From Chloroflexota bacterium (GTDB taxonomy: Bacteria; Chloroflexota; Dehalococcoidia; SHYB01), in the NCBI GenBank assembly GCA_016875535.1, contig VGPF01000006.1:1-64000 (forward strand): DNA of 64,000 nucleotides, given 5' to 3'. The position numbers and the translations under genes were made by a program. The notes beneath the pieces are model-generated. The model did no database searches. It was not told where the DNA came from and saw only the letters and a list, made by a program, of their open reading frames with translations. Shown piece after piece: positions 1 through 64,000 of this stretch (positions are counted from its first letter, which is position 1; each line of letters starts with the position of its first letter).

Positions 1-110
1 CGGTCCTGGTACTTCTTCTCCAGCCACTTGCTCCAGAGGTCGGGCGGCTCGATGGTGTGGGAATCGCCCGAGATGATCTTGTAAGGGTGACCCGTCGTGG
101 ACTTGTACAT
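1..110 (-). CDS. Amidohydrolase family protein, N-terminal fragment (runs off window)
   Basis: The minus-strand frame opens at an ATG at 110 and leaves the window after about 36 codons. It reads MYKSTTGHPYKIISGDSHTI and then EPPDLWSKWLEKKYQD. The D-S-H-x-x-EPPDLW pattern is the start of Amidohydro_2-type TIM-barrel metal hydrolases. It closely matches the start of the complete homologue at 60240-61367 (SSDSHVVEPPDLWQRHIEPKYRDR). Such enzymes hydrolyse or decarboxylate small organic acids and amides, but the substrate cannot be told. Only the N-terminus is visible, so integrity is unknown. It lies upstream of, and on the same strand as, nothing else in the window; the next minus-strand gene ends at 150. 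Confidence 0.75.
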   Translation of the reverse strand, partial: MYKSTTGHPYKIISGDSHTIEPPDLWSKWLEKKYQD

Positions 111-149
111 CAATACTCCTTTATTTTCTAGCGCGAGGCTCGACCCGCG

Positions 150-1871
150 TTACGCGGTGAACTTGTAATCGGTGCTCTTGGCCACCTTGCCGGGGAAGGC
201 GCCCGTGTGGTCGCCGTTCTTGAAGGCCACCTGGCCGTTCACGATCAGGTAGTCCACGCCTTCGGCGCGGTTGCCCAGGCGCGTCTCTCCGCCTGGGAAG
301 TCGTTGAAGCGCTCGGTGGGCAGAGGCGCGACCTTCTCCGCGTCAAAGATGACGATATCGGCGTTCAGGCCCTCGCGGATGAGGCCCCGGTCCCACATGC
401 CGTAGATGGAGGCGGGGACAAAGCTGAGGCGGCGGACCGCCTCCTCCAGAGTGATGAGGTGATGCTTGCGCACCCAGTGGCTCAGGAGGAAGGTGGAGTA
501 GTTGGAGCCGCTGAGGCGGTTGGTGTGGGCCCCGGCGTCTGAGATGCCCGCGATAGAGTAGGGACTGCGCAGGATCTCGGCCACCGCCTCCATATCGCCG
601 TTGCGCAGGCCCGTGACGGCGAACTCCGTCTCCAGGTTCTCCTCCAGGGCGATATCGAACATGGCGTCCAAAACGTCCTTGCCGAGCCGCTTCGAGACTT
701 CGCCAAGGGTCAGGCCCTGGTACTGCTTGTGCTTGCCCGTGGTGCTCCGCACCAGCTCCAGCTCGCCCATGGTGCGCATGCGCCCGCCGAGCTTGATCGG
801 CTCGCTCGCCTCCGCTTTCAGCGCCGCGCGCGCCTTGGGGTCCTTGAGCCTGGCCGCGATCTGGGCCGGCGGCAGGTTGAAGGTCTCTTTCCAGGTGGCC
901 CACCGCTCGAAGGCGATGTTGCTGCTGCGCAGGTTGAAGACGCTGTCCAGCCGCTGGCAGCGCGCCACGGCGAAGACCTGCGCCCCTTGGCGGGAGGCCT
1001 CTTCCATATAGGCCATCTGGAGCTTCCACTTCATGGGGTGGTCCCAGTTGTGGGAGAGCTCGTTCCAGTTGACCGGACGGCCCGTGCGCAGGGCGATCTC
1101 CGTCATGAGCTGCTTATCGGCGTCGCTGAAGCGGTCGGCGCCCATCACGGCCGTCTCCGTGATGATTTCCACGCTGCCCACATGGTGATCGGCCATGGGC
1201 TCAACCAGCTCCAAGACTTCGTCATGGGTAGAGAGGCGGCTGGGCACAGGCTTGCCATCGAAGCCGTAGTGCGTGGGTGAAAGGGACGTGGTGAAGCCGA
1301 AGGCGCCGGCGTTCAGGGCCTCCTGCACCAGGGCCTTCATCTTTTTGACCTCGTCCGGCTTGGAGGGGCGATCGCTGGCCTCCGGGCCGATGACGTAGCG
1401 CCGCAGGGCCGAGTGGCCGATCATGGTGGCGACGTTGATGGCGATGCGCTCCTGCTGGATGCGCTTGAGGTACTCCGGGTAGGACTGCCACTTCCAGTCC
1501 AGCCCCAGCTTGAGGGCCTTCATATCTATACCCTCGACTTTGGCGAACATCTCCGTGATGTAATCGCGGTCCTGGGGCTTGCACGGCGCGAGAGTGAAGC
1601 CGCAGTTGCCCATGACCACGGTGGTGACGCCGTGCCAGGGTGAGCAGGTCAGCAGAGGGTCCCAGAGGATCTGCCCGTCATAGTGGGTGTGGATATCCAC
1701 GAACCCGGGGGCCACCATCTTGCCTGCGGCGTCTATCACCGTGGCGCCGTTGGCCTTCAAATTGCCCTTGGCGACGATCTTGCCGCCCTTGACGCCCACA
1801 TCCGCTTTGTAACGAGGAAGCCCAGTCCCGTCCACAACGGTGCCGTTCTTGACAACAAGGTCGTAAGACAC
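150..1871 (-). CDS. N-acyl-D-amino-acid deacylase-family amidohydrolase
   Basis: This is a 573-residue protein of the Amidohydro_3 (D-aminoacylase/dihydroorotase-like) group. It opens with SYDLVVKNGTVVDGTG, the usual small beta domain. PGFVDIHTHYDGQ follows with the metal-binding HxH, then VMGNCGFTLAPC with the metal-bridging Cys of D-aminoacylases, then GISDAGAHTNRL near residue 455 with the catalytic-Asp region. I chose the GTG at 1871 rather than the ATG at 1895 because GAGGGAG lies 8 nt before the GTG and homologues start at this point. The predicted role is cytoplasmic hydrolysis of N-acyl amino acids or related amides. Substrate is inferred only at family level. Confidence 0.85.
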   Translation of the reverse strand: MSYDLVVKNGTVVDGTGLPRYKADVGVKGGKIVAKGNLKANGATVIDAAGKMVAPGFVDIHTHYDGQILWDPLLTCSPWHGVTTVVMGNCGFTLAPCKPQDRDYITEMFAKVEGIDMKALKLGLDWKWQSYPEYLKRIQQERIAINVATMIGHSALRRYVIGPEASDRPSKPDEVKKMKALVQEALNAGAFGFTTSLSPTHYGFDGKPVPSRLSTHDEVLELVEPMADHHVGSVEIITETAVMGADRFSDADKQLMTEIALRTGRPVNWNELSHNWDHPMKWKLQMAYMEEASRQGAQVFAVARCQRLDSVFNLRSSNIAFERWATWKETFNLPPAQIAARLKDPKARAALKAEASEPIKLGGRMRTMGELELVRSTTGKHKQYQGLTLGEVSKRLGKDVLDAMFDIALEENLETEFAVTGLRNGDMEAVAEILRSPYSIAGISDAGAHTNRLSGSNYSTFLLSHWVRKHHLITLEEAVRRLSFVPASIYGMWDRGLIREGLNADIVIFDAEKVAPLPTERFNDFPGGETRLGNRAEGVDYLIVNGQVAFKNGDHTGAFPGKVAKSTDYKFTA

Positions 1872-2096
1872 TCCTAAGACTCCCTCTAGGCGCATGCCGC
1901 GCAGGTGGCCCAGTTATCGCACAATTTGAAACCGTTTGCAAGTAGACCTTTGCAGTCAAATACGGTTTGTATTACACAGCCACATGGGAGCAGCAACGCA
2001 ACCATTCCTCTTGACGAACTTTCCCATAACGTGTAGCGTGGCGTTTCCACCTGGGGGAGGTTACTGTCCTGGGTTATAGGGAGTGGAGACGATTCA

Positions 2097-3875
2097 ATGC
2101 GCCGGCCTCTTGTTATTTTGCTGATACTCCTCGTGGCATCGGCAATCAACACACCTTTGAACCTTGCGTTTGCCCAGGCAAAGCAGCCCTCCATCAGCAT
2201 CGCTGCGCCGAAAAGCGGGCAGACGTTAAGCGGCGCGGAAGTCGAGATAAAGGTGAAGGTCTCGAACTTCAAACTGGACGCGAAGGCGATCGGCGGCGTA
2301 AACAAGGCAGGCTCAGGGCACCTCAGCCTCCTCATTGACGGCACGGCGGTAGCGCGAACGGCTAAGACCTCTCTGAAGGTAACGGACCTCTCCCCCGGAC
2401 AGCGTCGCCTTCTGGCCGCGCTCAGCCACAACGACCGCTCGCCACTCTCGCCGCCAGTGGAGGCGATGATTGATTTTGTCTATCAATTGCCCGTGAAACC
2501 CGGGAAGGTGAGCAAAGATGCGGTGCGCGTACCGCTCCCAGCAACTGCGACCCCTTTTCCCACCCCCAGGCTTAACCCAACTTCAACGCCAGCGCCGGTG
2601 CCGACGGCAGCGCCTACGCCAACAGCCGCTCCTTCGCCGATACCTGTAGCTGGGCCAAACCGATTACCAACGGCTTTACCTCGTATAGACACCAAAGAGC
2701 CGGATCGCAACTGCTCAGATTTCAAGACATGGGCGGAGGCACAAAGCTTCTTTATCGCAGCGGGCGGGCCCGAAAAAGACCCATACCGCCTCGACCAGGA
2801 CCGCAATGGCATCGCTTGTGAAAGTAACCCAGGCGCGCCAACACCACCGCGAACCCTTGCACCATCCACGGCCACGCCGACCCCTGTACCTACCCCCACT
2901 CGTGCACCTGCCCCTACACCAACGCCCAGACCAGCCCCAATACTTACGCAAGTCACTGGCAACACCGTTATCACGGGCGCGCCCCTGTGGCTCCATGCTG
3001 TCGACGATGGGTCGGCAAACCTGGCCCTCTCCTCAGAGAAGAGTGGCACTATCCAGATGGGCCGTCTGAATCTCAGCAGCCCAACATCGCCAGTCTCCTG
3101 GAGGCTGGTCGCCAGCACAAGCGATGCGGGCGGCGGAGCGATAGCCGACCACTGGCACGTCTACGCCAACGGCTTCCACTGGATATCCTTCTCTGCCAAC
3201 AACGCCCGGGACGCCTATCTCCTGAAGTTGGACCGTGACTTCAATCGCGTCGCGCTCTTTACTGTGGTGCGCGGCTCACAACAGCCCACGAACGACCACT
3301 TCCTCGTCGCAGAGCCGGATGGCGTCGCAGTCGCAGTCTTCCTCCCAGGGGTGGGCCACCTCGTCTACCGCTTCGATACACAAGGAACGCCCAGAGGGAC
3401 GGTGCAGATTGGCGGCGGCAGCGCGATGCACGGCAATGGGTCGAGCGCCATCCCAATACAGGTAGGATTTCACGTCCTTGCCACCGAGAGCCTCACCCCT
3501 ATGGCGACGAGCCGCATCCGCCTCCTTTCCTACGATTCATCCTGGCGTCTCACAGGCAATTCAACGCTCATCTCCCAGGACAGGACGAACTATGGCATGG
3601 CCAGCGGCGTACTCTTGGAGAGTGGCTACATGGTGGTGAACCTGCGGGTGAGGGAGAACGTGAACCCGCGAGGCGTGCATACACCGCCAACGGGGGGAGA
3701 CGATTCCGGAGGCATCGTGCAGATTATCGTCGCGCCTGACGGCCAGGTGGCGAGCCAGCGCACCATCGTCGCTTCCGGCGGCAATAGGCCACACACGGCG
3801 CTTAAGAGCGATTTGCTCATCACGACGTGGGATGGCGGCAACCAGGTCTTCTTGCGGGTGGACAGAATCAGTTAG
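2097..3875 (+). CDS. Secreted protein with Excalibur calcium-binding domain
   Basis: This 592-residue protein starts with a signal peptide (MRRPLVILLILLVASA, cleavage after AFAQA). Residues about 30-130 form a beta-rich domain (SISIAAPKSGQTLSGAEVEI) resembling DUF4399-type carbohydrate- or surface-associated domains. A long Pro/Thr linker of TPTP-like repeats follows. An Excalibur motif is then seen near residues 202-243: NCSDFKTWAEAQSFF, then DPYRLDQDRNGIACES with the Ca-binding DxDxNG. After a second Pro-rich linker, a C-terminal domain of about 290 residues looks like repeated beta blades. It is probably exported and surface-displayed. Function is unknown. GGAG about 10 nt before the ATG supports the start. 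Confidence 0.75.
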   Translation: MRRPLVILLILLVASAINTPLNLAFAQAKQPSISIAAPKSGQTLSGAEVEIKVKVSNFKLDAKAIGGVNKAGSGHLSLLIDGTAVARTAKTSLKVTDLSPGQRRLLAALSHNDRSPLSPPVEAMIDFVYQLPVKPGKVSKDAVRVPLPATATPFPTPRLNPTSTPAPVPTAAPTPTAAPSPIPVAGPNRLPTALPRIDTKEPDRNCSDFKTWAEAQSFFIAAGGPEKDPYRLDQDRNGIACESNPGAPTPPRTLAPSTATPTPVPTPTRAPAPTPTPRPAPILTQVTGNTVITGAPLWLHAVDDGSANLALSSEKSGTIQMGRLNLSSPTSPVSWRLVASTSDAGGGAIADHWHVYANGFHWISFSANNARDAYLLKLDRDFNRVALFTVVRGSQQPTNDHFLVAEPDGVAVAVFLPGVGHLVYRFDTQGTPRGTVQIGGGSAMHGNGSSAIPIQVGFHVLATESLTPMATSRIRLLSYDSSWRLTGNSTLISQDRTNYGMASGVLLESGYMVVNLRVRENVNPRGVHTPPTGGDDSGGIVQIIVAPDGQVASQRTIVASGGNRPHTALKSDLLITTWDGGNQVFLRVDRIS

Positions 3876-3920
3876 ACCCACTTTCCTAGTTTGACTCTAC
3901 ACAGGGTTCCCAGGCCGGCC

Positions 3921-3951
3921 TTAGACCAACGCCTACGGGAATCACTATAAT
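3921..3951 (+). promoter_or_regulatory. Promoter with consensus -10, likely giving a leaderless LUD-protein mRNA
   Basis: A perfect TATAAT lies at 3946-3951, only 8 nt before the ATG at 3960. A weak -35 (TTAGAC, 3921-3926) sits at 19-bp spacing. Transcription would begin within a base or two of the start codon, and there is no Shine-Dalgarno sequence. A leaderless transcript is therefore inferred. Confidence 0.5.
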
Positions 3952-3959
3952 CTCTTCCT

Positions 3960-6149
3960 ATGTCCAACGCGCAGGCACAGTTCAAGCGGCGGCTCGCCAA
4001 GGCCCTCGCCTCGCCCACCCTGGAGCTCGCCCTGAATAGGGCGATGCCCATGCGGCGCAAGTCCCGCGCCGCCGCCTTCGCGCAGGACGACTTCGCCGCC
4101 CTGCGCGACGACCTCCAGCGGCGCAAGCGCGCCGCCATCGAGCACCTGCCGGAACTGCTGGCGCAGTTCACGGAGAACGCCGCCAAGGCGGGCGCCACCG
4201 TTTACCTGGCGCAGAGCATCGAGGACGCTCAACGCATCGTCGGCGACCTGGTGAAGCGGCAAAACGTGAAGCTGGCCGTCAAGAGCAAGTCCCTGGCGAC
4301 GGAAGAGATATCCCTGAACGAGTACCTGGAAGAGCGTCACGTGAAGGTGGTGGAGACGGACCTGGGCGAATGGATCGTCCAGCTGGCGGGGGAGAAGCCT
4401 TCCCACCTCATCACACCGGCCATGCACAAGACCCGGGAAGAGGTGGCGGAGCTCTTCAGCAAGGTCACCGGCAAAAAGATACCGCCGGACATCCCCAAGA
4501 TGGTGGCCGTGGCGCGCAAGATGCTGCGGCAGTCCTTCATAGAGGCCGATATGGGCATCACCGGCGCGAACGTCGCCATCGCGGAGACGGGGAGCCTGGT
4601 CATCGTCAGCAACGAAGGCAACGGGCGCCTGGTCTCCACCCTGCCGCCGGTCCACGTCGCCATCCTGGGCATAGAAAAGATCGTCGCCACCATGGAAGAT
4701 GCCCTGGCGGCACTGAAGGTCCTCTCCAAGAGCGGCACCGGCCAGCGGCTCACCACCTACATCTCCTACATCACCGGCCCCAGCCGCACGGCGGATATCG
4801 AGCTTTCGCTCACCACAGGCGTCCACGGCCCCAAGGAAGTCCACATCGTCCTCCTGGACAACGGCCGCACCACCATGCGCAACCGCCCCGAGTACCGTGA
4901 CGCCCTGGACTGCATCCGCTGCGGCGCATGCCTCAACGCCTGCCCGCCCTTCCAGGCCGTCGGCGGGCACGCCTTCGGCTATAAGTATCCCGGGCCCATC
5001 GGCCTTATCCTCACGGCCTTCCACCACGGCTACGAAAATGCCCAAGGGCCGCAGACCCTCTGCCTAGGCTGCAACGCCTGCCAGACGGCCTGCCCGGCCA
5101 ACATCGAGCTGCCGCGCATGATTCTGGATCTGCGCCAGGAGATGTTCGATGGCGAAAGCATCGGCATGCTGAAGGGCAACGCCCTCAACTTCCTCACTTA
5201 CCAAAGGGAAGGCAAGTGGCTCGGCCTAGCGAAGGTGGCGCAAAGGGCCTTCTCCAAAGGCGAAGGGCTGGTCAGCATCCCCGGCGTCACCGGCTGGCGC
5301 TACCTGCCCAAGCTGCCCGATAAGACCTTCCTGGAGAGGCGCGGCTTGGGCGCGAAGTCCAAGGCGACGTCTCTCGTGCGATCCCAGGCGGCGGGGCAGA
5401 GCGTCCTCTATTTCCCCGGCTGCATCACGGACAACCTCTTCCCCGCGATGGGCGATTCCGCCGTCGAAGCCCTCAACGGCCTAGGGGCCGAGGTCTCGAT
5501 CCCGCGCAAGGCCCAGTGCTGCGGCCTGGCGCATATGAACTCCGGCGATCGCGCAACGGCCAAGCGCCTGGCCAAAGAGACCATCGCGATGCTGGAGCAA
5601 GAGACGGCACAGCACATCGTCTGCACCTCGGCAAGCTGCGTGGTGGCCATGACGCAGGACTACCCGCACCTCCTGCGCGATGAGCCCGAGTGGGCGGAGC
5701 GCGCCAAGCGGCTGGCCGGGCGCATCAAGGACTTCACCTCGTTCGTGGACGGCGTGGCAAAGGTGAGCCCCGGCGCGCTGGCCAAGGGTGAAAGCGGCAC
5801 GGTGACCTACCATGACTCGTGCCAGTCCACCAACTGCCTCAAGCTGGGCAAAGAGCAGCGGCGCATCATCCAGGGCGTCGTGGGCGCGGAGCTCAAGGAG
5901 ATGGAAGAGTCCAGCCAGTGCTGCGGCTTCGGCGGGACCTTCTCTATAGACTATCCCGATATCTCAAAGCGCATCTTGAAGCATAAGCTGGACCACATCG
6001 GCGAGACGGGCGCGGAGACGGTGGTGACGGACAACCCCGGCTGCATCATGCAGCTGCGCGGCGGGCTGGAGGCGGCAGGGAAGAAGACGCGCGTTCTGCA
6101 CATCGCGGAGCTGATGGCGGAACAGATGAAAAATCACAGAAAAAGGTAA
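3960..6149 (+). CDS. LutB/LutA-like fusion: LUD domain, 2x[4Fe-4S], CCG domains
   Basis: This is a 729-residue three-part protein. Residues about 60-300 form an LUD domain as in LutB/LutC (GSLVIVSNEGNGRL). Two ferredoxin-type clusters follow: CIRCGACLNACPP near 317 and CLGCNACQTACPANIELPR near 368. The C-terminal third carries two cysteine-rich CCG domains (QCCGLAHMNSGD near 519, QCCGFGGTFSIDYP near 653) of the GlpC/HdrB/LutA kind. LutA and LutB, normally separate, thus appear fused. By family it is an oxidoreductase passing electrons from a 2-hydroxyacid such as lactate or glycolate to a quinone or another acceptor. No LutC follows; the next gene, 4 nt on, is a cysteine hydrolase. Confidence 0.85.
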   Translation: MSNAQAQFKRRLAKALASPTLELALNRAMPMRRKSRAAAFAQDDFAALRDDLQRRKRAAIEHLPELLAQFTENAAKAGATVYLAQSIEDAQRIVGDLVKRQNVKLAVKSKSLATEEISLNEYLEERHVKVVETDLGEWIVQLAGEKPSHLITPAMHKTREEVAELFSKVTGKKIPPDIPKMVAVARKMLRQSFIEADMGITGANVAIAETGSLVIVSNEGNGRLVSTLPPVHVAILGIEKIVATMEDALAALKVLSKSGTGQRLTTYISYITGPSRTADIELSLTTGVHGPKEVHIVLLDNGRTTMRNRPEYRDALDCIRCGACLNACPPFQAVGGHAFGYKYPGPIGLILTAFHHGYENAQGPQTLCLGCNACQTACPANIELPRMILDLRQEMFDGESIGMLKGNALNFLTYQREGKWLGLAKVAQRAFSKGEGLVSIPGVTGWRYLPKLPDKTFLERRGLGAKSKATSLVRSQAAGQSVLYFPGCITDNLFPAMGDSAVEALNGLGAEVSIPRKAQCCGLAHMNSGDRATAKRLAKETIAMLEQETAQHIVCTSASCVVAMTQDYPHLLRDEPEWAERAKRLAGRIKDFTSFVDGVAKVSPGALAKGESGTVTYHDSCQSTNCLKLGKEQRRIIQGVVGAELKEMEESSQCCGFGGTFSIDYPDISKRILKHKLDHIGETGAETVVTDNPGCIMQLRGGLEAAGKKTRVLHIAELMAEQMKNHRKR

Positions 6150-6153
6150 CGCC

Positions 6154-6720
6154 ATGCCGCACCCGCACCTCTCATCGGCGCAATCGTCCATCCTCGTCGT
6201 CGTGGACATCCAGGAACCCTTCGCCAAGGCCATGGCCGACCGCGCGGCGCTGGTGAAGAACACCACCACCCTCATCCACGTCGCCAAGGCCGCCGGGCTG
6301 CCCACCATCGTCACGGAGCAGAACCCGGAGAAGCTGGGCCCTACGGTCCCCGAGATCAAGAAGTCCCTGCAGGACGTGGGAGCCTACGCGCCGCTGCCCA
6401 AGATGGCCTTTAGCTGCTGCGCCGCCGATGGCTTTGTGAAGCGCGTCTACGATACCGGGCGCGATACCCTCGTCATCACCGGGATGGAGGGGCACGTCTG
6501 CGTCCAGCAGACCACGCTGGAGGCGCTGAACCTGGGCTATAAGGTCCACGTGGTGCAGGACGCCGTCACCTCCCGGCGGCGGGAGGACTATGCCGCCGCC
6601 ATCGAGAAGATGCGCCACGCCGGGGCCATCATCACCACCACGGAGATGGCGGCCTACGAGTGGCTCGGCACGGCGGGGACGCCCGAGTTCAAAGCGGCGA
6701 TGCAGTGGCTGAAGTGGTAG
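6154..6720 (+). CDS. Isochorismatase-family cysteine hydrolase
   Basis: This 188-residue protein has the compact isochorismatase/nicotinamidase fold. The likely catalytic triad is visible: Asp18 in VVVDIQ, Lys83 in PLPKMAFSC and the nucleophile Cys116 in GMEGHVCVQQT. The cis-peptide motif is also present. It is a cytoplasmic hydrolase of amide or ester bonds with substrate unknown. It starts 4 nt after the LUD/Fe-S gene and is surely co-transcribed, so both may serve one catabolic step. It faces the DUF3052 gene tail to tail. Confidence 0.85.
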   Translation: MPHPHLSSAQSSILVVVDIQEPFAKAMADRAALVKNTTTLIHVAKAAGLPTIVTEQNPEKLGPTVPEIKKSLQDVGAYAPLPKMAFSCCAADGFVKRVYDTGRDTLVITGMEGHVCVQQTTLEALNLGYKVHVVQDAVTSRRREDYAAAIEKMRHAGAIITTTEMAAYEWLGTAGTPEFKAAMQWLKW

Positions 6721-6748
6721 CGCCGCCCAAGCGATAGGCTGACGCCCT

Positions 6749-7153
6749 CTACCTATCCTTGAGCCGGTTCACCAGCTTTAGGCCCGACCAAACGTCGTCC
6801 ACGGCGGCCACCTTTACGTCAACCAGCCTAATCTTGAGCGCCAACTCCCGGACGATGTTCTCATTGAGGTCCGTCGGCACCTTAGATGCGCCCTTTGGCC
6901 AGGAGACCCAGATCATGCCGTTGGCCACCAAGGAGGCGCGCATCCCCGGCAGGGCCTTCTCCAAGTCAGCCTTGGACTTGGTAAAGAAATGGATGAAGTC
7001 CATGTTGGGGGCCAGCTTGGCGGAACGTTTCACCCCCGGCGGCAGAGGGCCAAGCGTCCTTTCGTAGCCCTCCGGCGCATTGAGGATGCACAAGCTGTGC
7101 CCCGGCTTGATGCCGAGCTTATCCACAAGCGGGCGCTTGGAGTAGCCGGCCAT
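6749..7153 (-). CDS. DUF3052-family protein
   Basis: This 134-residue protein shows the DUF3052 pattern: an N-terminal GYSKRPLVDKLGIKPG, then LCILNAPEGYERTLGPLP and IHFFTKSKADLEKALP, and a mid-protein GMIWVSWPKGASK. The domain is a small Rossmann-like or methyltransferase-like fold of unknown function. Its ATG lies 2 nt after the TAA of the 352-residue gene upstream. It is therefore translationally coupled as the last gene of the UGSC selenoprotein trio. I do not know this domain as a usual UGSC partner, so a shared function is inference from operon structure only. Confidence 0.75.
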   Translation of the reverse strand: MAGYSKRPLVDKLGIKPGHSLCILNAPEGYERTLGPLPPGVKRSAKLAPNMDFIHFFTKSKADLEKALPGMRASLVANGMIWVSWPKGASKVPTDLNENIVRELALKIRLVDVKVAAVDDVWSGLKLVNRLKDR

Positions 7154-7155
7154 AC

Positions 7156-8214
7156 TTAGCCCGGTATCGCCCGGGTGACGGCGTTGCCCTCCGCAAAGGG
7201 GAAGCAGGCCATGGCGTGCAGGCCGCCCAGGCCGCCGCCCACCAGGATGATGAACTGGTCAGGACGCGCCGCCAGCGGCACCTCGCCATTGACCATGCGC
7301 TTGCGCTCCTCCATCCATGGAAAGAGGACCGGCGGGAAATAGCTCAGCGGGATGTGCGACGTCACTTCCAGCAGGTACTCCTTGGCATCCTGGACGGACC
7401 AGCCGTCCCGGGAAACGATCCAGGCGAAGTCCGGGCAGAGGACCAGGATGATCTCCCCTGAGCCCGGATAGCCCAGGACCTTGTTACTGGCCGGGATGCA
7501 GAGGGAGTGGCCCAGGACTTTCAGCAGGTCCTTGGCCGATTTGCAGTTCACGTCTTGGATGTTCGTCGGCCCTTGGGAGCCGTAAACGGTGACGCAGCTT
7601 TGCTCCAGCTTGAAGCCGCGCTGCACATGGAAGGGCGGCCAGGGGCTCTTCTCCTCCCATTCGCCGATGCAGGCGGTGATACGCCCCGGCTGGCCCATGG
7701 TGGACTTGCTGACGATCCCTTCGATGGAGCCGCCGATATTGCGCATCACCAGGCGCACCGCCCGCCCGATGGTGGCGTTGGCGCGGAAGTTCCCCCCGCC
7801 GAAGAGCGAATAGCCGCAGTTGACGGCCAACTGGTTGCGCACGGGGCCGTTCAGGATAAGCATCGGCGCGACGCTGCTGGTGGTGGTGTTCACTGCGTAG
7901 AGGTTGAACTTGGGGTCGGAGCAGGCCTCGATAGCCGTGACGATGGTGGGCATGTACTCCGGCCTGGCCCCTGCCATGACGGCGTTGATGGCGATCTTCT
8001 CGATGGTGGCAGGGGCGTTGTTTGGCGGGATGGGCGCGACGACGTCCTGAGCGCCGCGCTTGGATGCGGCGATCATGCGCTCCACCCGCTCGCGCGTCGG
8101 CGGGATGACGGGCAGGCCGTCTATCCAGCCCTGGTCGGAGGCGTAGTCATAGAAGGCGTCAATGTCGTCGTTCTGCAGCGTGTGCGTCTTGGCGGTGATG
8201 TTGGCGTCCGGCAT
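7156..8214 (-). CDS. Conserved protein adjacent to UGSC selenoprotein, function unknown
   Basis: This is a 352-residue soluble protein without signal peptide or membrane segments. Recognisable blocks are DQGWIDGLPVIPPTRERV near residue 30, IEKIAINAVMAGARPEYMP near 72, SVAPMLILNGPV near 115, NCGYSLFGGGNFRANATIGR near 130 and EEKSPWPPFHVQRGF near 187. I recall homologues with these blocks as uncharacterised proteins often found beside UGSC-family genes; this recollection is unverified. It begins 21 nt after the UGSC stop and ends 2 nt before DUF3052. The conserved Cys in NCGY could be redox-active or a ligand. A role as partner or substrate-binding subunit for the selenoprotein is plausible but unproven. 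Confidence 0.7.
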   Translation of the reverse strand: MPDANITAKTHTLQNDDIDAFYDYASDQGWIDGLPVIPPTRERVERMIAASKRGAQDVVAPIPPNNAPATIEKIAINAVMAGARPEYMPTIVTAIEACSDPKFNLYAVNTTTSSVAPMLILNGPVRNQLAVNCGYSLFGGGNFRANATIGRAVRLVMRNIGGSIEGIVSKSTMGQPGRITACIGEWEEKSPWPPFHVQRGFKLEQSCVTVYGSQGPTNIQDVNCKSAKDLLKVLGHSLCIPASNKVLGYPGSGEIILVLCPDFAWIVSRDGWSVQDAKEYLLEVTSHIPLSYFPPVLFPWMEERKRMVNGEVPLAARPDQFIILVGGGLGGLHAMACFPFAEGNAVTRAIPG

Positions 8215-8235
8215 GGTGCGTTCGGTAGCTCGTCG

Positions 8236-8778
8236 CTACGCTTTCTTTTCGGTCAGCGCCCCGGCCACTTCGTTGAACTTCTCCCTGGCGAGTTTCAAAA
8301 TCTCCTCTTTCGGCAGCGGCTCAAAGGGGTGCGGCAGGACCACCATGGGGATGTTGGGCCGGTTGCGGGCGCGCAGGAGGCTCTGCGCCAGCTTCACGAA
8401 TTCGCTGGTGACGATGAGGACGGTGGGCTTGCCTTGATCGGCGACGGTAATCGTGTCGTGGACACTCCACGCGGTGCAGGAGCCTCAGGCAGCCAGGCCG
8501 ACGATGACGGCATCCACCTCCGAGGCGAACTCCTTGAGCTTCCGCGTATCCTCCAGGTTAGTGGCGGTGGTGCGGCTGGTGGGGTGGTAATGCCTCACAT
8601 CGCGCACTTCAAAATCGCTCCGGATGTGCTTGTCTACTTCCTCGCACCAGATATCGAAGTTCTTCCAGTCAACGCGGAAGCCGACCTTTTTCCCGTGGAG
8701 GCTCTCGAGCTTGTTGAGCTTGATGCCCTTCACTTCGGGCATGACGCCCGTGGGGTCCAGGATGACCAGTTGGCCCAT
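8236..8778 (-). CDS. UGSC-family selenoprotein with in-frame TGA (Sec98)
   Basis: The frame opens at the ATG at 8778 (GGGAGGT 5 nt upstream) and meets a TGA at codon 98. It continues in the same frame to a TAG at 8236-8238, giving 180 residues if TGA is selenocysteine. Residues around it read VDAVIVGLAA-U-GSC-TAWSVHD, the signature naming the UGSC family. The distal part (TITVADQGKPTVLIV, then VVLPHPFEPLPKEEI) is coherent and family-like, so this is not a truncated gene. A SECIS-like hairpin follows the TGA. The N-terminus (MGQLVILDPTGV) also matches the family. The U-G-S-C pair suggests a redox or nucleophilic centre; the substrate is unknown. A minus-strand TACAAT at 8807-8802 may be the -10. 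Confidence 0.88.
8457..8487 (-). promoter_or_regulatory. Bacterial SECIS-like element after the UGA
   Basis: Reading the minus strand from the TGA (8487-8485), a 6-bp perfect stem CGUGGA/UCCACG (8471-8466 with 8462-8457) closes a GUG triloop (8465-8463). The apical loop begins 20 nt after the UGA and starts with G. As I recall the bacterial SECIS consensus, it needs a short loop about 16-37 nt from UGA with a G in the first two loop positions, and this fits. SelB binding is inferred. Confidence 0.65.
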
Positions 8779-8843
8779 AGAGACCTCCCTGCTTGGGCGG
8801 CATTGTAGCACGGGCCCGCACGACGAAAGCTGCGGAGAAGGGT

Positions 8844-9944
8844 CTACTTCTGCCCCAGGCCGTAGACCTTTGCGGCCGTCTCCCGGGTGAGCTTGCGCAC
8901 CGTCACGGGGTCCAGCTTATGCAGCATCTCGTCCACCGCCTTGCGCGAGTGGGGGAAGGTGCTGTCCACGTGCGGGTAATCGGAGGCCCACATCACGTTG
9001 TCCGCGCCGATATCGCTCAGGAGCTTGATGCCCACCTCGTCCTCTTGGAAGGTGGCGTAGATCTGGCGCTTGAAGATCTGCCGCGGCGGCGTCTTGAGCG
9101 CCCAGTTCCTCACAATGGTGGCGTACTTCACAAACTCCATGTCCAGGCGGTTGAGGACATAGGGGATCCAGCCCAGGCCGGATTCGCCAAGAATGAACTT
9201 GAGCTTGGGATGGCGCTCCAGCACGCCGGAAAAGACGATGGAGACCAGGACTTCGTCCAGCTGCATAGGCGAGACCGCCGCAAAGGCCGCCACCGTCCAC
9301 TCACCGGGCGTCGCCTTGATGGAATGGCAGCCGCCGCCTAAGTGGACGTTGAGGGCGATGCCCGTCTCCTCCGCGGCCTGCCACAGCGGCTCCCACGCCG
9401 GGTCAATGATGGAGCGCTGGGTGTGGAAGAAGCTAGCGACGACGCCCTTATGGCCCAGCTTCGCCACGCGGCGCACCTCTGCCGCGGCGGCCTCGGGCGT
9501 CTGCATGGGCAGGTAGGCCAGGAGACAGAGGCGGTCCGGGCTGGCGGCATTGAACTCGGCCGCAAAGTCGTTATAGGCGATCCAGCAGGCGCCCGTCAGC
9601 TCCGGGTCCTTGATTCTTATACCAGTGACGGGGCCGTAAATGACGGAGGCGTAGATGCCGTCCGCATCCATGTCCTGCAGTCGCAGGCGCGGCGTCGAGG
9701 GCCGCATGGGGCCTTCAGGGAGCCCTGCGCGCTGGACGGCGTTGGGGTGCGGCGGGTTGGGGATAAAGCCGCTCTGTCCCATCGTCTCGCCATCGGCCTG
9801 CCACAAGTCGCCTTGGGGCGTCTTGACCACCTTGGGGGCGCGAGCCTTCCACTTGGAGGACAAGCGCTCCTCAAACATCTTGGGCGGGATGGCCCAGATA
9901 TCCAGGTGGTCATCTGCAGAGACGATCTTGTAATCAACCGGCAT
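8844..9944 (-). CDS. Amidohydrolase family protein (Amidohydro_2)
   Basis: This 366-residue TIM-barrel hydrolase starts at the ATG at 9944 (GAGGAG 8 nt upstream; frame open 26 codons further). Motifs are SADDHLDIW at the N-terminus, ALNVHLGGG mid-protein with a metal-ligand His, LGESGLGWIPYVLNRLD, and ASDYPHVDSTFPHS near the end with the conserved metal-binding Asp. This is the ACMSD-like hydrolase/decarboxylase group. It is transcribed away from another amidohydrolase at 10095. A minus-strand TATAAT at 9999-9994 may drive it. Substrate is unknown; aromatic or dicarboxylate compounds are typical of the family. Confidence 0.85.
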   Translation of the reverse strand: MPVDYKIVSADDHLDIWAIPPKMFEERLSSKWKARAPKVVKTPQGDLWQADGETMGQSGFIPNPPHPNAVQRAGLPEGPMRPSTPRLRLQDMDADGIYASVIYGPVTGIRIKDPELTGACWIAYNDFAAEFNAASPDRLCLLAYLPMQTPEAAAAEVRRVAKLGHKGVVASFFHTQRSIIDPAWEPLWQAAEETGIALNVHLGGGCHSIKATPGEWTVAAFAAVSPMQLDEVLVSIVFSGVLERHPKLKFILGESGLGWIPYVLNRLDMEFVKYATIVRNWALKTPPRQIFKRQIYATFQEDEVGIKLLSDIGADNVMWASDYPHVDSTFPHSRKAVDEMLHKLDPVTVRKLTRETAAKVYGLGQK

Positions 9945-10094
9945 GGCCTGCTCCTCAAGCACAGGGCCATAGCTCCGCCCTTGCGCTGGGCTGATTATAC
10001 GAGCCGCATCGTAGAAATACATGCCCGTAGATGACGCGGGTACCGCCGGGCGGCGCTCGTGCTAGGATGCGGCATCCGCTAGAGGAGGTGGGGC

Positions 10095-11252
10095 ATGGCA
10101 AAGCACGGGTTCACAATCTTCGATTGCGATGGGCATGCGGCCGAGCCGCGGGACCTGTGGGACAGGTACATCGAGCCGCGGTACCGCGAACGGGCCAACG
10201 CGACGCTCTCCATCTACGATTTCCCCACAGGCAGCTCCGGCTTCATGCTGGAGGGGCGCTGCGTGCAGAAGGGCGTGGAGGCGGTGACCTTTGCCGGGAA
10301 GGATCCCGCCTCTTTCAAAGGGCGCTACTGGGAAGAGGGCGAGCCTGCCGCCTTCGACCCCAAGAAGCGCATCAAGGCCATGGACTCGGAGGGCATCACC
10401 ATGGCCGTGGTCTACCCCAGCTTCGGCGGCGTCCTGGGCGGCGTGAACGACCCGACGCTCGCCTATGAGATGGCCAAGGCCTACAACAACTGGGTCACCG
10501 ATTTCTGCAAGGCGGCCAACCTCAAGCGCATCTACGGCGTGGCCATCGTGCCGCTCCAGGATGTCGGCCTGGCCGTCACGGAGCTGCGGCGCGCCGTGAA
10601 GCAGCTCGGCTTCAAGGCCGTTATGGTACGCCCCAACCTGTACAAGGGCCTTTCGCTGGAGCATCCGACCTTTGACCCCTTCTGGCGTGAGTGCGAGGCG
10701 CTGGACGTGGCCGTGGGCTATCACCCGTTCCCCTTCCCGGACGTAGAGGGCGTGAACACCATGCTGGGCGACCTGGCGACGCTCCCCGGCACCAAGAGCA
10801 TGATGGGCGATATGCTGGCCATGCCCATGGACAACATGATCACCATGGGCCGCCTTATGTTCGGCGGCGTGATGGACAGGTTCCCCAAAATGCGCTCTGC
10901 CTTCCTAGAGTCCAACGGCAGCTGGGCCGCCATGCTGGTTGACCGGATGGACAAGCGCTTCAAGCGCGGCCAGACCTACCGGAAGCAGATCAAGACGGCA
11001 CCATCGGAGATCATCGCCCGGCAGTGCTTCATCGCGCTGGACGGCGATGAGAAGGCGCTCCCCTACGTGGGCAAGCTCATCGGCGAAGACGTCATCATCT
11101 GGGCCTCCGACTTCCCCCACTTCGATGGGCATTTCCCCGGCGCGGCGGCGGAGGCCGTGGAAGGCTCGGAGGCGCTGGGCAAGCGCGCCCAGCAGAAGTT
11201 CCTAGGGGAGAACGCGGCGAGGCTGTATAAGATCAAGATGCCGAAGGGTTGA
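10095..11252 (+). CDS. Amidohydrolase family protein (Amidohydro_2)
   Basis: This 385-residue paralogue of the divergent neighbour has a strong GAGGAGGT 6 nt before its ATG. It carries IFDCDGHAAEPRDLW at the N-terminus, MDSEGITMAVVYPSFGG, a mid-protein GYHPFPFPDVEGV with a His ligand, ESNGSWAAMLVDRMD, and IWASDFPHFDGHFPGA near residue 335 with the metal Asp. It ends 27 nt before a strong terminator, so it is probably monocistronic. Sequence differs enough from 8844-9944 (long insertion around residues 45-110) that a different substrate is likely. Confidence 0.85.
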   Translation: MAKHGFTIFDCDGHAAEPRDLWDRYIEPRYRERANATLSIYDFPTGSSGFMLEGRCVQKGVEAVTFAGKDPASFKGRYWEEGEPAAFDPKKRIKAMDSEGITMAVVYPSFGGVLGGVNDPTLAYEMAKAYNNWVTDFCKAANLKRIYGVAIVPLQDVGLAVTELRRAVKQLGFKAVMVRPNLYKGLSLEHPTFDPFWRECEALDVAVGYHPFPFPDVEGVNTMLGDLATLPGTKSMMGDMLAMPMDNMITMGRLMFGGVMDRFPKMRSAFLESNGSWAAMLVDRMDKRFKRGQTYRKQIKTAPSEIIARQCFIALDGDEKALPYVGKLIGEDVIIWASDFPHFDGHFPGAAAEAVEGSEALGKRAQQKFLGENAARLYKIKMPKG

Positions 11253-11279
11253 GACCATTCCGCAACAGCCTGCAGGCCA

Positions 11280-11317
11280 AAGCAAAAGGCCCCTCCATAT
11301 GGAGGGGCCTTTTGCTT
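11280..11317. terminator. Bidirectional terminator, perfect 38-bp hairpin
   Basis: AAGCAAAAGGCCCCTCCAT is followed immediately by its exact reverse complement. The G/C core is flanked by A-run and T-run, so it works on both strands. It separates the plus amidohydrolase (end 11252) from the minus small gene (end 11348). Confidence 0.9.
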
Positions 11318-11347
11318 ATCTCAAGAACCTGTCTCGCGAAGTGTCCG

Positions 11348-11692
11348 CTAGCCCTTGTAGTCAAAGATCAGCTCGTTCATCGGCGGCGGAGGAGCGGAGG
11401 GGTTCATCCCGTGGATGCCCACCAGGACGTTCTCCGCGAACCACTTATCGTAGGCATTCGTTGAGGTCATGAAATGCTGGAAGACCTTCTTGGCGTCGGA
11501 CGCCTCAAAGACAACCACTGCAAAATCACCCATAGGCGTGCTTTGCAGCCAGACCTGCTCTCTCTTCAGCCCAGCCTTCTTCCGGGACTCCTTATGCTCC
11601 TTCTTCCTCGGGCCCTGCATCTCAGCGATGAGCTGCTTCCACGCCGCTGTCTTCCCGGCCTTGACAGGCTGAATGAACGCATACGATGCCAT
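11348..11692 (-). CDS. Small ferredoxin-fold-like protein (DUF6176-like), unknown function
   Basis: This is a 114-residue soluble protein starting MASYAFIQPVKAGK at 11692, where GGGGGAG precedes the ATG. The frame is open 29 codons further, but that stretch lacks protein-like composition. The alternation of strands and amphipathic helices (WKQLIAEMQGPRKKEHKESRKKAG, then FAVVVFEASDAKKVFQHFMTS) suggests a dimeric alpha/beta-barrel as in DUF6176 or monooxygenase-like proteins. I see no catalytic motif. It is isolated between two terminators. Confidence 0.6.
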   Translation of the reverse strand: MASYAFIQPVKAGKTAAWKQLIAEMQGPRKKEHKESRKKAGLKREQVWLQSTPMGDFAVVVFEASDAKKVFQHFMTSTNAYDKWFAENVLVGIHGMNPSAPPPPMNELIFDYKG

Positions 11693-11874
11693 AGTCGAAT
11701 CTCCCCCTGTGATGATGTGCGCGCTCGGACCTCGTCTCGCCCCTGCTGCTGGCGAAGCCATGAGCGACACAAGAGCCAAACGCGGGTGTAGGGCCTATGC
11801 CTCCTGTGGGGACGTGTCAACAGCTTAGAGATAGGCTGTATCCACGGAAGGCCCTCCTGAAAGGGTGGGGAAAG

Positions 11875-11901
11875 AAGATACCCCGGAGTCCGGGGGATCT
11901 T
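11875..11901 (-). terminator. Possible terminator after the luciferase-like gene
   Basis: AAGAT and ATCTT flank a CCCCG/CGGGG stem with a GAGTC loop. On the minus strand it is followed by a pyrimidine-rich TTCTTTCCCC. It lies 22 nt past the stop of the LLM oxidoreductase gene. Confidence 0.5.
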
Positions 11902-11923
11902 CACAGGCTTTTGTGCCCTGAGG

Positions 11924-13003
11924 CTATCGAGACTTGAAGAAGGGGATGACCTCTTCGCCCCAGAGGCGCATGGCCTCCATAACCATCGTGTGGGGCATAC
12001 CGCCCACCTGGAACTGGCACATGAGGCGATTGACGCCCGCCGCTTCGAACTCCTTCACCGTCTCGATGCAGTCCTTCGGGTCGCCGCAGATGACCATCTT
12101 TTCGCCGTAGACGTAGTCCCAGTTCGGGTTCGTCCACCACTGGGGCAGGTTGGCATGGCGCGCCCGCTCCGTATCGGTCTTCGGCGTGAAGAATTCGATG
12201 AGCTTGCTGAAGTACCACATCTCATAGGACTTCATCTGGTCAATGGCCAGCTTGGTCGTCTTGGCGCAGTGGACGGGGACCAGCGTGTTGATTTGCAGGG
12301 GGCCCATCGTCTTATCGTGGCCGGCCTTCTTCCAGGACTGCAGGGCCGTGGGCAGTTGGGCCGCCATCTGGTCCAGGGGCGTCACCGCCGTCTGAGGCAT
12401 GATGTGCATGCCCATGCGCGGGTACATCTCATAGGAATCGGGACTGCCGCAGGCCGCGAACATGCGGGGCCAGGGATTTTGGATGGGCTTCGGCACCACT
12501 GTGATGGGCGCGGGGATCTTGTAGAACTTCCCTTCGTAGGTGAAGTTGTTCTTGGTCCAGCAGGTCTTGATGATGTCTATGCATTCAGAGAAGAGATCTC
12601 GGTTCAAGTCCTTGGTGGCGCCTTGGGCGTGCGGCTTATCGAAGGTCAAGAACTCGGGGGTGTAGGCGCCGCGGCCCACGCCGAAGTCATAGCGGCCGTC
12701 GGTCAGGCAGTCAATGGCGGCGATCTTTTCGGCGGTGCGCACCGGATGGTCAATCGGCAGCAGTTGGACGCCGGTGCCCAAGCGGATCGTCTTGGTGCGC
12801 TGGGAGGCGGCGGCGAAGAGGATCTCCGGGCAGGAGGAGTGCGAATAGCCGGGGTTGAAGTGGTGCTCCACGGAGTAGGCCGAATCGAACCCCATCTTCT
12901 CGGCAAACTCGATCTGGGTGAGGGCGTTATGCCACATATCCCGCTCGGTGTAGCCCGTCTCCGGGACTTCGAGCTCAAAGAAGATGCCGAAATTCATCGT
13001 CAT
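11924..13003 (-). CDS. LLM-class flavin-dependent oxidoreductase (luciferase-like)
   Basis: This 359-residue bacterial-luciferase-like TIM-barrel starts MTMNFGIFFELEVPETG at 13003 with AGGAGG 6 nt upstream. Family features are GFDSAYSVEHHFNPGYSHS near residue 40, IRLGTGVQLLPIDHPVRTAEKIAAID near 72, and GRYDFGVGRGAYTPEF. It uses F420 or reduced FMN to oxidise small organics. It is well separated from neighbours. Flavin-dependent monooxygenases of this group are reported as expanded in some Chloroflexota; here there is one. Confidence 0.88.
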   Translation of the reverse strand: MTMNFGIFFELEVPETGYTERDMWHNALTQIEFAEKMGFDSAYSVEHHFNPGYSHSSCPEILFAAASQRTKTIRLGTGVQLLPIDHPVRTAEKIAAIDCLTDGRYDFGVGRGAYTPEFLTFDKPHAQGATKDLNRDLFSECIDIIKTCWTKNNFTYEGKFYKIPAPITVVPKPIQNPWPRMFAACGSPDSYEMYPRMGMHIMPQTAVTPLDQMAAQLPTALQSWKKAGHDKTMGPLQINTLVPVHCAKTTKLAIDQMKSYEMWYFSKLIEFFTPKTDTERARHANLPQWWTNPNWDYVYGEKMVICGDPKDCIETVKEFEAAGVNRLMCQFQVGGMPHTMVMEAMRLWGEEVIPFFKSR

Positions 13004-13228
13004 AGAAGCCTCCTGCGGTGGCTCAAGGAAGGGGTAGCGCCGCAACCCGGCGATTGGGCGCAATTCAAACATAGGGCACCTGGCCAGTCAAGGGCGGGAG
13101 ATTACCCCTGCTTGAGCCGGGCGACCTGGCGCGGGTCCGAAGCCATCCATCACGCCCATCGGCAAAACATCCCTCCATCCACGATGAGCGTATCCTTTGA
13201 GGCACCTCGCCGACATAACGGAATCGCC
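13004..13228. other. Intergenic stretch upstream of ABC operon, no gene seen
   Basis: About 225 bp lie between the divergent LLM gene and the ABC-operon promoter. I find no convincing coding frame, RNA gene or strong hairpin. It probably holds regulatory sequence for the two divergent units. Confidence 0.5.
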
Positions 13229-13257
13229 TTGCCGAGGCTGGGCGTTGCGGATATAAT
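13229..13257 (+). promoter_or_regulatory. Sigma-70-type promoter of the Gld-like ABC operon
   Basis: TTGCCG (13229-13234) and TATAAT (13252-13257) are separated by exactly 17 bp. A start near 13264 would leave a leader of about 78 nt before the TTG at 13342. This is one of the two best-formed vegetative promoters in the window. Confidence 0.7.
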
Positions 13258-13341
13258 CATCGGGTTTTTGGCGCGCCGGACATCGTGTGGAACCGCCGGA
13301 CGCCAGGCAGCGTAAACACAGAAAAGCAGCGGTAACACGCC

Positions 13342-14289
13342 TTGATCGAAGTCGAGCACCTGACGAAATACTACGGCGATTTCATCGCCATTGAGGACGT
13401 CTCCTTTGACGTCCAAAAGGGCGAGATCGTCGGCTTCCTCGGCCCCAACGGCGCCGGGAAGACCACCACGATGCGCATCATGACGGGCTTCCTGCCCCCC
13501 AGCGCCGGCACCGTGCGCATCGCGGGGCACGATGTGCTCAAGAACTCCCTGGAGGCGCGCCGCAACATCGGCTACCTGCCGGAGACCGTCCCCCTCTACA
13601 CCGAGATGACCGTCCGCGACTATCTGCGCTTCATGGGCAAGCTTCGCCAGATGAGCTCGGCACAGATCAAAGAGCGCGTTGATTATGTCATCGAGCGCCT
13701 GCGCCTGAACGACTACGCCAATATCGCCATCGGCCGCCTCTCCAAGGGCTACCGCCAGCGCGTCGGCATCGCCCAGGCCATCCTCCACAACCCGGAGGTG
13801 CTGGTCCTTGACGAGCCAACCATCGGCATTGACCCCGTCCAAGTGGTGGAGACCCGCGACCTTATCAAGAGCTTCGGCAAAGAGCACACCATCCTGATCA
13901 GCTCCCACATCCTGCCGGAAGTCAGCGTCCTCTGCGAGCGCGTCGTCGTCATCCATGAAGGGCGCATCATCGCCGTGGACAAGCCGCAGAACCTCTCCGT
14001 CCGCCTGCGCGGCACGGAGCAGATCAAGGTGGAGGTGCGCGGCCCCCAGCGGGACGTGGCGGCGCGCCTGCGCCAGGTCCCCGGCGTCCGCGAGATGACA
14101 CGCCAGGAGACGGGCCAGAACACCGCCGTCTACACCCTGGAGTGCGAGCCCGGCTCCAACCTCCGGGAGACGCTGGCTGCCGAAGTGGTCAAGCAGAACT
14201 GGGGCCTCCTGGGCCTCCAGTCCTCTGCCATGAGCCTTGAGGATATCTTCCTGAAACTCACCGCCAAAGCGGAGGCTCCAAAGAGTTGA
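13342..14289 (+). CDS. ABC transporter ATP-binding protein (GldA/CcmA-like)
   Basis: This 315-residue ATPase starts at TTG 13342. The Walker A is GPNGAGKTTTMRIM near residue 35, the signature is RLSKGYRQRVGIAQAILH near 133, and Walker B plus switch is VLVLDEPTIGIDPVQV. A C-terminal extension of about 90 residues (KVEVRGPQRDVAARLRQVPG) is of the kind seen in GldA/NodI-type ATPases. It overlaps the permease gene by 4 nt. It should energise the membrane complex encoded by the next three genes. Confidence 0.9.
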   Translation: MIEVEHLTKYYGDFIAIEDVSFDVQKGEIVGFLGPNGAGKTTTMRIMTGFLPPSAGTVRIAGHDVLKNSLEARRNIGYLPETVPLYTEMTVRDYLRFMGKLRQMSSAQIKERVDYVIERLRLNDYANIAIGRLSKGYRQRVGIAQAILHNPEVLVLDEPTIGIDPVQVVETRDLIKSFGKEHTILISSHILPEVSVLCERVVVIHEGRIIAVDKPQNLSVRLRGTEQIKVEVRGPQRDVAARLRQVPGVREMTRQETGQNTAVYTLECEPGSNLRETLAAEVVKQNWGLLGLQSSAMSLEDIFLKLTAKAEAPKS

Positions 14290-15035
14290 AGAACACCTGG
14301 CTCATCGCGCGCAAGGAGTTGGGGACCTACTTCTCCTCTCCCATCGCCTACGTCATCATGACGGCCTTCCTGGTCTTCACCGGGCTGCTGTTCATTGACA
14401 GCATCAGCGGCGCCTTCCGCGAGGCGACGATGCGCTCCTTCTTCGCGGGAGAGTCCGTGGGCGGCATCCTGGGTGATACGATCAACGGGGCCTTCGTCCT
14501 CCTGCTCCTCGGCCCGGTGCTCACCATGCGCCTCCTGGCGGAAGAGGCCAAGCTCGGCACCATCGAGCTGCTCCTCACCTCACCCGTCCGCGATTTCGAA
14601 GTCGTCCTCGGCAAGTTCCTGTCCGCCCTCGTCATCGTCCTCATCCTCCTGGCCCTCACCCTCTACTATCCCATCATGCTCGGCCTCTTCGCCGAGCCGG
14701 ACCCCGGCCCTATCGTCTCCGGCTATCTGGGCATGGCGCTCCTGGGCGCGCTCTTTCTCAGCGTCGGTATGTTCGCCTCCTCCCTCAGCAGCAGCCAGAT
14801 CGCCTCCGCCGTCATCGGCATGGTGATCCTGCTCATGTTCTGGTTCATCAATGAGGCCTCGGACTTCTTCAGCGGCCTCCCGGCGGACATCCTGAACTTC
14901 GTCTCCCCGCGCCGGCACTTCACGGACTTTGCCCGAGGCCTCGTCAACACGGACACCATCATCTACTTCATCGCCCTGACGGCCATCTTCCTCTTCCTTA
15001 CCATCCGCGTCCTTGAAGCTAGGCGGTGGCGCTGA
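14286..15035 (+). CDS. ABC-2 permease (GldF-like)
   Basis: This 249-residue membrane protein starts at a TTG sharing TTGA with the previous stop. About six hydrophobic segments are visible, the first in SPIAYVIMTAFLVFTGLLF. LTMRLLAEEAKLGTIELLLTSPVRDFEVVLGK is the classic ABC-2 exporter signature between segments 2 and 3. It pairs with the ATPase upstream and the GldG-like protein downstream, as in gliding-type ABC systems that also occur in non-gliding bacteria. Confidence 0.9.
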   Translation: MKNTWLIARKELGTYFSSPIAYVIMTAFLVFTGLLFIDSISGAFREATMRSFFAGESVGGILGDTINGAFVLLLLGPVLTMRLLAEEAKLGTIELLLTSPVRDFEVVLGKFLSALVIVLILLALTLYYPIMLGLFAEPDPGPIVSGYLGMALLGALFLSVGMFASSLSSSQIASAVIGMVILLMFWFINEASDFFSGLPADILNFVSPRRHFTDFARGLVNTDTIIYFIALTAIFLFLTIRVLEARRWR

Positions 15036-16741
15036 TGGCCAAGCAGAAGAAAGCACCCATGCTGGGGCGGCTCACGGGCGCCCTCGGCAGCCCCTCGGGC
15101 CTCTTCCTCACCATCGCCGTCGTGCTGCTGGTGGTATCCGGGCTCGTCTACTTGGCCTTTGACGATTTCAAGACCTCGGCCCTCGTCTTCTTTGCCATCG
15201 GCCTCCTCTCCCTGCTCCTTGCCGCCGCCACCGGCTTCGACCGCATCCGTAGCGCGGCGCGCACGCGACAGGGCTTCTACGGCGTCAACACCACGGTGAT
15301 GACCTTGGTCTTCCTCGCCATCGGCGCGGTGGTCATCTATGTAGGCGCGCGGCAGAACGCCCAGTTCGATCTCACGGAGACCAAGCAGTTCTCCCTCTCC
15401 CAGCAGACCAAGAAGATCCTGGGCGACCTGGACGGCAATGTGCAGGCCGTCGCCTTTTTTGTCCCCACAGACCCCAACCAGCTTCTGGTGCGCGCCAACG
15501 CCCTGGACCTGCTTGAGCAGTACGCCAACCAATCGGGCAGGTTCTCCTACCGTGTGGAGGACCCGGAGCTGAAGCCGGAAGAGGCTCGGCGTTTCGGCAT
15601 CAACGCCGATTCCCAGCCCGGCACCATCGTCTTCGCCTCAGAGGGCAATCTCCAGCCCGTCGCCACGCTCTTCTTTGAAAGCCGCTCCAGCCGCTTCTTG
15701 CCGAACCCCACCTTGGAGCAAGACTTCACCTCCGCCATCCTGGCCGTCACCCACAAGCAGCGGAAAGTGGTCTATTTCCTGACGCGCCACGGGGAGCGCG
15801 ATATCGCGAATATTGTTGATACCAACGGCTACGGCCTGGCCCGCGCAGGCATCGAAGGCGATAACTATGAGGTGCGCGTCCTGGACCTGGGTAGTCAACA
15901 AGTGGTGCCGCAGGATGCCGCAGTCCTCATCATCGCAAGCCCCAAGAACGACTTGCTGGATGAAGAGGTCAAGCCCCTGGACGACTATCTGCGCAACGGC
16001 GGCAAGGCCCTCTTCCTCCTTGACCCGGAGACACCTCCCAAGTTCCGCCAGGTCCTGAAGACATGGGGCGTGGAGCTGGGCAACGGCACCATCGTGGACC
16101 TGGCCAGCTCCGTGGCCAACGACCCGCGCTCCCCCCTGGTGACCCGCGGCAACCAGCGCTACTCCATCCCCAACGGCCAGGTCAGCGAAATCACACGCAC
16201 GCTGAGCGATGTGACCGTCTATCAGCGCGCCACCTCGGTATCGCCCGTAGACGCCAAGCCCGCCGCCGACTTGAACGCGCCGAACGTCTTCTATGATTCC
16301 AATAAGCTGCAAGTCCTGCCCCTTGCCGTCACAACGGCCCTCCTCAGTTGGCTGGAGACGGACCCGGAGCAGAACCAGCGCCAGTCCGGCGAGCCACAAG
16401 GCCCTCTGGCCATCGGCGTCAGCGTGGATGCCCTCGCGCCCTTCGCAGATGCCCTGCCTCCTGAGGGCCAGCGCAAGCGGACACAGATCGTCGTCTTCGG
16501 CGATTCGGATTTCGCAAGCAACCGCTTCATCACCTCCTTCGCCAATGGCGATATGCTCTTCAACTCGGTGAACTGGCTCGCGGACGATATCAACCTCATC
16601 TCCGTCCGTCCCAAGCTCGCCGAGCCGCGCCTCCTCATCGTCACCCAGGCCAAGTGGAACTTCATCCGCTGGTCCAGCCTCCTCATCCTGCCCGTCGTCA
16701 TCGCCGCTGCAGGCGCCATCGTCTGGTGGCGCAGGCGGTAG
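15035..16741 (+). CDS. GldG-family ABC-associated membrane protein
   Basis: This 568-residue protein starts at the ATG 15035 within TGATG, overlapping the permease stop; a GTG nine bases upstream is less likely. N-terminal membrane segments (LFLTIAVVLLVVSGLVYLAF; TALVFFAIGLLSLLL; VFLAIGAVVIYVGA) precede the GldG domain with QFDLTETKQFSLSQQTKKIL near residue 110. A large extracytoplasmic region follows (VVYFLTRHGERDIANI, then FGDSDFASNRF), and one C-terminal helix (SLLILPVVIAAAGAIVWWRRR). By family it is an auxiliary subunit of GldA/F-type transporters; cargo is unknown. Confidence 0.88.
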   Translation: MAKQKKAPMLGRLTGALGSPSGLFLTIAVVLLVVSGLVYLAFDDFKTSALVFFAIGLLSLLLAAATGFDRIRSAARTRQGFYGVNTTVMTLVFLAIGAVVIYVGARQNAQFDLTETKQFSLSQQTKKILGDLDGNVQAVAFFVPTDPNQLLVRANALDLLEQYANQSGRFSYRVEDPELKPEEARRFGINADSQPGTIVFASEGNLQPVATLFFESRSSRFLPNPTLEQDFTSAILAVTHKQRKVVYFLTRHGERDIANIVDTNGYGLARAGIEGDNYEVRVLDLGSQQVVPQDAAVLIIASPKNDLLDEEVKPLDDYLRNGGKALFLLDPETPPKFRQVLKTWGVELGNGTIVDLASSVANDPRSPLVTRGNQRYSIPNGQVSEITRTLSDVTVYQRATSVSPVDAKPAADLNAPNVFYDSNKLQVLPLAVTTALLSWLETDPEQNQRQSGEPQGPLAIGVSVDALAPFADALPPEGQRKRTQIVVFGDSDFASNRFITSFANGDMLFNSVNWLADDINLISVRPKLAEPRLLIVTQAKWNFIRWSSLLILPVVIAAAGAIVWWRRR

Positions 16742-16797
16742 AGCCTGGGCCGCATCCTTAGGGCCATGCCGAGGCGTATCATTAGGCAGAGCCACTC

Positions 16798-17472
16798 ATG
16801 AACATCCGCACCACCATCATCCTCATCGTCCTGCTGGCCGTGGTCAGCGCCGTGAGCGCCGTCTACATCAGCACGCGCGATAAAGGCGTGCCCAAGTCCA
16901 TCGGCGCGCCGCCCCGGGACTTCTTCTATCAGGTAGACGACGACGCCATCATCAGGGTCTCCGTCACATCGGAGGGCAAGACGGAGAAGTTCGTGAACGA
17001 TAAGGGGACCTGGCGCTTCGATGGCGGCACCAACGAGCCTGTCTTCTTGGATCGCTGGGGCGGCGTGACACTGCTCCTCAGCGGTCCGCAGTTCAAGCGC
17101 CGCGTTATCCAGGAGGCCCAGGCGGAAGACCTCCAGCGCTACGGCCTAGCCTCGCCTTCCGTGGTCATCACGGCAGGGTTGATAGAGATCGGTGATATCG
17201 AGATCCGGGTAGGCGATAGGACGGCGGACGGGACCAGCCACTATTCGCAGTACCGCCGCAGGCCCGTTAGCGGCCCGGCCCAGAACGACCCCGGCATCTA
17301 CCTGGTGGACTCATCCTGGGGGGACGTCTTCTCCCGCCTGGTGAGGGAGCCGCCGCGCATCCCCACGCCTGCGCCCGAGCCTTCGCCCACGCCCGGCCCC
17401 GGCACGCCCACGGCGGCGCCGCCCCAGACGCCGGCCGCCACCGCAGCCTCATCGCCCACACCTAGCCGCTAA
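16798..17472 (+). CDS. DUF4340 domain protein, membrane-anchored
   Basis: This 224-residue protein has one N-terminal transmembrane anchor (TIILIVLLAVVSAVSAVYI). A DUF4340 domain follows: FFYQVDDDAIIRVSVTSEGK, then GTWRFDGGTNEPVFLDRWGG, then DLQRYGLASPSVVI. It ends in a Pro/Thr/Ala-rich tail. DUF4340 genes regularly follow GldG-like genes, as here with a 56-nt gap, so it is the fourth component of the same ABC system, placed outside the membrane. It converges with the dehydrogenase gene 1 nt away. Confidence 0.85.
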   Translation: MNIRTTIILIVLLAVVSAVSAVYISTRDKGVPKSIGAPPRDFFYQVDDDAIIRVSVTSEGKTEKFVNDKGTWRFDGGTNEPVFLDRWGGVTLLLSGPQFKRRVIQEAQAEDLQRYGLASPSVVITAGLIEIGDIEIRVGDRTADGTSHYSQYRRRPVSGPAQNDPGIYLVDSSWGDVFSRLVREPPRIPTPAPEPSPTPGPGTPTAAPPQTPAATAASSPTPSR

Positions 17473-17473
17473 G

Positions 17474-18499
17474 CTACGGCGTCAGCACCGCACGTCCGAA
17501 CATCCTGCGCGAATAAAGCATCTGGTGGACGTTCGCCGCCGCTCCTAAAGGAAACGACTCTACAACGGGCTTGACCTTGCCCTCCTGGATAAGCTTCAGC
17601 GCCGAATCCAAGTCCTTGAAGTTGCAGCCGCTCGCCCCCATGAGTTTGGCATCCTTGAAGAGCAGGCTCGCCGGGCTGAAGCTGATCTCCCCGGCATTCA
17701 CCTGCCCGATGAAGACCATCCGCCCGAACTGGGCCAGCGCTTGGAAGGCAGCCGGGAAGGCCCTGCTCCCCACTGTGTCTATCACCACGTCCACGCCGTT
17801 CTCCTCCGTGAGCGCTAGGGCCTCCCACTGGAACTCCATATCGGGGCTAAGCAGCACCTCGTCAGCCCCAAACTCCCGGAGGCGGGAGACCTTCTCTTCC
17901 GTCGTCGTCACGGCAAAGACACGCGCCCCGTGGGCTTTGAGCAGCTGGACGGCATGGACGCCTACGCCGCCGCCTGCGCCCGTCACCAGGGCCGTTTCGC
18001 CCGGCTTCGGCTGGGCCAGGTCGCGGATCGCGCCGAGGGCGACGCCGATGGGGCATGCCGCAACAGCGCCGTGCTCAAAGGAGAGGCCTTGCGGCAAAAG
18101 GCGTAGGCTGCGCTCCGTGATGCGCACATACTCCGCGTAGCCGCCGTCTACGCTATGGCCGATGCCGTGGCCGTTGCGGCAGCGATGCTCGTGCCCGGAG
18201 AGGCAGCGGTCGCAGGAGCCGCAGCATTCGGTGAGGATGGAGACCACGCGATCGCCGGGCTTGAACCGCCGGGCCTGCGCGCCGCACTGCGCCACTTCGC
18301 CGGCGATCTCATGGCCCAGGACCACGTTCGGCTTGATGCCGCGCTTCAGCGTGCCCCGCGTCACCAGGACGTCATGGAAGCAGACGCCGCAGGCCCGCAC
18401 CTTGACGATGACATCGTCAGGGCCGGGAACGGGCATCGGGAGATCGCGAAGGCGAAGACCGGACGGGCTTCCCGGCTCCTCCAGAACAACGGCTTTCAT
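17474..18499 (-). CDS. Zinc-dependent alcohol dehydrogenase family (MDR)
   Basis: This 341-residue medium-chain dehydrogenase has a GroES-like N-terminal domain. Catalytic zinc ligands are Cys40 (ACGVCFHD) and His63/Glu64 (LGHEIAGEV). Structural zinc cysteines are 93, 96, 99 and 107 (CGSCDRCLSGHEHRC). The NAD(P) Rossmann motif is GAGGGVGVHAVQLLKAHG near 160. It oxidises or reduces an alcohol/aldehyde pair; the substrate is not predictable. It stands alone, tail to tail with the DUF4340 gene. Confidence 0.9.
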   Translation of the reverse strand: MKAVVLEEPGSPSGLRLRDLPMPVPGPDDVIVKVRACGVCFHDVLVTRGTLKRGIKPNVVLGHEIAGEVAQCGAQARRFKPGDRVVSILTECCGSCDRCLSGHEHRCRNGHGIGHSVDGGYAEYVRITERSLRLLPQGLSFEHGAVAACPIGVALGAIRDLAQPKPGETALVTGAGGGVGVHAVQLLKAHGARVFAVTTTEEKVSRLREFGADEVLLSPDMEFQWEALALTEENGVDVVIDTVGSRAFPAAFQALAQFGRMVFIGQVNAGEISFSPASLLFKDAKLMGASGCNFKDLDSALKLIQEGKVKPVVESFPLGAAANVHQMLYSRRMFGRAVLTP

Positions 18500-18593
18500 C
18501 AGTGCATCTTCCTCTCAGGAACTCCCTCGTATGCTATCATAGGCGGCGTTGCTTTTTAGCCAATTCCCTGAAGTAAGGAGCGATGCTTCGACT

Positions 18594-19364
18594 ATGCGAT
18601 TGTTCCCCAAACTCCTCACCATCGGCGCTCTGCTCACAGCCGCCATGCTCGTCATCGTCGCCTGCGACGGCGAAGACCTGACACCCACGCCGACCCCAAG
18701 GCCGACGCCCACACGCGCCTTCCAGACTCCCTCCGCCGTGCCCACGGCCACACGCCCGCCTTCCGGCACCGTGGCCCCCAAGCCCACCTACACCGCCGCG
18801 CCGCGCATGACCATAGACCAGAACAAGAGATACTTCGCCACCATCAAGACCAACAGGGGCGATATGCGGCTGGAGCTGCTCCCCAAGATCGCGCCCGTCA
18901 CCGTCAACAACTTCGTCTTCCTCTCCCGCCAGGGCTTCTACGATGGCGTCCGCTTCCACCGCATCATCAAGGACTTCATGATCCAGGGCGGCGACCCGTT
19001 CAGCGCCGACGACGCCAAGATCGCCGCCTGGGGAACCGGCGGCCCCGGCTACACCATTCCCGATGAGTTCCCCTGCCCCAACGGCACGGTGACCAATTCC
19101 CAACCTGCCAACTGCACGCCCACCGTCACCTTCACCAAGTCGGGCTACCTGGCCATGGCGAACACCGGCCGCCCGGCCACCGGCGGCTCCCAGTTCTTCA
19201 TCACCCTGGTGCCCACGCCGCACCTCAACGGCCTGCACACCATCTTTGGGCAGATCGTCGGCGGCGCCGATATCCTTCAGGCCCTGGGCCTGGTCGCCAC
19301 CGTCCCCGGCGATCGCCCGGCGCAGCCCGTCACCATTCAGACCATCGTCATAGAAGAGCAGTAA
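18594..19364 (+). CDS. Lipoprotein cyclophilin-type peptidyl-prolyl isomerase
   Basis: This 256-residue protein starts at ATG 18594. A signal peptide ends in a lipobox (AAMLVIVAC), predicting a lipid-anchored extracytoplasmic protein. A TPTP-rich linker leads to a cyclophilin domain with NRGDMRLELLPKIAPVTVNNF, then FHRIIKDFMIQGGDP, then GGSQFFITLVPTPHLNG. Relative to its neighbour it has an insertion of about 40 residues containing two cysteines (CPNG...ANCTP) that may form a disulfide outside the cell. It is a secretory protein-folding helper and forms a tandem pair with the cytoplasmic paralogue 33 nt downstream. Confidence 0.88.
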   Translation: MRLFPKLLTIGALLTAAMLVIVACDGEDLTPTPTPRPTPTRAFQTPSAVPTATRPPSGTVAPKPTYTAAPRMTIDQNKRYFATIKTNRGDMRLELLPKIAPVTVNNFVFLSRQGFYDGVRFHRIIKDFMIQGGDPFSADDAKIAAWGTGGPGYTIPDEFPCPNGTVTNSQPANCTPTVTFTKSGYLAMANTGRPATGGSQFFITLVPTPHLNGLHTIFGQIVGGADILQALGLVATVPGDRPAQPVTIQTIVIEEQ

Positions 19365-19396
19365 CCGATACACCCTAGGAAAGTGAGCCTATCCAC

Positions 19397-19882
<486 letters not shown>

Positions 19883-19905
19883 CCCCCACCGCCGTAGACC
19901 CCTCG

Positions 19906-19944
19906 AAAGGCCCTCCGGCGTCTGTCGGGGGGCCTTTCTTTTTG
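19906..19944 (+). terminator. Rho-independent terminator after cyclophilin pair
   Basis: The stem AAAGGCCCTCCG/CGGGGGGCCTTT closes an 8-nt loop and is followed by CTTTTT. It lies 24 nt after the cyclophilin stop. Confidence 0.9.
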
Positions 19945-19984
19945 GGATTGACCCGCCGACCTTGTGCCGCTATCCTCCTGGCAT

Positions 19985-20503
19985 ATGCAGATGCACGACC
20001 TCTGGAACCACAATAACTACGCCGTGCCGCCAGAGAACCTCCACCTGGTGGAGGCCTGCATCACCGCCGTGATGCCGTGGGAGCTATGGGTCAAGAAGCC
20101 TGACCTCCTGGGCTACCGCTTCAACGCCGATCACTATAGGGGCATGGTCTTCTTTCGCCCGGCTAAGCCCGCCGCGCAGCTTGCCGAGACGATCGAGCGG
20201 CTTCGCCGGCAAGTCCCGGACCTGGATGCCGCCCTCAAGGGCTTCGAACGGCTCCCCGCCGACCTGAACGACCACAACGGCTTTATGGTCAAAGACCTGG
20301 AGGAGTGGGAGACCCGGCTCAATATCTTCCAGAAGGCGGAACACGAGCACCCGGAATGGAAGCTGAAGGTCGTCACCGTGCTTCGGCCCCATGACCCGGA
20401 CGCGGTTTCCAAAACGGTCTACCAGGCGTGGCTCCGCATCGGGCTGTTGGGGCCTATGCGCAACACCTTCGAGATGCAGTGCCGCAGCCCTGACGCGGCA
20501 TAG
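19985..20503 (+). CDS. Conserved hypothetical protein
   Basis: This 172-residue soluble protein starts MQMHDLWNHNNYAVPPEN at 19985. An in-frame GTG at 19964 is possible, but neither has a clear ribosome site. Visible features are HLVEACITAVMPWELWVKKPD, then GYRFNADHYRGMVFFRPAK, and a helical C-terminus. I do not recognise the family with confidence. The early His/Glu pattern hints at a VOC-like or metal-binding fold, but this is weak. It ends 13 nt before the hydrolase gene and is probably co-transcribed with it. Confidence 0.55.
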   Translation: MQMHDLWNHNNYAVPPENLHLVEACITAVMPWELWVKKPDLLGYRFNADHYRGMVFFRPAKPAAQLAETIERLRRQVPDLDAALKGFERLPADLNDHNGFMVKDLEEWETRLNIFQKAEHEHPEWKLKVVTVLRPHDPDAVSKTVYQAWLRIGLLGPMRNTFEMQCRSPDAA

Positions 20504-20516
20504 TCTTCACCTCCGT

Positions 20517-21155
20517 ATGCCTCAGCGCCACATCACCTTCGCCTCCGGCAAGCTGACGCTGGAGGGCTACCTCCACACCCCTGCCGGGAAGCCTCCCCGG
20601 CCCGGCATCGTTGTCTGCCACCCGCACCCGCTCTACGGCGGCGATATGGAGAGCAGCGTCGTCAGGGCCATCGTGGATGGCGTCCTTGCGCAGGGCATCG
20701 CGGCCTTGCGCTTCAACTTTCGCGGCGCCGGCGCGAGCGAAGGGGCCCATGACAAGGGCATGGGCGAGCGCGAGGACCTCTCAGCGGCGCTCAAGCGCCT
20801 CGTTGAGGAGAAGGAGATAGACACTAAGCGCATCGGCCTGGCGGGCTACTCCTTCGGCACCGGCGTCGCCATGGCCGTAGCCCCCAATGAGCCGCTGGTG
20901 CAGGCCATCGCCCTCGTCGCGCCGCTCCTCACCGGCGTCAACACGCCTGCCGCCCTCGCCTATGCCAAGCCCAAGCTCCTCATCGCGGGCGATATGGACG
21001 CCTATGTGCCTGTGGAGCAGGTCCACGAGCTGAAGCGCAAGCGCATGGCCGAGCCGCTGGCGATCGAAGTGATCCACGGAGCCGACCACTTCTTCTTCGG
21101 CCACGAAGGGCGGATCGCCGCGCTCACCGGCGATTTCTTCAAGCGCTCGCTCTAG
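20517..21155 (+). CDS. Alpha/beta hydrolase (dienelactone hydrolase-like)
   Basis: This 212-residue hydrolase starts MPQRHITFASGKLTLEG at 20517. The core has GIVVCHPHPLYGGDMES near residue 33, ALRFNFRGAGASEG near 65, nucleophile elbow GYSFGTG with its Ser near 110, and VIHGADHFFFGHE with a likely catalytic His near 190. The HPHPxxGG and FNFRGxGxSxG motifs are typical of the serine hydrolase group annotated as alpha/beta hydrolases of unknown substrate in many bacteria. Confidence 0.85.
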   Translation: MPQRHITFASGKLTLEGYLHTPAGKPPRPGIVVCHPHPLYGGDMESSVVRAIVDGVLAQGIAALRFNFRGAGASEGAHDKGMGEREDLSAALKRLVEEKEIDTKRIGLAGYSFGTGVAMAVAPNEPLVQAIALVAPLLTGVNTPAALAYAKPKLLIAGDMDAYVPVEQVHELKRKRMAEPLAIEVIHGADHFFFGHEGRIAALTGDFFKRSL

Positions 21156-21485
21156 CGTAGCGCTACACGCCGCTCCCTGAAAGGGGCGTCTCTGCGACGC
21201 ATGGTGGGGACAGCCTGTCCTCCCGCTGTGGTCCCCCAACAGAGTGACGGGGGACACAGCGTCCTCCCAGGAACCATCAAGAACCATCATCTGAACCTTC
21301 CACAGGAGCGGTCGGGGCTGCGCCTTGTGCTCCGCCCCTCCCTGAAGAACAAGGCACAGCACCGGGACTCCCGGCAAAGGCTTCAGAAGGAGGAGACGGA
21401 GCGCTTCGAGAGGGTGTTCAGGGATGCCCTTCAGAGGTCGAGCCGAGCGACGGTGTAGTGGCGCGACAACCTGCGGGGGCAGGGC

Positions 21486-21550
21486 AGCGCTACAGCAGCG
21501 CTACAGAGCGCTACAAGACACCGTGACAAGCCAGTGACAAGGCGTGACAA
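21486..21550. repeat. Two sets of phased short direct repeats
   Basis: AGCGCTACA occurs at 21486, 21497 and 21507. GTGACAA occurs at 21523, 21534 and 21544. Spacing within each set is 11 then 10 bp, one helical turn. A further AGCGCTACA is near 21622 and a related GCGCTACA near 21171. Confidence 0.7.
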
Positions 21551-21647
21551 CCAGCCTTGCGCTTGGGCTTTTCCAGATTCAACGGCAGCGCGACAACTGC
21601 GGCACAGAGCGGCGCAACACCAGCGCTACAAGCCTAACGGCGGGACA

Positions 21648-21705
21648 GCTTCGACCTATCCCCTAACCCCTTCCGTAGCTCGAGGACGAGCACAAGTGGA
21701 AGGGG
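21648..21705 (+). repeat. Dispersed intergenic repeat (CCCCTTCC hairpin family), copy 1
   Basis: The first 27 bases (21648-21674, starting GCTTCGACCTATCCCC) are identical to 25687-25713. CCCCTTCC at 21667-21674 pairs with GGAAGGGG at 21698-21705 around a 23-nt loop. It sits just past the stop of the molybdopterin-enzyme gene. Confidence 0.75.
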
Positions 21706-21718
21706 AAGAGGTCGTCCC

Positions 21719-24031
21719 CTACTTCGCGCCATTGGCCTTTGCCGCGCGCCTCTCCTTGAGGATCGTGGCCGGGCTCAGCGGCAGCTGCCGGATGCGCACG
21801 CCGGTGGCGCGGCGGACGGCGTTGGCGATGGCCGCCATGGGCGTAACGATGGATATCTCGCCGACGCCGCGCACGCCGAAGGGATGGCCCGGGTTCGGGA
21901 CCTCCACCATTACCGTCTCGATCATCGGCAGGTCCAGCGTCGTAGGGATGCGATAGTCCAAGTAGGTGGGGTTGGCCATGGCGCCGTTAGCGTTATAGAC
22001 ATACTCCTCGTTCAGCGCCCAGCCGATGCCCTGGACGGTCCCGCCCTGCATCTGGCCCTCCACGTAGCCGGGGTGCACGGCCTTCCCCACATCCTGCACG
22101 ATGGTGCAGCGCACCACGTCCGTCTTCCCCGTCTCCGGGTCCACGCGCACATCCGCAATGGTGCCCGCGTACGAGGGTCCCACGCCTGTGGGGCTGGCCG
22201 AGGCGGAGGCCACGATGGGCCCACCGAAGGGGTGGATCTTGGGGATTAGCTCCTTGAAGGTGGCCTTGTTCGCCGGGTTGCTCTTGCTGGAGATCACGCC
22301 CTGCTCGTAGATGATTTCGTCGGGCGTCGTCTGCCAGAGCGTCGCGGCGCGGGCCTTCACCTGCCGCTTGATCTCCTCCGCCGCGTTAATGGCGGCGATG
22401 CCTGTGGCGAAGGCGACGCGGCTGCCGCCGGTGGGGCCGGTGAAGCCGATCGTATCGGTATCGCCCACGTTCGGGGTGATGTCCTCCGCCGCGATGCCGA
22501 GCACTTCCGCCACCTGCTGGGCTGTGGCGGCGCGCGTCCCGCCGATGTCCGGCGAACCGGTGATAAGGGCCAGCTTGCCGCTGGGGTTCACTGCAATGGT
22601 GGCCGATGATGCGCCTCCGGTGTTGCTCCAATAGCCGATGGCGACCCCCCGGCCCGTGTTCGGCGGGAGGGGCGCGGTGTACTGCGGGTGGCGTTTCATC
22701 GCCTCGATGACCTCCACGCACCCGATCTTGGGCACCGCGACGCCGCTCACCAAGCGGTCGCCGGTGCGGATGGCGTTCTTAAGGCGCAGGTCCAGCGGGT
22801 CAATGTGCAATTGCTCCGCCAGCTCATCCAGCGCGCTCTCCAGGGCAAAGGCCGCCTGGGGAGCGCCTGGCGCGCGATAGGCGGCCACCTTCGGCTTGTT
22901 GACCACAACGTCATAGCCTTCCGCCCGCATGTTGGGGATGCGGTAGGCGGAAAAGATGCACGAGACGCCTGCGCCCATGGGCGACCCGGGGTAGGCGCCC
23001 GCCTCGTAGGCCAGCCAGGCATCAGCGGCGGTGATACGGCCATCGCGCTTTGCGCCGAGCTTGAGACGGATCACTGTGCCGGCCGTGGGGCCGCTGGCTT
23101 GGAAGACCTCGCTCCGGCTCATCGTCATCTTCACCGGGTGGCCGGACTTCCGCGAAAGGAGCGCGGCAACGGCGTCCAGGTGGAGGCTGATCTTCCCGCC
23201 GAAGCCGCCGCCGATCTCCATCGCGATGACCTTGATCATGGCGTCAGGCAGCCCCAGCATGGCCGCCAGCTGGCCGCGAACGCCGAAGTGCCCTTGGGTG
23301 CTGGTCCAGACCGTCACGCGGCCATCCGGGCCCCAGTAGGCGGTGCCGTTGTGCGGCTCGATGTATCCCTGGTGGACGGCCGTGGTGCGATATTCCCGCT
23401 CCAGGATGACCTCGGCCTCCTCGAATCCCGCCTCCAGGTCTCCCTGCTGCATCAGCAGCCGGGAGGCGATATTGCCGCGCTGGCCGCTATCCTCTCCCCG
23501 CGTGAAGCGCCTCTGCTGGAGGAGCATCGTCATGTTTTCATGGAGGAGCGGCGCCGTGGGCTTCATCGCCTCCAAAACATCTTGCACAAAGGGCAGCACT
23601 TCGTAGTCAACCTTGATCTTCTCCAGCGCCTCTTCCGCGATGTGCGGGCTGACGGCGGCCACGGCGGCTACCGCATGGCCGACGAAGAGCGCCTTCTTGG
23701 GCGCGAGGCTGATCTCGCAGAGAAGGCGGGAGTTCGCCAGCGTCTCGCCCAGGTCGACCGGAACGTTGTTCTTGATGATCGGCATATCGGCGGCGGTGAC
23801 CACGGCTTTCACGCCGGGCATCGCCAGGGCGGCGGAGGCGTCTATCGCCTTGATGCGCGCGTGCGGATGGGGACTGCGCAGGACCTTGCCGTAGAGCATC
23901 CCCGGCAGGATGATGTCCGCGCCGTACTTGGCGCGGCCCGTCACCTTGTCCACGCCATCGTGACGGATGGGGCGCGTGCCCACCACGCGGAACTGCTGGC
24001 CGGTCGCCGGGCGTTCTTCAGTTGTCGTCAT
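21719..24031 (-). CDS. Xanthine dehydrogenase-family molybdopterin-binding subunit
   Basis: This 770-residue large subunit has the aldehyde-oxidase a/b hammerhead at the N-terminus (KVTGRAKYGADIILPGMLYGKVLRS). The molybdopterin domain carries GGGFGGKISLHLD at 274-286 and AAYRAPGAPQAAF near 384. The conserved GVGE at about 735 should supply the catalytic Glu. The AYRAPGA loop resembles form II rather than CO-oxidising form I, so CO dehydrogenase is unlikely. It hydroxylates an aldehyde or N-heterocycle. The FAD and 2Fe-2S subunits are not adjacent, making this an orphan that needs partners elsewhere. Confidence 0.9.
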   Translation of the reverse strand: MTTTEERPATGQQFRVVGTRPIRHDGVDKVTGRAKYGADIILPGMLYGKVLRSPHPHARIKAIDASAALAMPGVKAVVTAADMPIIKNNVPVDLGETLANSRLLCEISLAPKKALFVGHAVAAVAAVSPHIAEEALEKIKVDYEVLPFVQDVLEAMKPTAPLLHENMTMLLQQRRFTRGEDSGQRGNIASRLLMQQGDLEAGFEEAEVILEREYRTTAVHQGYIEPHNGTAYWGPDGRVTVWTSTQGHFGVRGQLAAMLGLPDAMIKVIAMEIGGGFGGKISLHLDAVAALLSRKSGHPVKMTMSRSEVFQASGPTAGTVIRLKLGAKRDGRITAADAWLAYEAGAYPGSPMGAGVSCIFSAYRIPNMRAEGYDVVVNKPKVAAYRAPGAPQAAFALESALDELAEQLHIDPLDLRLKNAIRTGDRLVSGVAVPKIGCVEVIEAMKRHPQYTAPLPPNTGRGVAIGYWSNTGGASSATIAVNPSGKLALITGSPDIGGTRAATAQQVAEVLGIAAEDITPNVGDTDTIGFTGPTGGSRVAFATGIAAINAAEEIKRQVKARAATLWQTTPDEIIYEQGVISSKSNPANKATFKELIPKIHPFGGPIVASASASPTGVGPSYAGTIADVRVDPETGKTDVVRCTIVQDVGKAVHPGYVEGQMQGGTVQGIGWALNEEYVYNANGAMANPTYLDYRIPTTLDLPMIETVMVEVPNPGHPFGVRGVGEISIVTPMAAIANAVRRATGVRIRQLPLSPATILKERRAAKANGAK

Positions 24032-24138
24032 AGCGAACCCCCTTCATAAGGCAGAAGTGTAGCAACGCACGCTCCGGAGCGTCAACAGAAGCGGCGTCAG
24101 GCAAAAATCGCAGCGCCATCTGGTAGACTGGATAGGCT

Positions 24139-24639
24139 ATGGCGAAACCCTCCCTCACCCCCGGCTGGCGTCGCGCCCTGCCCATCGCGAGCATCGTCGC
24201 CTTCGTTATCGCCTTCGACCAGGTGACGAAATTCATCGTCCGCCAGCGCATGGCGCTCGGCGAGTCCTACCCGGAGAACTGGCCCGTGCGCTTCACCCAC
24301 GTCAACAACACCGGCAGCGCCTTCGGCCTCTTCGATAACCAGACCCTCTTCCTCATCATCGCCTCCATCGCCGCCATCGCCGTCATCCTCGTCCTCTATC
24401 GCCAGGCGGCCGGCCACGGCATCCTCCGCATTTCCCTGGGCCTCATCCTCGGCGGCGCGGTGAGCAACCTCGCCGACCGCATCCGCATGGGCCATGTCAC
24501 CGATTTCATCGAGCTTCCCCGCTGGCCCGTCTTCAACGTCGCCGATTCCTGCGTCACCATCGGCATCGTCATCCTCGCCCTGGTGGTCATCTTCGGCGGC
24601 AAGACCAAGGGTGCCCCTGCCAAGTTGCCGCAGTCCTGA
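24139..24639 (+). CDS. lspA: Lipoprotein signal peptidase (signal peptidase II)
   Basis: This 166-residue inner-membrane aspartyl protease has four hydrophobic segments. Conserved boxes are FDQVTKF near residue 27, HVNNTGSAFGLF near 54, GGAVSNLADRIRMGHVTDFIE with catalytic Asp122, and FNVADSCVTIG with catalytic Asp136. It cleaves prolipoproteins, fitting the several lipobox proteins in this window. It precedes the pseudouridine synthase gene, a common lspA-rluD arrangement. Confidence 0.95.
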   Translation: MAKPSLTPGWRRALPIASIVAFVIAFDQVTKFIVRQRMALGESYPENWPVRFTHVNNTGSAFGLFDNQTLFLIIASIAAIAVILVLYRQAAGHGILRISLGLILGGAVSNLADRIRMGHVTDFIELPRWPVFNVADSCVTIGIVILALVVIFGGKTKGAPAKLPQS

Positions 24640-24700
24640 TCCGCCTCGCGCCCCGAATGAACGTCATGAGCGTGACATGACAGATGTTCACGCTAACCCG

Positions 24701-24776
24701 CCTCTCCCTGGATGGGAGAGAGCCTGCGCTGAGTCTGCCGAAGCGAACTCGAGTGAAGCCCGAGAAGAGAGGGTGT
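24701..24776 (+). repeat. Dispersed repeat with CTCTCCC hairpin and ACTCGAG core, copy 1
   Basis: CTCTCCCTGGATGGGAGAG is followed by a 25-nt spacer, then GAACTCGAGTGAAGCCCGAG and AAGAGAGGGTG. A reverse-oriented relative lies at 30804-30856. It occupies the lspA-rluD gap and ends 13 nt before the rluD start. Confidence 0.75.
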
Positions 24777-24789
24777 CTACAAAAGGCCT

Positions 24790-25686
24790 ATGCCCAAGTC
24801 CCACCTGCTCACCGCAGCCGAGTCGGCCTCGCGACTGGACAAGTTCCTGTCGGAGCAGCTGCCTTCGCTGACGCGGTCTTATGTGAAGAACTTGATTGAC
24901 GACGGCCTTGTGCTGGTGAACGACCACCCAGCAAAGCCGAGCCAGAAACTGAAGGCGGGCGATAGCGTCCGCGTCACCGAGCCGGACGCCGCGCCCATCG
25001 AAGTGACGCCGCAAGAGATCCCGCTGGACGTGCTGTACGAAGATAGCGATGTGATCGTCATCAATAAGCCTGCGGGACTGACGGTCCACCCGGCGCCGGG
25101 CCACCCGGATAGCACGCTCGTGAACGCCATCCTGGCCCGCTGCCCGGACCTTGGCGCCATCAACGGCGATATCCGCCCGGGCATCGTCCACCGCCTGGAT
25201 AAGGACACCTCCGGCGTCATGGTCGTCGCCAAGAACCAGGCGGCGCAGCAATCGCTGGCCCAGCAGTTCAAGGACCGCACCGTGGAGAAGAGCTACATCG
25301 CCCTGGCCACGGGCCGCGTGAAGCACGAAAAGGGGATGATCACCGCTGCGCTCGGCCGCAACCCGCGCGACCGCAAGAAGATCTCCGTCCTCGTGGGCGG
25401 CCGGCCGTCCATCACCAGCTACCAGGTGGTGCGGCGCTACAAAGAGGCCGCGCTCATCGAGGCGCTGCCGAAGACGGGGCGCACCCACCAGATCCGCGCC
25501 CACATGGCCTCCATCGGCCATCCCCTCGTCGGCGATGGCCTCTATGGCGGCGGCACCAAGCTCCTAGGGCGCCAGTTCCTCCACGCCGCCAGGCTCGCCT
25601 TCACCCACCCGCGCACCGGCCAGCGCGTGAGCTTTGAAGCCAAGCTCCCGGACGACCTGGAGCGCGTCCTGGCGCAGCTTTCGTAG
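24790..25686 (+). CDS. RluA/RluD-family 23S rRNA pseudouridine synthase
   Basis: This 298-residue protein has an N-terminal S4 RNA-binding domain (SRLDKFLSEQLPSLTRSYVKNLIDDG) and the RluA catalytic domain. PGIVHRLDKDTSGVMVVAKN near residue 130 contains the catalytic Asp of HRLDKDTSG. LIEALPKTGRTHQIRAHMASIGHPLVGD is the second signature. It isomerises uridines in rRNA; position specificity (RluD type) is inferred from architecture only. Confidence 0.92.
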   Translation: MPKSHLLTAAESASRLDKFLSEQLPSLTRSYVKNLIDDGLVLVNDHPAKPSQKLKAGDSVRVTEPDAAPIEVTPQEIPLDVLYEDSDVIVINKPAGLTVHPAPGHPDSTLVNAILARCPDLGAINGDIRPGIVHRLDKDTSGVMVVAKNQAAQQSLAQQFKDRTVEKSYIALATGRVKHEKGMITAALGRNPRDRKKISVLVGGRPSITSYQVVRRYKEAALIEALPKTGRTHQIRAHMASIGHPLVGDGLYGGGTKLLGRQFLHAARLAFTHPRTGQRVSFEAKLPDDLERVLAQLS

Positions 25687-25728
25687 GCTTCGACCTATCC
25701 CCTAACCCCTTCCCTGAGAAGGAAGGGG
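25687..25728 (+). repeat. Dispersed intergenic repeat (CCCCTTCC hairpin family), copy 2
   Basis: The first 27 bases are identical to 21648-21674. CCCCTTCC (25706-25713) and GGAAGGGG (25721-25728) form an 8-bp stem with a 7-nt loop. It begins immediately after the pseudouridine synthase stop and could also slow or end transcription. Confidence 0.75.
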
Positions 25729-25851
25729 CATTTCGCTGATCTAGAAAGTAGCGTCGGCCCTGCTCTACTAGGCGTCCCTCTCTTCTCAGGCGCCATTCTG
25801 ATGGCGGGTGCTCGGCTTCGAGCTACGTGAGGGATACAAGGGGAGAGGCCG

Positions 25852-26814
25852 CTACGCCATCTTGATGGCGATCTTCCCCACGCCCTTGCGCTCCTCCAGG
25901 TAGCGGTGCGCCTCCGCCGCCTGCGCCATGGGGAAGACGGTGACGGGCACCGGCTTCAGCACGCCCGATCCGAAGAGGTCCAAGACCTTGGCGTACTCGC
26001 TGCGCGGCAGCTGGTGCAAGCCCGCGCTGCCGTAGACGATGGAGATGCCGCGCACCAGGTCCAGAACGTGGAAGCGCACCATCGGGTCGCCGCTGCTGAA
26101 GCCCAGGAGCACCATGCGCCCGTCGTCGGCGAGGCACTTGATACCCTTGCCCACCGCTTCGCCGCCCAGGCCGTCCAGCACCAGGTCAACGCCGCGATTC
26201 CCCGTCAGGCGCATCGTCTCCGGCGCGAAGTCGTGCGTCGAGTAGTTGATCAGTTCGTCGGCCCCGAAGCTCTTGGCGAGCTCCAGCTTCGCCGGGCTGC
26301 TCGCCGTCGCGATGACCTTCGCCCCCAGGTGCTTCGCGATCTGCACCGCCGCGATGCCGACGCCATTTCCCGCCGAGTGGATGAGGGCCGTCTGCCCTCG
26401 CTGGAGCCTGCCGCGGACGGCCAGCGAGCACCAGGCCGTCATGAAGATCTGGGGGACCGTCGCCGCCTGCTCCATCGCCATCCCGCTTGGCACAGCGAAG
26501 ACAGCATCCTGCTTCGCGATGAAGTATTCGGCGTACGAGCCGCGCAGCTTGAAGGCCAGGACGCGCTCGCCCGGCCTGCACGTGGTCACGCCCGCGCCCA
26601 CGGCCTCCACCGTCCCCGAGCCTTCCAGGCCGGGGCAGAAGGGGAGGCTCTGCACCTTGATATGCCCCTTGCGGAAGGCGATATCGGCATAGTTGACGCC
26701 CGCATAGGCCGTCTTGACCAGCACCTCCCCAGGCCCGGGCGATGGCCTGGGCACGTCATCGAGGCGCAGGACGTCAGCTGCGCCGGTCTGGTGGAAGCGG
26801 ATAGCGCGCATCAA
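25852..26814 (-). CDS. Quinone oxidoreductase-like MDR protein (zinc-free)
   Basis: This 320-residue protein starts MMRAIRFHQTGAADVL. The GroES-like domain has PGEVLVKTAYAGVNYADI, with no catalytic zinc Cys, and GLEGSGTVEAVGAGV. The Rossmann part has HSAGNGVGIAAVQIAKHLGAKV near residue 142. Lack of zinc ligands and the GVNYAD motif mark the NADPH:quinone reductase branch. It reduces quinones or alpha,beta-unsaturated carbonyls. It is divergent from the AT-rich islet. Confidence 0.88.
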   Translation of the reverse strand: MMRAIRFHQTGAADVLRLDDVPRPSPGPGEVLVKTAYAGVNYADIAFRKGHIKVQSLPFCPGLEGSGTVEAVGAGVTTCRPGERVLAFKLRGSYAEYFIAKQDAVFAVPSGMAMEQAATVPQIFMTAWCSLAVRGRLQRGQTALIHSAGNGVGIAAVQIAKHLGAKVIATASSPAKLELAKSFGADELINYSTHDFAPETMRLTGNRGVDLVLDGLGGEAVGKGIKCLADDGRMVLLGFSSGDPMVRFHVLDLVRGISIVYGSAGLHQLPRSEYAKVLDLFGSGVLKPVPVTVFPMAQAAEAHRYLEERKGVGKIAIKMA

Positions 26815-26941
26815 ACTATTGCCTTCTTCCCAGAAAGTGGCAGATATAATAACCTGCTTCTAATGCTAGGTGATACCTCCACACGAAAAGGGCAAAGTTA
26901 GGTGGCCAGATCAACGACACCTCGACTTGGAGCGACTAACT

Positions 26942-27532
26942 GTGAGTATTCAGCTTCAAACTATTGTTGATGACTTCGCCCACGCCCTCAAAGTTGTGGA
27001 CTCAAATAGCCCAATTGGCAAATCAAAAAATCGAACATATAAACCTGGAGTAGGCCCTCTAACTGAGGCCCAAGCCATGAAATATGACCTGGATGTTCTC
27101 AAAGCCGAAAAACCAGGCTTGTACCTAGACGCCGGCCCAGTGAAGTACCCTGGGGCTTCCGCATACTGTGACTTGGTTCTTCCAGGGAGTTGGGCTCTGG
27201 AATTCAAACTACTAAGGCCCTATGGCGACAATGACAAACCCGCCGAACATTGGTCAGAGAATATCCTTCATCCTTACCCAGGTAACACAAGCTCCATCGG
27301 GGACGGACTCAAACTTAAGGCGAGCACTTTCCAAGAGCGCAAAGGCCTAATCGTGTTCGGGTTCGAGCATAGTCCTCCTCGGCTGGATCTTGAAATTGTT
27401 GTGCATTCATTTGAGCTTATAACTAGACAAATCCTTGGAATTTCGATTGGTCAGCGTTGCGTTGCCACATTTGGAGAATTAATCCATCCGACTCACCAGC
27501 AAGGACGGGTGTACGGCTGGGAGCTCATCTAG
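26942..27532 (+). CDS. AT-rich orphan protein with PD-(D/E)XK-like motif
   Basis: This is a protein of about 196 residues starting at GTG 26942 (MSIQLQTIVDDFAHALKVVD). An upstream GTG at 26870 would add 24 residues. Base composition is clearly poorer in GC than the flanking genes. Mid-protein AYCDLVLPGSWALEFKLLR shows D-x10-E-x-K, the shape of PD-(D/E)XK nucleases, followed by EHWSENILHPYPGNTSSIGD. It has no membrane segments. A TATAAT at 26845-26850 probably drives it. Nuclease activity is an inference from one motif; a defence or mobile-element role fits the islet context. Confidence 0.55.
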   Translation: MSIQLQTIVDDFAHALKVVDSNSPIGKSKNRTYKPGVGPLTEAQAMKYDLDVLKAEKPGLYLDAGPVKYPGASAYCDLVLPGSWALEFKLLRPYGDNDKPAEHWSENILHPYPGNTSSIGDGLKLKASTFQERKGLIVFGFEHSPPRLDLEIVVHSFELITRQILGISIGQRCVATFGELIHPTHQQGRVYGWELI

Positions 27533-27599
27533 TCCTTGAGCCTTATTCATATTTCTTTCTATGGTGTAGACTCTGCCAATTCTCAAAATGGGGTGGGTG

Positions 27600-27821
27600 A
27601 TGGAAACCGAACATCGTTTTATAGTCATGCCTACGAAGGAGGCCGCTTGGAATAATCTTGTAAGCCTCGATTATGCCCCAGGAGTCGCGCCACAACTCGC
27701 CAAACTCTTGAGCGAGCAACTGGGCAAACTGGATCATGGCTGGGACGTTGTATCTCATCAATTAGTTCCCATCGGTTCGCGGACTTATTCCATTTTCTTG
27801 ATGCGCCCCCAAAGTAAGTAA
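27600..27821 (+). CDS. Small protein resembling DUF4177
   Basis: This 73-residue protein starts METEHRFIVMPTKEAAWNNL. LAKLLSEQLGKLDHGWDVVSHQLV resembles the helix then GWE(L/V)VS strand that defines DUF4177, a small fold of unknown role. The start at 27600 has only a weak GGGTGGGT ahead of it. It lies in the same AT-rich islet as its neighbours and may be co-transcribed with the gene 67 nt upstream. Confidence 0.5.
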   Translation: METEHRFIVMPTKEAAWNNLVSLDYAPGVAPQLAKLLSEQLGKLDHGWDVVSHQLVPIGSRTYSIFLMRPQSK

Positions 27822-27973
27822 AAGCCTCGTTTTCCTCTAAATCTTTCATTAATCTCCTTTCATCGGAATAGGCGCCTTCACGCCCTATTTTTGCGCCATG
27901 CTATGCTCTCGGTCATTGTGCTCCAAGCACAGGCGCTAGCTGTAGGTTCCAGAGCATCAGTAAGGAGGGTGGC

Positions 27974-28375
27974 GTGACGGACAAGAGTTTCGATAAAGAG
28001 GTTCTCGGAAGGATGATGAAACTACAGAGAGCCTTCGATAATCTCAAAGGCCGTGTAAAGCGCATCGAAGAAAAGCACGATATCGCAGGCTTCCAGCAAC
28101 AACTAAACGGTCTCGACAAAAGATTGCGGCTCGTAGAGAAGTCGCTTCTGGACACGCGGCAACGCCTAGCTGTGGAGTCTATCTCTAGGGAGTGTGACGA
28201 GATTCTGATAGTCCTAGACCTGACGGCTGACCCAGAAGATCCTCGGAAGGCCAACGCGAGCAAAAAGGTTGTCACCACAGCCGCTTCAGCTAGAGAGCGA
28301 GCCAAATCGTCGAACACTCCAGAAAGCGTTGCCAAGGAAGTCAGCAGCCTCTGGAAGAAAGAACTCAAAAATTAG
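27974..28375 (+). CDS. Small coiled-coil protein, unknown function
   Basis: This 133-residue highly charged protein starts at GTG 27974 with AAGGAGGGT 3-5 nt ahead. Residues 8-65 (RMMKLQRAFDNLKGRVKRI, then LNGLDKRLRLVEKSLLDT) have heptad character of a coiled coil. The Lys/Ser-rich tail is probably disordered. No enzymatic motif is seen. It is the third gene of the AT-rich islet. Confidence 0.6.
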   Translation: MTDKSFDKEVLGRMMKLQRAFDNLKGRVKRIEEKHDIAGFQQQLNGLDKRLRLVEKSLLDTRQRLAVESISRECDEILIVLDLTADPEDPRKANASKKVVTTAASARERAKSSNTPESVAKEVSSLWKKELKN

Positions 28376-28570
28376 GCTTCACGGACATTTACCATACGTC
28401 ACTGTAGCCGCTCACGGGCCGCAAGGTTTTTCTGCGTTTCTTTCTTTCCGTGACCTGTGTTTTCCTGACCTCCTCCCTCGCTATCTCCCGCACTCGTTTT
28501 TCCGTCAATGTCTTTTGGTTTCGTCTCTTTTGCGTCAAGGGTTCCTCCTGAAATATGAATAACGCTCCCC

Positions 28571-28599
28571 TTGACCCCCTCTTTCGCCCTCGGTATACT
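28571..28599 (+). promoter_or_regulatory. Sigma-70-type promoter of tetR-menaquinone operon
   Basis: TTGACC (28571-28576) and TATACT (28594-28599) are spaced by exactly 17 bp. Transcription should start near 28606, inside the palindrome that follows. The 195 bp upstream (28376-28570) is T-rich and shows no gene. Confidence 0.85.
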
Positions 28600-28601
28600 T
28601 C

Positions 28602-28621
28602 AACCGACTGACCAGTCGGTT
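28602..28621. promoter_or_regulatory. TetR operator palindrome overlapping the start site
   Basis: AACCGACTG and CAGTCGGTT are exact inverted repeats around AC; the symmetry extends to CTTCA/TGAAG with one extra base on the right. It covers the predicted transcription start and lies 6 bp before the tetR ATG. The layout is typical of autorepression by TetR-family proteins. Confidence 0.85.
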
Positions 28622-28627
28622 TGAAGC

Positions 28628-29215
28628 ATGACGACCCAGAAACAGCAGACGCGCGAACGGCTCCTGGAAGTGGCCGAAGAGGTCTTCGCCCAGCGCGGCT
28701 ATTATGATGCCGCCGTGGACGAGATCGTCGAAAAGTCCGGCATGTCCAAGGGCGCCGTCTACTTCCACTTCCCCAGCAAGGAGCGCCTTTTCCTGGCCGT
28801 TATGGACCAGCTGGGCAAGCGCCTCATCCACCGCATCGAGCGCGAGATCGCGCCCCTGACCGACCCCGTCCGGCGCCTGGATATGGCGATGGAGACCACC
28901 GTCCGCACCCTCACCAAGCACAAGAGCCTGGCCAAGCTCCTCCTCGTCAAGGGCTACAGCATGGGCCCCGCCTTCGCCAAGAGGCGCCAGGAAATCATGG
29001 GGCGCTTCGCCGAGATGACGGAGGGCCTCATGCGTGAGGCCCAGGGCGAAAGCGCCCGCGTGGACGCCGGGCTGGCCGCCCTCGCCTGGCAGGGCGCCAT
29101 CAGCGAGACCGTGGTCCGCTGGCTGGAGACGGGGCGTCCCCACCCGGTGGAGGAGGCCCTGCCCACCCTGCGGGCCATGCTCCACGGCGCGCTGGGGATA
29201 GGCGAGGCGTCATGA
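28628..29215 (+). CDS. TetR/AcrR-family transcriptional regulator
   Basis: This 195-residue regulator has an N-terminal helix-turn-helix at residues 8-57: TRERLLEVAEEVFAQRGYYD, then IVEKSGMSKGAVYFHFPSKE. A C-terminal ligand-binding helical domain follows. Its gene is preceded by a near-perfect palindrome over its own promoter. Its TGA overlaps the ATG of the UbiA-like gene (ATGA), so it is the first gene of the menaquinone operon and probably controls the operon together with itself. The inducer is unknown. Confidence 0.92.
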   Translation: MTTQKQQTRERLLEVAEEVFAQRGYYDAAVDEIVEKSGMSKGAVYFHFPSKERLFLAVMDQLGKRLIHRIEREIAPLTDPVRRLDMAMETTVRTLTKHKSLAKLLLVKGYSMGPAFAKRRQEIMGRFAEMTEGLMREAQGESARVDAGLAALAWQGAISETVVRWLETGRPHPVEEALPTLRAMLHGALGIGEAS

Positions 29216-30096
29216 GCCAAGCCGCCGCAACCGCCGGCCGCGCGCCCCTGGGCAAGCTCGCCATCTTCGCCCGGTCCATCAAGTTCGAGCACAGCATCTT
29301 CGCCCTCCCCTTCGCCTACGCCGCCCTCTTCCTGGTGGAAGATGGCTGGCCATTGGCAAGCCATTTCCTCTGGATCACCCTCGCCATGGTCAGCGCCCGC
29401 ACCATCGCCATGGCCGCCAACCGCCTCATAGACGCGCAGATAGACGCGCGCAACCCGCGCACCGCCGGGCGCGCCCTGCCCGCGGGGCTCCTGGCGCGGC
29501 GCGATATGCTCCTCTTCATGGGCCTCTCGCTGGCCCTCTTCCTTCTCGCCGTCTACAACCTCAGCCAGTGGGCACAGCGCCTCTGGCCCGCCGCCCTCAC
29601 GCCCATGATCCTCTACCCCTATCTCAAGCGCTTCACCTGGCTCTGCCACTTCGGCATCGGCCTCGTCTATCTCGTCGTCCCCACGGGCGTCTGGCTCGCC
29701 GTTGCCGATGAGCTCACGGCGGGCTCCATCCTCCTGGCGGCAGGCGCGGCCCTCTGGGTCTCCGGCTTCGATGTCATCTACGCCCTCCAAGACCTCGCCT
29801 TCGACCGCAAGGAGGGCCTGCACTCCATCCCGGCGCGCTTCGGCAAGGTCTGGGCCTTGGCCATCGCGCGGGGCGTCCACCTCCTCACCATCGCCTTCGT
29901 CGTCGCCGCCGGGCCGCTCCTGGATGCAGGCGCCTTCTACTACACCGGCGTCGTCGCCTTCATCGCCCTCATCCTCTACGAGCACTGGCTCATGCGCTCG
30001 GGCGATGAATCGAAGATCGGCATGGCCTTCTTCAATATGAACGGCATCATCGCCGTCGTCTTCTTCCTCTTCGTCATGGCGGACGTCCTGGTCTGA
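29212..30096 (+). CDS. mqnP: UbiA-family prenyltransferase, menaquinone (MqnP-like)
   Basis: This 294-residue integral membrane protein has about eight hydrophobic segments. The first Asp-rich motif is NRLIDAQIDARN followed by RTAGRALPAG near residue 66. The second is YALQDLAFDRKEGL near 187. It attaches a polyprenyl tail to an aromatic acid. Its place beside UbiX-, UbiD-, MqnE-, MqnA- and MqnC-like genes assigns it to the late futalosine pathway (prenylation of 1,4-dihydroxy-6-naphthoate) rather than to ubiquinone. It is translationally coupled to tetR. Confidence 0.85.
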   Translation: MSQAAATAGRAPLGKLAIFARSIKFEHSIFALPFAYAALFLVEDGWPLASHFLWITLAMVSARTIAMAANRLIDAQIDARNPRTAGRALPAGLLARRDMLLFMGLSLALFLLAVYNLSQWAQRLWPAALTPMILYPYLKRFTWLCHFGIGLVYLVVPTGVWLAVADELTAGSILLAAGAALWVSGFDVIYALQDLAFDRKEGLHSIPARFGKVWALAIARGVHLLTIAFVVAAGPLLDAGAFYYTGVVAFIALILYEHWLMRSGDESKIGMAFFNMNGIIAVVFFLFVMADVLV

Positions 30097-30161
30097 TCCT
30101 GTCACCCTAAGCGATCCCGGTCCTCCGAGAAGCGAAGGGCCTGCGAGAAAGGAAACGAACG

Positions 30162-30794
30162 ATGCGCACATACGTCATAGGCATCACCGGGGCCAGCGGC
30201 GCCCCCTACGCCCGGCAGGTCCTCCGCGGCCTCCTGGAGCGCGGCTGCCACGTCAACCTCATCGTCTCTCCCGCCGGCGAGCGCGTCGTCGCCATCGAGC
30301 TCGGCCTGCAGATGAAGGGCGGACGCGCCGCGCGGCAGGAGCAGTGGGCCGATTACCTGGCCGTGGGCAAAGGCTCCCTGGAGCTTCTGCCCCACAAGGA
30401 CTTCGCCGCCTCCATCTCCAGCGGCTCTTCCCCCTTCGATGGCATGGCCGTCGTGCCATGCTCCATGGGCACCGTGGGACGCATCGCCCACGGCCTCTCC
30501 ACGAACCTCATCGAGCGCGCCGCCGATGTGGCGCTCAAGGAGAAGCGGCGGCTGGTCATCGTCCCGCGCGAAACGCCGCTTAACCTCATCCACCTGCGCA
30601 ATATGACGGCCCTGGCCGAAGCGGGCGCGGAGATACTCCCCGCCATGCCCGGCTTCTACCACCTGCCCAAGTCCGTGGACGACCTGGTGAACAGCGTCGC
30701 CGGGCGCATCCTCGATCGCCTGGGCGTTGAAAACGACCTCTATGCGCAGTGGCGCGGCGACCCGCTGGCCCAGCTGGCACAGGTGGACGAATAG
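30162..30794 (+). CDS. UbiX-family flavin prenyltransferase (MqnM-like)
   Basis: This 210-residue protein opens YVIGITGASGAPYARQVLRG, the FMN-binding start of UbiX/Pad1. It also shows SISSGSSPFDGMAVVPCSMGTVG near residue 85, and KEKRRLVIVPRETPLNLIHL near 127. UbiX makes prenylated FMN, the cofactor of UbiD decarboxylases; the UbiD-like gene follows 83 nt later, with a dispersed repeat in the gap. In the futalosine pathway this role is assigned to MqnM. Confidence 0.88.
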   Translation: MRTYVIGITGASGAPYARQVLRGLLERGCHVNLIVSPAGERVVAIELGLQMKGGRAARQEQWADYLAVGKGSLELLPHKDFAASISSGSSPFDGMAVVPCSMGTVGRIAHGLSTNLIERAADVALKEKRRLVIVPRETPLNLIHLRNMTALAEAGAEILPAMPGFYHLPKSVDDLVNSVAGRILDRLGVENDLYAQWRGDPLAQLAQVDE

Positions 30795-30803
30795 ATGAGT
30801 AAC

Positions 30804-30856
30804 ATCACCCTCTCCTCTCGGGCTGCGCTCGAGTTCCTCTCCCATCTAGGGAGAAG
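30804..30856 (-). repeat. Dispersed repeat with CTCTCCC hairpin and ACTCGAG core, copy 2 (inverted)
   Basis: Read on the minus strand it gives CTTCTCCCTAGATGGGAGAG, then GAACTCGAGCGCAGCCCGAG, then AGGAGAGGGTGAT. It aligns with 24701-24776 apart from a spacer. It separates the ubiX- and ubiD-like genes. Confidence 0.75.
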
Positions 30857-30877
30857 AGCGTAGGGGAAGACAGACCT

Positions 30878-32641
30878 ATGCCCTACCGTGATCTGCAACA
30901 GTTCGTGGCTGCCCTGGAGCGAGCCGGGGAGCTGAAGCGCGTCCGCGTTGAGGTGGACCCGGAGCTGGAAATCACCGAGATCGCCATCCGCCAGGTGCTC
31001 CAGAACGGTCCGGCCCTGCTCTTTGAAAAGGTCAAAGGCTCGCGCTACCCCCTGCTCATCAACGCCTTCGCCTCGCAGAAGCGCATCGAGATGGCCATCG
31101 GCAGGCCGCCGGCGGAGGTCGGCGCGCAGATCATCCATTTCATCGAAGAGCTCAACCCCCCTTCGCCCAAGACGCTCCTCCGCAACCGCAAGACCGTGCG
31201 GCTGCTGATGGCGGCGCGGCTCAAAAAGGCGCGCCGGGCCATCGCGCAAGAGGTCGTCGAACAGCCCAACCTGGAAGCATTGCCCGTCCTCAAGTGCTGG
31301 CCCGATGACGGCGGCCGCTTCTTCACCTTCTCGCCCACCCTCACCTACAACCCGGTGAACCGCCGCAGCAACTTCGGCCTCTACCGCCTTCAGATCTTCG
31401 ATAAGGCCGCCACGGGCATGCACTGGCAGCTCGGCAAGGGCGGCGGCTACCACTACTTCGAAGCCGAACAGCAGGGTAAGCCCCTGGAGGCGGCAGTCGT
31501 GGTCGGCGGCGACCCGGCGCTGATGCTCTCCGCCATCCTGCCTCTGCCGGAGGCGCTGGAGGAGATCGTCTTCAGCGGCCTGTTGCGGACAAAGCCTCTG
31601 CCCATGGTCCAGGCCAAGACCCTCAACATGCGCGTCCCCGCCAACGCCGAGTTCATTCTGGAGGGCAAGGTCCTCCCCGAGGAGCGGCGCATGGAAGGCC
31701 CCTTCGGCGACCACTTCGGCCACTACTCCAACGCCGCGCCCTTCCCCGTCTTCCACGTGAATACCGTCACGCGCCGTCGCGATCCCATCTACCCTGCCAC
31801 CGTCGTCGGCAAGCCGCCACAAGAGGACCGCTGGATGGGCGATGCCGCGCAGGAGTTCCTGAACCCCTTCCTCAAGCTCATCCGCCCTGAGGTCTCCGAC
31901 CTCTGGGCCTACTACGAGGCGGGCTTCCACAACCTCCTCGTCGTCTCCGTCAGGTCGCGCTTCGCCAAGGAGCCCCTCAAGACGGCCCTCGGCCTCTTCG
32001 GCGAAGGCCAGCTCTCCCTCACCAAGTGCATCATCCTCGTCGGCCCCGGCGTGGACCCCCGTGACTTCACCGCCGTCCTCCGCGAGGTCCACAAGCACTT
32101 CAGCGCCGGGAACGACTTCCTCCTCCTGCCGCGGGTCCCCCTGGACACCCTGGATTTCACGAGCTTCAAGATGCACCTGGGCAGCAAGATGGCCCTGGAT
32201 GCCACGCCCAAGGCCGGCGAGAACGGCGGCTCCTGGCCCTTCGATCCGCACTCCCTCGACCTGCGCCGCCTCGCGCCTGAAGTGACCGACTCCCGCCTGG
32301 TGGAGGAGACCCTTCTGGCGGTGAAGGTGCGCGGCGGCGGCAGCGACGTGGTCCGCCGCATCGCCTCCGCGCCGGAGGCGCGCGGCCTCAAGCTCATCGC
32401 GGCGGTGAGCGAGGATATCAACCTCAACGACCAGACCAGCCTCCTGTGGGGTATCTTTACCCGCTTCGACCCGGCGCGCGACGCCTTCTTTCCGGAGATG
32501 CGCTTCGAAGGGGCGGCCCCGCTCTACCGCGGCCCCCTCGCCATAGACGCCACTTGGAAGCAGGGCTATCCCGCGCCCCTGCTGATGGACAGCGCAATCG
32601 TAGATAAGGTGAACAAACGATGGAACGCTTACTGGACGTAG
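30878..32641 (+). CDS. UbiD-family decarboxylase (MqnL-like)
   Basis: This 587-residue prenyl-FMN-dependent decarboxylase starts MPYRDLQQFVAALERAGELKRV. Typical UbiD stretches include RRSNFGLYRLQIFDKAATGMHW near residue 163 and EGPFGDHFGHYSNAAPFPVFHV near 270, the region that carries the E-x-x-R/E acids (PEERRMEGPFGDHFG). Next to UbiX- and UbiA-like genes in an mqn operon, it should decarboxylate the carboxyl group of the prenylated naphthoate. It overlaps mqnE by 22 nt. Confidence 0.9.
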   Translation: MPYRDLQQFVAALERAGELKRVRVEVDPELEITEIAIRQVLQNGPALLFEKVKGSRYPLLINAFASQKRIEMAIGRPPAEVGAQIIHFIEELNPPSPKTLLRNRKTVRLLMAARLKKARRAIAQEVVEQPNLEALPVLKCWPDDGGRFFTFSPTLTYNPVNRRSNFGLYRLQIFDKAATGMHWQLGKGGGYHYFEAEQQGKPLEAAVVVGGDPALMLSAILPLPEALEEIVFSGLLRTKPLPMVQAKTLNMRVPANAEFILEGKVLPEERRMEGPFGDHFGHYSNAAPFPVFHVNTVTRRRDPIYPATVVGKPPQEDRWMGDAAQEFLNPFLKLIRPEVSDLWAYYEAGFHNLLVVSVRSRFAKEPLKTALGLFGEGQLSLTKCIILVGPGVDPRDFTAVLREVHKHFSAGNDFLLLPRVPLDTLDFTSFKMHLGSKMALDATPKAGENGGSWPFDPHSLDLRRLAPEVTDSRLVEETLLAVKVRGGGSDVVRRIASAPEARGLKLIAAVSEDINLNDQTSLLWGIFTRFDPARDAFFPEMRFEGAAPLYRGPLAIDATWKQGYPAPLLMDSAIVDKVNKRWNAYWT

Positions 32642-33726
32642 ACGGCGTCATCTTCCGCGATGAGTCCCTCCTCCCCATCTGGGAGAAGGTGCGCGCGGGC
32701 AAGCGCATCACCGTGGAGGACGGCGTCAAGCTCTACCGCTCGCCCGATTTCATCGCCGTCGGCGGCATGGCTGACTGGGCCAAGCGCCGGAAGTCCGGCG
32801 ATAACGTCTACTTCGTCTTCAACCGCCAGGTGAACCCCACGAACCTCTGCGTCCTCTCCTGCAAGTTCTGCGACTTCGCCGCCAAGCCGGGCGATACGCA
32901 CGCCTACGAGCTCTCCATGGAGGAGATGCTCGATTCCCTCCATGAGGAGATGACCGAAGTCCACATCGTCGGCGGCCACCATCCCACCTGGCCCTTCGAA
33001 AAGTACGTCGAGATCGTGGCGGCCATCCACAAGCGCTTCCCCAAGATGCAGATCAAGGCCTTCACCGCCGCTGAATGGGACTACTTCGAAAAGCGGTGGA
33101 AGGTCCCCGTGAAGGAGGCGATGCTGCGTATGAAGGAGGCCGGCCTCCAGACACTCCCCGGCGGCGGCGCAGAGGTCTTTTCCGACCGCGTCCGCAAGGA
33201 GCTCTTCCCCGGCAAGGCCGGCTGGAAGCGCTGGATCGAGATCCACCAGACGGCCCACCGCCTGGGCATCCCCTCCAACTCCACGATGCTCTACGGCCAC
33301 ATCGAGACCATCGAAGAGCGCGTCACCCACATGGACATCCTCCGCAAGGCCCAGGACGAAACGGGCGGCTTCCAGGTCTTCATCCCCCTGGAGTACCAGA
33401 TCGGCGATACCCACCTCGTGGCCCGCCAGGCCTCCGCCATAGACAACCTGCGCACCATCGCCGTCTCCCGCCTGATGCTGGACAACTTCAAGCACATCAA
33501 GGCCTACTGGGTCATGATGAGCGAAGAGGCCGCCGATATGGCGCTGAACTTCGGCGCCGACGATATGGACGGCACCATCGGCAAGGAGCGCATCGCCCAC
33601 GCCGCTAAGGCCGCCAGCCCCATCGGCCTCGTCCGCGAACACCTGGTGGAGCTGATCAAGGACGCCGGGAAGGTCCCCGTTGAGAGAGATGCCTTGTATA
33701 ACACGGTGAAGGTGTACAGGAACTAG
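32620..33726 (+). CDS. mqnE: Aminofutalosine synthase, radical SAM
   Basis: This 368-residue radical SAM enzyme has the CxxxCxxC cluster as CVLSCKFCDFAAKPGD near residues 77-84, preceded by VFNRQVNPTNL. HIVGGHHPTWPFEKYVEIV and GGGAEVFSDRVRKELFPGKA are typical of MqnE. It joins 3-(1-carboxyvinyloxy)benzoate to SAM to form aminofutalosine, the second step of the pathway. It overlaps the ubiD-like gene. The protein ends in VKVYRN; those last codons recur in the next, foreign gene. Confidence 0.93.
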   Translation: MERLLDVDGVIFRDESLLPIWEKVRAGKRITVEDGVKLYRSPDFIAVGGMADWAKRRKSGDNVYFVFNRQVNPTNLCVLSCKFCDFAAKPGDTHAYELSMEEMLDSLHEEMTEVHIVGGHHPTWPFEKYVEIVAAIHKRFPKMQIKAFTAAEWDYFEKRWKVPVKEAMLRMKEAGLQTLPGGGAEVFSDRVRKELFPGKAGWKRWIEIHQTAHRLGIPSNSTMLYGHIETIEERVTHMDILRKAQDETGGFQVFIPLEYQIGDTHLVARQASAIDNLRTIAVSRLMLDNFKHIKAYWVMMSEEAADMALNFGADDMDGTIGKERIAHAAKAASPIGLVREHLVELIKDAGKVPVERDALYNTVKVYRN

Positions 33727-33770
33727 GGCTGAGAATTGAGGAGCAAGAGAATAAAAAAACGAGAATACGG

Positions 33771-34466
33771 ATGCCAGAGACAACCAAAAGAAGCGGAGAA
33801 ACCTTAACTATTGCCCAGTTCGCAGCGGAAATAGGCTACTGGTACGACCAATATAAAAAGACTGCCTACTATGTGGGCGATGTACAGCGGAATATACCCG
33901 GATCTCCTGTTATTGAGGAGTATCTAAGTGCAAAAGCGAAGAAAGTAGGGTATCTCGATCTTGGTGATTTGAAGATGCTAGCCCTGTGGGGAGGCGACGA
34001 ACGTGGCAGAGCAAAGCACGTAGAAGGAAAGAACACCCCTTCCGCGGCAATATATGCAACCAAATCAGCAATGAGCCACCTCAATAATCCAGATGTCGCC
34101 CTGAGAAAACTCCTTTGCCTCAAGCAGTGGGGGCTTTCCTACGCAAGCAAAACGCTTAGGTTTATCGATCCCTTAGAGTATGGAGCATTGGATAGCTGGA
34201 TAAGAAAAGCAACTGAATCAATCATTGGCCAAATTCGAGACGGAGATGAGAACTCAATGGTGCGAGGCTATTTGCGCTTTATAGACCTGTGCAAGCGGAT
34301 ACAAAAATTAGCTGTCGCACAGAACCCTAGAAATCCCGAAACTGCAGGTGTTTGGTTCATAGCCGACATCGAAGATGCCCTGTACGAATTCGCCAGGTAC
34401 AGGAACTTAATTAACGATGGTCTAACGAATGCCAATCAACATCGGCCTCATGCCCTACCTCAATAG
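33771..34466 (+). CDS. AT-rich foreign gene inside the menaquinone operon, unknown
   Basis: This 231-residue protein is AT-rich with Lys/Ile/Asn codons unlike the operon around it. Its ATG at 33771 is 44 nt after mqnE. Its 3' end overlaps mqnA by 38 nt in another frame. LRKLLCLKQWGLSYASKTLRF, then IDPLEYGALDSWIRKA, recalls the helical section of OGG-like DNA glycosylases (xxASKxLxFxxPxxxxxxDsxV). The match is short and the catalytic Lys/Asp context is not clear. No membrane segments are seen. An 11-bp direct repeat, GTACAGGAACT, lies at 33714-33724 and 34397-34407. It is probably horizontally acquired; function is unknown. Confidence 0.7.
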   Translation: MPETTKRSGETLTIAQFAAEIGYWYDQYKKTAYYVGDVQRNIPGSPVIEEYLSAKAKKVGYLDLGDLKMLALWGGDERGRAKHVEGKNTPSAAIYATKSAMSHLNNPDVALRKLLCLKQWGLSYASKTLRFIDPLEYGALDSWIRKATESIIGQIRDGDENSMVRGYLRFIDLCKRIQKLAVAQNPRNPETAGVWFIADIEDALYEFARYRNLINDGLTNANQHRPHALPQ

Positions 34467-35202
34467 CGTCGTCTTCTACCAGCGCATGCAGGGCGAGCCC
34501 TTCCACCTTGTCCCCCTGGTGCCGACGGCCATGGCCAAGGCCGCCCGCGAAGGGCGCATCGTCGCCGGCCCTGTGCCGCTCCTGGACGCCCTGGCCCTGG
34601 AGCCTGCCTGGGAGCGCCTCGGCGATTTCTGTATCGCCACCAAAAAGAAGGCCTTCAGCATCCTTCTCTTCTCCTCCGTCCCCGTGGAGCAGCTGCACGG
34701 CAAGCGCATCGGCGTGACCGACGAGACATCGTCCTCGGCGCGCCTCCTGCGCATCCTCCTGCGCAACTATTGGAAGGTGACGCCCTCGCATTACGTGGGG
34801 CTGAAGGACGAGTCGGAGGCCCACCTCCTCATTGGCGACGGGGCTCTCAAGGCGCGCAAGGGCGTCCCCGGGCACCCCTTCGCCTATGACCTCGGCGAAG
34901 TCTGGCACCGGTGGACCGGCCTCCCCTTCGTCTTTGCCACCTGGGTCGTCCGCAAGGACGTCCCCAGGGCCGAGCGCAACGCCACCGACCTTGCCCTGCG
35001 CATGGGCCTCACCATCGGCATCGCCAACCTGCCCGATGTGCGCAGCGGCCGCCCCGATCTCAATATGACCCCCGCCGAGGTGCGCGAGTATCTCGAAGGC
35101 TTCGACTACGTTCTCGGCCCCGGCGAAAAGCAGGCCATCGAACGCTTCACAAAGCTCGTTGCGGAGCTGCCGAAAGAGGAGAGCCAAGCGGCGCACACGT
35201 AG
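34429..35202 (+). CDS. mqnA: Chorismate dehydratase MqnA
   Basis: This 257-residue member of the MqnA/MqnD solute-binding-like fold starts MPINIGLMPYLNSVVFY. It then shows PLLDALALEPAWERLGDFCI, GVTDETSSSARLLRILL, LLIGDGALKARKGVP and YDLGEVWHRWTGLPFVFATW. These features (GDxAL, LGexWxxxTGLPFVFA) define MqnA, which dehydrates chorismate in the first step of the futalosine pathway. Its start lies inside the foreign gene. Its stop TAG is part of a GTAGGGGC repeat. Confidence 0.93.
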   Translation: MPINIGLMPYLNSVVFYQRMQGEPFHLVPLVPTAMAKAAREGRIVAGPVPLLDALALEPAWERLGDFCIATKKKAFSILLFSSVPVEQLHGKRIGVTDETSSSARLLRILLRNYWKVTPSHYVGLKDESEAHLLIGDGALKARKGVPGHPFAYDLGEVWHRWTGLPFVFATWVVRKDVPRAERNATDLALRMGLTIGIANLPDVRSGRPDLNMTPAEVREYLEGFDYVLGPGEKQAIERFTKLVAELPKEESQAAHT

Positions 35203-35238
35203 GGGCGTGCCTCAGGCGCACCCGTCAGGAGACACCAC

Positions 35239-36384
35239 ATGCGTGACATCATCAAGGCAAAAGTCGAACGCGGCGAGCGCATCACCACGGAGGAGGGCCT
35301 CTGGCTCCTCACCAATGCTAACCTTCAAGACCTGGCCGCCTTCGCCAGCCTATGGCGCTTCCGCCACAACCCGCAGCCGTACGTCACCTTCGTCGTGGAC
35401 ACCAACCTCAACTACACCAACGTCTGCGACGCCTATTGCACCTTCTGCGCCTTCTACCGCACCGAAGGCCACAAAGAGGCCTACACCTACACCGTGGACG
35501 AGATGCTCGTGAAGCTCGGCGAAGCTCTCAAGAAGGGCGTCACCACCGTTCTCCTGCAGGGCGGCCTGAATCCTAAACTGCCCTTGGAATACTACGAAGA
35601 GCTCGTCCGCCGCAGCATAGAGACCTACCCCAACCTGCACACCCACTTCTTCTCCGCGCCCGAGATCCAAAAGATGTCTCAGGTCTCCGGCCTTCCTCTC
35701 CGCGAGGTGCTCCAGCGCCTCCACAAGGCCGGCCTTCGCTCTCTCCCCGGCGGCGGCGCCGAGGTCCTCTCGGATCGCGTCAAGCACAAGGTGAGCCGCC
35801 TCTTCCCCAAGGGCAACGTGAAGAGCTGGATAGACGTACACCGGGAGGCCCACCAAGTCGGCATCAAGTCCACCGCCACCATGATGTACGGCCACCTGGA
35901 CACCGATGAGGACATCATCGAGCACCTCGACCACATCCGGAAGCTGGAGGACGAGGCTCCCGGCTTCACCGCCTTTGTCCCCTGGAGCTTCAGCAAGGGC
36001 AACAGCGCCCTCTCCAAGAAGGTGAAGGAAGAGGCCGGCCCCACGAAATATCTTCGCGTCATCGCCGCCTCGCGCATCTTCCTGGATAACTTCCAGCACA
36101 TCCAGGCCTCCTGGTTCTCCGAAGGCAAAAAGACCGGCGAGGTGGCCCTCCACTTCGGCGGCGACGACTTCGGCGGCACTCTCTTCGATGAGAACGTGAT
36201 GCTCGCCTCAGGCTTCTACAACCGCACCACCGTGGACGAGGTGGTGCAGATGATCCGCGAGGCAGGCTTCAAGCCTGCCCAGCGCACGACGCTCTACGAA
36301 ATCATCCGCCGATGGGAAGACGAAGAGAAGGTGAAGCCGAAGACGCGGATACCGGTCCAAGCAACGGCGAAAGCCGGGAGCTAA
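35239..36384 (+). CDS. mqnC: Cyclic dehypoxanthinyl futalosine synthase, radical SAM
   Basis: This 381-residue radical SAM protein has its cluster motif CDAYCTFCAFYRTEGHKEAY near residue 63. GVTTVLLQGGLNPKLPLEYYEEL, then SLPGGGAEVLSDRVKHK, and GGDDFGGTLFDENVMLASG follow. This pattern is MqnC, which cyclises dehypoxanthine futalosine. It is the last gene of the menaquinone operon. The nucleosidase MqnB/MTAN and MqnD are not in the window and must lie elsewhere for the pathway to be complete. Confidence 0.93.
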   Translation: MRDIIKAKVERGERITTEEGLWLLTNANLQDLAAFASLWRFRHNPQPYVTFVVDTNLNYTNVCDAYCTFCAFYRTEGHKEAYTYTVDEMLVKLGEALKKGVTTVLLQGGLNPKLPLEYYEELVRRSIETYPNLHTHFFSAPEIQKMSQVSGLPLREVLQRLHKAGLRSLPGGGAEVLSDRVKHKVSRLFPKGNVKSWIDVHREAHQVGIKSTATMMYGHLDTDEDIIEHLDHIRKLEDEAPGFTAFVPWSFSKGNSALSKKVKEEAGPTKYLRVIAASRIFLDNFQHIQASWFSEGKKTGEVALHFGGDDFGGTLFDENVMLASGFYNRTTVDEVVQMIREAGFKPAQRTTLYEIIRRWEDEEKVKPKTRIPVQATAKAGS

Positions 36385-36393
36385 GCCTGCGCC

Positions 36394-37452
36394 CTAAAAC
36401 CCCAGCTTCAGGATGTCATACCCCGTCAATTCGGTGATGCGCTTGTTCATCGCCGCCAGGTAGTCCCACGTCACCTTGCCCGCCTGGGCAGACTTGCTCA
36501 GCCCCGTCAGCGCGATCCGCAGCGTCGCGTCGTCAATCATCTCCCCCGTCTGCGGGTCCGCGATGGCGCCGCCGCCCTTCGACTGGGCATACTCCAGCAC
36601 GCGCTTATAGTCATTCGTCTCTTTGTCCGTGGGCGTATAGCACTCCGCCGCGATCGCCGCCTGGGCGGGGTGGATCACCCACGTCCCGTCCATGCCGACG
36701 GCCGCCGACCACTGGTTCTTCTCCCGCAGCCCCTGCTCGATCTTCTTCACCGCCTCCGGGCTGTCGCTCTTCTGCGGCAAGCGGATATAGACGTTGTCTA
36801 TCGCATGGAGCCCGTGGGCCTTCGCCGCGATAACCGTCTGCTGTTTGGCATACGCGAAGTTCATATGCTGATCGTCAATGATCTTCGGCGTGCCGATGAA
36901 CGATGAGAAATCGGCGATGCCGAAGACCAGGCCCGCGCCCCGGCCTGAGCGCTGCAGCACCTCGCCGATGGCGTCCGCCTTCAGCAGAGCGTTCGGCGTC
37001 TCGATCAGTGCCTCCACCTGCACCTTCCGCGACCAGCCGAAGGCCTTCTCGCAAAAGGTCAGCACGTCGCAGGCGTAGCGGCTCTCCTCATCGCTGAACG
37101 ATTTCGGCAGAATGATGCCGTCGAACTTGTCCACGGCGTGGCGCATCATGTACTCCATGTCCTGCTCGAAGAACGCCGACTTGGCATTGTTCGGCCGCCA
37201 CGTCACCACCTTGTTCCCAAAGTCCAACGTGCTGAAGGCCTCCGCCAGCGCCTTGCGCACCGGCGGCCCCTTCAGGTCAAAGGCGCAGGCGTCCTCCATA
37301 TCGCCCATGATGTGGTCCACCGGCGCCTTCGCCGCGCTCTTGCTCATCTTGAGCGAATCGGCGTTCTTATCGGTAAGCACATCGCGAGATATGCCGGGGT
37401 AGGTCAGCTCGGTGCGTGGAATGACGACGCGGTTGCCGGAGAGTCGGAACAT
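36394..37452 (-). CDS. HpcH/HpaI (CitE-like) CoA-ester lyase
   Basis: This 352-residue TIM-barrel lyase carries VDHIMGDMEDACAFDLKG near residue 47 with acidic metal ligands, VVTWRPNNAKSAFFEQDM, and VQVEALIETPNALLKADAI near 144 with the conserved metal Glu. GLVFGIADFSSFIGTP and GMDGTWVIHPAQAAIAAECY complete the CitE/malyl-CoA lyase signature. It cleaves or forms beta-hydroxyacyl-CoA esters such as malyl-CoA. There are no citrate lyase alpha or gamma partners nearby, so classical citrate lyase is unlikely. It converges with mqnC at a 9-nt gap. Confidence 0.88.
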   Translation of the reverse strand: MFRLSGNRVVIPRTELTYPGISRDVLTDKNADSLKMSKSAAKAPVDHIMGDMEDACAFDLKGPPVRKALAEAFSTLDFGNKVVTWRPNNAKSAFFEQDMEYMMRHAVDKFDGIILPKSFSDEESRYACDVLTFCEKAFGWSRKVQVEALIETPNALLKADAIGEVLQRSGRGAGLVFGIADFSSFIGTPKIIDDQHMNFAYAKQQTVIAAKAHGLHAIDNVYIRLPQKSDSPEAVKKIEQGLREKNQWSAAVGMDGTWVIHPAQAAIAAECYTPTDKETNDYKRVLEYAQSKGGGAIADPQTGEMIDDATLRIALTGLSKSAQAGKVTWDYLAAMNKRITELTGYDILKLGF

Positions 37453-37646
37453 GGGTGACTGCCTTTCGGGGTGAAGTGCGGCAGATAGATTACCCTATCG
37501 AGGGCGCCGGGAACACCCCCTGCGTCTGGAGAAGGGATACACATCGGGATGCAGGCCGCCGAAGCCGTTAGAAAGCGCCCCGCTTGCCTACCGGCCTGGC
37601 AGCAGGCAAGATATGGCCGTCCAACGCCATAGGAGGGGTATCCGCC

Positions 37647-38171
37647 ATGCTGTGGGCCATCGTCATCCCGATCGTCGTCATCGTCGCGGTCCCCGCCGTC
37701 ATCTACCTCATCGGCTCCCGCCTGCCAGTCAAGCACACCGCGACGGTGCGCGGGCAGATCAAGGCCCAACCTGCCGAAGTCTGGGCCATCATCACCGATT
37801 TCCCGGGCCAGACCAGGTGGCGCAAAGGCCTCAAGAAGGTCGAGCGCTCAGCCGATAAGAGCGGCCATGAGGTCTGGCTGGAGGACGGCAAGCGCGAAGG
37901 GAAGCTGCTCTTGGAAACCATGCAAGCAGAACCCCCAAAACTCCTTGTGCGCCGCATCGCCAATGAAAAGCTCCCTTTCGGCGGCGGCTGGGCCATCGAG
38001 CTGGCACAGGCCGGCTTCGGCACCCTCGTCATCGTCACCGAGAACGGCGAAGTCTACAACCCCATCTTCCGCTTCTTCTCCCGCTTCGTCATGGACCAGT
38101 CCGCCACCATCCGAAACTACCTCGCCAACCTTGAGGCCTACGTGGACAAGCTGAACGCCGAGAAAAAGTAG
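37647..38171 (+). CDS. Membrane-anchored SRPBCC (START-like) domain protein
   Basis: This 174-residue protein starts at 37647 with AGGAGGGG ahead. One N-terminal helix (LWAIVIPIVVIVAVPAVIYLI) is followed by an SRPBCC domain: KHTATVRGQIKAQPAEVWAIITDFPGQTRW, later EPPKLLVRRIANEKLPFGGGW. The helix-grip fold binds hydrophobic ligands; the ligand is unknown. Its stop codon lies in the first base triplet of a GTAGGGGC repeat. Confidence 0.8.
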   Translation: MLWAIVIPIVVIVAVPAVIYLIGSRLPVKHTATVRGQIKAQPAEVWAIITDFPGQTRWRKGLKKVERSADKSGHEVWLEDGKREGKLLLETMQAEPPKLLVRRIANEKLPFGGGWAIELAQAGFGTLVIVTENGEVYNPIFRFFSRFVMDQSATIRNYLANLEAYVDKLNAEKK

Positions 38172-38190
38172 GGGCGCGGGGCACGCGCCC
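38168..38190 (+). repeat. GTAGGGGC-type intergenic repeat carrying a stop codon
   Basis: GTAGGGGCGCGGGGCACGCG, ending GCCC, is identical over 23 bases to 46682-46704. GGGCGCG pairs with CGCGCCC around GGGCA. Its TAG is the stop of the SRPBCC gene. Confidence 0.8.
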
Positions 38191-38229
38191 TCCAGAGCGC
38201 CTCACGCCCTCTGCTTTCCTCCCACCCCA

Positions 38230-39072
38230 ATGCCCCCTAAATCCCAGGTCGTCCTCATCACCGGCGCCACCCGCGGCATCGGGCGCGTGGCCGCCCTCCA
38301 CATGGCCCAACGGGGCCACCGCATCATCGCCACCGGGCGCAGCCGCGAGCTCCTCGAAAGCCTGGCGGCAGAGGCCAAGGCCCGCTCACTGCCCGTCACC
38401 ACCGGTGCCATGGACGTGACCGATGATGGAGCCGTCCAAAGCGTCATCCAACAGTCCCTGCGCGATTTCGGGCGCATAGACGCCCTAGTAAACAACGCCG
38501 GCTACGGCCTTTGGGGGCCTATCGAAGAGCTGGAGCTCGACGAACTCCGCGCCGTTTTCGAAACCAACCTCTTCGCCGTCGTGCGCGTCAGCCAGGCCGT
38601 CATCCCCCAGATGCGGGAGCAAAAGTCCGGCGTCATCGTGAACGTCGGCTCCATGGCGGGCCAGTTCACCATGCCCGCCAACGGCGCCTACGCCGCCACC
38701 AAGTACGCCTTGGAGGCCGTCAGCCGCGCCATGCACATCGAGCTCGCCCACGCCGGCATCCGCGTCACCCTCATCGAGCCCGGCGTCTTCCAGACGGACT
38801 TCCACAAGAACGTTGTCGTGGGCAGGCGCGTGATGCAGCCCGGCTCGCCGAACTTCGAGCGTACCGTTCGCCTGCGCACCAAGCCTCCTGTGGAGAGCCG
38901 CTTGCGCGCCGACCCCATCCGCGTCGCCTGGCGGATTCGCCAGGCGATAGAGGCCAGGGGCGTGAGAGCGCGCTACGCCACTGGCCTGGATGCCCACGTC
39001 GGGAAGTACGCCGCGCGCTATGCGCCGGACTGGCTAGTGGACTTCATCCTCAAGAAGGCCCTGCGCTGGTAG
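38230..39072 (+). CDS. Short-chain dehydrogenase/reductase (SDR)
   Basis: This 280-residue classical SDR has the nucleotide motif VVLITGATRGIGRVAALHMA near residue 7, the NNAGYGLWG motif near 91, and catalytic Ser with Y-x-x-x-K (GAYAATKYALEAVSRAMHIEL) near 155. The C-terminus (RARYATGLDAHVGKYAARYAPDWLVDFILKK) is the extension typical of oxidoreductases acting on hydrophobic or steroid-like substrates. The substrate is not determined. Confidence 0.9.
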   Translation: MPPKSQVVLITGATRGIGRVAALHMAQRGHRIIATGRSRELLESLAAEAKARSLPVTTGAMDVTDDGAVQSVIQQSLRDFGRIDALVNNAGYGLWGPIEELELDELRAVFETNLFAVVRVSQAVIPQMREQKSGVIVNVGSMAGQFTMPANGAYAATKYALEAVSRAMHIELAHAGIRVTLIEPGVFQTDFHKNVVVGRRVMQPGSPNFERTVRLRTKPPVESRLRADPIRVAWRIRQAIEARGVRARYATGLDAHVGKYAARYAPDWLVDFILKKALRW

Positions 39073-39186
39073 GCCGTCACATTCCCTAACCGATTCCAAA
39101 CCTGGGCATCAAACATCGCTATTGCACGCAGTATTACAATTACGTCAACTCGACTCACTCATAGGCATACCTAGGGGGTGCTACCT

Positions 39187-39957
39187 ATGAAGACTTCCCG
39201 CGCCGTTCGATTGATACTCGCCGTAGCGCTGGTCCTGAGTTCGCTTTCGGCATTCAGCGATACCGGCCTCGCCGCCGGCAACGGGCCTCCTGATAAAGAA
39301 GTCATCATCTTTGTTCACTACCCCAAAGGTCATGGCCCGCCGGAGCAGGCTCGCCCTGGCGGAGGCGGGGGCGGAGGAGCCTGTCCTTCGCGCACCTTCG
39401 CAAAGTGGGCCGATCTGAACGCGGCAGTGACCTTTGTCGTTGACTCCTCGGGAAGCGGGCTCGCCGCCCAGGACGCCCTCACCGGCGTTGTGAACTCGGT
39501 GGCAGAGTGGTCAAACTGGTCGGGGCTCCCTGCGCCGGTTGGTGGGACGTTCGCCGGCGTTCCCAGCAGCTACACCGGTTCCAGCAACGGGACGAACGAG
39601 GTCGGCTGGGGTTCACTTAGCGCTTTAGGTTACTCCAACGCCATCGCAGTCACCTGGACCTGGCGCAATAGAGCCACCAAAGCCGCGGTGGAATGGGATA
39701 TGGTCTTCAATACCGACCCGGGCTTCAACTGGGCGCAGAGCGACCTCGGTGGGGCTGACCCCAATACAGCCGTAGTCTCGGCGGGCGCGTACGATGTCCA
39801 GAATATCGGCACCCACGAAGCCGGTCACGCCTTCGGCCTGGATTACGTCTCGGAGGCCGCGCACACGATGTACAGCTATGGCTCCAAGGATGAGGTGAAG
39901 AAGCGAAGCCTGGAATGCGGCGATAAGGCGGGCATCCAGAAGCTCTATGGCGTCTAA
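39187..39957 (+). CDS. Secreted matrixin-like metalloprotease with atypical zinc site
   Basis: This 256-residue protein has a signal peptide (RLILAVALVLSSLSAFSDTGLA), a Gly-rich stretch (GGGGGGGACPSR), and a matrixin catalytic domain. The zinc motif is HEAGHAFGLDYVSEAAHTMYSY near residue 205. In matrixins the motif is HExxHxxGxxH with a Met-turn; here the third ligand position is Tyr, while an Asp precedes it and a Met follows. ECGDKAGIQKLYGV matches the family end. It is exported and presumably proteolytic, but the missing third His may change activity. The start at ATG 39187 follows GGGGGTG. Confidence 0.82.
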   Translation: MKTSRAVRLILAVALVLSSLSAFSDTGLAAGNGPPDKEVIIFVHYPKGHGPPEQARPGGGGGGGACPSRTFAKWADLNAAVTFVVDSSGSGLAAQDALTGVVNSVAEWSNWSGLPAPVGGTFAGVPSSYTGSSNGTNEVGWGSLSALGYSNAIAVTWTWRNRATKAAVEWDMVFNTDPGFNWAQSDLGGADPNTAVVSAGAYDVQNIGTHEAGHAFGLDYVSEAAHTMYSYGSKDEVKKRSLECGDKAGIQKLYGV

Positions 39958-39979
39958 CGCCTAAGCTCTCGAACAGGAC

Positions 39980-40012
39980 AAAGAGGGGCCGGTCGTTGAC
40001 TGGCCCCTCTTT
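39980..40012. terminator. Strong terminator between convergent genes
   Basis: AAAGAGGGGCC and GGCCCCTCTTT form an 11-bp perfect stem with an 11-nt loop. The plus strand continues with CTTTC and the minus strand with a T-rich run, so it can serve the matrixin gene and the small minus-strand gene. Confidence 0.9.
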
Positions 40013-40015
40013 CTT

Positions 40016-40282
40016 TCATCGGGGCTGCGCCTTGTCCGCGGGCGCATCTTGCTTCACAAGCTTTTCGATCTGCTCCATATGCCCACGCAAGTAGCATTCG
40101 CCGAAGTACATGACTCGCCGGGGCTGGCCGTCCACAGGCAGGTCCTGCTCCCACTTCGGCGTGAGCTCCCACTCGTCCAGGTAGGCGCGCACCGCCCTAT
40201 CGCCATCTACCGACTTCGCCGGGTCTTCGATGAGGAAGATCGCGATCATCCCGTCGGGCTTCGTCGCGCGCCGTATCTCCAC
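40016..40282 (-). CDS. Small hypothetical protein
   Basis: This 88-residue protein reads MEIRRATKPDGMIAIFLIED, then GDRAVRAYLDEWELTPKWEQ, then VMYFGECYLRGHMEQIEKLV. I place the start at GTG 40282 because GGAGGG lies 6 nt upstream; the open frame runs further to 40519 but that part is not protein-like and overlaps the promoter side of the divergent gene. It is soluble with no motif I recognise. Confidence 0.5.
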   Translation of the reverse strand: MEIRRATKPDGMIAIFLIEDPAKSVDGDRAVRAYLDEWELTPKWEQDLPVDGQPRRVMYFGECYLRGHMEQIEKLVKQDAPADKAQPR

Positions 40283-40397
40283 GCCGCCCTCCTGTCCTTT
40301 CGGCGATTCTAGCACACGCCTCCTGCGCCGCTCACGATGCCTGTTGTCACATGCTGTACGATGGCTCTCCACTTCTCGCTCGATGAAGGAGCTCTTC

Positions 40398-41048
40398 ATG
40401 GACGGCGCAAGCTCCCCTAGCCTGCTGGTCAATATGTCAAACTGCAAAGACCCAGCCCAGGACAAAGACTTCAACCACTGGTATGACAAGATCCACATCC
40501 CGGAGGTCCTGAATACCAAGGTCTATCACGCCGCCACGCGCTTCAAGAACGCCGCGCCCAAGCCGGAGGAGGCGCACTACCTCGCCCTCTACGAATCTAC
40601 CTGGCATGATCCCGTCGCCGCCTCCAACGAGATGCGCAAGCGCGCCGGCAGCATGAACATCTCGCCCCTTCTGGAGGGCAAGTATCGAAGGGTCTTCAAA
40701 CGCATCAGCGATTTCCCAGCCAAGAGCGGCCCCTACACCAGTCATCGCACCACGGGCGTCCTCGTCGTCCTTACCACCTGCAACGACCCTGCCCGCGAGG
40801 CCGAGTTCAACAAGTGGTATGACACCGTCCACGTCCCCGAGCGCATAGAGACCGGCTGCATCTATGCCGCCGCCCGCTACGCCATCGCCGACCCGCAGCC
40901 CGGAGACGCCAAGTTCCTGGCCGTCTACGAGACCGACGCCAAAGACCCGGCGGCGGCTATCGCCAAGATGCCCGGGCTGATCAAACAGCCCACCACTCGC
41001 TTTGATAACTTCACCGTCGCCTTCGTGGCCACATTCCTTCGCATCTAG
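40398..41048 (+). CDS. Two-domain dimeric alpha/beta-barrel protein (tandem duplication)
   Basis: This 216-residue protein starts at ATG 40398 (AAGGAG 6 nt upstream). It consists of two similar halves. Half one has LLVNMSNCKDPAQDKDFNHW, YDKIHIPEVL and YHAATRF. Half two has VLVVLTTCNDPAREAEFNKW, YDTVHVPERI and YAAARYA. The shared F-N-x-W-Y-D-x-x-H-x-P-E pattern resembles EthD/ABM-type ferredoxin-fold proteins, in which the His lines the pocket. An internal duplication makes an intramolecular dimer. Catalytic role is unknown. Confidence 0.75.
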   Translation: MDGASSPSLLVNMSNCKDPAQDKDFNHWYDKIHIPEVLNTKVYHAATRFKNAAPKPEEAHYLALYESTWHDPVAASNEMRKRAGSMNISPLLEGKYRRVFKRISDFPAKSGPYTSHRTTGVLVVLTTCNDPAREAEFNKWYDTVHVPERIETGCIYAAARYAIADPQPGDAKFLAVYETDAKDPAAAIAKMPGLIKQPTTRFDNFTVAFVATFLRI

Positions 41049-41113
41049 GCCGGTGGCGCAGTGGCCTCTCTCAGCACGCTGACGGCACATCTTAAGCACT
41101 GGAGCCTTCACCC

Positions 41114-41581
41114 GTGACTGACGACCTCATCACTGAGGCCATGCGCGGGGCCATCGGCCGTCCATCGCCGCCGGTGACCTACGATATCGAAAAGGGCCAC
41201 ATCCGCCGCTTCGTTGAGGCCATAGGCGACGCCAATCCCCTCTACCGCGATGGATCGGCAGCCCGAGCCGGCCGCCACGGCGGCATCATCGCCCCACCCA
41301 CCTTCCTCCGCGCCCTCAACCCGGCCCCGTTGCCCGTCAGCCCCTTCCAGTTCGGCAGGCTAAAACCCGGCTTCGATGCCGGCTCGGAATGGGACTACTA
41401 CCACCCCGTCATGGCCGGAGACCGCATCACCGTCACTGCAGTCGTGGAAGGCTACGAAACCAGACCGGGGAGAAACGCGACCCTCGTCTTCATCAGCATC
41501 CTCAACACCTATACTAACCAACGGGGTGAGACTGTGGCGACCCAGCGCTCCCGCAGCGTCCTCCTTGGAGAGCAATCCTAG
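41114..41581 (+). CDS. MaoC/FAS1-like dehydratase domain protein
   Basis: This 155-residue hot-dog fold protein starts at GTG 41114. It has the N-terminal MaoC-dehydratase (FAS1-like) pattern: YDIEKGHIRRFVEAIGDANPLYRD near residue 24, GGIIAPPTFLRALNP near 60, and GSEWDYYHPVMAGDRITVTAVV near 93. It probably acts on an acyl-CoA or similar thioester, alone or with a partner subunit elsewhere. It lies in a run of small plus-strand genes. Confidence 0.85.
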   Translation: MTDDLITEAMRGAIGRPSPPVTYDIEKGHIRRFVEAIGDANPLYRDGSAARAGRHGGIIAPPTFLRALNPAPLPVSPFQFGRLKPGFDAGSEWDYYHPVMAGDRITVTAVVEGYETRPGRNATLVFISILNTYTNQRGETVATQRSRSVLLGEQS

Positions 41582-41601
41582 GTCACAGCGCACGATTCCC
41601 C

Positions 41602-41730
41602 ATGTGGCAACGCGACGATTCCGGCTGGAAGACCAAAGGCTGCTTCGGCTGTATCGCCGTCGCAGCCCTCCTCTTCGTCGGCGGCCTGCTCCTCTTCTTC
41701 TACCTCCTCTCCCACGCCGCCTCCAATTGA
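41602..41730 (+). CDS. Small single-span membrane protein (42 aa)
   Basis: The ATG at 41602 opens a 42-residue frame: MWQRDDSGWKTKGCFGCIAV then AALLFVGGLLLFFYLLSHAA and SN. It has a charged, two-Cys N-terminus and one clear transmembrane helix. It sits 20 nt after the dehydratase gene. No family is recognised. Composition supports a real small membrane protein, but there is no strong ribosome site. Confidence 0.45.
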   Translation: MWQRDDSGWKTKGCFGCIAVAALLFVGGLLLFFYLLSHAASN

Positions 41731-41841
41731 CCGTTCAGAGCGCCTTCTGGTCCAGCCGTTCTATATATCGCCCTGGGAACTTTCGCCTGCCCTCCGCCGT
41801 CTATTCAGTGATAGGGGAATGCGCCCTATGGAGGTTGCGAT

Positions 41842-42255
41842 ATGCGCAAGTGGCTTATCTCAGGGCTGATCGTCCTCACCGTCGCGGCGGTGACGCCTGC
41901 CGTGACCTTGGCCCTCTCCCACGCCAACGATCAGCCGCAAGAGCGCCCGCCGATCGTGGAGCCTGAGCCGCCTTTTGACTGCGACGACCTCCAGACCCTC
42001 TGGGCCTGCGGCGACCAGATGGCCGCCCTGGCCAAACTCGATCTCTCCAATCGCCTGATCCTCCCGCTGAGCGCCATCGCGGTGCTGCGCGTGGAGAAGG
42101 TCAACTGGCCTGATGCGAGCCTGGGCCTCCCGGCCCCGCCGGCCCTCTACGCTCAGGTCATCACCCCGGGCTACAAGGTCATCGTGGAGGCTCAAGGCCG
42201 CCGGTATGTGTACCACATTGATAGCCTCAACCGGGTGGTCCTGGCGCAGCGCTGA
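41842..42255 (+). CDS. Secreted hypothetical protein
   Basis: This 137-residue protein has a signal peptide (MRKWLISGLIVLTVAAVTPA, cleavage near LALSHA). A Pro-rich stretch follows, then a domain containing LPLSAIAVLRVEKVNWPDAS, LGLPAPPALYAQVITPGYKV and VEAQGRRYVYHID. I have seen the block WxDxSLGxPxPxxxYAQVxTPGYxVxxxxxGxxYxYHxD in exported proteins of unknown function in Chloroflexota and Actinobacteria; this is unverified. The start has no strong ribosome site. It ends before a large hairpin. Confidence 0.65.
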   Translation: MRKWLISGLIVLTVAAVTPAVTLALSHANDQPQERPPIVEPEPPFDCDDLQTLWACGDQMAALAKLDLSNRLILPLSAIAVLRVEKVNWPDASLGLPAPPALYAQVITPGYKVIVEAQGRRYVYHIDSLNRVVLAQR

Positions 42256-42322
42256 ACGCTATCCGCGACCCCGCTTCATCATCCCATCGTCCGGGTCGCG
42301 GCTCCTCTCCCCCTTGGCGCCT

Positions 42323-42371
42323 GCCCTCCGCTCTTCCCGAATAATCTTTTTGTTTCGGGAGAGCGGAGGGC
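42323..42371 (+). terminator. Long hairpin, probable terminator
   Basis: GCCCTCCGCTCTTCCCGAA and TTCGGGAGAGCGGAGGGC pair over 18 bp with one bulged T and a loop containing CTTTTTG. It lies 68 nt after the secreted-protein gene and upstream of the convergent ABC importer genes. No poly-T tail follows, so function as a repeat is also possible. Confidence 0.6.
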
Positions 42372-42492
42372 ACTCTCTATCACCCTCGACTTCTGAGCTT
42401 TTAGCAACACAGGCAAACCGGTCTATTCAAAGCCCAAAACGCCCATTCCCCCCATCCTGCCTCTATGCTGTGGGCGAGTTCTCTGCTCTTCC

Positions 42493-43569
42493 CTACTTGC
42501 CATTCGCCGCCTTCACGAACCGATCGTCGTACGCCGTCTTGTAGTCGAACGGCTTCGGCAGCGCCTGGAACTCGATAAGCTGATCGTAGAGGCCCTTCCA
42601 CTGGGCATCCGCCATCGCCCCAAGGCCGAACTGTTCCGTCACCGGGCCTCTGGCGTTCCGCAGTTCCTCGCGCAGCATGAATCGCTGGTGCTCCCGGTCC
42701 TCCTGGGGCGCATACTGCATGATGATGTTCAGCGTCTCTTCTTCATTCTTCGGGTCCAGCGCGAACTGCAGGCCCTTCAGCGTCGCCTTCACGAACCGCG
42801 TGTAGAGGTCGGGATCGCCATCCAGCCGCTCCTTCATCGCGATGAACGTCAGCCCAAGCGTCGGCACGCCGTAGTCTTCCGGGTTGAAGACCCGCACGCC
42901 AAGGCCGAGCTTCTGGAGAACGTCCGGCTCGTTCGAGTTGAAGACCGCCAGGATGTCCACCTGGCCTTCGCTCAAGATGCGCGGGTCAAAGCCCACGCGC
43001 ACCTCGCGGATCTTGGAGCGGTCCACCCCATTCGCCTTCAGGATGGCCAGGTATTCCGGCGGCACGCTCGTCTTATAGCCGAAGGTCTTCCCCTCCCAGT
43101 CCTTTGGCGTCCTCATGCCCGATTTCTCCATCACCATGTAGGCGTTCTGCCCCTTCTGGCCAAAGAGGGCGATGGCCCGAATCGGCACATCCGGGTCCGA
43201 TCGGCGGCGGAGAACCGAGCCGGCATCCGCCGTGGTCACCTGAATCTCGCCGTCCACCAATAGCTTCAGGTGTTCGCCGCTGGCGGCGTGGCGGATCGTG
43301 ACGTCCAGCGCCTGCTCGGCGAAGTAGCCCTTCTTCTCCGCCACATAGGCGGCCACAAAGGGCAGGTTGGCCTGGGCCTTAAACCCGGCCATGAACGTCA
43401 TCTTCTTCGGCGTTAGCGTCGGCGTCGCCGCTAGAGGCGCAGCGGTCGGCGCAGGCTGGTCGCTCTTCGATGCACTATCGTTGCTGCACGCGGCGGCGAC
43501 CATCGTCAGAGAAAGGGCCGCAAGCAGCAAGGCAAAAAGTCTAGACCGAGACGGCGTTGTGAAACGCAT
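42493..43569 (-). CDS. ABC transporter substrate-binding lipoprotein (NMT1/THI5-like)
   Basis: This 358-residue lipoprotein starts at ATG 43569 with AAGGAG upstream. The signal peptide ends in LTMVAAACSND (lipobox). The mature part has the NMT1/SsuA pattern: GFKAQANLPFVAAYVAEKKGYF, ALDVTIRHAASGEHLKLLVDG, and FGYKTSVPPEYLAILKANGVD. It is the periplasmic/external receptor of the permease and ATPase upstream. Such systems import pyrimidine precursors, sulfonates, nitrate or aromatics; the ligand here is not predictable. A 188-nt gap separates it from the permease gene. Confidence 0.88.
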   Translation of the reverse strand: MRFTTPSRSRLFALLLAALSLTMVAAACSNDSASKSDQPAPTAAPLAATPTLTPKKMTFMAGFKAQANLPFVAAYVAEKKGYFAEQALDVTIRHAASGEHLKLLVDGEIQVTTADAGSVLRRRSDPDVPIRAIALFGQKGQNAYMVMEKSGMRTPKDWEGKTFGYKTSVPPEYLAILKANGVDRSKIREVRVGFDPRILSEGQVDILAVFNSNEPDVLQKLGLGVRVFNPEDYGVPTLGLTFIAMKERLDGDPDLYTRFVKATLKGLQFALDPKNEEETLNIIMQYAPQEDREHQRFMLREELRNARGPVTEQFGLGAMADAQWKGLYDQLIEFQALPKPFDYKTAYDDRFVKAANGK

Positions 43570-43757
43570 CCGAAGTGCTCCTTAGGACGTTTGCTAAATG
43601 GTCAACTGCACGTGCCCGCGAACAGGCGCATACCCGCCCGTCCCAGGCGTTCGACAAACGCTCTATCGCACGTATGGCTCGGACGCCACCTCCACGGTGA
43701 GGCTTTCACAAACGCACCGACGACTTTTAGGAACCGGCCCAGATCTCCGGTATTTCC

Positions 43758-44609
43758 TCAGCGGGCCAGGTTTGATTCGTGCCAGAAAAGCAGCCGCTTC
43801 TCGATCATCCATAACAGCATCGTCAGGCCGATGCCGATGAGCGCCAGCGTGACGATCGCCGAGAAGAGCGTCGGCATATCGAGGTTATTATGCGCGACGA
43901 TGATGACGCTGCCTAGCCCTCTATCGCCGCTGAACCACTCCGCCACCGTCGCGCCGATGAGCGCCAGGGGAATCACTATGCGGAACGAGGCGAAGAGGTA
44001 CGGAAGCGAACTGGGCAGCCGGAGCCGGAAAAAGATCTCCGCAGGCGAGGCATGGATGGAGCGAAGAAAGTCGGCGGAGCTTGGGTTCATGGAGCGGAAG
44101 CCGACGATGGCATTGATGAGCACCGGGTAAAAGGTCAGAAAGGCGGCGATGAGCACCTTGGGAAAGCTCCCGAAGCCGAACCAGATCGTGAAGAGCGGGG
44201 CGATCGCCACGATGGGCGTCACCTTCACCAGGATCGCCAGCGGCATGACGCCTTTCTCCACTGGCCGCGAAGCCGCCATCGCGATGGCGAAGAGGATGGC
44301 GCCCCCGGCGCCAAGGGCGAAGCCCAGCATCCCTTCATACAGCGTCACCCAGCCGTGCCGCCAGAAATACGAAAGGTCGCCGAAGAAGCGGTCCAGCACC
44401 TTCGTCGGCCTGGGGAAGATATACGTCGGCGTATCGGCGGCGCGCACCCACAGCTCCCAGATGACCCCGCCGATGACAAGCGCGATAAGCGGCGGCACCA
44501 GATATCCCAGCGTCGGCAGGCTCGTCCTCACGGCGCGCCGCCAGCCTCCCGCCTCTGCGCGCGGCTGCGCCTTATCGGCGGGCCGCGGCTCTGCCAGTGG
44601 CTGGTCCAC
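43758..44609 (-). CDS. ABC transporter permease (SsuC/TauC-like)
   Basis: This 283-residue protein starts at GTG 44609 with GGGAGG 5 nt upstream. About six transmembrane segments surround the binding-protein-dependent EAA loop (SIHASPAEIFFRLRLPSSLPYLFASFRI). PLFTIWFGFGSFPKVLIAAFLTFYPVLINAIVGF is characteristic of the SsuC/TauC branch. It overlaps the ATPase gene by 38 nt and works with the lipoprotein downstream. Confidence 0.9.
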   Translation of the reverse strand: MDQPLAEPRPADKAQPRAEAGGWRRAVRTSLPTLGYLVPPLIALVIGGVIWELWVRAADTPTYIFPRPTKVLDRFFGDLSYFWRHGWVTLYEGMLGFALGAGGAILFAIAMAASRPVEKGVMPLAILVKVTPIVAIAPLFTIWFGFGSFPKVLIAAFLTFYPVLINAIVGFRSMNPSSADFLRSIHASPAEIFFRLRLPSSLPYLFASFRIVIPLALIGATVAEWFSGDRGLGSVIIVAHNNLDMPTLFSAIVTLALIGIGLTMLLWMIEKRLLFWHESNLAR

Positions 44610-45396
44610 CGTAGCCTCCCGTCATCAGCAGTCGCTGGATGCGCTCCACGGCATCCAGGAAGGCCGCCGTCCGCTCGATCCCCTCTCGCCGCGGGCGCGG
44701 CAGGTCAATCGTCACCACATCGGCGATGCGCCCCGGCCGCGCCGTCATCACGGCCACCCGGTCGGACATCAGCACCGCCTCCGCGATGGAGTGCGTCACC
44801 ATCACAACCGTCTTGCGGGATGTCTCCCAGATGCGCAGCAGCTCATAGCGCATAGCGCTCCGCGTCAGCTCGTCTAGAGCCCCCAGCGGCTCATCCATCA
44901 GCAGGAGCGCCGGGTCAAAGACCAGCGCCCGCGCCAGCGCTACCCGCTGCTTCATCCCGCCCGAAAGCTGATGCGGGTAGTAGCGGGCGAACTCCTGCAA
45001 CCCCACGGTCGCCAGCAGCGCATCCGCGTCACCCTGGGTAGGGGCGGGCCTAAGGCCCTCCCGGCCCCTCCCCCCGTTCACCTGCAGCGGCAGCAGCACA
45101 TTCTCATGCACCGTCCGCCACGGCAAGAGCGAAGGGTCTTGAAAGACGAATCCCATCTCCTTCCTCTTCTGGACCTCCCTAGGCTCGAGACCCCGCACCA
45201 GGACCCTACCCTCCGTCGTCGCCTCCAGCCCGCCGATCAGCCGCAGCAGCGTCGTCTTTCCACAGCCGCTCGGCCCAATGAGCGAGAGGAACTCCCCCTC
45301 TTGCGCCTCCAGGCTCACGCCGTCCAAAACCAGCAGGCCGCCGCCCTTCGCTGGGAAGCGCTTGCTCACCGTTTCGATCGCGACATGGATGGCCAC
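44572..45396 (-). CDS. ABC transporter ATP-binding protein (SsuB/TauB-like)
   Basis: This 274-residue ATPase has Walker A GPSGCGKTTLLRLIGG near residue 42, signature LSGGMKQRVALARALV near 134, and Walker B LLLMDEPLGALDELTR. VMVTHSIAEAVLMSDRV marks the H-loop. I prefer the GTG at 45396 (AAGGA 8 nt upstream) over the ATG at 45432 because homologues begin near VAIETVSKRF. It is the first gene of the three-gene importer and is divergent from dapL. Confidence 0.9.
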   Translation of the reverse strand: MAIHVAIETVSKRFPAKGGGLLVLDGVSLEAQEGEFLSLIGPSGCGKTTLLRLIGGLEATTEGRVLVRGLEPREVQKRKEMGFVFQDPSLLPWRTVHENVLLPLQVNGGRGREGLRPAPTQGDADALLATVGLQEFARYYPHQLSGGMKQRVALARALVFDPALLLMDEPLGALDELTRSAMRYELLRIWETSRKTVVMVTHSIAEAVLMSDRVAVMTARPGRIADVVTIDLPRPRREGIERTAAFLDAVERIQRLLMTGGYGGPATGRAAARR

Positions 45397-45518
45397 AGCC
45401 GTCCTTCTACTCCTGGGGAATCCAGGCGTCATTCTAGCACAGCGTTTGTCTCTGACCCGTCACCGGTTTATCATGGTGCGGCCCTCTTTATCCTTCTCAC
45501 CGCCCTAGGAGCCTCTGC

Positions 45519-46685
45519 ATGCGACTCGCGAAACGGATCGAAAAACTGCCTCCCTACCTCTTCGTGGAGATCAACAAGAAGATCGCCGCCAAGCGCGCCG
45601 CCGGCGTGGACGTCGTCAGCTTCGCCATCGGCGATCCGGACCTGCCGACCCCGAAGCACATCCTGGAGAGTATGCGGAAGGCCGCCCAGGTGCCCGCCAA
45701 CCACCGCTATCCCGAGTCGGACGGCCTGCCCGACTTCCGCAAGGCCATCGCCGAGTGGTACCAGAAGCGCTTCGGCGTCACGCTGGACCCGGATAAAGAG
45801 GTCCTGCCCCTCATCGGCTCCAAGGAGGGCATCGGCCACATCGCCCTCTGCTTCATAGACCCGGGCGATATCGCCCTCGTCCCGGATCCTGCATATCCCG
45901 TCTATGCCATCGGCACCATGTTTGCCGGGGGCGAAAGCCACTACATGCCCCTCACCGCCGAAAACGGCTTCCTGCCGGAGCTGGACGCCATCCCCCAGAG
46001 CGTCCTCAAAAAGGCCAAGGTCCTCTGGCTCAACTATCCCAACAACCCCACGGGCGCCGTCGCCGATCTCAAGTTCTTCGAAAAGGTCGTCGCCTTCGCC
46101 AAGAAAAACGATATCCCCGTCTGCCACGATGGCCCCTATACGGAGATCGCCTACGATGGTTACAAGCCCGTCTCCTTCCTCCAGGCCAAGGGCGCTATAG
46201 ATATCGGCATCGAGTTCCATTCCCTCTCCAAGAGCTACAACATGACCGGCTGGCGCGTGGGCATGGCCGTGGGCAATGCCCAGATGATCAACGCCCTCAT
46301 GCGGGTGAAGTCCAACCTGGATAGCGGCATCCCCCAGGCTATCCAGCAGATGGCGATAGACGCCCTGCGCGGGCCCCAGGGATGCATCGCTGACAACGTG
46401 AAGGTCTACCAGCGCCGCCGCGATAAGCTCGTCCCGGCGCTCAACCGGCTCGGCCTCAAGGTCTTTTCGCCCAAGGCCGCCCTCTATCTGTGGGCGCGCG
46501 TCCCTGAAGGCCAGACCTCCGCCAGCTACGCCGCTAAGCTTATTGATGAGGCCGGTATCGTCGTCACCCCCGGCCGCGGCTACGGCGAGCACGGCGAAGG
46601 CTACATCCGCCTCTCCATGACCTTGCCTGACGACCGTGTGGACGAGGCCCTGAAGCGCCTGAGCGCCCTCAAACCCACCAAGTAG
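45519..46685 (+). CDS. dapL: LL-diaminopimelate aminotransferase
   Basis: This 388-residue PLP enzyme starts with [38 protein letters not shown] near residue 33, [18 protein letters not shown] near 175 and [17 protein letters not shown] near 233 (Schiff-base Lys) fit the DapL/AspC-fold group. The N-terminal IGDPDLPTP and [14 protein letters not shown] are characteristic of DapL, which makes LL-DAP for lysine and cell-wall synthesis in one step. A related class I aminotransferase is the alternative. Its stop is the TAG of a GTAGGGGC repeat. Confidence 0.88.
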
Positions 46686-46730
46686 GGGCGCGGGGCACGC
46701 GCCCAATCACTGCCGGGCGGGACGCGCCCC
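46682..46730 (+). repeat. GTAGGGGC-type repeat between dapL and hflX
   Basis: The first 23 bases are identical to 38168-38190 and contain the dapL stop. GGGGCGCG (46685-46692) and CGCGCCCC (46723-46730) are terminal inverted repeats. The element ends 2 nt before the AAGGAG that serves hflX. Confidence 0.8.
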
Positions 46731-46744
46731 GCAAGGAGACGCCT

Positions 46745-47938
46745 ATTCCCAGACAACCGCTGCCCACCAGATCACTTAGGGAGCGCGCGATCCTGGGCGG
46801 CATCGAGGTCAAAGGGCAGCACGCCAACTTGGCGCTTGAGGACTCCCTCGTAGAGTTGGGCGAGCTGGCCCGCACGGCAGGGGCGGACGTGGTGGCGCAG
46901 GTGGCCCAGCGCGTCGAACGGCCCACGCCCACCTACTTCGGCAAGGGCAAGCTCGGCGAGCTGACCGAGCTCGTGCGCCAGCGCCGCGCCGATACGGTCA
47001 TCCTGGATGACGAGCTGACGCCCTCCCAACAGCGGGAGCTTGAGCGCGCGCTGAAGATCAAGGTCATTGACCGCGCCGCGCTCATCATAGATATCTTCGC
47101 CGGGCGCGCCCGCACCAAGGAGGGCCGCCTGCAGGTGGAGCTGGCCCAGCACGAGTACCTGCTGCCGCGCCTGGCGGGCCAGTGGTCGCACTTGGAGCGC
47201 CTGGGAGGCGGCATCGGCACCCGCGGCCCCGGCGAAACGCAGATAGAGACGGACCGCCGCCTTATCCGCGACCGCATCCAGAAGTTCAAGGAGGAGATCG
47301 AAGAGGTGCGTACCCATCGCGCCCTCCACCGCCGGCGCCGCAGGGAGCAGGGATTCCCCACCGTCTCCCTGGTCGGCTACACGAACGCCGGGAAGAGCAC
47401 CCTCTTCAACACGATCGGCCGCGCCGATGTCTTTGTCCAAGACCAGGTCTTCGCAACCCTGGACCCCGTCACCCGCAAAGCGCGGCTCCCCTCCGGCCGC
47501 GAGTTCCTCCTGAGCGATACCGTGGGCTTCATCAACAAGCTACCGCCCGCCCTAGTAGCCGCCTTCCGCGCCACACTGGAAGAGCTGGAAGAGGCCGATG
47601 TGCTGGTGCATGTGGTGGATGTGACACACCCCAACGCCCAGGAGCAGGCCAACGTGGTGGAGGCGACACTCCGGGAGATGAACCTGGGGAACAAGCCCCT
47701 GGTGATCGCCCTCAACAAGGTGGACCGCATCCTGCGCGAAGCCAAGAGTGAGGCGGAGATGGAGCGCGAGCTGGCCCCTATGCGCGAAAGGCTGGGCCGG
47801 CCCGATAGGCCCACAGCCTTCATCTCAGCCGTGAAGGGCTGGGGCGTGAGAGAGCTTCTGGAGCTGGTGGAGGCGCAAGTAGACCGGCCGCAGATCATCA
47901 TCCGGCGCGAGCCGTCTCCTTCCCACAAGGCCTGGTAG
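46745..47938 (+). CDS. hflX: GTPase HflX (probable ATT start)
   Basis: This is a 397-residue protein if started at ATT 46745. Upstream codons read PRQPLPTRSLRERAILGGIEVK, matching the conserved N-terminal ERAxLVGxxL strand of HflX. AAGGAG (46733-46738) lies 6 nt before the ATT. The first ordinary in-frame start, TTG 46829, would cut into that conserved domain and lacks a ribosome site. Later features are PTPTYFGKGKLGEL, GGGIGTRGPGETQIETDRR near 157, G1 GYTNAGKSTLFNTI near 210, G3 DTVGF, and NKVD. HflX is a ribosome-splitting GTPase used in stress. Confidence 0.9.
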   Translation: MPRQPLPTRSLRERAILGGIEVKGQHANLALEDSLVELGELARTAGADVVAQVAQRVERPTPTYFGKGKLGELTELVRQRRADTVILDDELTPSQQRELERALKIKVIDRAALIIDIFAGRARTKEGRLQVELAQHEYLLPRLAGQWSHLERLGGGIGTRGPGETQIETDRRLIRDRIQKFKEEIEEVRTHRALHRRRRREQGFPTVSLVGYTNAGKSTLFNTIGRADVFVQDQVFATLDPVTRKARLPSGREFLLSDTVGFINKLPPALVAAFRATLEELEEADVLVHVVDVTHPNAQEQANVVEATLREMNLGNKPLVIALNKVDRILREAKSEAEMERELAPMRERLGRPDRPTAFISAVKGWGVRELLELVEAQVDRPQIIIRREPSPSHKAW

Positions 47939-47941
47939 CCC

Positions 47942-48808
47942 TCATTTCATTCGCGGCGCATACACGTCGAAGCAGAAGCCCTTCCCTTCGTGCGTAGCCG
48001 ACGGCCTCACGCCGAGATCCATCGCCCGCTTGGCAGGGCGCTTCACCACCACGCGCCTCGTGGCCGCTTGCAGAGCCGCCTCAAAGAGCTCCCGCGCATC
48101 CTCGTCTGCGCCCACTAGTCGCCGCAGCACGCGCATCGGGTACTTATCCGCCGTCTTCCGCCTCTCTGCCCCAGCGAACATAGGGTCAAGATAGACGATG
48201 TCCGGCCGCAGGAAGTCGCGAGCCTCCTCCGGCAGCTCATCGTTCGCGCCGCTTTGCCCCAGCGCCGCAATCGCCTTCAACAGGCTCCGCGAGTCTGCTT
48301 TGAGAAGGCGCAGGCGCCCCTGCGCCTCAGGCTGTCGCCGCCCTGCGCGCGCGATGCCGTCCGCCAGCAGCGCCGCCACGATGGGGCTGCGCTCCACCGC
48401 CAGCACCCGGCAGCCTAGGGACGCCAAGAGCCAGGCATCCTTTCCCCAACCCGCCGTGGCCTCTATCACCGTCACCGGCGATTCTCTCTTCCCTCGGAGT
48501 CCCACTGCCTTGGCGATGGGCTGGTGCAAGGTGCGCCCCGCGCCTGACGTGATATCCAGCGCCTCCAGGTCTACCCAGAGAGGCTTCGCGCCCTTGATGG
48601 CCGCCTCTCCCCTGAGCACACGCAGCTCCAGGCAATCGCTCGTCGCCGTCAGCAGCATCTCGCACCGCGCCGATGCCGCGCCTTTCACCAGCGGCAGGCC
48701 CAGCTCTGCCGCGATGCGCTGGGCCTCCGCGGCGGAGCCGCCCGGCTCGACGCAGACAGCGATGGACACCCGCCCTGTGGGATGATGCGTGCGCGTTGTG
48801 CCGCTCAT
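47942..48808 (-). CDS. rsmJ: 16S rRNA (guanine1516-N2)-methyltransferase RsmJ-like
   Basis: This 288-residue SAM-dependent methyltransferase contains VIEATAGWGKDAWLLASLGC near residue 114, the RsmJ version of motif I, and PDIVYLDPMFAGAERRKTAD near 203, the DPMY/F catalytic motif. LKADSRSLLKAI and the KRPAKR stretch near the end also fit. It methylates 16S rRNA in other bacteria. Its ATG lies 9 nt after a minus-strand TATAAT, suggesting a leaderless transcript. It is tail to tail with hflX (3-nt gap). Confidence 0.85.
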   Translation of the reverse strand: MSGTTRTHHPTGRVSIAVCVEPGGSAAEAQRIAAELGLPLVKGAASARCEMLLTATSDCLELRVLRGEAAIKGAKPLWVDLEALDITSGAGRTLHQPIAKAVGLRGKRESPVTVIEATAGWGKDAWLLASLGCRVLAVERSPIVAALLADGIARAGRRQPEAQGRLRLLKADSRSLLKAIAALGQSGANDELPEEARDFLRPDIVYLDPMFAGAERRKTADKYPMRVLRRLVGADEDARELFEAALQAATRRVVVKRPAKRAMDLGVRPSATHEGKGFCFDVYAPRMK

Positions 48809-48817
48809 AGCCTGCGC

Positions 48818-48845
48818 ATTATAGTCGCGGCCCCTCTGCTATAAT
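48818..48845. promoter_or_regulatory. Divergent -10 boxes for rsmJ and SDR gene
   Basis: A minus-strand TATAAT occupies 48823-48818, 9 nt ahead of the rsmJ ATG. A plus-strand TATAAT occupies 48840-48845, 28 nt ahead of the SDR ATG. Neither has a good -35. The two promoters overlap back to back, so they may interfere. Confidence 0.5.
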
Positions 48846-48873
48846 CCCGCCGACTCCCTGACCGGAGGGGCGC

Positions 48874-49656
48874 ATGAAACTGAAGGACAAGGTCGCCATC
48901 GTGACAGGCGGAGGCTCAGGCCAGGGCCGCGCCGTCTCCCTTCTCTTTGCCAAGGAGGGGGCCTCCATCGCTGTGGCCGATATCAATGAAGAGGGCGGCC
49001 TGAAGACCGCCGATATGATCAGTTCCGCCGGCGGCAAGGCGGCCTTCATCCCCTGCAACGTCGCGCGGCAGGACCAGGTCCGACGCCTCGTCGAAAAGAC
49101 CTTCCAGACCTTCGGGCGTGTGGACATCCTGTACAACAACGCGGCGCGCAACCGTCCAGATTCGGCTATCCCTGAGATCGTGGGCCAGATGCCCGATCAG
49201 CAGTGGCTGGAGACGCTGGAGACAAACCTGACGGGCTACTACTACACCCTCAAGCACGTCCTGCCGCACATGGTTGCTCAGGGCAGCGGCGCGATTATCA
49301 ACGTCGCCTCCACCCTTGGCCTTGGCGGCAGCGAAAACCAGGCCGCCTATTCGGCCTCCAAGCACGGCGTCATGGGCCTCACCAAGTGCACCGCCTTGGA
49401 TTATGGCCCCAAGGGCATCCGGGTCAATGCCATCTGCCCGGGGGCCATCAACACGCCCCGGCTCATGAAGCACCAGCAGGTCTATGCCGGGGACGACTAT
49501 AAAAAACGTCTCGGCGTGAATGTCCCCCTCCGGCGCATCGGCGAGCCTGAAGAGATCGCCACCGTCGCCCTCTTCCTCGCCTCCGACGACTCCTCCTTCA
49601 TCACCGGAACTATGATTCCGGTGGATGGAGGCACCGCCGCCAGCCGCCTCCAGTAG
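48874..49656 (+). CDS. Short-chain dehydrogenase/reductase (SDR)
   Basis: This 260-residue classical SDR has VAIVTGGGSGQGRAVSLLFA near residue 6, an NNAARN variant of the NNAG motif near 88, VASTLGLGGSENQAAYSASKHGVMGL with Ser and YxxxK near 150, and the C-terminal SSFITGTMIPVDGGT. This FabG-like group reduces or oxidises 3-oxo or alcohol substrates. GGAGGGG precedes the ATG. Its stop TAG is embedded in the GTAGGGGC repeat that follows. Confidence 0.9.
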   Translation: MKLKDKVAIVTGGGSGQGRAVSLLFAKEGASIAVADINEEGGLKTADMISSAGGKAAFIPCNVARQDQVRRLVEKTFQTFGRVDILYNNAARNRPDSAIPEIVGQMPDQQWLETLETNLTGYYYTLKHVLPHMVAQGSGAIINVASTLGLGGSENQAAYSASKHGVMGLTKCTALDYGPKGIRVNAICPGAINTPRLMKHQQVYAGDDYKKRLGVNVPLRRIGEPEEIATVALFLASDDSSFITGTMIPVDGGTAASRLQ

Positions 49657-49740
49657 GGGCGCGTGCCCCGCGCCCTCGAGATCTCAACCAGCGGTGGGCG
49701 TACCCTCAGGGCCGCCCGCTCCCTTGGGCACGCGCCCCCA
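49653..49740 (+). repeat. GTAGGGGC-type element with 13-bp terminal inverted repeats
   Basis: GGGGCGCGTGCCC (49656-49668) and GGGCACGCGCCCC (49726-49738) are exact inverted repeats flanking about 57 bp. The left end carries the SDR stop codon. Its inner core is the reverse complement of the core at 38168. The size and ends suggest a MITE-like or REP-like element. Confidence 0.75.
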
Positions 49741-49913
49741 TTCGGCCGAATATCTCCCTATCTGCCGCGGTTCCTCTCCCATAGATCACCATGAGAAGGT
49801 GTACAATAGCCCGGCACGATGGGTTTGCCTCTGCAAAACTGAAAGACGCACTAGCTCACCCGGACAATCGCTAACACCGCGCCTTCGCGCGCTTCATCGT
49901 TGGTCCCATTCTC

Positions 49914-50507
49914 ATGAACCCACTCGAAGTCTGCCTTGCCGTGATCACCGGGTACGCCCTTGGCTCCCTTTCCTTCGCCAACCTTCTCTCCCATGATCCG
50001 GGAGAGGCCGATTACCTCCATCGCCACGGCGCGGGGGCGTCCACCACTTTCTGGCTCCACGGGCTCAAGGCCGCCTTCGCCGTGCTCCTCTGCGACATCG
50101 GGAAAGGCGCCGTCGCTATGCTGATCGCCCAAAGCTTCATCGGCGATGGCGCGGCGATCTTGGCGGGCATCGCCGCCGTGGCAGGGCACAACTGGCCCCT
50201 CTTCCATCACTTCAAGGGAGGCCGCGGCGTCGCGACCGCCGCCGGAACGCTTCTGCCCCTTATCCCGCTCGCCCTCGGTGTCGGCATCGCGGCGGCAGTC
50301 ACCGTCTTTCTCCTCACCCGCAATATCCTCCTGGCAAGCCTCACCCTCTACGGCGCGACACTCGCGTTAGCCTGGAAACTTGATGTCGAAGCCTCTCTGC
50401 TTATCTACGCTCTGGCCCTCTCAGGCGCCGTCGCAGCCTATACGATGGTCGCCGGCCGTCATGAACACGTCGGCGAGCGGTGGCGCAGCACGACTCTCAA
50501 GCCGTAA
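49914..50507 (+). CDS. plsY: Glycerol-3-phosphate acyltransferase PlsY-like
   Basis: This 197-residue membrane protein has about five transmembrane segments. GHNWPLFHHFKGGRGVATAAG near residue 89 is the PlsY signature. The N-terminal motif GYALGSLSFANLL fits. However, the usual GSGNxGATN box is changed to HGAGASTTF near residue 40, so catalytic competence deserves doubt. PlsY acylates glycerol 3-phosphate with acyl-phosphate for phospholipid synthesis. A TACAAT near 49802 may be its -10; there is no clear ribosome site. Confidence 0.82.
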   Translation: MNPLEVCLAVITGYALGSLSFANLLSHDPGEADYLHRHGAGASTTFWLHGLKAAFAVLLCDIGKGAVAMLIAQSFIGDGAAILAGIAAVAGHNWPLFHHFKGGRGVATAAGTLLPLIPLALGVGIAAAVTVFLLTRNILLASLTLYGATLALAWKLDVEASLLIYALALSGAVAAYTMVAGRHEHVGERWRSTTLKP

Positions 50508-50620
50508 CGTGCTTGCGTCTCTCCTCTTCTCTCCCCCGGCGGGAGAGAACAAAAGAGAGGGGGAGCTTCTCTGGTTTTACTCGTTAAGAGTTCGATCCCA
50601 TTGCAACGTCACGAGTCTCA

Positions 50621-51559
50621 TCAGCACGCCTTCCCAAGGAAGGTCGCCACGGCTTCGGCCATCTCTGCCTGGCGCGCAGTCATCACATCAAACCATCTGA
50701 TGCGCGTATCGGCAGGGCGGAACCAGGTGTACTGGTGAGCGGCATAGCGGCGGGTACGCTGCTTGATCTTCGCGACCGCCACGGGGAGCGTTACCTCGCC
50801 CCGCAGGTGCGCGATCAGCTCTTCATAGCCTAGGCTTGAAAGCGCGGGCAGTGTGGGTGAATAGCCCATCTCCAAGAGGCGGCGCACTTCATCGAGCCAG
50901 CCCGCCTCCATCATCTTGTCCACGCGCGCATCCACGCGCCGGTAAAGCTCCTCGCGGGGCATAGTAAGCCCAACCACGAGCGTCCGGTAGGGCGGCGGCT
51001 CCGCCTTGCCAACCTGGGAGAAGGGCACCCCCGTGGCGCGCGTCACCTCGATGGCGCGGATGACGCGGCGCACGTTCCTTGGGTCAATGCGCGTGGCGGC
51101 GACGGGGTCTGCCTCCTGCAGTTGGGCGAAGAGCCAGTCTACGCCGCCTTCTTCTTCGGCGATGGCCGCAAGCTCCTTGCGCAGGGCCTCTTTCGGCGGG
51201 ACCTGCGGCAGGCGGAAGCCTTGCAGGAGCGACCAGACGTACTGCCCGCTGCCGCCGACGAGGAAGGGAAACTTGCCCCTCCGCTCGGTGTCCGCGATGG
51301 CCGCGCCCGCCATCTCCTGGTAGTGCGCCACGCTGAACTCTTCATCCGGCTTGATGATATCCAGCAGGTGGTGCGGGACTTCGGCGCGCTGGGCCGCCGT
51401 GGGCTTCCCCGTGCCGATGTCCATGAACCGGTATATCTGGCGGCTATCGGCGCTGACGATCTCGCCACCGTAGGCCTGGGCCAGCGCGACGCCAAGCTCG
51501 GTCTTGCCCGCCGCCGTCGGCCCCACGATCGCGACGACTGGGATGAGCCGGGGGTTCAC
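50621..51559 (-). CDS. miaA: tRNA dimethylallyltransferase
   Basis: This 312-residue enzyme has the P-loop VAIVGPTAAGKTELGVALAQ at residues 8-28, SADSRQIYRFMDIGTGKPT near 38, HHLLDIIKPDEEFSVAHY near 63, PFLVGGSGQYVWSLLQG near 95, and DPRNVRRVIRAIEV near 158. It adds dimethylallyl to A37 of tRNAs. Its GTG start shares one base with the stop of the HigA-like gene, so it is translated from the toxin-antitoxin transcript or read through from tpiA. Confidence 0.95.
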   Translation of the reverse strand: MNPRLIPVVAIVGPTAAGKTELGVALAQAYGGEIVSADSRQIYRFMDIGTGKPTAAQRAEVPHHLLDIIKPDEEFSVAHYQEMAGAAIADTERRGKFPFLVGGSGQYVWSLLQGFRLPQVPPKEALRKELAAIAEEEGGVDWLFAQLQEADPVAATRIDPRNVRRVIRAIEVTRATGVPFSQVGKAEPPPYRTLVVGLTMPREELYRRVDARVDKMMEAGWLDEVRRLLEMGYSPTLPALSSLGYEELIAHLRGEVTLPVAVAKIKQRTRRYAAHQYTWFRPADTRIRWFDVMTARQAEMAEAVATFLGKAC

Positions 51560-51933
51560 TAGGCCGTCTTCTTGCGAAGCGCGGGCTGGGAATCTCTGTG
51601 GGGTTGCTTCCTCGTCCCATGCTTTTTCGCAAACTTGATCTGCAGGTCATAGCCCATCACTATCGCGGCGTGGGCAAGGGTATCAAGGCGCGGGCTATGC
51701 TCCATGGATTCCAGGCGGCTTACCACGTGCGGAAGCACGCCCATGCGCTTGGCCAGCTCCGTCTGGGTCAAGCCCAGCTTGTTCCTGGCCTTGATGAGTT
51801 GCATCACGGCATCAAAACGCGGACCTGCCTTGTGATACTCCAATGCCAGTTCAGGATCGTTCTTCAGTTGCTCCGCCAGAAAATCGCTGAAGTTTGTGCC
51901 CATCCGGAACTCCTTTCGAACACTGACAACCAT
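51559..51933 (-). CDS. HigA-like XRE-family antitoxin
   Basis: This 124-residue protein starts at ATG 51933 with GGGAGGTGA about 6 nt upstream. A helix-turn-helix at residues 46-85 (LIKARNKLGLTQTELAKRMG, then VSRLESMEHSPRLDTLAHAA) is of the XRE type. The basic C-terminus is Lys/Arg-rich. The gene follows a RelE-like gene by 5 nt, the toxin-first order of higBA. It should neutralise the toxin and bind the palindrome at 52287-52308. Confidence 0.88.
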   Translation of the reverse strand: MVVSVRKEFRMGTNFSDFLAEQLKNDPELALEYHKAGPRFDAVMQLIKARNKLGLTQTELAKRMGVLPHVVSRLESMEHSPRLDTLAHAAIVMGYDLQIKFAKKHGTRKQPHRDSQPALRKKTA

Positions 51934-51938
51934 GCTCT

Positions 51939-52286
51939 TCACCTCCCCAGCCAGGCTGCTAGGCGATTCCTCGCAATGTGCGCTTCGGCGATGTCCAGCT
52001 TCTGCGAACTCTTTCGCCATGCGTGCAGTAGGACGAATCGCCCTTGATATTGCGCATATGCGATCCGGTGCTTGCCTGCCCTCAATTCATAGATGCGGCT
52101 CTCCTTATCTATGAGGCGGGCATGCTGACCGCCCATCTGTGGCAATCGCCACCCGAACTCCCTGAGCAGAAGGATGTGTCCGTAGATAGAGAGGCGCTCG
52201 GCTGTCGAGCTGAGCCCCAGATAGTAATCCCGGACTGGCTCCCGGCCACTCTTGTTTTGGTAGAACTCGACGGTGTGCACAGGCAC
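51939..52286 (-). CDS. HigB-like (RelE/ParE superfamily) toxin
   Basis: This 115-residue protein starts at GTG 52286 (or a GTG two codons later). FYQNKSGREPVRDYYLGLSS, then LREFGWRLPQMGGQHARLID, ELRAGKHRIAYAQY and FVLLHAWRKSSQKLD match the phage Gp49-like/HigB fold with the typical RxG-xxRIxY and LLHxFxKKs elements. Such toxins cleave mRNA on the ribosome. The gene has almost no leader because its promoter abuts the start codon. Confidence 0.9.
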   Translation of the reverse strand: MPVHTVEFYQNKSGREPVRDYYLGLSSTAERLSIYGHILLLREFGWRLPQMGGQHARLIDKESRIYELRAGKHRIAYAQYQGRFVLLHAWRKSSQKLDIAEAHIARNRLAAWLGR

Positions 52287-52315
52287 ACTATCGCAAATTT
52301 GCGATAGTTGGTCAA
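52287..52315 (-). promoter_or_regulatory. HigBA promoter with 22-bp perfect palindromic operator
   Basis: ACTATCGCAAA and TTTGCGATAGT (52287-52308) form a perfect 22-bp palindrome directly against the toxin GTG. On the minus strand TTGACC (52315-52310) and GATAGT (52292-52287) are spaced 17 bp, so the palindrome fills the promoter. Antitoxin binding would block polymerase, and the transcript should be leaderless or nearly so. Confidence 0.85.
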
Positions 52316-52328
52316 GCCCGTGGACGGG

Positions 52329-53090
52329 CTACCGCTTCGCCTCTGCCGCCAGCCGCGTCAGCGCCGTGAAGTCGCTCGCCTTCAGGCTCGCGCCGCCCAC
52401 CAGGCCGCCGTCTATCTCCGGCTGGCCCATGAACTCCGCGATATTCTGCGGCGTCACGCTTCCCCCGTAGAGGATGCGTATCTTCTGCGCCGTGGCCTCG
52501 CCGTATTGCTTCGCGATGAGCCGCCGTATCAGGCCGATCGTCTCATTCGCGATGGCCCCCGTCGCCGCACGCCCGGTGCCGATGGCCCAGACCGGCTCAT
52601 ATGCCACCACCAGCGCCTCGCTTGCAGGCACGTTCGCCAGCCCGCCGCGAACCTGGCGTGTGATGACCTCCTCCGTCTTCCCGCCCTCGCGCTCCTCCAG
52701 CCGCTCCCCCACGCACAGGATCGGCTTCAGGCCGTTGGCCAGCGCCGCCAGCATCTTCTTGTTGATAAGCGCATCGTCCTCATGGAAATACTGCCGCCGC
52801 TCCGAATGGCCTAGGATCACATAGTCGGCGAAGCCCTTCAGCATCACGGGTGCCACCTCTCCCGTGAACGCCCCCTTCGCCTCATAGTGCATGTTCTGCG
52901 CCCCAACCTGCACCGTCGAGCCTCTGAGCACATGCGCTACCGATGGGATGGAGACGAACGGCGGGCAGACCAGCTTCTCCACGCCCCTGAGCGCGTCAAG
53001 CTGCAGCCGCAGCTCCTCCGCCAGGGCCTTCGCATCGGCCAGCGTCGTGTGCATCTTCCAGTTGCCCGCGATAAGTGGGATCCGTCCCAA
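52329..53090 (-). CDS. tpiA: Triosephosphate isomerase
   Basis: This 253-residue TIM starts at TTG 53090 with AAGGAG 6 nt upstream. Active-site elements are AGNWKMH (Lys), DYVILGHSERRQYFHEDDAL (His) and VAYEPVWAIGTGRAAT (catalytic Glu). ILYGGSVTPQNIAEF and IDGGLVGGASL hold the phosphate. It interconverts DHAP and glyceraldehyde 3-phosphate. It is the third gene of a pgk-apgM-tpiA glycolytic run. Confidence 0.97.
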   Translation of the reverse strand: MGRIPLIAGNWKMHTTLADAKALAEELRLQLDALRGVEKLVCPPFVSIPSVAHVLRGSTVQVGAQNMHYEAKGAFTGEVAPVMLKGFADYVILGHSERRQYFHEDDALINKKMLAALANGLKPILCVGERLEEREGGKTEEVITRQVRGGLANVPASEALVVAYEPVWAIGTGRAATGAIANETIGLIRRLIAKQYGEATAQKIRILYGGSVTPQNIAEFMGQPEIDGGLVGGASLKASDFTALTRLAAEAKR

Positions 53091-53119
53091 AGACTGCTCC
53101 TTGCTCCCTCTGCCTTGCC

Positions 53120-54319
53120 CTATGCTCCGAATTTATTCAGCTTCAGCGCATTCGCCATCGCCAGCACCAGCGCCGCCGAGCCGGGGATCTGTCCCAACGA
53201 GCCTCTCACACAATTCCGCTCCGTGAACTTCGGCAGTCCGTCCTTCCCGGAATATTTCCCGTGGATCAAGATAGGCACCGGGTGCCAGCTATGCGCCTTC
53301 AGCACCGCGGGCGTCGAATGGTCCCCCGTGATCACCAGCGCATCCGGCTTCATCCCAAGCACCTCCGGCAGGTAGGCGTCGAACTCCTCGATCATCTTCA
53401 CCTTCCGAGCGAAGTCGCCGTCCTCTCCCGCCGAATCCGTGTACTTGTAATGCACAAAAAAGAAATCGTGCTCAGCCCAGTGCCGCTTCAGCGCCGCCAG
53501 CTCGTCCTTGAAGGAGTTTCCCCCGTTCAGGATCTTCATGCCGACTATCCGCGAAAGCCCCCGGTACATCGGGTAGGCCGAGATGCAGGCCGGGTTCAGC
53601 AGGAACTGCTCCGCCATGCTCGGCACCTTCGGCATCATGGAGAAGCCGCGCACCAAGCCCATGTTCGCCCGCTTCTCCTTCGCCAGGATCTCACGCATCT
53701 GCTTCGAGAACTGGTTCGCCACCCGCGCCATCTTCTCCGCGCCCGGCGCAAGCGCCCGCACCTCCAGCGGCGGCTTCCCCTCCCGCTGCGGGTCGCTGTC
53801 GCTCACCTCATCCAGCAGCCCCTCGCCGCTGAAGATCGCCACGAACCGGTGATCCTTCACCGGGTAGACCTTCACCTTCGCGCCCTCCAGCTGTGCCGCG
53901 TTCAGCCGCTCCACCAGCGGCATCGCCTCCTCCGTTGGGATGCGCCCGGCGCGCCTATCGGTCACGATCCCCGCCGCATCCACCGTGCAGAAGTTCCCGC
54001 GCGCCGCCACTTCGCCCTTCTCCAGCTCGATCCCCGATCCCAGCGCCTCCATCACGCCGCGCTTGATGAGATGCTTCAGCGGGTCATAGCCAAAGAGCGC
54101 CAGGTGTCCCACGCCGCTGCCCACGGCGACCCCTGGGAAAGCGGGGATGGTCAGCCCAAGGGCACTCTCCGCCGCCAGCCTATCCAAGTTCGGCGTCTTG
54201 GCCGTCTCCAGCTCGGACTTCCCCGTCTCGTTCGGGAAACCGCCGAGCCCATCGGCCACCAGCAGCACGATCTTGGATGGCGTCTGTTGCGCTATCTCTG
54301 TGATATATGGGAATGACAT
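53120..54319 (-). CDS. apgM: 2,3-bisphosphoglycerate-independent phosphoglycerate mutase, archaeal type
   Basis: This 399-residue alkaline-phosphatase-superfamily protein has KIVLLVADGLGGFPNETGKS near residue 16 (metal Asp), NLDRLAAESALGLTIP, PGVAVGSGVGHLALFGYDP near 62 (nucleophile Ser region), GMKPDALVITGDHSTP near 305, and HSWHPVPILIHG. This is the aPGAM form common in archaea and some bacteria, unlike GpmA or GpmI. It lies 85 nt after pgk and 29 nt before tpiA. Confidence 0.93.
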   Translation of the reverse strand: MSFPYITEIAQQTPSKIVLLVADGLGGFPNETGKSELETAKTPNLDRLAAESALGLTIPAFPGVAVGSGVGHLALFGYDPLKHLIKRGVMEALGSGIELEKGEVAARGNFCTVDAAGIVTDRRAGRIPTEEAMPLVERLNAAQLEGAKVKVYPVKDHRFVAIFSGEGLLDEVSDSDPQREGKPPLEVRALAPGAEKMARVANQFSKQMREILAKEKRANMGLVRGFSMMPKVPSMAEQFLLNPACISAYPMYRGLSRIVGMKILNGGNSFKDELAALKRHWAEHDFFFVHYKYTDSAGEDGDFARKVKMIEEFDAYLPEVLGMKPDALVITGDHSTPAVLKAHSWHPVPILIHGKYSGKDGLPKFTERNCVRGSLGQIPGSAALVLAMANALKLNKFGA

Positions 54320-54404
54320 CGCTTTACCTTATCTAGCCCGCTCTCAGAGCCGTACCTCACCGTTCACAGGGGAGAGACTAGGAGAGAGGTCGGATGAATC
54401 TCCT

Positions 54405-55589
<1,185 letters not shown>

Positions 55590-55607
55590 CTCTATCTTCC
55601 TACGTTC

Positions 55608-55865
55608 CTACCTCTTCACTTCCTCTATCTCGTATCGGAACAGTTCAACCACTGGATTCGCCAGGAGCTTCTTGCACATATCCTGCGCCTGGGCCGCTGC
55701 CGCCTCTTTGCTCCCCGCCTCTATCTGCACCTCTAGAAACTTGCCTACGCGCACGCTCTGCACCGATTTGAATCCCAAGCTCTGCAGCCCGCCCTTGACG
55801 GTAACGCCCTGCGGGTCGTTCACCGTCGGCTTCAGCGTCACGTAGATCTTCGCGAGGTACATCAT
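55608..55865 (-). CDS. purS: Phosphoribosylformylglycinamidine synthase subunit PurS
   Basis: This 85-residue protein starts MMYLAKIYVTLKPTVNDPQG at 55865 (or the next ATG). GVTVKGGLQSLGFKSVQSVRVGKFLEVQI, then NPVVELFRYEIEEV, is the complete PurS fold and length. PurS bridges PurL and PurQ in purine synthesis; purQ and purL are not in the window. It follows purC by 108 nt. Confidence 0.95.
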   Translation of the reverse strand: MMYLAKIYVTLKPTVNDPQGVTVKGGLQSLGFKSVQSVRVGKFLEVQIEAGSKEAAAAQAQDMCKKLLANPVVELFRYEIEEVKR

Positions 55866-55973
55866 GGCGATTTTCCTATTCCAAGCCCTCTCTCTTTCTT
55901 CATCCCAATGAACTGTGCCCACCCTTGAGCCACGCGGCAGGGAACGAAAGAGAGGAAATAAGATCCGACTCTA

Positions 55974-56873
55974 TCAAACTCCTGTCGGCAGCGGACGCCC
56001 TGTCAGCCGTTGATAGACTTCTTTGTACCGCTTCGCCGTCTGCTCGATCACCTCTTGCGGCAGGCGAGGCCCCGGCGGCTCCTTGTTCCACCCGCTGGCG
56101 TTCAGCCAATCGCGCACGTACTGCTTGTCCAGCGGCTCCTGCGCTCTCCCCGGCTTGTAGTCCACCGCCGACCAGAATCTGCTCGAATCCGGCGTCAGCG
56201 CCTCGTCAATCAAGATGAGCTTGTGATCCAACATGCCGAACTCGAACTTGGTATCCGCGATCAGGATACCCCGGCTCTCGGTATAGGCGTGCCCCGCCGT
56301 ATAGAGCGCCACCGCCGCCTCGCGCACGTGTGCCGCCAACGTCTTGCCGATGAGCCGCTCCACCTCGGCGAACGAGATATTCTCGTCGTGGCCCTTCGTC
56401 GCCTTCGTCGTCGGCGTGAACATCGGCTCGCCGAAGCGCTGGCTCTCCGTCAGCCCTTTCGGCGCGGGCGCCCCGCAGATCGTCCCCTGCTTCTTGTACT
56501 CGCCCCACGCCGAACCGGCCAGGTAGCCCCGCACCACGCACTCCACCGGAAGCGGCTTCGCCTTTTTCACCAGCATCGCGCGCCGCGCGATCTCATGGGG
56601 CAGCTTGGGAAAATACTTCCCCACCCTCGCCTGCTCGTAGCCCATCGCCAGGAAGTGGTTCGGGATGATAGGCCCCAGCTTCTGGAACCAGAAGTTGGAA
56701 AGCTCCGTCAGCACCACGCCCTTTTCCGGGATGCCGTCCGGCAGCACCACGTCGAAGGCTGACAGGCGGTCCGTCGCGACAATCAGCAGGGCGTCGCCGA
56801 GGTCATAGATGTCACGCACCTTCCCCCGATGGGAGAGATGCGGCAGATTCGTTTCCGAGATTGCGACAGGCAT
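55974..56873 (-). CDS. purC: Phosphoribosylaminoimidazole-succinocarboxamide synthase
   Basis: This 299-residue enzyme starts MPVAISETNLPHLSHRGKVR at 56873; an ATG five codons upstream is less likely. DIYDLGDALLIVATDRLSAFDVVLPDGIPEKG, PVECVVRGYLAGSAWGEYKK, ILIADTKFEFGM and DEALTPDSSRFW are canonical. At about 300 residues it is the longer form of PurC found in several bacteria and eukaryotes. A minus-strand TACACT at 56938-56933 may be the -10 of the purC-purS-pgk-apgM-tpiA run. Confidence 0.95.
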   Translation of the reverse strand: MPVAISETNLPHLSHRGKVRDIYDLGDALLIVATDRLSAFDVVLPDGIPEKGVVLTELSNFWFQKLGPIIPNHFLAMGYEQARVGKYFPKLPHEIARRAMLVKKAKPLPVECVVRGYLAGSAWGEYKKQGTICGAPAPKGLTESQRFGEPMFTPTTKATKGHDENISFAEVERLIGKTLAAHVREAAVALYTAGHAYTESRGILIADTKFEFGMLDHKLILIDEALTPDSSRFWSAVDYKPGRAQEPLDKQYVRDWLNASGWNKEPPGPRLPQEVIEQTAKRYKEVYQRLTGRPLPTGV

Positions 56874-57020
56874 GTGGGGCGTTCGCATCCGGCGCCGGCG
56901 GCCTGTGAACAGTGCCGTGTGAAAGCGTGGCTAGTGTATCACAGCAAGAGGTCGGCAACACAAACTACATGCCGGCCCCGCTGCTATTACCAAGGTCGGT
57001 TGTACAATGAGAGCATCACC

Positions 57021-57284
57021 ATGGAAGACGCAGAATTCCTCCAAAAACTCAAAGAGAAGATAGAGGCCTCCTCCGGCATTCCCATTCAGCTTGTCATTGA
57101 TCACGAAGACAAGCGCAAGCTTCTCGTTGACCTCGGCGCATCCCCAGTCAAAGTCACCCTCGGCGCCGATGTCCTGGAGAACGCCAGCCTCGCCCGCATG
57201 TTCAGCCAGTACGCCATCCTCTGCCTCAAAGAGCGCCGCGTCGTCCAGGAGCAAGAGTTCCTCCTCTACCTCCGCCGCAACTGA
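57021..57284 (+). CDS. Small conserved-looking protein, unknown function
   Basis: This 87-residue protein reads MEDAEFLQKLKEKIEASSGI, then IQLVIDHEDKRKLLVDLGAS, then MFSQYAILCLKERRVVQEQE and FLLYLRRN. It is soluble and alpha/beta by pattern. A plus-strand TACAAT at 57003-57008 lies 12 nt before the ATG, giving a very short leader. I do not recognise a family. It precedes the aminopeptidase gene by 110 nt. Confidence 0.6.
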   Translation: MEDAEFLQKLKEKIEASSGIPIQLVIDHEDKRKLLVDLGASPVKVTLGADVLENASLARMFSQYAILCLKERRVVQEQEFLLYLRRN

Positions 57285-57394
57285 CCTCCTTCCCGTTTCC
57301 GTTTTCTTACGCTTGCCCCCTGCTCCATGAACCCTGTCCCCGCTCGCTTTTTGCTACAATGCTCCGCGCCACGTGAACCTTCCAAGGAGCCTTT

Positions 57395-59980
57395 ATGGCC
57401 TTTTTCCACTGGTCCGACTACTGCAATCGCCATCTGGAGTCGGCCTCCGCCTTCTCCGGCCGCAAGCCCTTCCCCATGCCCGGCGCCAAGCCCAAGTACA
57501 CCCGCGATAAGCAGTTCAATCTCCACCACATCAAGATAGAAGTCGCAATAGATCATCCCAAGGGCAAGATTACCGGCACCAGCTCCCTCACCCTCTCGCC
57601 CGTCCTAGACGGCCTGGAAAGCGTCACCCTGGACGCGGTAGACCTCAAGATCCTCGGCGTCAAACTCAACGGCTCGCAGAGCCTCGAATTCGACCCGGGC
57701 AACGAGACCTTCCGCGTCAAGTTCGCCTCCGCCCTCAAGGCCGGTCAGCAAGTCACCCTTGCTGTGGACTATGAGGGCCATCCCCGCAAGGGCCTCTACT
57801 TCGTCGGGCCGGATGCGGGCTATCCCGGCAAAATGCCGCAGATCTGGACCCAGGGCGAAGATATGGACACCCGCTACTGGGCGCCCTGCTATGACTTCCC
57901 CAACCTGCGCGCCACCAGCGAGGTCATCGCCACCGTCCCCGAAAAATGGTTCGCCCTCTCCAACGGCAAGCTCGTCAAGACCACCCACAATCAGGCCCAC
58001 GGGACCAAGACCTACCACTGGAGCCAGCAACAGCCCCACGTCACCTACCTCATCACCCTCGCCGCCGGTGAGTTCGTGGAGCTGGATGACTCCAAGAACG
58101 GCATCCCTATGCGGTACTACGTCCCTCCGGGCATGGAGGAGAAGGCCCGCCGCACCCTCGGCAACACGCCCAAGGCCATGGACGTCTTCCAAAAGCTCAT
58201 CGGCATTCCCTACCCCTGGGACAAATACGACCAGATCTGCGTGGAAGACTTCATCTTCGGCGGCATGGAGAACACCTCGGCCACCACCCTCACCGATATG
58301 GTCCTCCATGATGCCCGCGCCCACCTCGATTTCACCGCCGACCCCCTCGTCGCCCACGAGCTCGCCCACCAGTGGTTCGGCGACCTCCTCACCTGCAAGG
58401 ACTGGTCCCACGCCTGGCTCAACGAAGGCTTCGCCACCTACTTTGAAGCCCTCTTCACGGAGCAGCACCTGGGCGAGGACGAGTTTAAGCTGGAGATGTT
58501 CCACAACGCTCAGAACTACTTCGGCGAAGATGGCGGCCGCTACCGCCGCCCCATCGTCACCCGCGTCTATGACGATCCCGTCGAACTCTTCGATCGCCAC
58601 CTCTACGAGAAGGGCTCCTTGGTCCTTCATATGCTCCGCTACCTCCTGGGCGATGATCTCTTCTTCCGCTCCATCAAGCGCTACGTGGAGAAGCACCGTA
58701 ACGGCGTTGTGGACACGGAAGACCTCCGCCGCGCCATCGAAGAGACCACGGGCAAGACCATGGAGCGATTCTTCGATCAGTGGGTCCACAAGGCCGGCCA
58801 CCCCAATTTCAAGGTCTCCTACGCCTGGGACGATGACACCAAGCTCGCCACCGTCGTCATCGCCCAGACCCAGGAGGCTGACGCCGAAACCTCCATCTTC
58901 CATATGCCCGTCGTTGTGGACTTCCACTGGGAAGGCGGCAGCAAGAGCTTCAAGTTCAACCTTGAAGAGAAAGAGCACCGCTACCACATCCCCTTGGAGA
59001 AGAAGCCCCTCATGGCCCGCTTCGATCCGAGCAACCGCATCCTCAAGACCCTGGAAGAAGAGGCCCCCAAGGAGATGCACCTCTACCGCCTCAAGAAAGA
59101 CCCCGATTGCATGGGCCGGATCACCGCCGCCCACGCCCTCGCCAAGGTCGGCTCCCAGGACTGCATAGACGCCCTCAAGAACGCCGTCATGACGGACGCG
59201 TTCTGGGGCGTTGCCGCTGAAGCTGCTGACGCCCTCGGCGCCGTCAAGTCCAGGGCCGCCGGCGCCGCCCTCATCGGATGCCTCGCCGTCAAGCACCCCA
59301 AGGCCCGCAGGGCCGTCGTCAACGCCCTCGCCGAGTTTAAGGAAGAGGCCGTCGCCGATGCCATGGTTAAGATCCTCGAGCATGGCGATGAGAGCTACTT
59401 CGTGGAAGGCGCGGCGGCCCACACCCTCGGCAAGATCAAGTCCCCCAAGGCCCTTGACGTCCTCAAAAAGACCATGGCCAAGGACTCCTTCATGGACGTC
59501 ATCCGTAGCGGCGCCCTCACTGGCCTCGCCGACCTGAAAGACGAGCGCGGCCTAGAGGTAGCGAAGGAGTGGTCCAAGTACGGCCACTCCGAGCCCGTTC
59601 GCATGGAGGCCATTTCCACCGTCGCCAGGCTCGGCGAGGACAAGAAAGAGACCGTGGACTTCCTCACCGACTACCTGGCCGACCCCCAGCTTCGCGTTCG
59701 CCTCCGCACCGCTGTCGCCCTCGAATCCCTCGGCGATGGCAAGGCCATCGGCCGCCTCTCGGCCCAGGTGGACCGAGAGGTAGACGGGCGCGTCCGCCGC
59801 CGCTTCAAGGAGGCCGTCGCCAGCATCCGCCAGGGCTCCAAGGGCAAGGAAGAGGTCACCAAGCTCCGTGAAGACCTCGATAAGCTCTCCACGGACAACA
59901 AAGCCCTCCGCGAGCGCGTCGAAAAGATGGAAGCCAGGCTCACCCCTGCCAAGACAGAAGACCAGCCCAAATCCGCGTAG
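57395..59980 (+). CDS. M1-family aminopeptidase with C-terminal HEAT repeats
   Basis: This 861-residue protein starts at ATG 57395 after CAAGGAG. Its M1 domain has the exopeptidase motif as GGMENTSATTLTD near residue 288 and zinc motif HELAHQWFGDLL with the second Glu in WLNEGFATYFEAL (319-342). Residues about 560-810 form HEAT-type helical pairs (ITAAHALAKVGSQDCIDALK; AADALGAVKSRAAGAALIGC; AAHTLGKIKSPKALDVLKK). A short coiled coil ends the protein. There is no signal peptide. The HEAT array may guide substrate or partner binding. The stop is in a GTAGGGGC repeat. Confidence 0.92.
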   Translation: MAFFHWSDYCNRHLESASAFSGRKPFPMPGAKPKYTRDKQFNLHHIKIEVAIDHPKGKITGTSSLTLSPVLDGLESVTLDAVDLKILGVKLNGSQSLEFDPGNETFRVKFASALKAGQQVTLAVDYEGHPRKGLYFVGPDAGYPGKMPQIWTQGEDMDTRYWAPCYDFPNLRATSEVIATVPEKWFALSNGKLVKTTHNQAHGTKTYHWSQQQPHVTYLITLAAGEFVELDDSKNGIPMRYYVPPGMEEKARRTLGNTPKAMDVFQKLIGIPYPWDKYDQICVEDFIFGGMENTSATTLTDMVLHDARAHLDFTADPLVAHELAHQWFGDLLTCKDWSHAWLNEGFATYFEALFTEQHLGEDEFKLEMFHNAQNYFGEDGGRYRRPIVTRVYDDPVELFDRHLYEKGSLVLHMLRYLLGDDLFFRSIKRYVEKHRNGVVDTEDLRRAIEETTGKTMERFFDQWVHKAGHPNFKVSYAWDDDTKLATVVIAQTQEADAETSIFHMPVVVDFHWEGGSKSFKFNLEEKEHRYHIPLEKKPLMARFDPSNRILKTLEEEAPKEMHLYRLKKDPDCMGRITAAHALAKVGSQDCIDALKNAVMTDAFWGVAAEAADALGAVKSRAAGAALIGCLAVKHPKARRAVVNALAEFKEEAVADAMVKILEHGDESYFVEGAAAHTLGKIKSPKALDVLKKTMAKDSFMDVIRSGALTGLADLKDERGLEVAKEWSKYGHSEPVRMEAISTVARLGEDKKETVDFLTDYLADPQLRVRLRTAVALESLGDGKAIGRLSAQVDREVDGRVRRRFKEAVASIRQGSKGKEEVTKLREDLDKLSTDNKALRERVEKMEARLTPAKTEDQPKSA

Positions 59981-60243
59981 GGGCGGTCCGATTACATCGG
60001 ACGAACGCGGTCCTTTCGGAAGGACTCTCGGTCTTACGAGTCCGGACCGCTCGGACCGTGTGCGGCACCGGGGCACCCCTCTGTCGCTCTGAGAAGCGGC
60101 AATGGTAATTGCCGCGACGAACGGGCCTACGCCGCCTGGGTTGCCTTCGCAACCCACCATCCCCGTAGGGGCTGGCCTACCCAAAGGGCTCCGATACATC
60201 GGAGAGGCCAGCCCTCCCCATCGGGCGCATTCTGCGCCCCTAC
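59978..60243. repeat. Cluster of three GTAGGGGC-type palindromic elements
   Basis: The first copy starts at 59978, where its TAG stops the aminopeptidase gene, and contains GTCCGAT/ATCGGAC. A second begins at 60165 with GGGGCTGGCCT pairing to AGGCCAGCCC and an inner CTCCGATACATCGGAG. The third is inverted (60243 leftwards): its TAG stops the minus-strand amidohydrolase, and GGGCGCA (60223-60229) pairs with TGCGCCC (60233-60239). No gene is seen in the 259 bp. Confidence 0.8.
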
Positions 60244-61367
60244 ATCTCCCACCCGTACAGCTTCGCGCAATTATCCCGAATCATCTTCCGCTTATCTGCT
60301 TCAGGTATCCCCGCGAACAGCCAATCGAACGTCTGCCTCGATATGGGCCACGTCCCTTCAAGATGCGGATAGTCCGCGCCCCACATCAGGTTGTCCGGCC
60401 CGATCAGCTGCCGCATCTGCACCGCCGACCTATCCCGCTGGAACGACATATAGACATTCCGCCGGAAGATTTCACTCGGCAGCAGCGATTGACTGCTCAG
60501 CGCATGTCCTCGTCCCCTGGTGATCCTCTTCAGGTTCCCGCCCTTGCTGAAGTCCGATCGCCATAGGTAGTAGGCCATCCAGCCTGCATCATTCTCCGCC
60601 GAGATTACCTTCAGCTTCGGAAACCGGAGAAAGACCCCGCTGAAGATGAGCGTCCCCAGCGTCCACGCCGCCTCCAGGCACATCTCGATCGTGTCCGGCG
60701 GCGTCTCCAGCACCATCTTGCTCCGCATCGTCGCCAGGTGCATCGTCACCGGCATCTCCAACTCCTCCGCCACTGCCCACACCGGGTCAAAGACCGTGCT
60801 CTCGTAGCGCCGGTCGTGCGAGGTCACGGAAATCATCAGCCCGTCGAGTCCCGCCTTCTTCGCCTTTCGCGCCTCCTCCACGGACCACGGGATATCGTCC
60901 AGCGTCACCATCGCCACGCCCCGAAAGATGTCTCGATGCCCCTTCACATATTCCTCGGCAAGCCACCGGTTGTACGCCTCAAAGCAGGCCTTCCGGTAGC
61001 CCAGGTCCTGGATCTCGTACATCCGCAGGCCGAGCGTCGGGTATAGGACCTCCGCGTCTATCCCGTCCATCGCCATATCCGCCAGGCGCGCCTTCGGGTC
61101 GTAGCCGCCCTTCCGCACATCCCGGTCGTACCGCGCCGTATCCAGGTCAATCTCCTCCGGGTTCTTCCCGCCGGAAGAGAGCAACGCCACATCCACCAGC
61201 GTCACGCCGCCATCACACCAGTGCACGTCCCCCTTCTCCCCGCGCTTCAGATGCGGCGCGCGATCCCGGTACTTCGGCTCGATGTGCCTTTGCCACAGGT
61301 CCGGCGGCTCCACCACGTGGGAATCGGACGAGACGACATTCAGTTTGGGCGGTGCCTTCACGCTCAT
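60240..61367 (-). CDS. Amidohydrolase family protein (Amidohydro_2)
   Basis: This 375-residue TIM-barrel hydrolase starts MSVKAPPKLNVVSSDSHVVE at 61367 with AGGAGG 6 nt upstream. Metal-site motifs are SSDSHVVEPPDLW, MPVTMHLATMRS near 215, ISAENDAGWMAYYLWRSD, and MWGADYPHLEGTWPISR near residue 340. Its N-terminus is very like the fragment at 1-110. Substrate is unknown. The divergent SRPBCC pair may be functionally linked. The stop codon is in an inverted GTAGGGGC element. Confidence 0.87.
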   Translation of the reverse strand: MSVKAPPKLNVVSSDSHVVEPPDLWQRHIEPKYRDRAPHLKRGEKGDVHWCDGGVTLVDVALLSSGGKNPEEIDLDTARYDRDVRKGGYDPKARLADMAMDGIDAEVLYPTLGLRMYEIQDLGYRKACFEAYNRWLAEEYVKGHRDIFRGVAMVTLDDIPWSVEEARKAKKAGLDGLMISVTSHDRRYESTVFDPVWAVAEELEMPVTMHLATMRSKMVLETPPDTIEMCLEAAWTLGTLIFSGVFLRFPKLKVISAENDAGWMAYYLWRSDFSKGGNLKRITRGRGHALSSQSLLPSEIFRRNVYMSFQRDRSAVQMRQLIGPDNLMWGADYPHLEGTWPISRQTFDWLFAGIPEADKRKMIRDNCAKLYGWEM

Positions 61368-61479
61368 CGGTGCCTCCTGGGGAAACTGGGCGGTTTTGGC
61401 GCATACTAGCATAGCTGTGGCACAATGCAGGGGAGCCGCGGCTATCTATCAGGACATTGTATCGCAGGAGCGTGCGCCG

Positions 61480-62028
61480 ATGCTCTTCCGTGACAGGCGC
61501 GAGATCGTCATCAGGGCAAGCCTCGATGAAGTCTTCGCCATCGTCGGCGATGTCCCCCGCCATCCCGAGTTTGCGGGCAGCGGCGAGATCGTCCGCATAC
61601 GCATGGTGAGCCAGGGGCCCATCGGTCCCGGCGCGCGCTTCGAAGCCGAAGAGGAATCCACCCTCCTCGGCATGCGCCAGCAGGTCGTCGCCACCTCGGA
61701 GATCGTCGCCTACGATCCTCCCCGGCTCATCTCCTGGATTTCCGTTCCCGCCAGCCCCTTCCGCCCGGAGCGCATCCAGTGGTGGTTCCGCCTCATCCCA
61801 ACGGACGGCCATACCCGCCTTATCCACGATGTGGAGATTGACCTCGGCCCCATGGCCGAGCTACCCTATCGCCCTATCAACGCCGCCCAGCGCGCCCAGG
61901 CCATCGCCGAAGGCATGGGCAGAACCCTTGCCCAGGTCAAGCGCGCCGCGGAGACCGCGCGGCAGCGCAAACGAGAGAGCGGGGAAAGACCGCCAGCCAT
62001 GTATGCCATGCATGAGGGAGAATTGTGA
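61480..62028 (+). CDS. SRPBCC-family protein, first of a tandem pair
   Basis: This 182-residue START-like protein starts MLFRDRREIVIRASLDEVFA at 61480. GDVPRHPEFAGSGEIVRIRM, GARFEAEEESTLLGMRQQVV, AYDPPRLISW and RIQWWFRLIPTDGHTRLIHD follow. The pattern is the ligand-binding helix-grip fold (polyketide cyclase/dehydrase group). It shares architecture and the RIQWWFRL block with the next gene, 13 nt downstream, so they are paralogues from tandem duplication. Confidence 0.8.
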   Translation: MLFRDRREIVIRASLDEVFAIVGDVPRHPEFAGSGEIVRIRMVSQGPIGPGARFEAEEESTLLGMRQQVVATSEIVAYDPPRLISWISVPASPFRPERIQWWFRLIPTDGHTRLIHDVEIDLGPMAELPYRPINAAQRAQAIAEGMGRTLAQVKRAAETARQRKRESGERPPAMYAMHEGEL

Positions 62029-62041
62029 AAGGAGATCTGTG

Positions 62042-62545
62042 ATGGGAGGCTTCCATGTGCGCAAAGAGATCGTCGTCAACGCCCCTATGGAGACCGTCTT
62101 CAGACTCGCCGGAGACCTCACGCAGCATGTGAAGCTGGCGGGCAGCGGCGAAGTGAAGGCCATCCGCAAGCTCACCGATGGCCCGGTGAAGGTCGGGACG
62201 AAGTTCGAGGCCGATGAAGATATCCCCATGGGCCCCGGCATGCGCTCCAAGTTCGTCTCCCAGTCAGAGGTCGTCTCCTACGAGCCGCCGCGCCTCTTCT
62301 CCTGGACCTCCATGCCGCCCAGCGCGCCTAAGCCCAAGCGCATCCAGTGGTGGTTCCGCCTGAGCGGCGAGGGGAAAGGGACCCGTGTGACTCATGAAGT
62401 AATCGTGGACTTGGGCACGATTTCTAACATCCTCCTGGGTCCGCCCTACGCCCTCACCCGCGGCCGCGCCGTATCGCGCGGGATGCAGCAAACCCTGGAG
62501 AACCTCAAGTCCCTCGCCGAGAACGAGGCCAAGCGCCCGGCCTGA
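62042..62545 (+). CDS. SRPBCC-family protein, second of a tandem pair
   Basis: This 167-residue START-like protein begins MGGFHVRKEIVVNAPMETVF with AAGGAGAT upstream. DLTQHVKLAGSGEVKAIRKL, GTKFEADEDIPMGPGMRSKF, SYEPPRLFSWTSMP and RIQWWFRLSGEGKGTRVTHE align with the neighbouring paralogue. It is cytoplasmic with unknown hydrophobic ligand. It ends 3 nt before the convergent TauE gene. Confidence 0.8.
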   Translation: MGGFHVRKEIVVNAPMETVFRLAGDLTQHVKLAGSGEVKAIRKLTDGPVKVGTKFEADEDIPMGPGMRSKFVSQSEVVSYEPPRLFSWTSMPPSAPKPKRIQWWFRLSGEGKGTRVTHEVIVDLGTISNILLGPPYALTRGRAVSRGMQQTLENLKSLAENEAKRPA

Positions 62546-62548
62546 CCT

Positions 62549-63322
62549 CTACGACGCGAAATCGTAATTCCTGGCGATGAGGTAGCCGCTGATGGCGATC
62601 AACATCAGCGCGAAGAGCCCTCGCAGGACGCGCTCCTTCATGCGCCCCGTCAGCCGCGTCCCCGCCAGCACACCCAGCACGCCTCCGCCCAGCATCGGTC
62701 CCGCCGCATCGAAGCGCACCTCGCCGAAGCTCAGGTGCCCCAAGAATCCCGCCGCCGAATTGATCGCGATGACGATGAGCGATGTCCCGCTCGCCCACCG
62801 CATCGGGATGCCGAAGTACAGCACCAAGAGCGGAACGACGAGAAATCCGCCTCCGATGCCGAAGAACCCGGAGAGCGTCCCCAGTGTCATCCCTGCCGCG
62901 ATCACCTTCGGCCCCAAGAGCGATGGCGGCTCCGGCGGCCGCTGCGGGCGATCCGGCAGGCGCGGGATGCTTAGTCCCATGCGGATAGAGGCGGCCAGGC
63001 AGACGATCCCCAGCAGGAACAAGATGAGTTCGCCGTCTGCCAGCGCATTGAGCCGCGCGCCCAGAAATGCCCCCGCGATGCCGCAGGCCCCCACCGTCAC
63101 CCCCGTCCGGATGTCCGCCCGCTTGGCCCGCACCTGCATGGACGCGCCCAAGATGGCAACCGCCCCGACGATGATGAGCGAAGTCCCGGACGCCTGGTGC
63201 GCCGTCAGGTCAAGGGCGTAGACCAGGATGGGAACCGTGATGATCGAACCGCCCGCGCCCAGCAGCCCCAGACACAGGCCCACCAGCGCGCCGAAGACCA
63301 GCCCAAGGCCTACGATATCCAA
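62549..63322 (-). CDS. TauE/SafE-family sulfite exporter-like permease
   Basis: This 257-residue membrane protein has about eight hydrophobic segments. VFGALVGLCLGLLGAGGSIITVPILVYALDL at the N-terminus, and LGTLSGFFGIGGGFLVVPLLVL mid-protein, are the two inverted TauE/SafE repeats with the GxGGG signature. It exports sulfite or organosulfur anions in known cases. It follows a rhodanese-like gene on the same strand, which agrees with a sulfur role. Confidence 0.88.
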   Translation of the reverse strand: MDIVGLGLVFGALVGLCLGLLGAGGSIITVPILVYALDLTAHQASGTSLIIVGAVAILGASMQVRAKRADIRTGVTVGACGIAGAFLGARLNALADGELILFLLGIVCLAASIRMGLSIPRLPDRPQRPPEPPSLLGPKVIAAGMTLGTLSGFFGIGGGFLVVPLLVLYFGIPMRWASGTSLIVIAINSAAGFLGHLSFGEVRFDAAGPMLGGGVLGVLAGTRLTGRMKERVLRGLFALMLIAISGYLIARNYDFAS

Positions 63323-63443
63323 GGCCTCATCCTTGCCCCTGCCGTAGCTCGCCGGACAAGGCTGCTATCGCCCCATAGAACAGATTCCGGTCGCCTCTCT
63401 CCTTGCGAAAAGAGGGCCAAAGAGGGGATATGGCCTGCTCCCC

Positions 63444-64000
63444 TTAGCGCCCGCGAGATGGCCTCGCCTCCCGCTCGATGGGGTACTTCCGCAGGTTCCA
63501 ACCCATCATTCCCTCGCTCATAGACGCTACGTTCCCGAAGCCCGCCTGCATCAGCACAGCCGCCGCCGTCAGGGAGCGGCCTCCGCTCCGGCAGATCGTG
63601 ATAATTTCCTTGCCGCGGAACTCCTCCAGCTCACCCAGGCGGTGTGCCACTTGGCCTACCGGGATGAGCCGGCTCCCTGGGACATGCCCAAACTCGTCTG
63701 TATACTCATCGGGCTCCCGCACATCCAGCGCCAGCGCCCCCGTTCCTTCGATGCGCCTCTTCGCCTCTTCCGGCGTCATCGTCCGCACCTGCTGGCCGTC
63801 CACCCCAAGCGTCAGCGACCCGCCCACGGCGCACATCGGCGAATCAACCGGTATCCATTCCTTGCCCGGGCGCTGGGAGCAGGCATAGTTCTCCTGCACC
63901 ACCTTCAGCATCCACTCCGGCGTCGGCTGCGCCTGCCTCTTGAGCCAATCCCTATACGTCTGCTTCGATGTGAACCTGAGCCTGAGGTTCGCTGTGCGCT
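63444..64000 (-). CDS. Rhodanese-domain protein, runs off window
   Basis: The minus-strand frame stops at 63444 and stays open to the window edge, giving at least 185 residues; an internal ATG at 63911 is probably not the true start. The upstream part (RLRFTSKQTYRDWLKRQ, then WMLKVVQENYACSQRPGKEW) is an extra domain. Then comes a rhodanese: LALDVREPDEYTDEFGHVPG, LIPVGQVAHRL, and active-site loop CRSGGRSLTAAAVL with the catalytic Cys. GFGNVASMSEGMMGW is typical. It transfers sulfane sulfur; it precedes a TauE exporter. Confidence 0.85.
   Translation of the reverse strand, partial: RTANLRLRFTSKQTYRDWLKRQAQPTPEWMLKVVQENYACSQRPGKEWIPVDSPMCAVGGSLTLGVDGQQVRTMTPEEAKRRIEGTGALALDVREPDEYTDEFGHVPGSRLIPVGQVAHRLGELEEFRGKEIITICRSGGRSLTAAAVLMQAGFGNVASMSEGMMGWNLRKYPIEREARPSRGR

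Follow-up and report, generated by a model that had tools for sequence, protein, structure and literature searches.

Our analysis shows that a UGSC selenoprotein and a 352-aa protein of an unnamed family (P352) form a conserved unit of two genes, not three, and the two products very probably constitute a two-subunit catabolic selenoenzyme in which P352 is the near-obligate partner. The stretch of DNA analysed, referred to here as the window, comprises 64,000 nt of a Chloroflexota genome (contig VGPF01000006.1). UGSC (8236-8778), P352 (7156-8214) and a DUF3052-like gene encoding 134 aa (6749-7153) follow each other on its minus strand. An earlier note had described these three genes as a tightly packed operon, and both their coordinates and their spacing hold, with gaps of 21 nt (8235-8215) and 2 nt (7155-7154).

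The UGSC gene encodes 180 aa, from an ATG at 8778 to a TAG at 8238-8236. Its sole in-frame TGA (8487-8485) corresponds to residue 98 and gives the motif Sec98-Gly-Ser-Cys101. The protein matches PF24696 over residues 6-176 (E 1.1e-33), the alignment running through the TGA, and its score of 117.3 bits (model positions 2-171 of 172) clears the Pfam gathering score of 25 bits. Against the equivalog model NF041046 it scores 94.9 bits (E 4.5e-27), under the curated cut-off of 125 bits, and is a divergent member. The columns of Sec/Cys98, Gly99, Cys101 and Asp108 are nearly invariant in an alignment of 51 relatives. The source genome (2.5 Mb) encodes SelB (334 bits, cut-off 242) and carries a tRNA-Sec (66 bits). 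With a TGA at the Sec/Cys column, conservation beyond it and both SelB and tRNA-Sec at hand, the gene qualifies as a predicted selenoprotein gene, in line with the selenocysteine centre that had been proposed earlier. A bacterial SECIS element would be expected directly 3' of the TGA (8440-8484, minus strand). Across 144 Sec genes of the family, the 45 nt after the TGA gave a mean folding z of -1.01 (s.e. 0.09) against synonymous resampling, compared to only -0.24 to +0.08 at six other offsets in the same genes; at the level of the family, the folding signal sits where a bacterial SECIS belongs, and the window gene by itself gives no signal (z -0.3 to -0.8). The TAG of UGSC and the ATG of P352 lie in one frame, so that a single stop-codon change would fuse the two genes, and natural UGSC/P352 fusions occur in other genomes.

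Among 100 related genomes, 34 possess both families and 64 neither, one has UGSC alone and one P352 alone (Fisher p 2e-24), each of the two latter cases resting on a borderline score. The copy numbers of the two families correlate with r 0.97 (32 genomes). A scan of a genome collection yielded more than 560 P352 loci, 80 of which were retained, and at 62 of these a UGSC gene of the same strand lies no more than 700 nt away. In a set of 108 UGSC/P352 pairs, which includes a few duplicates, UGSC comes first in 38 and P352 in 39, and the remaining 31 are fused (29 with UGSC first, two with P352 first); the distance matrices of the partners in these 108 pairs give a Mantel r of 0.88, where 1000 permutations reach at most 0.10. 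P352 also adjoins UGSC in 16 of 16 UGSC-bearing plasmid records of cultured organisms (Paracoccus, Acidovorax, Variovorax, Roseovarius, Arthrobacter, Embleya and haloarchaea), and the NCBI label for P352 on plasmids is 'hypothetical protein'. Neighbouring or fused UGSC and P352 genes span many phyla of bacteria and archaea, and their adjacency is far above chance. P352 without UGSC beside it is present in Poribacteria, some Desulfobacterales and locus L223, whose solitary P352 is the nearest family relative of that in the window (66% identity). Thus, the proposed selenocysteine centre with a dedicated partner is supported by co-occurrence, adjacency and fusion, copy number and co-divergence in many phyla of both bacteria and archaea, and the generality of this partner beyond one fusion appears to be new. 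The co-occurrence count that the earlier note had suggested for all three families came out positive for UGSC and P352 and negative for the DUF3052-like gene.

This third gene is probably co-transcribed with UGSC and P352 in the window, and the tight spacing speaks for a system of three functional components. Such a system is nevertheless most improbable: the DUF3052-like gene occurs in 22 of the 100 related genomes, and P352 is found in 10 of these 22 and in 25 of the 78 genomes that lack it (Fisher p 0.31); the gene is missing from genomes of the same genus and family; its nearest homologues (62%, 59% and 50%) reside in genomes without UGSC/P352, beside unrelated AMP-binding/CoA-transferase or miaB/nadA-like genes; and a phmmer search of the 108 other loci returned no DUF3052-like homologue. 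The adjacency is not conserved, and the gene is a local passenger outside the conserved system. The name 'DUF3052' likewise does not stand, as the window protein matches PF11253 below threshold, with 18.8 bits (E 0.0016) and a gathering score of 22.7.

None of the Pfam and NCBIfam models matches the window P352 or any of 50 relatives. Invariant residues in the family alignment are D32-G33-P35, N77, G150-R151, N159 and E185, and the conserved Arg, Asp, Glu and Asn residues suggest that a carboxylate may be bound. The AF2 model of P352 alone has a pLDDT of 92.3 and a pTM of 0.91. A relationship to fumarase was considered and rejected: the first 23 rows of a Foldseek search are class I fumarases (E 4.9e-5), at a TM score of only about 0.25, VIA gives Z 4.7 at 5.8 A for a class I fumarase, and hhalign against 15 Fumerase proteins gives P 0.21. 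Similarly, P352 was rejected as a GrdE/PrdA protein, because PF09338 matches neither P352 nor its 50 relatives and the family alignment has no invariant Cys able to form a pyruvoyl group. When the window UGSC and P352 were modelled as a joined chain, with the TAG read as Gln and Sec as Cys, a pLDDT of 93.1 and a pTM of 0.92 were obtained; this pTM indicates confident relative placement of the two parts, and the model implies a defined interface between them. In a direct-coupling analysis of 246 pairs, aimed at locating this interface, inter-protein pairs are not enriched; they account for 26 of the 120 top scores, as compared to 47% expected by number.

Structural modeling of UGSC suggests a doubly wound parallel alpha/beta domain, with flavodoxin-like and Rossmann-like proteins as best structural neighbours and no thioredoxin fold among the listed VIA and Foldseek matches. 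UGSC is therefore predicted to be a flavodoxin/Rossmann-like domain, unlike the thioredoxin-like fold suggested in 2008. For both families, neither single proteins nor profiles yielded a significant match when the PDB was searched by sequence. In hhalign comparisons, the UGSC profile aligns Sec on Sec with full-length GRDB proteins (P 4.8e-7) and with PrdB-like proteins (P 4.6e-5), using comparison sets kept clear of UGSC sequences; the best of 27 unrelated control families reached P 4.8e-4, and P352 was unrelated. The window UGSC has no Pfam match to PF07355 (GRDB), the similarity being one between profiles; this remote homology of UGSC to the Sec domain of GrdB/PrdB appears to be new. Many stand-alone PrdB-like proteins, corresponding to the C-terminal part of PF07355, were observed at loci L150-L173 in relatives without full GrdB.

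The gene 65 nt upstream of UGSC (8844-10022, minus strand) encodes an amidohydrolase-2 protein (PF04909, E 3.8e-27); its reading frame opens at 10022 and 9947 is the likely, albeit uncertain, start, and it is possible that it constitutes the first gene of the UGSC transcription unit. Amidohydrolase-2 genes flank three UGSC/P352 loci of the source genome (window, L109 and L110) and some elsewhere. The idea that the system acts on a compound also handled by these amidohydrolases thus retains some support, but many other types of enzymes and transporters flank the pair as well. Uptake receptors adjoining UGSC/P352 belong to the SBP_bac_5, TctC and TRAP/TAXI types, and adjoining catabolic genes encode amidohydrolases, cyclases, CoA transferases, dehydrogenases, TauD and glycyl-radical enzymes. 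The window also contains an LdhH-like gene for the large subunit of an L-lactate dehydrogenase (quinone) at 3960-6149 (787 bits, NCBIfam cut-off 800), which is followed by a gene for an isochorismatase-family hydrolase (6154-6720, plus strand). A gene of the thioredoxin-reductase family is located at five plasmid UGSC/P352 loci, all with Cys forms: in Arthrobacter ERGS1:01 the order is trxB-trxA-P352-UGSC, a full trxB lies beside the pair in Roseovarius THAF8 and Variovorax SRS16, and the TrxB-like genes of V. boronicumulans and Haloterrigena reach 159 and 231 bits against TIGR01292, under its cut-off. No trxB was found near the pair at 80 loci from chromosomes or MAGs, most of which have the Sec form. 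The Arthrobacter UGSC (L296:8021-8836) carries a C-terminal CSDC extension that is NifU-like in appearance. Plasmids of Sporomusa (L299:6323-8047) and Vibrio (L304:5413-7098) encode UGSC-P352 fusions with a degenerate MGTS motif devoid of Sec and Cys, adjoining aconitase X and DUF126 genes; these fusions are possibly a non-redox offshoot.

We consider it an even chance that UGSC-P352 carries out a reductive bond cleavage of the GrdB/PrdB type. We infer each chemical step, the class of substrate and the electron donor. In the proposed cycle, P352 would bind a small organic acid or amide and activate it, and UGSC would supply the Sec98-Cys101 pair; on the model of D-proline and glycine reductase, the Sec98 selenolate might then attack the carbon bearing the leaving group (amine, oxygen, sulfur or halide) to form a selenoether. 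Cys101 would resolve this selenoether, a step that has been proposed for D-proline reductase (PMC10298544), to a selenenyl-sulfide and the freed reduced product, and the Se-S bond would finally be reduced by a thioredoxin-type dithiol. The earlier suggestion of an undescribed redox or bond-cleaving system is better grounded by the profile homology to the Sec domain of GrdB/PrdB and by the thioredoxin-reductase neighbours. Points that count against a two-subunit enzyme of this kind are the missing PF07355 match of UGSC, a P352 that shows no relation to GrdE/PrdA, trxB genes that lie beside plasmid-borne Cys forms and were not found at the 80 mostly Sec-containing loci, the many apparently aerobic hosts, solitary P352 genes and UGSC domains of the MGTS type.

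Two other functions have to be weighed against reductive cleavage. UGSC might be a thioredoxin-like thiol-disulfide oxidoreductase that has P352 as redox partner or acts on it as a protein substrate. The ocean survey of 2008 put forward such a role for UGSC and suggested a Trx-like fold (PMC2398784), and the UxxC motif and the TrxB neighbours in some operons would be in accord with it. We regard this as improbable, since the UGSC model is flavodoxin/Rossmann-like with no thioredoxin among the matches listed, and some 150 paralogues in a single genome, many of them beside a solute receptor, would be a poor fit for a general redox protein. A catabolic enzyme with a nucleophilic Sec or Cys that acts non-reductively, as a racemase, lyase, hydrolase or in thiol transfer, with P352 binding the substrate, would suit the surrounding catabolic and uptake genes in hosts that appear to be aerobic, the putative carboxylate-binding residues of P352 and its weak Foldseek similarity to class I fumarase; however, the near-strict UxxC pair and the TrxB/TrxA neighbours suit a reductive cycle better, and P352 displays no profile similarity to fumarase, so that a non-reductive enzyme is unlikely, though less so than an oxidoreductase of the thioredoxin type. 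Linked in this way with thioredoxin reductase, with the Sec domain of GrdB/PrdB and with a partner that is nearly constant, UGSC acquires a concrete type of reaction that can be tested, for which Sulfitobacter noctilucae, Arthrobacter ERGS1:01, Roseovarius THAF8, Variovorax SRS16 and several haloarchaea are available as isolates.

The family is strongly amplified in G031 (JACPQD01), a groundwater Chloroflexi MAG of the same class as the source genome, which encodes SelB and has at least 150 UGSC domains (of 208 candidates 150 were scored, and all 150 match) and at least 150 P352 matches; as this 5-Mb MAG is 96% complete with 7% contamination, the copy number carries that caveat. Of the 150 UGSC domains, 143 have one in-frame TGA, three have two and four have none, leaving 146 with TGA. 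A 745-kb portion contains 114 distinct UGSC domains, 109 of them with exactly one TGA, and in the first 380 kb all 49 UGSC have one; 35 of these 49 are single-chain P352 fusions, and no pair is more than 80% identical. SBP_bac_5 receptors account for 40 of 65 immediate neighbours scanned in G031, and arrays of an SBP_bac_5 lipoprotein and a UGSC-P352 fusion were observed at L201-L220 and L272-L291. According to a review, the largest bacterial selenoproteome reported comprises 63 selenoprotein genes, the earlier record being 57 (PMC13188914). Thus, the TGA-bearing UGSC domains of G031, at least 146, would more than double this number and would run counter to the notion that its cost keeps Sec rare. 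The amplification in Chloroflexota appears to be new. We tentatively put forward that UGSC-P352 may represent a class of two-component selenoenzymes in its own right, hugely diversified, that reductively cleaves carbon-heteroatom bonds of numerous natural organic compounds and serves as a nutritional mainstay of some uncultured Chloroflexota, with about 150 paralogues in one genome, many with their own ABC solute-binding receptor.

A second mode of organisation was found in which a tRNA-Sec gene is located directly upstream of P352-UGSC, as in Sulfitobacter noctilucae NB-68 (L106), another Sulfitobacter locus (L088), Henriciella (L105) and L103. In L106, L088 and L105, genes read from their sequence as selA and selB precede the tRNA, resulting in a selA-selB-tRNASec-P352-UGSC cassette that extends over L106:3030-8617 in NB-68. 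TAXI-TRAP genes are located upstream of the cassette in the two Sulfitobacter loci, and the gene downstream of it in Henriciella looks like an Ndh-SelD fusion. On Paracoccus megaplasmids, selB or a tRNA-Sec gene lies no more than about 8 kb from UGSC/P352. Together with the folding signal 3' of the TGA, these loci speak for genuine use of Sec in the family. The cassette organisation appears to be new, and the portable cassette would provide a clean example of Sec being gained for a single enzyme.

The UGSC family and a fusion of UGSC with a domain termed Unknown_1, which may be P352, were described in 2008 in the GOS selenoproteome (PMC2398784), and UGSC belongs to the selenoproteins met most often when ocean and fresh water were surveyed, with 255 sequences in the GOS set. 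The portions of the UGSC literature that were covered report no function, no amplification in Chloroflexota and no homology to GrdB/PrdB. In comparison to the known systems, UGSC and GrdB/PrdB (PF07355) share the U-G-[ST]-[CST]-T Sec motif, and the next helix, the GIPxxx strand and the PHPxG region align; in both cases a second subunit is present alongside. UGSC differs from GrdB in its size of about 170 aa and in lacking the N-terminal half of GrdB, and its partner is neither GrdE/PrdA-like nor an evident pyruvoyl precursor. Glycine and proline reductases are dithiol-driven (PMC10298544), and many UGSC/P352 hosts are apparently aerobes, unlike the classical users of these reductases. A further parallel comes from Cloacibacillus, where an operon with proteins of the GrdB type has been linked to breaking the C-F bond of fluoroacetate (PMC10838667). 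The families involved are different, and no radical-SAM gene was noted at the UGSC/P352 loci examined; however, in a manner similar to that proposed for UGSC-P352, these proteins would there have been recruited to break a bond between carbon and a heteroatom other than nitrogen, a transporter gene being present as well.

Follow-up and report, generated by a model that had tools for sequence, protein, structure and literature searches.

A UGSC-family selenoprotein and its companion protein in an uncultured member of the Chloroflexota

A gene on the minus strand of a Chloroflexota contig encodes, as far as its sequence can tell, a true selenoprotein that belongs to the known UGSC family. The gene lies at positions 8236 to 8778 of the window, by which is meant the whole stretch of 64,000 nucleotides analysed (contig VGPF01000006.1, assembly GCA_016875535.1). 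Together with a second protein encoded just downstream, it probably forms a thioredoxin-linked selenoenzyme reductase of two components, encoded in catabolic operons, in which the selenocysteine, Sec98, is coded with the help of a hairpin. The larger unit, that is, the partner gene, the relation to GrdB and the thioredoxin-reductase link, goes beyond the original prediction of a UGSC-family selenoprotein encoded through an in-frame TGA.

The family itself has been known since 2008, without an assigned function. It was introduced in the GOS paper as the “UGSC-containing protein”, with 255 Sec and 21 Cys forms (PMC2398784). It makes up 8.2% of the selenoprotein genes in marine metagenomes and is thus among the most abundant (PMC9402790).

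Selenocysteine coding in the window gene

Read from 8778 to 8236 with TGA taken as selenocysteine (U), the gene is a single open frame of 180 residues. It has a lone U at codon 98 and a TAG stop at 8236-8238. The in-frame TGA lies at 8485-8487 on the minus strand and is the only break in the frame, as had been predicted. The motif around Sec98 is AAUGSCTAWSVHD. About 80 coherent residues had been expected after the TGA; there are 82, starting with GSCTAWSVHD. The product obtained when TGA is read as a stop has 97 residues, the length foreseen for a truncated annotation. The predicted coordinates were correct too, but the strand had been left out: the gene is on the minus strand. Its ATG, at 8778-8776, is preceded by the Shine-Dalgarno-like sequence AGGGAGG (8784-8790, minus strand), and the flank as a whole, CAGGGAGGTCTCT-ATG, makes a good Shine-Dalgarno site.

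Assignment to the UGSC family, also part of the original prediction, is borne out by the Pfam model PF24696. This model matches residues 6-176, spanning the TGA, at 117.3 bits (E 1.1e-33), above the gathering cut-off of 25. The NCBIfam equivalog NF041046 gives an E value of 4.5e-27, though its 94.9 bits lie below the curated cut-off of 125. The window protein is therefore a divergent member of the family, outside the NF041046 equivalog, and an annotation pipeline may miss or truncate its gene.

The machinery that the prediction had named as a check is present in full in the same genome, which is 2.5 Mb long, in 86 contigs, and 98% complete. It comprises a tRNA-Sec with anticodon TCA (66 bits) and profile matches to selA (542 bits), selB (334 bits) and selD (371 bits). 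The selD gene has one in-frame TGA of its own, making SelD (G000:C4:99428-100354, L018) a further selenoprotein candidate.

Relatives keep the TGA, and their sequences are conserved on both sides of it. UGSC genes were found in 94 of the 294 genomes surveyed in the class, and every match listed (about 150) has exactly one TGA inside the matched stretch. Of the 29 copies counted in four genomes, the window's own and three close to it, 27 have one in-frame TGA and the other two have Cys, in the motif CWGT. An alignment of relatives from Chloroflexota, SAR324, Actinomycetota and Rokubacteria, about 30% identical, shows no variation at the Sec position or at residues C101, T102, A103, W104, S105, V106, H107 and D108.

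A SECIS-type hairpin, CGTGGA-GTG-TCCACG, begins 13 nt after the TGA (8457-8471, minus strand). It consists of six base pairs closed by a GUN loop. Other family members form these six pairs from other letters, for instance CGTGCA/TGCACG, CGCGCA/TGCGCG and CCCGCA/TGCGGG, which are compensatory changes. All six pairs are complete in 75% of 69 distinct family sequences. Random choice among synonymous codons leaves the full set in a mean of 6% (maximum 16%), and sliding the arms leaves it in 0%; a GTN loop is present in 60 of the 69. The conservation of the hairpin far exceeds what protein coding would impose, and its form is of the bacterial SECIS type. No Rfam family matches it. An isolated 48-nt RNA from the window, starting at the TGA, prefers another fold; the hairpin has a probability of 0.02 there and is not the minimum-energy structure. 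On the ribosome, the first bases after the codon are not free to pair, so this low value for isolated RNA is not decisive.

These observations bear on two other readings of the locus. In one, the TGA is an ordinary stop and the frame beyond it a pseudogene or a second gene; TGA is indeed a standard stop in table 11, and the ORF list gives the truncated frame alone. This is highly improbable, because relatives are conserved through and past the TGA, with one TGA at the same place, and because the complete Sec machinery and the SECIS hairpin are there. Even less credible is the idea that the overlapping plus-strand ORF at 7507-8808 (433 aa) is the real gene. Its frame is open, but the UGSC and partner homologues, the ribosome site and the conserved proteins are all on the minus strand, and it resembles the long antisense ORFs that are frequent in G+C-rich DNA.

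The partner protein and the gene neighbourhood

The partner, a protein of 352 residues, is encoded on the minus strand at 7156-8214, 21 bp downstream of the UGSC stop. It matches no Pfam and no NCBIfam family. Its residues C182, E185 and E187 are invariant. Its homologues stand next to UGSC genes, or are fused to them, almost everywhere: at all 18 loci taken from genome contigs, and at every one of the seven in the window's own genome, two of which carry fusions. The same holds at almost all other loci fetched, the exceptions being L107, L091 and contig ends. Plasmid loci from cultured organisms all have the partner wherever a UGSC gene can be recognised. At a Haladaptatus locus (L154) the partner is present and no UGSC gene was detected in the stretch fetched. 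In Halalkalicoccus, Halorientalis and two further haloarchaea, UGSC is flanked by a partner gene on both sides.

Where the two genes are adjacent, they share a strand in 43 of 44 pairs. Among the 294 genomes of the class, 87 have both genes, seven have UGSC only and none has the partner only (Fisher p 6e-67). The distance matrices of the two proteins correlate with r 0.937 over 44 pairs, whereas shuffling the partners among paralogues of the same genome gives a mean of 0.68 and a maximum of 0.77 (2000 shuffles). Each UGSC paralogue thus has its own co-evolving partner. The partner is an obligate companion of UGSC, and the two proteins are likely to be subunits of one enzyme that form a physical complex. 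A fusion of UGSC to a domain called “Unknown_1” was reported in the GOS paper of 2008 (PMC2398784), and this domain may be the partner protein.

The AlphaFold model of the partner has a pLDDT of 86.8, and a Foldseek search of the PDB with it gave no convincing match. All it returned were class I fumarases and Toblerone-fold hydrolases with TM scores over the query below 0.31, and these were not used as evidence of function. Identity with GrdE or with the N-terminus of GrdB was ruled out, since hhalign found no homology (0.1% against GrdE, with two GrdE sequences compared).

An example of a pair placed beside the selenocysteine machinery is found in Paracoccus ferrooxidans, where a Sec-type pair lies between selA and selB. 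The annotation breaks its UGSC gene at the TGA into two hypothetical proteins. On plasmid pFER4 of this organism (L142:1-16432), the pair is clustered with selA, selB and genes for a cysteine desulfurase, a TusA-like and a DsrE-like protein. The cluster is possibly a mobile selenoprotein island.

In the window, the partner is followed after 2 bp by an ORF of 134 residues (6749-7153, minus strand) with a weak, sub-threshold match to DUF3052. This ORF is probably part of the partner's transcription unit; it was not found at other UGSC loci. Upstream of UGSC, at a distance of 65 bp, lies the gene of a 392-residue amidohydrolase (PF04909; 8844-10022, minus strand), homologues of which lie no more than 1 kb from UGSC at four other loci. 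Amidohydrolases, CoA transferases and parts of TRAP or tripartite tricarboxylate transporters are found among the other neighbours. The neighbours point to the catabolism of imported organic acids or amides. Luciferase-like monooxygenases are near UGSC at 18-21 loci. No functional tie was read into this: the lineage is rich in such genes (PMC5395668), and one conserved SAR202-type stretch accounts for half of the loci. A divergent gene pair on the plus strand at 3960-6720 encodes a LUD-domain/Fer4/CCG fusion (729 aa) and an isochorismatase-family hydrolase; this pair was not seen at other UGSC loci.

Fold, relation to GrdB and thioredoxin reductase

The AlphaFold model of the UGSC protein, built with 18 sequences, has a pLDDT of 87.6 and a pTM of 0.82. 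It is a sandwich of alternating strands and helices, in which Sec98 starts the helix after the third strand. Matches to it in the PDB are weak (TM at most 0.53) and are flavodoxin-like or Rossmann-like; no thioredoxin is among the top 50. The predicted fold is not that of thioredoxin.

Homology of UGSC to the Sec domain of GrdB is well supported by profile alignment. With hhalign the probability is 96.2% (E 2e-9), and the UGSC motif falls on the UGTC/UGSC of GrdB. The alignment covers about 90 columns around the motif and extends through “E..GIPT” to a conserved “HP”. Controls gave 0.6% for reversed GrdB, 0.7% for GrdE, 0.7% for the partner and 8.3% for TrxB. Direct sequence searches of the PDB with UGSC, the partner and a GrdB returned no match, and PF07355 (GrdB/PrdB) has no match in the window's genome. 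The Pfam GRDB model seems to end at the Sec codon, so that the catalytic part lies outside it. Short GrdB-like proteins (L096-L100, L128-L138) have UPxC or a similar motif beyond the end of PF07355.

The selenoprotein literature groups UGSC proteins with the thioredoxin fold. Under this reading, UGSC would be a stand-alone oxidoreductase of that fold and the partner a mere neighbour. The UxxC motif does resemble CxxC. The reading is nevertheless unlikely, given the strand order of the model and the place of Sec in it, the flavodoxin-like or Rossmann-like character of the weak fold matches, the GrdB homology and the obligate partner.

Evidence for a link to thioredoxin reductase comes from the Cys-type relatives. 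A TrxB-like flavoprotein with a CxxC motif is encoded within 3.4 kb of nine of 16 Cys-type pairs and of none of 42 Sec-type pairs (p 1e-6); the association is confined to Cys-type relatives of other taxa, so that Sec or Cys is confounded with taxonomy. The nine pairs come from plasmids that belong to cultured Proteobacteria, Actinobacteria and haloarchaea, namely Roseovarius (pair and TrxB-like gene at L147:7977-10788), Arthrobacter (L144:5567-8741, where trxA is present too), two Variovorax, two Neorhizobium (records of close relatives), Haloterrigena, Halosolutus and Halostagnicola.

Some members depart from both the Sec and the usual Cys motif. A CWGT variant, with Cys in place of U and Thr in place of the second Cys, occurs on contig 10 of the window's own genome, G000 (L105:7247-8826), and in a congener (L115:504-2071), where the partner frame is interrupted by TAG. 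Since these forms lack the second Cys, a resolving Cys is not always needed. In two fused UGSC-partner proteins, on plasmids of Vibrio europaeus (L148:7413-9098) and Sporomusa termitida (L156:7320-9044), MGTS replaces UGSC/CGSC. Both are near aconitase X/DUF126 genes and belong to a branch of the family that lost the redox pair.

Such forms matter for a further alternative. The selenoprotein and its obligate pairing could be as described, and the enzyme still be no reductase of small molecules. A Sec-assisted isomerase, lyase or hydrolase would be an example; Sec or Cys would then serve as a nucleophile, and thioredoxin would merely repair it. MGTS forms without the active site persist beside aconitase X/DUF126, CWGT forms do without the second Cys, amidohydrolases and CoA enzymes are neighbours, and the partner's best fold matches, weak as they are, are class I fumarases and Toblerone-fold hydrolases. 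Those matches stay under a TM of 0.31 on the partner's own length, however, and the dedicated TrxB-like genes at nine of 16 Cys-type pairs and the conserved UxxC point to redox turnover. This alternative has a real but minor share of the probability, larger than that of a stand-alone thioredoxin-fold protein.

Proposed mechanism and comparison with known systems

In the preferred reading, a reductase, UGA codon 98 is decoded as selenocysteine by SelB and tRNA-Sec, aided by the hairpin 3' of it. The UGSC protein and the 352-residue partner would be two subunits of a single enzyme, joined in one chain in some relatives. For the UGSC subunit, the prediction is an alpha/beta sandwich akin to GrdB's Sec domain, in which Sec opens the helix that follows strand three. 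Sec would act as a nucleophile or reductant on a substrate that the partner holds or activates. The Cys three residues further on would then resolve the intermediate as an Se-S bond, and thioredoxin with thioredoxin reductase would reduce this bond again. The role of the enzyme would be a reductive step within operons that break down organic acids or amides taken up by the cell.

To our knowledge, there is no biochemistry for any member of the UGSC family. That electrons pass through thioredoxin is what we infer from the TrxB-like neighbours. That a small organic molecule, held by the partner, is what becomes reduced is suggested by analogy with GrdB, following the account of glycine and D-proline reductase (PMC13188914). 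No homology of the partner to GrdE or the GrdB N-terminus was detected, so the chemistry may differ from that of glycine reductase.

No description of the two-gene unit, the tie to GrdB or the thioredoxin-reductase link was found in the open-access journal papers searched. With a partner subunit, a link to thioredoxin reductase and a kinship with glycine reductase's catalytic domain, the family becomes accessible as a two-protein enzyme that can be purified and screened for its substrate. Such a screen is conceivable first with the Cys-type pairs of the culturable Roseovarius sp. THAF8 or Arthrobacter sp. ERGS1:01. More tentatively, and with somewhat less than even confidence, UGSC and its partner could represent a new class of two-subunit, thioredoxin-driven selenoenzymes, in which a stand-alone Sec domain of the GrdB type is set on a novel substrate-activating subunit. 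With the seven copies in the window's genome, uncultured Chloroflexota might use such enzymes for cleaving or reducing dissolved organic compounds that resist degradation.

Compared with the rest of the UGSC family (PF24696/NF041046), the window protein shows full-length homology and the Sec-Gly-Ser-Cys motif, with Sec as in most members. It is a divergent member (94.9 against 125 bits), and the partner is absent from the family's description in the literature searched, unless the “Unknown_1” domain of 2008 is this protein. With the thioredoxin-fold selenoproteins (Prx-like, Trx-like and DsbA-like), UGSC shares the UxxC redox motif and the thiol chemistry expected of it; unlike them, it has another predicted fold and an obligate partner.

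The closest known system is GrdB/PrdB (PF07355), selenoprotein B of the glycine, sarcosine, betaine and D-proline reductases. UGSC lacks the N-terminal region of GrdB, has neither GrdA/GrdE nor a pyruvoyl GrdE/PrdA alongside, and is paired with a second subunit unrelated to that of the GrdB system. What the two share is the Sec domain: U-G-(S/T)-C, a helix, “E..G.P”, a strand and a conserved HP/FP.
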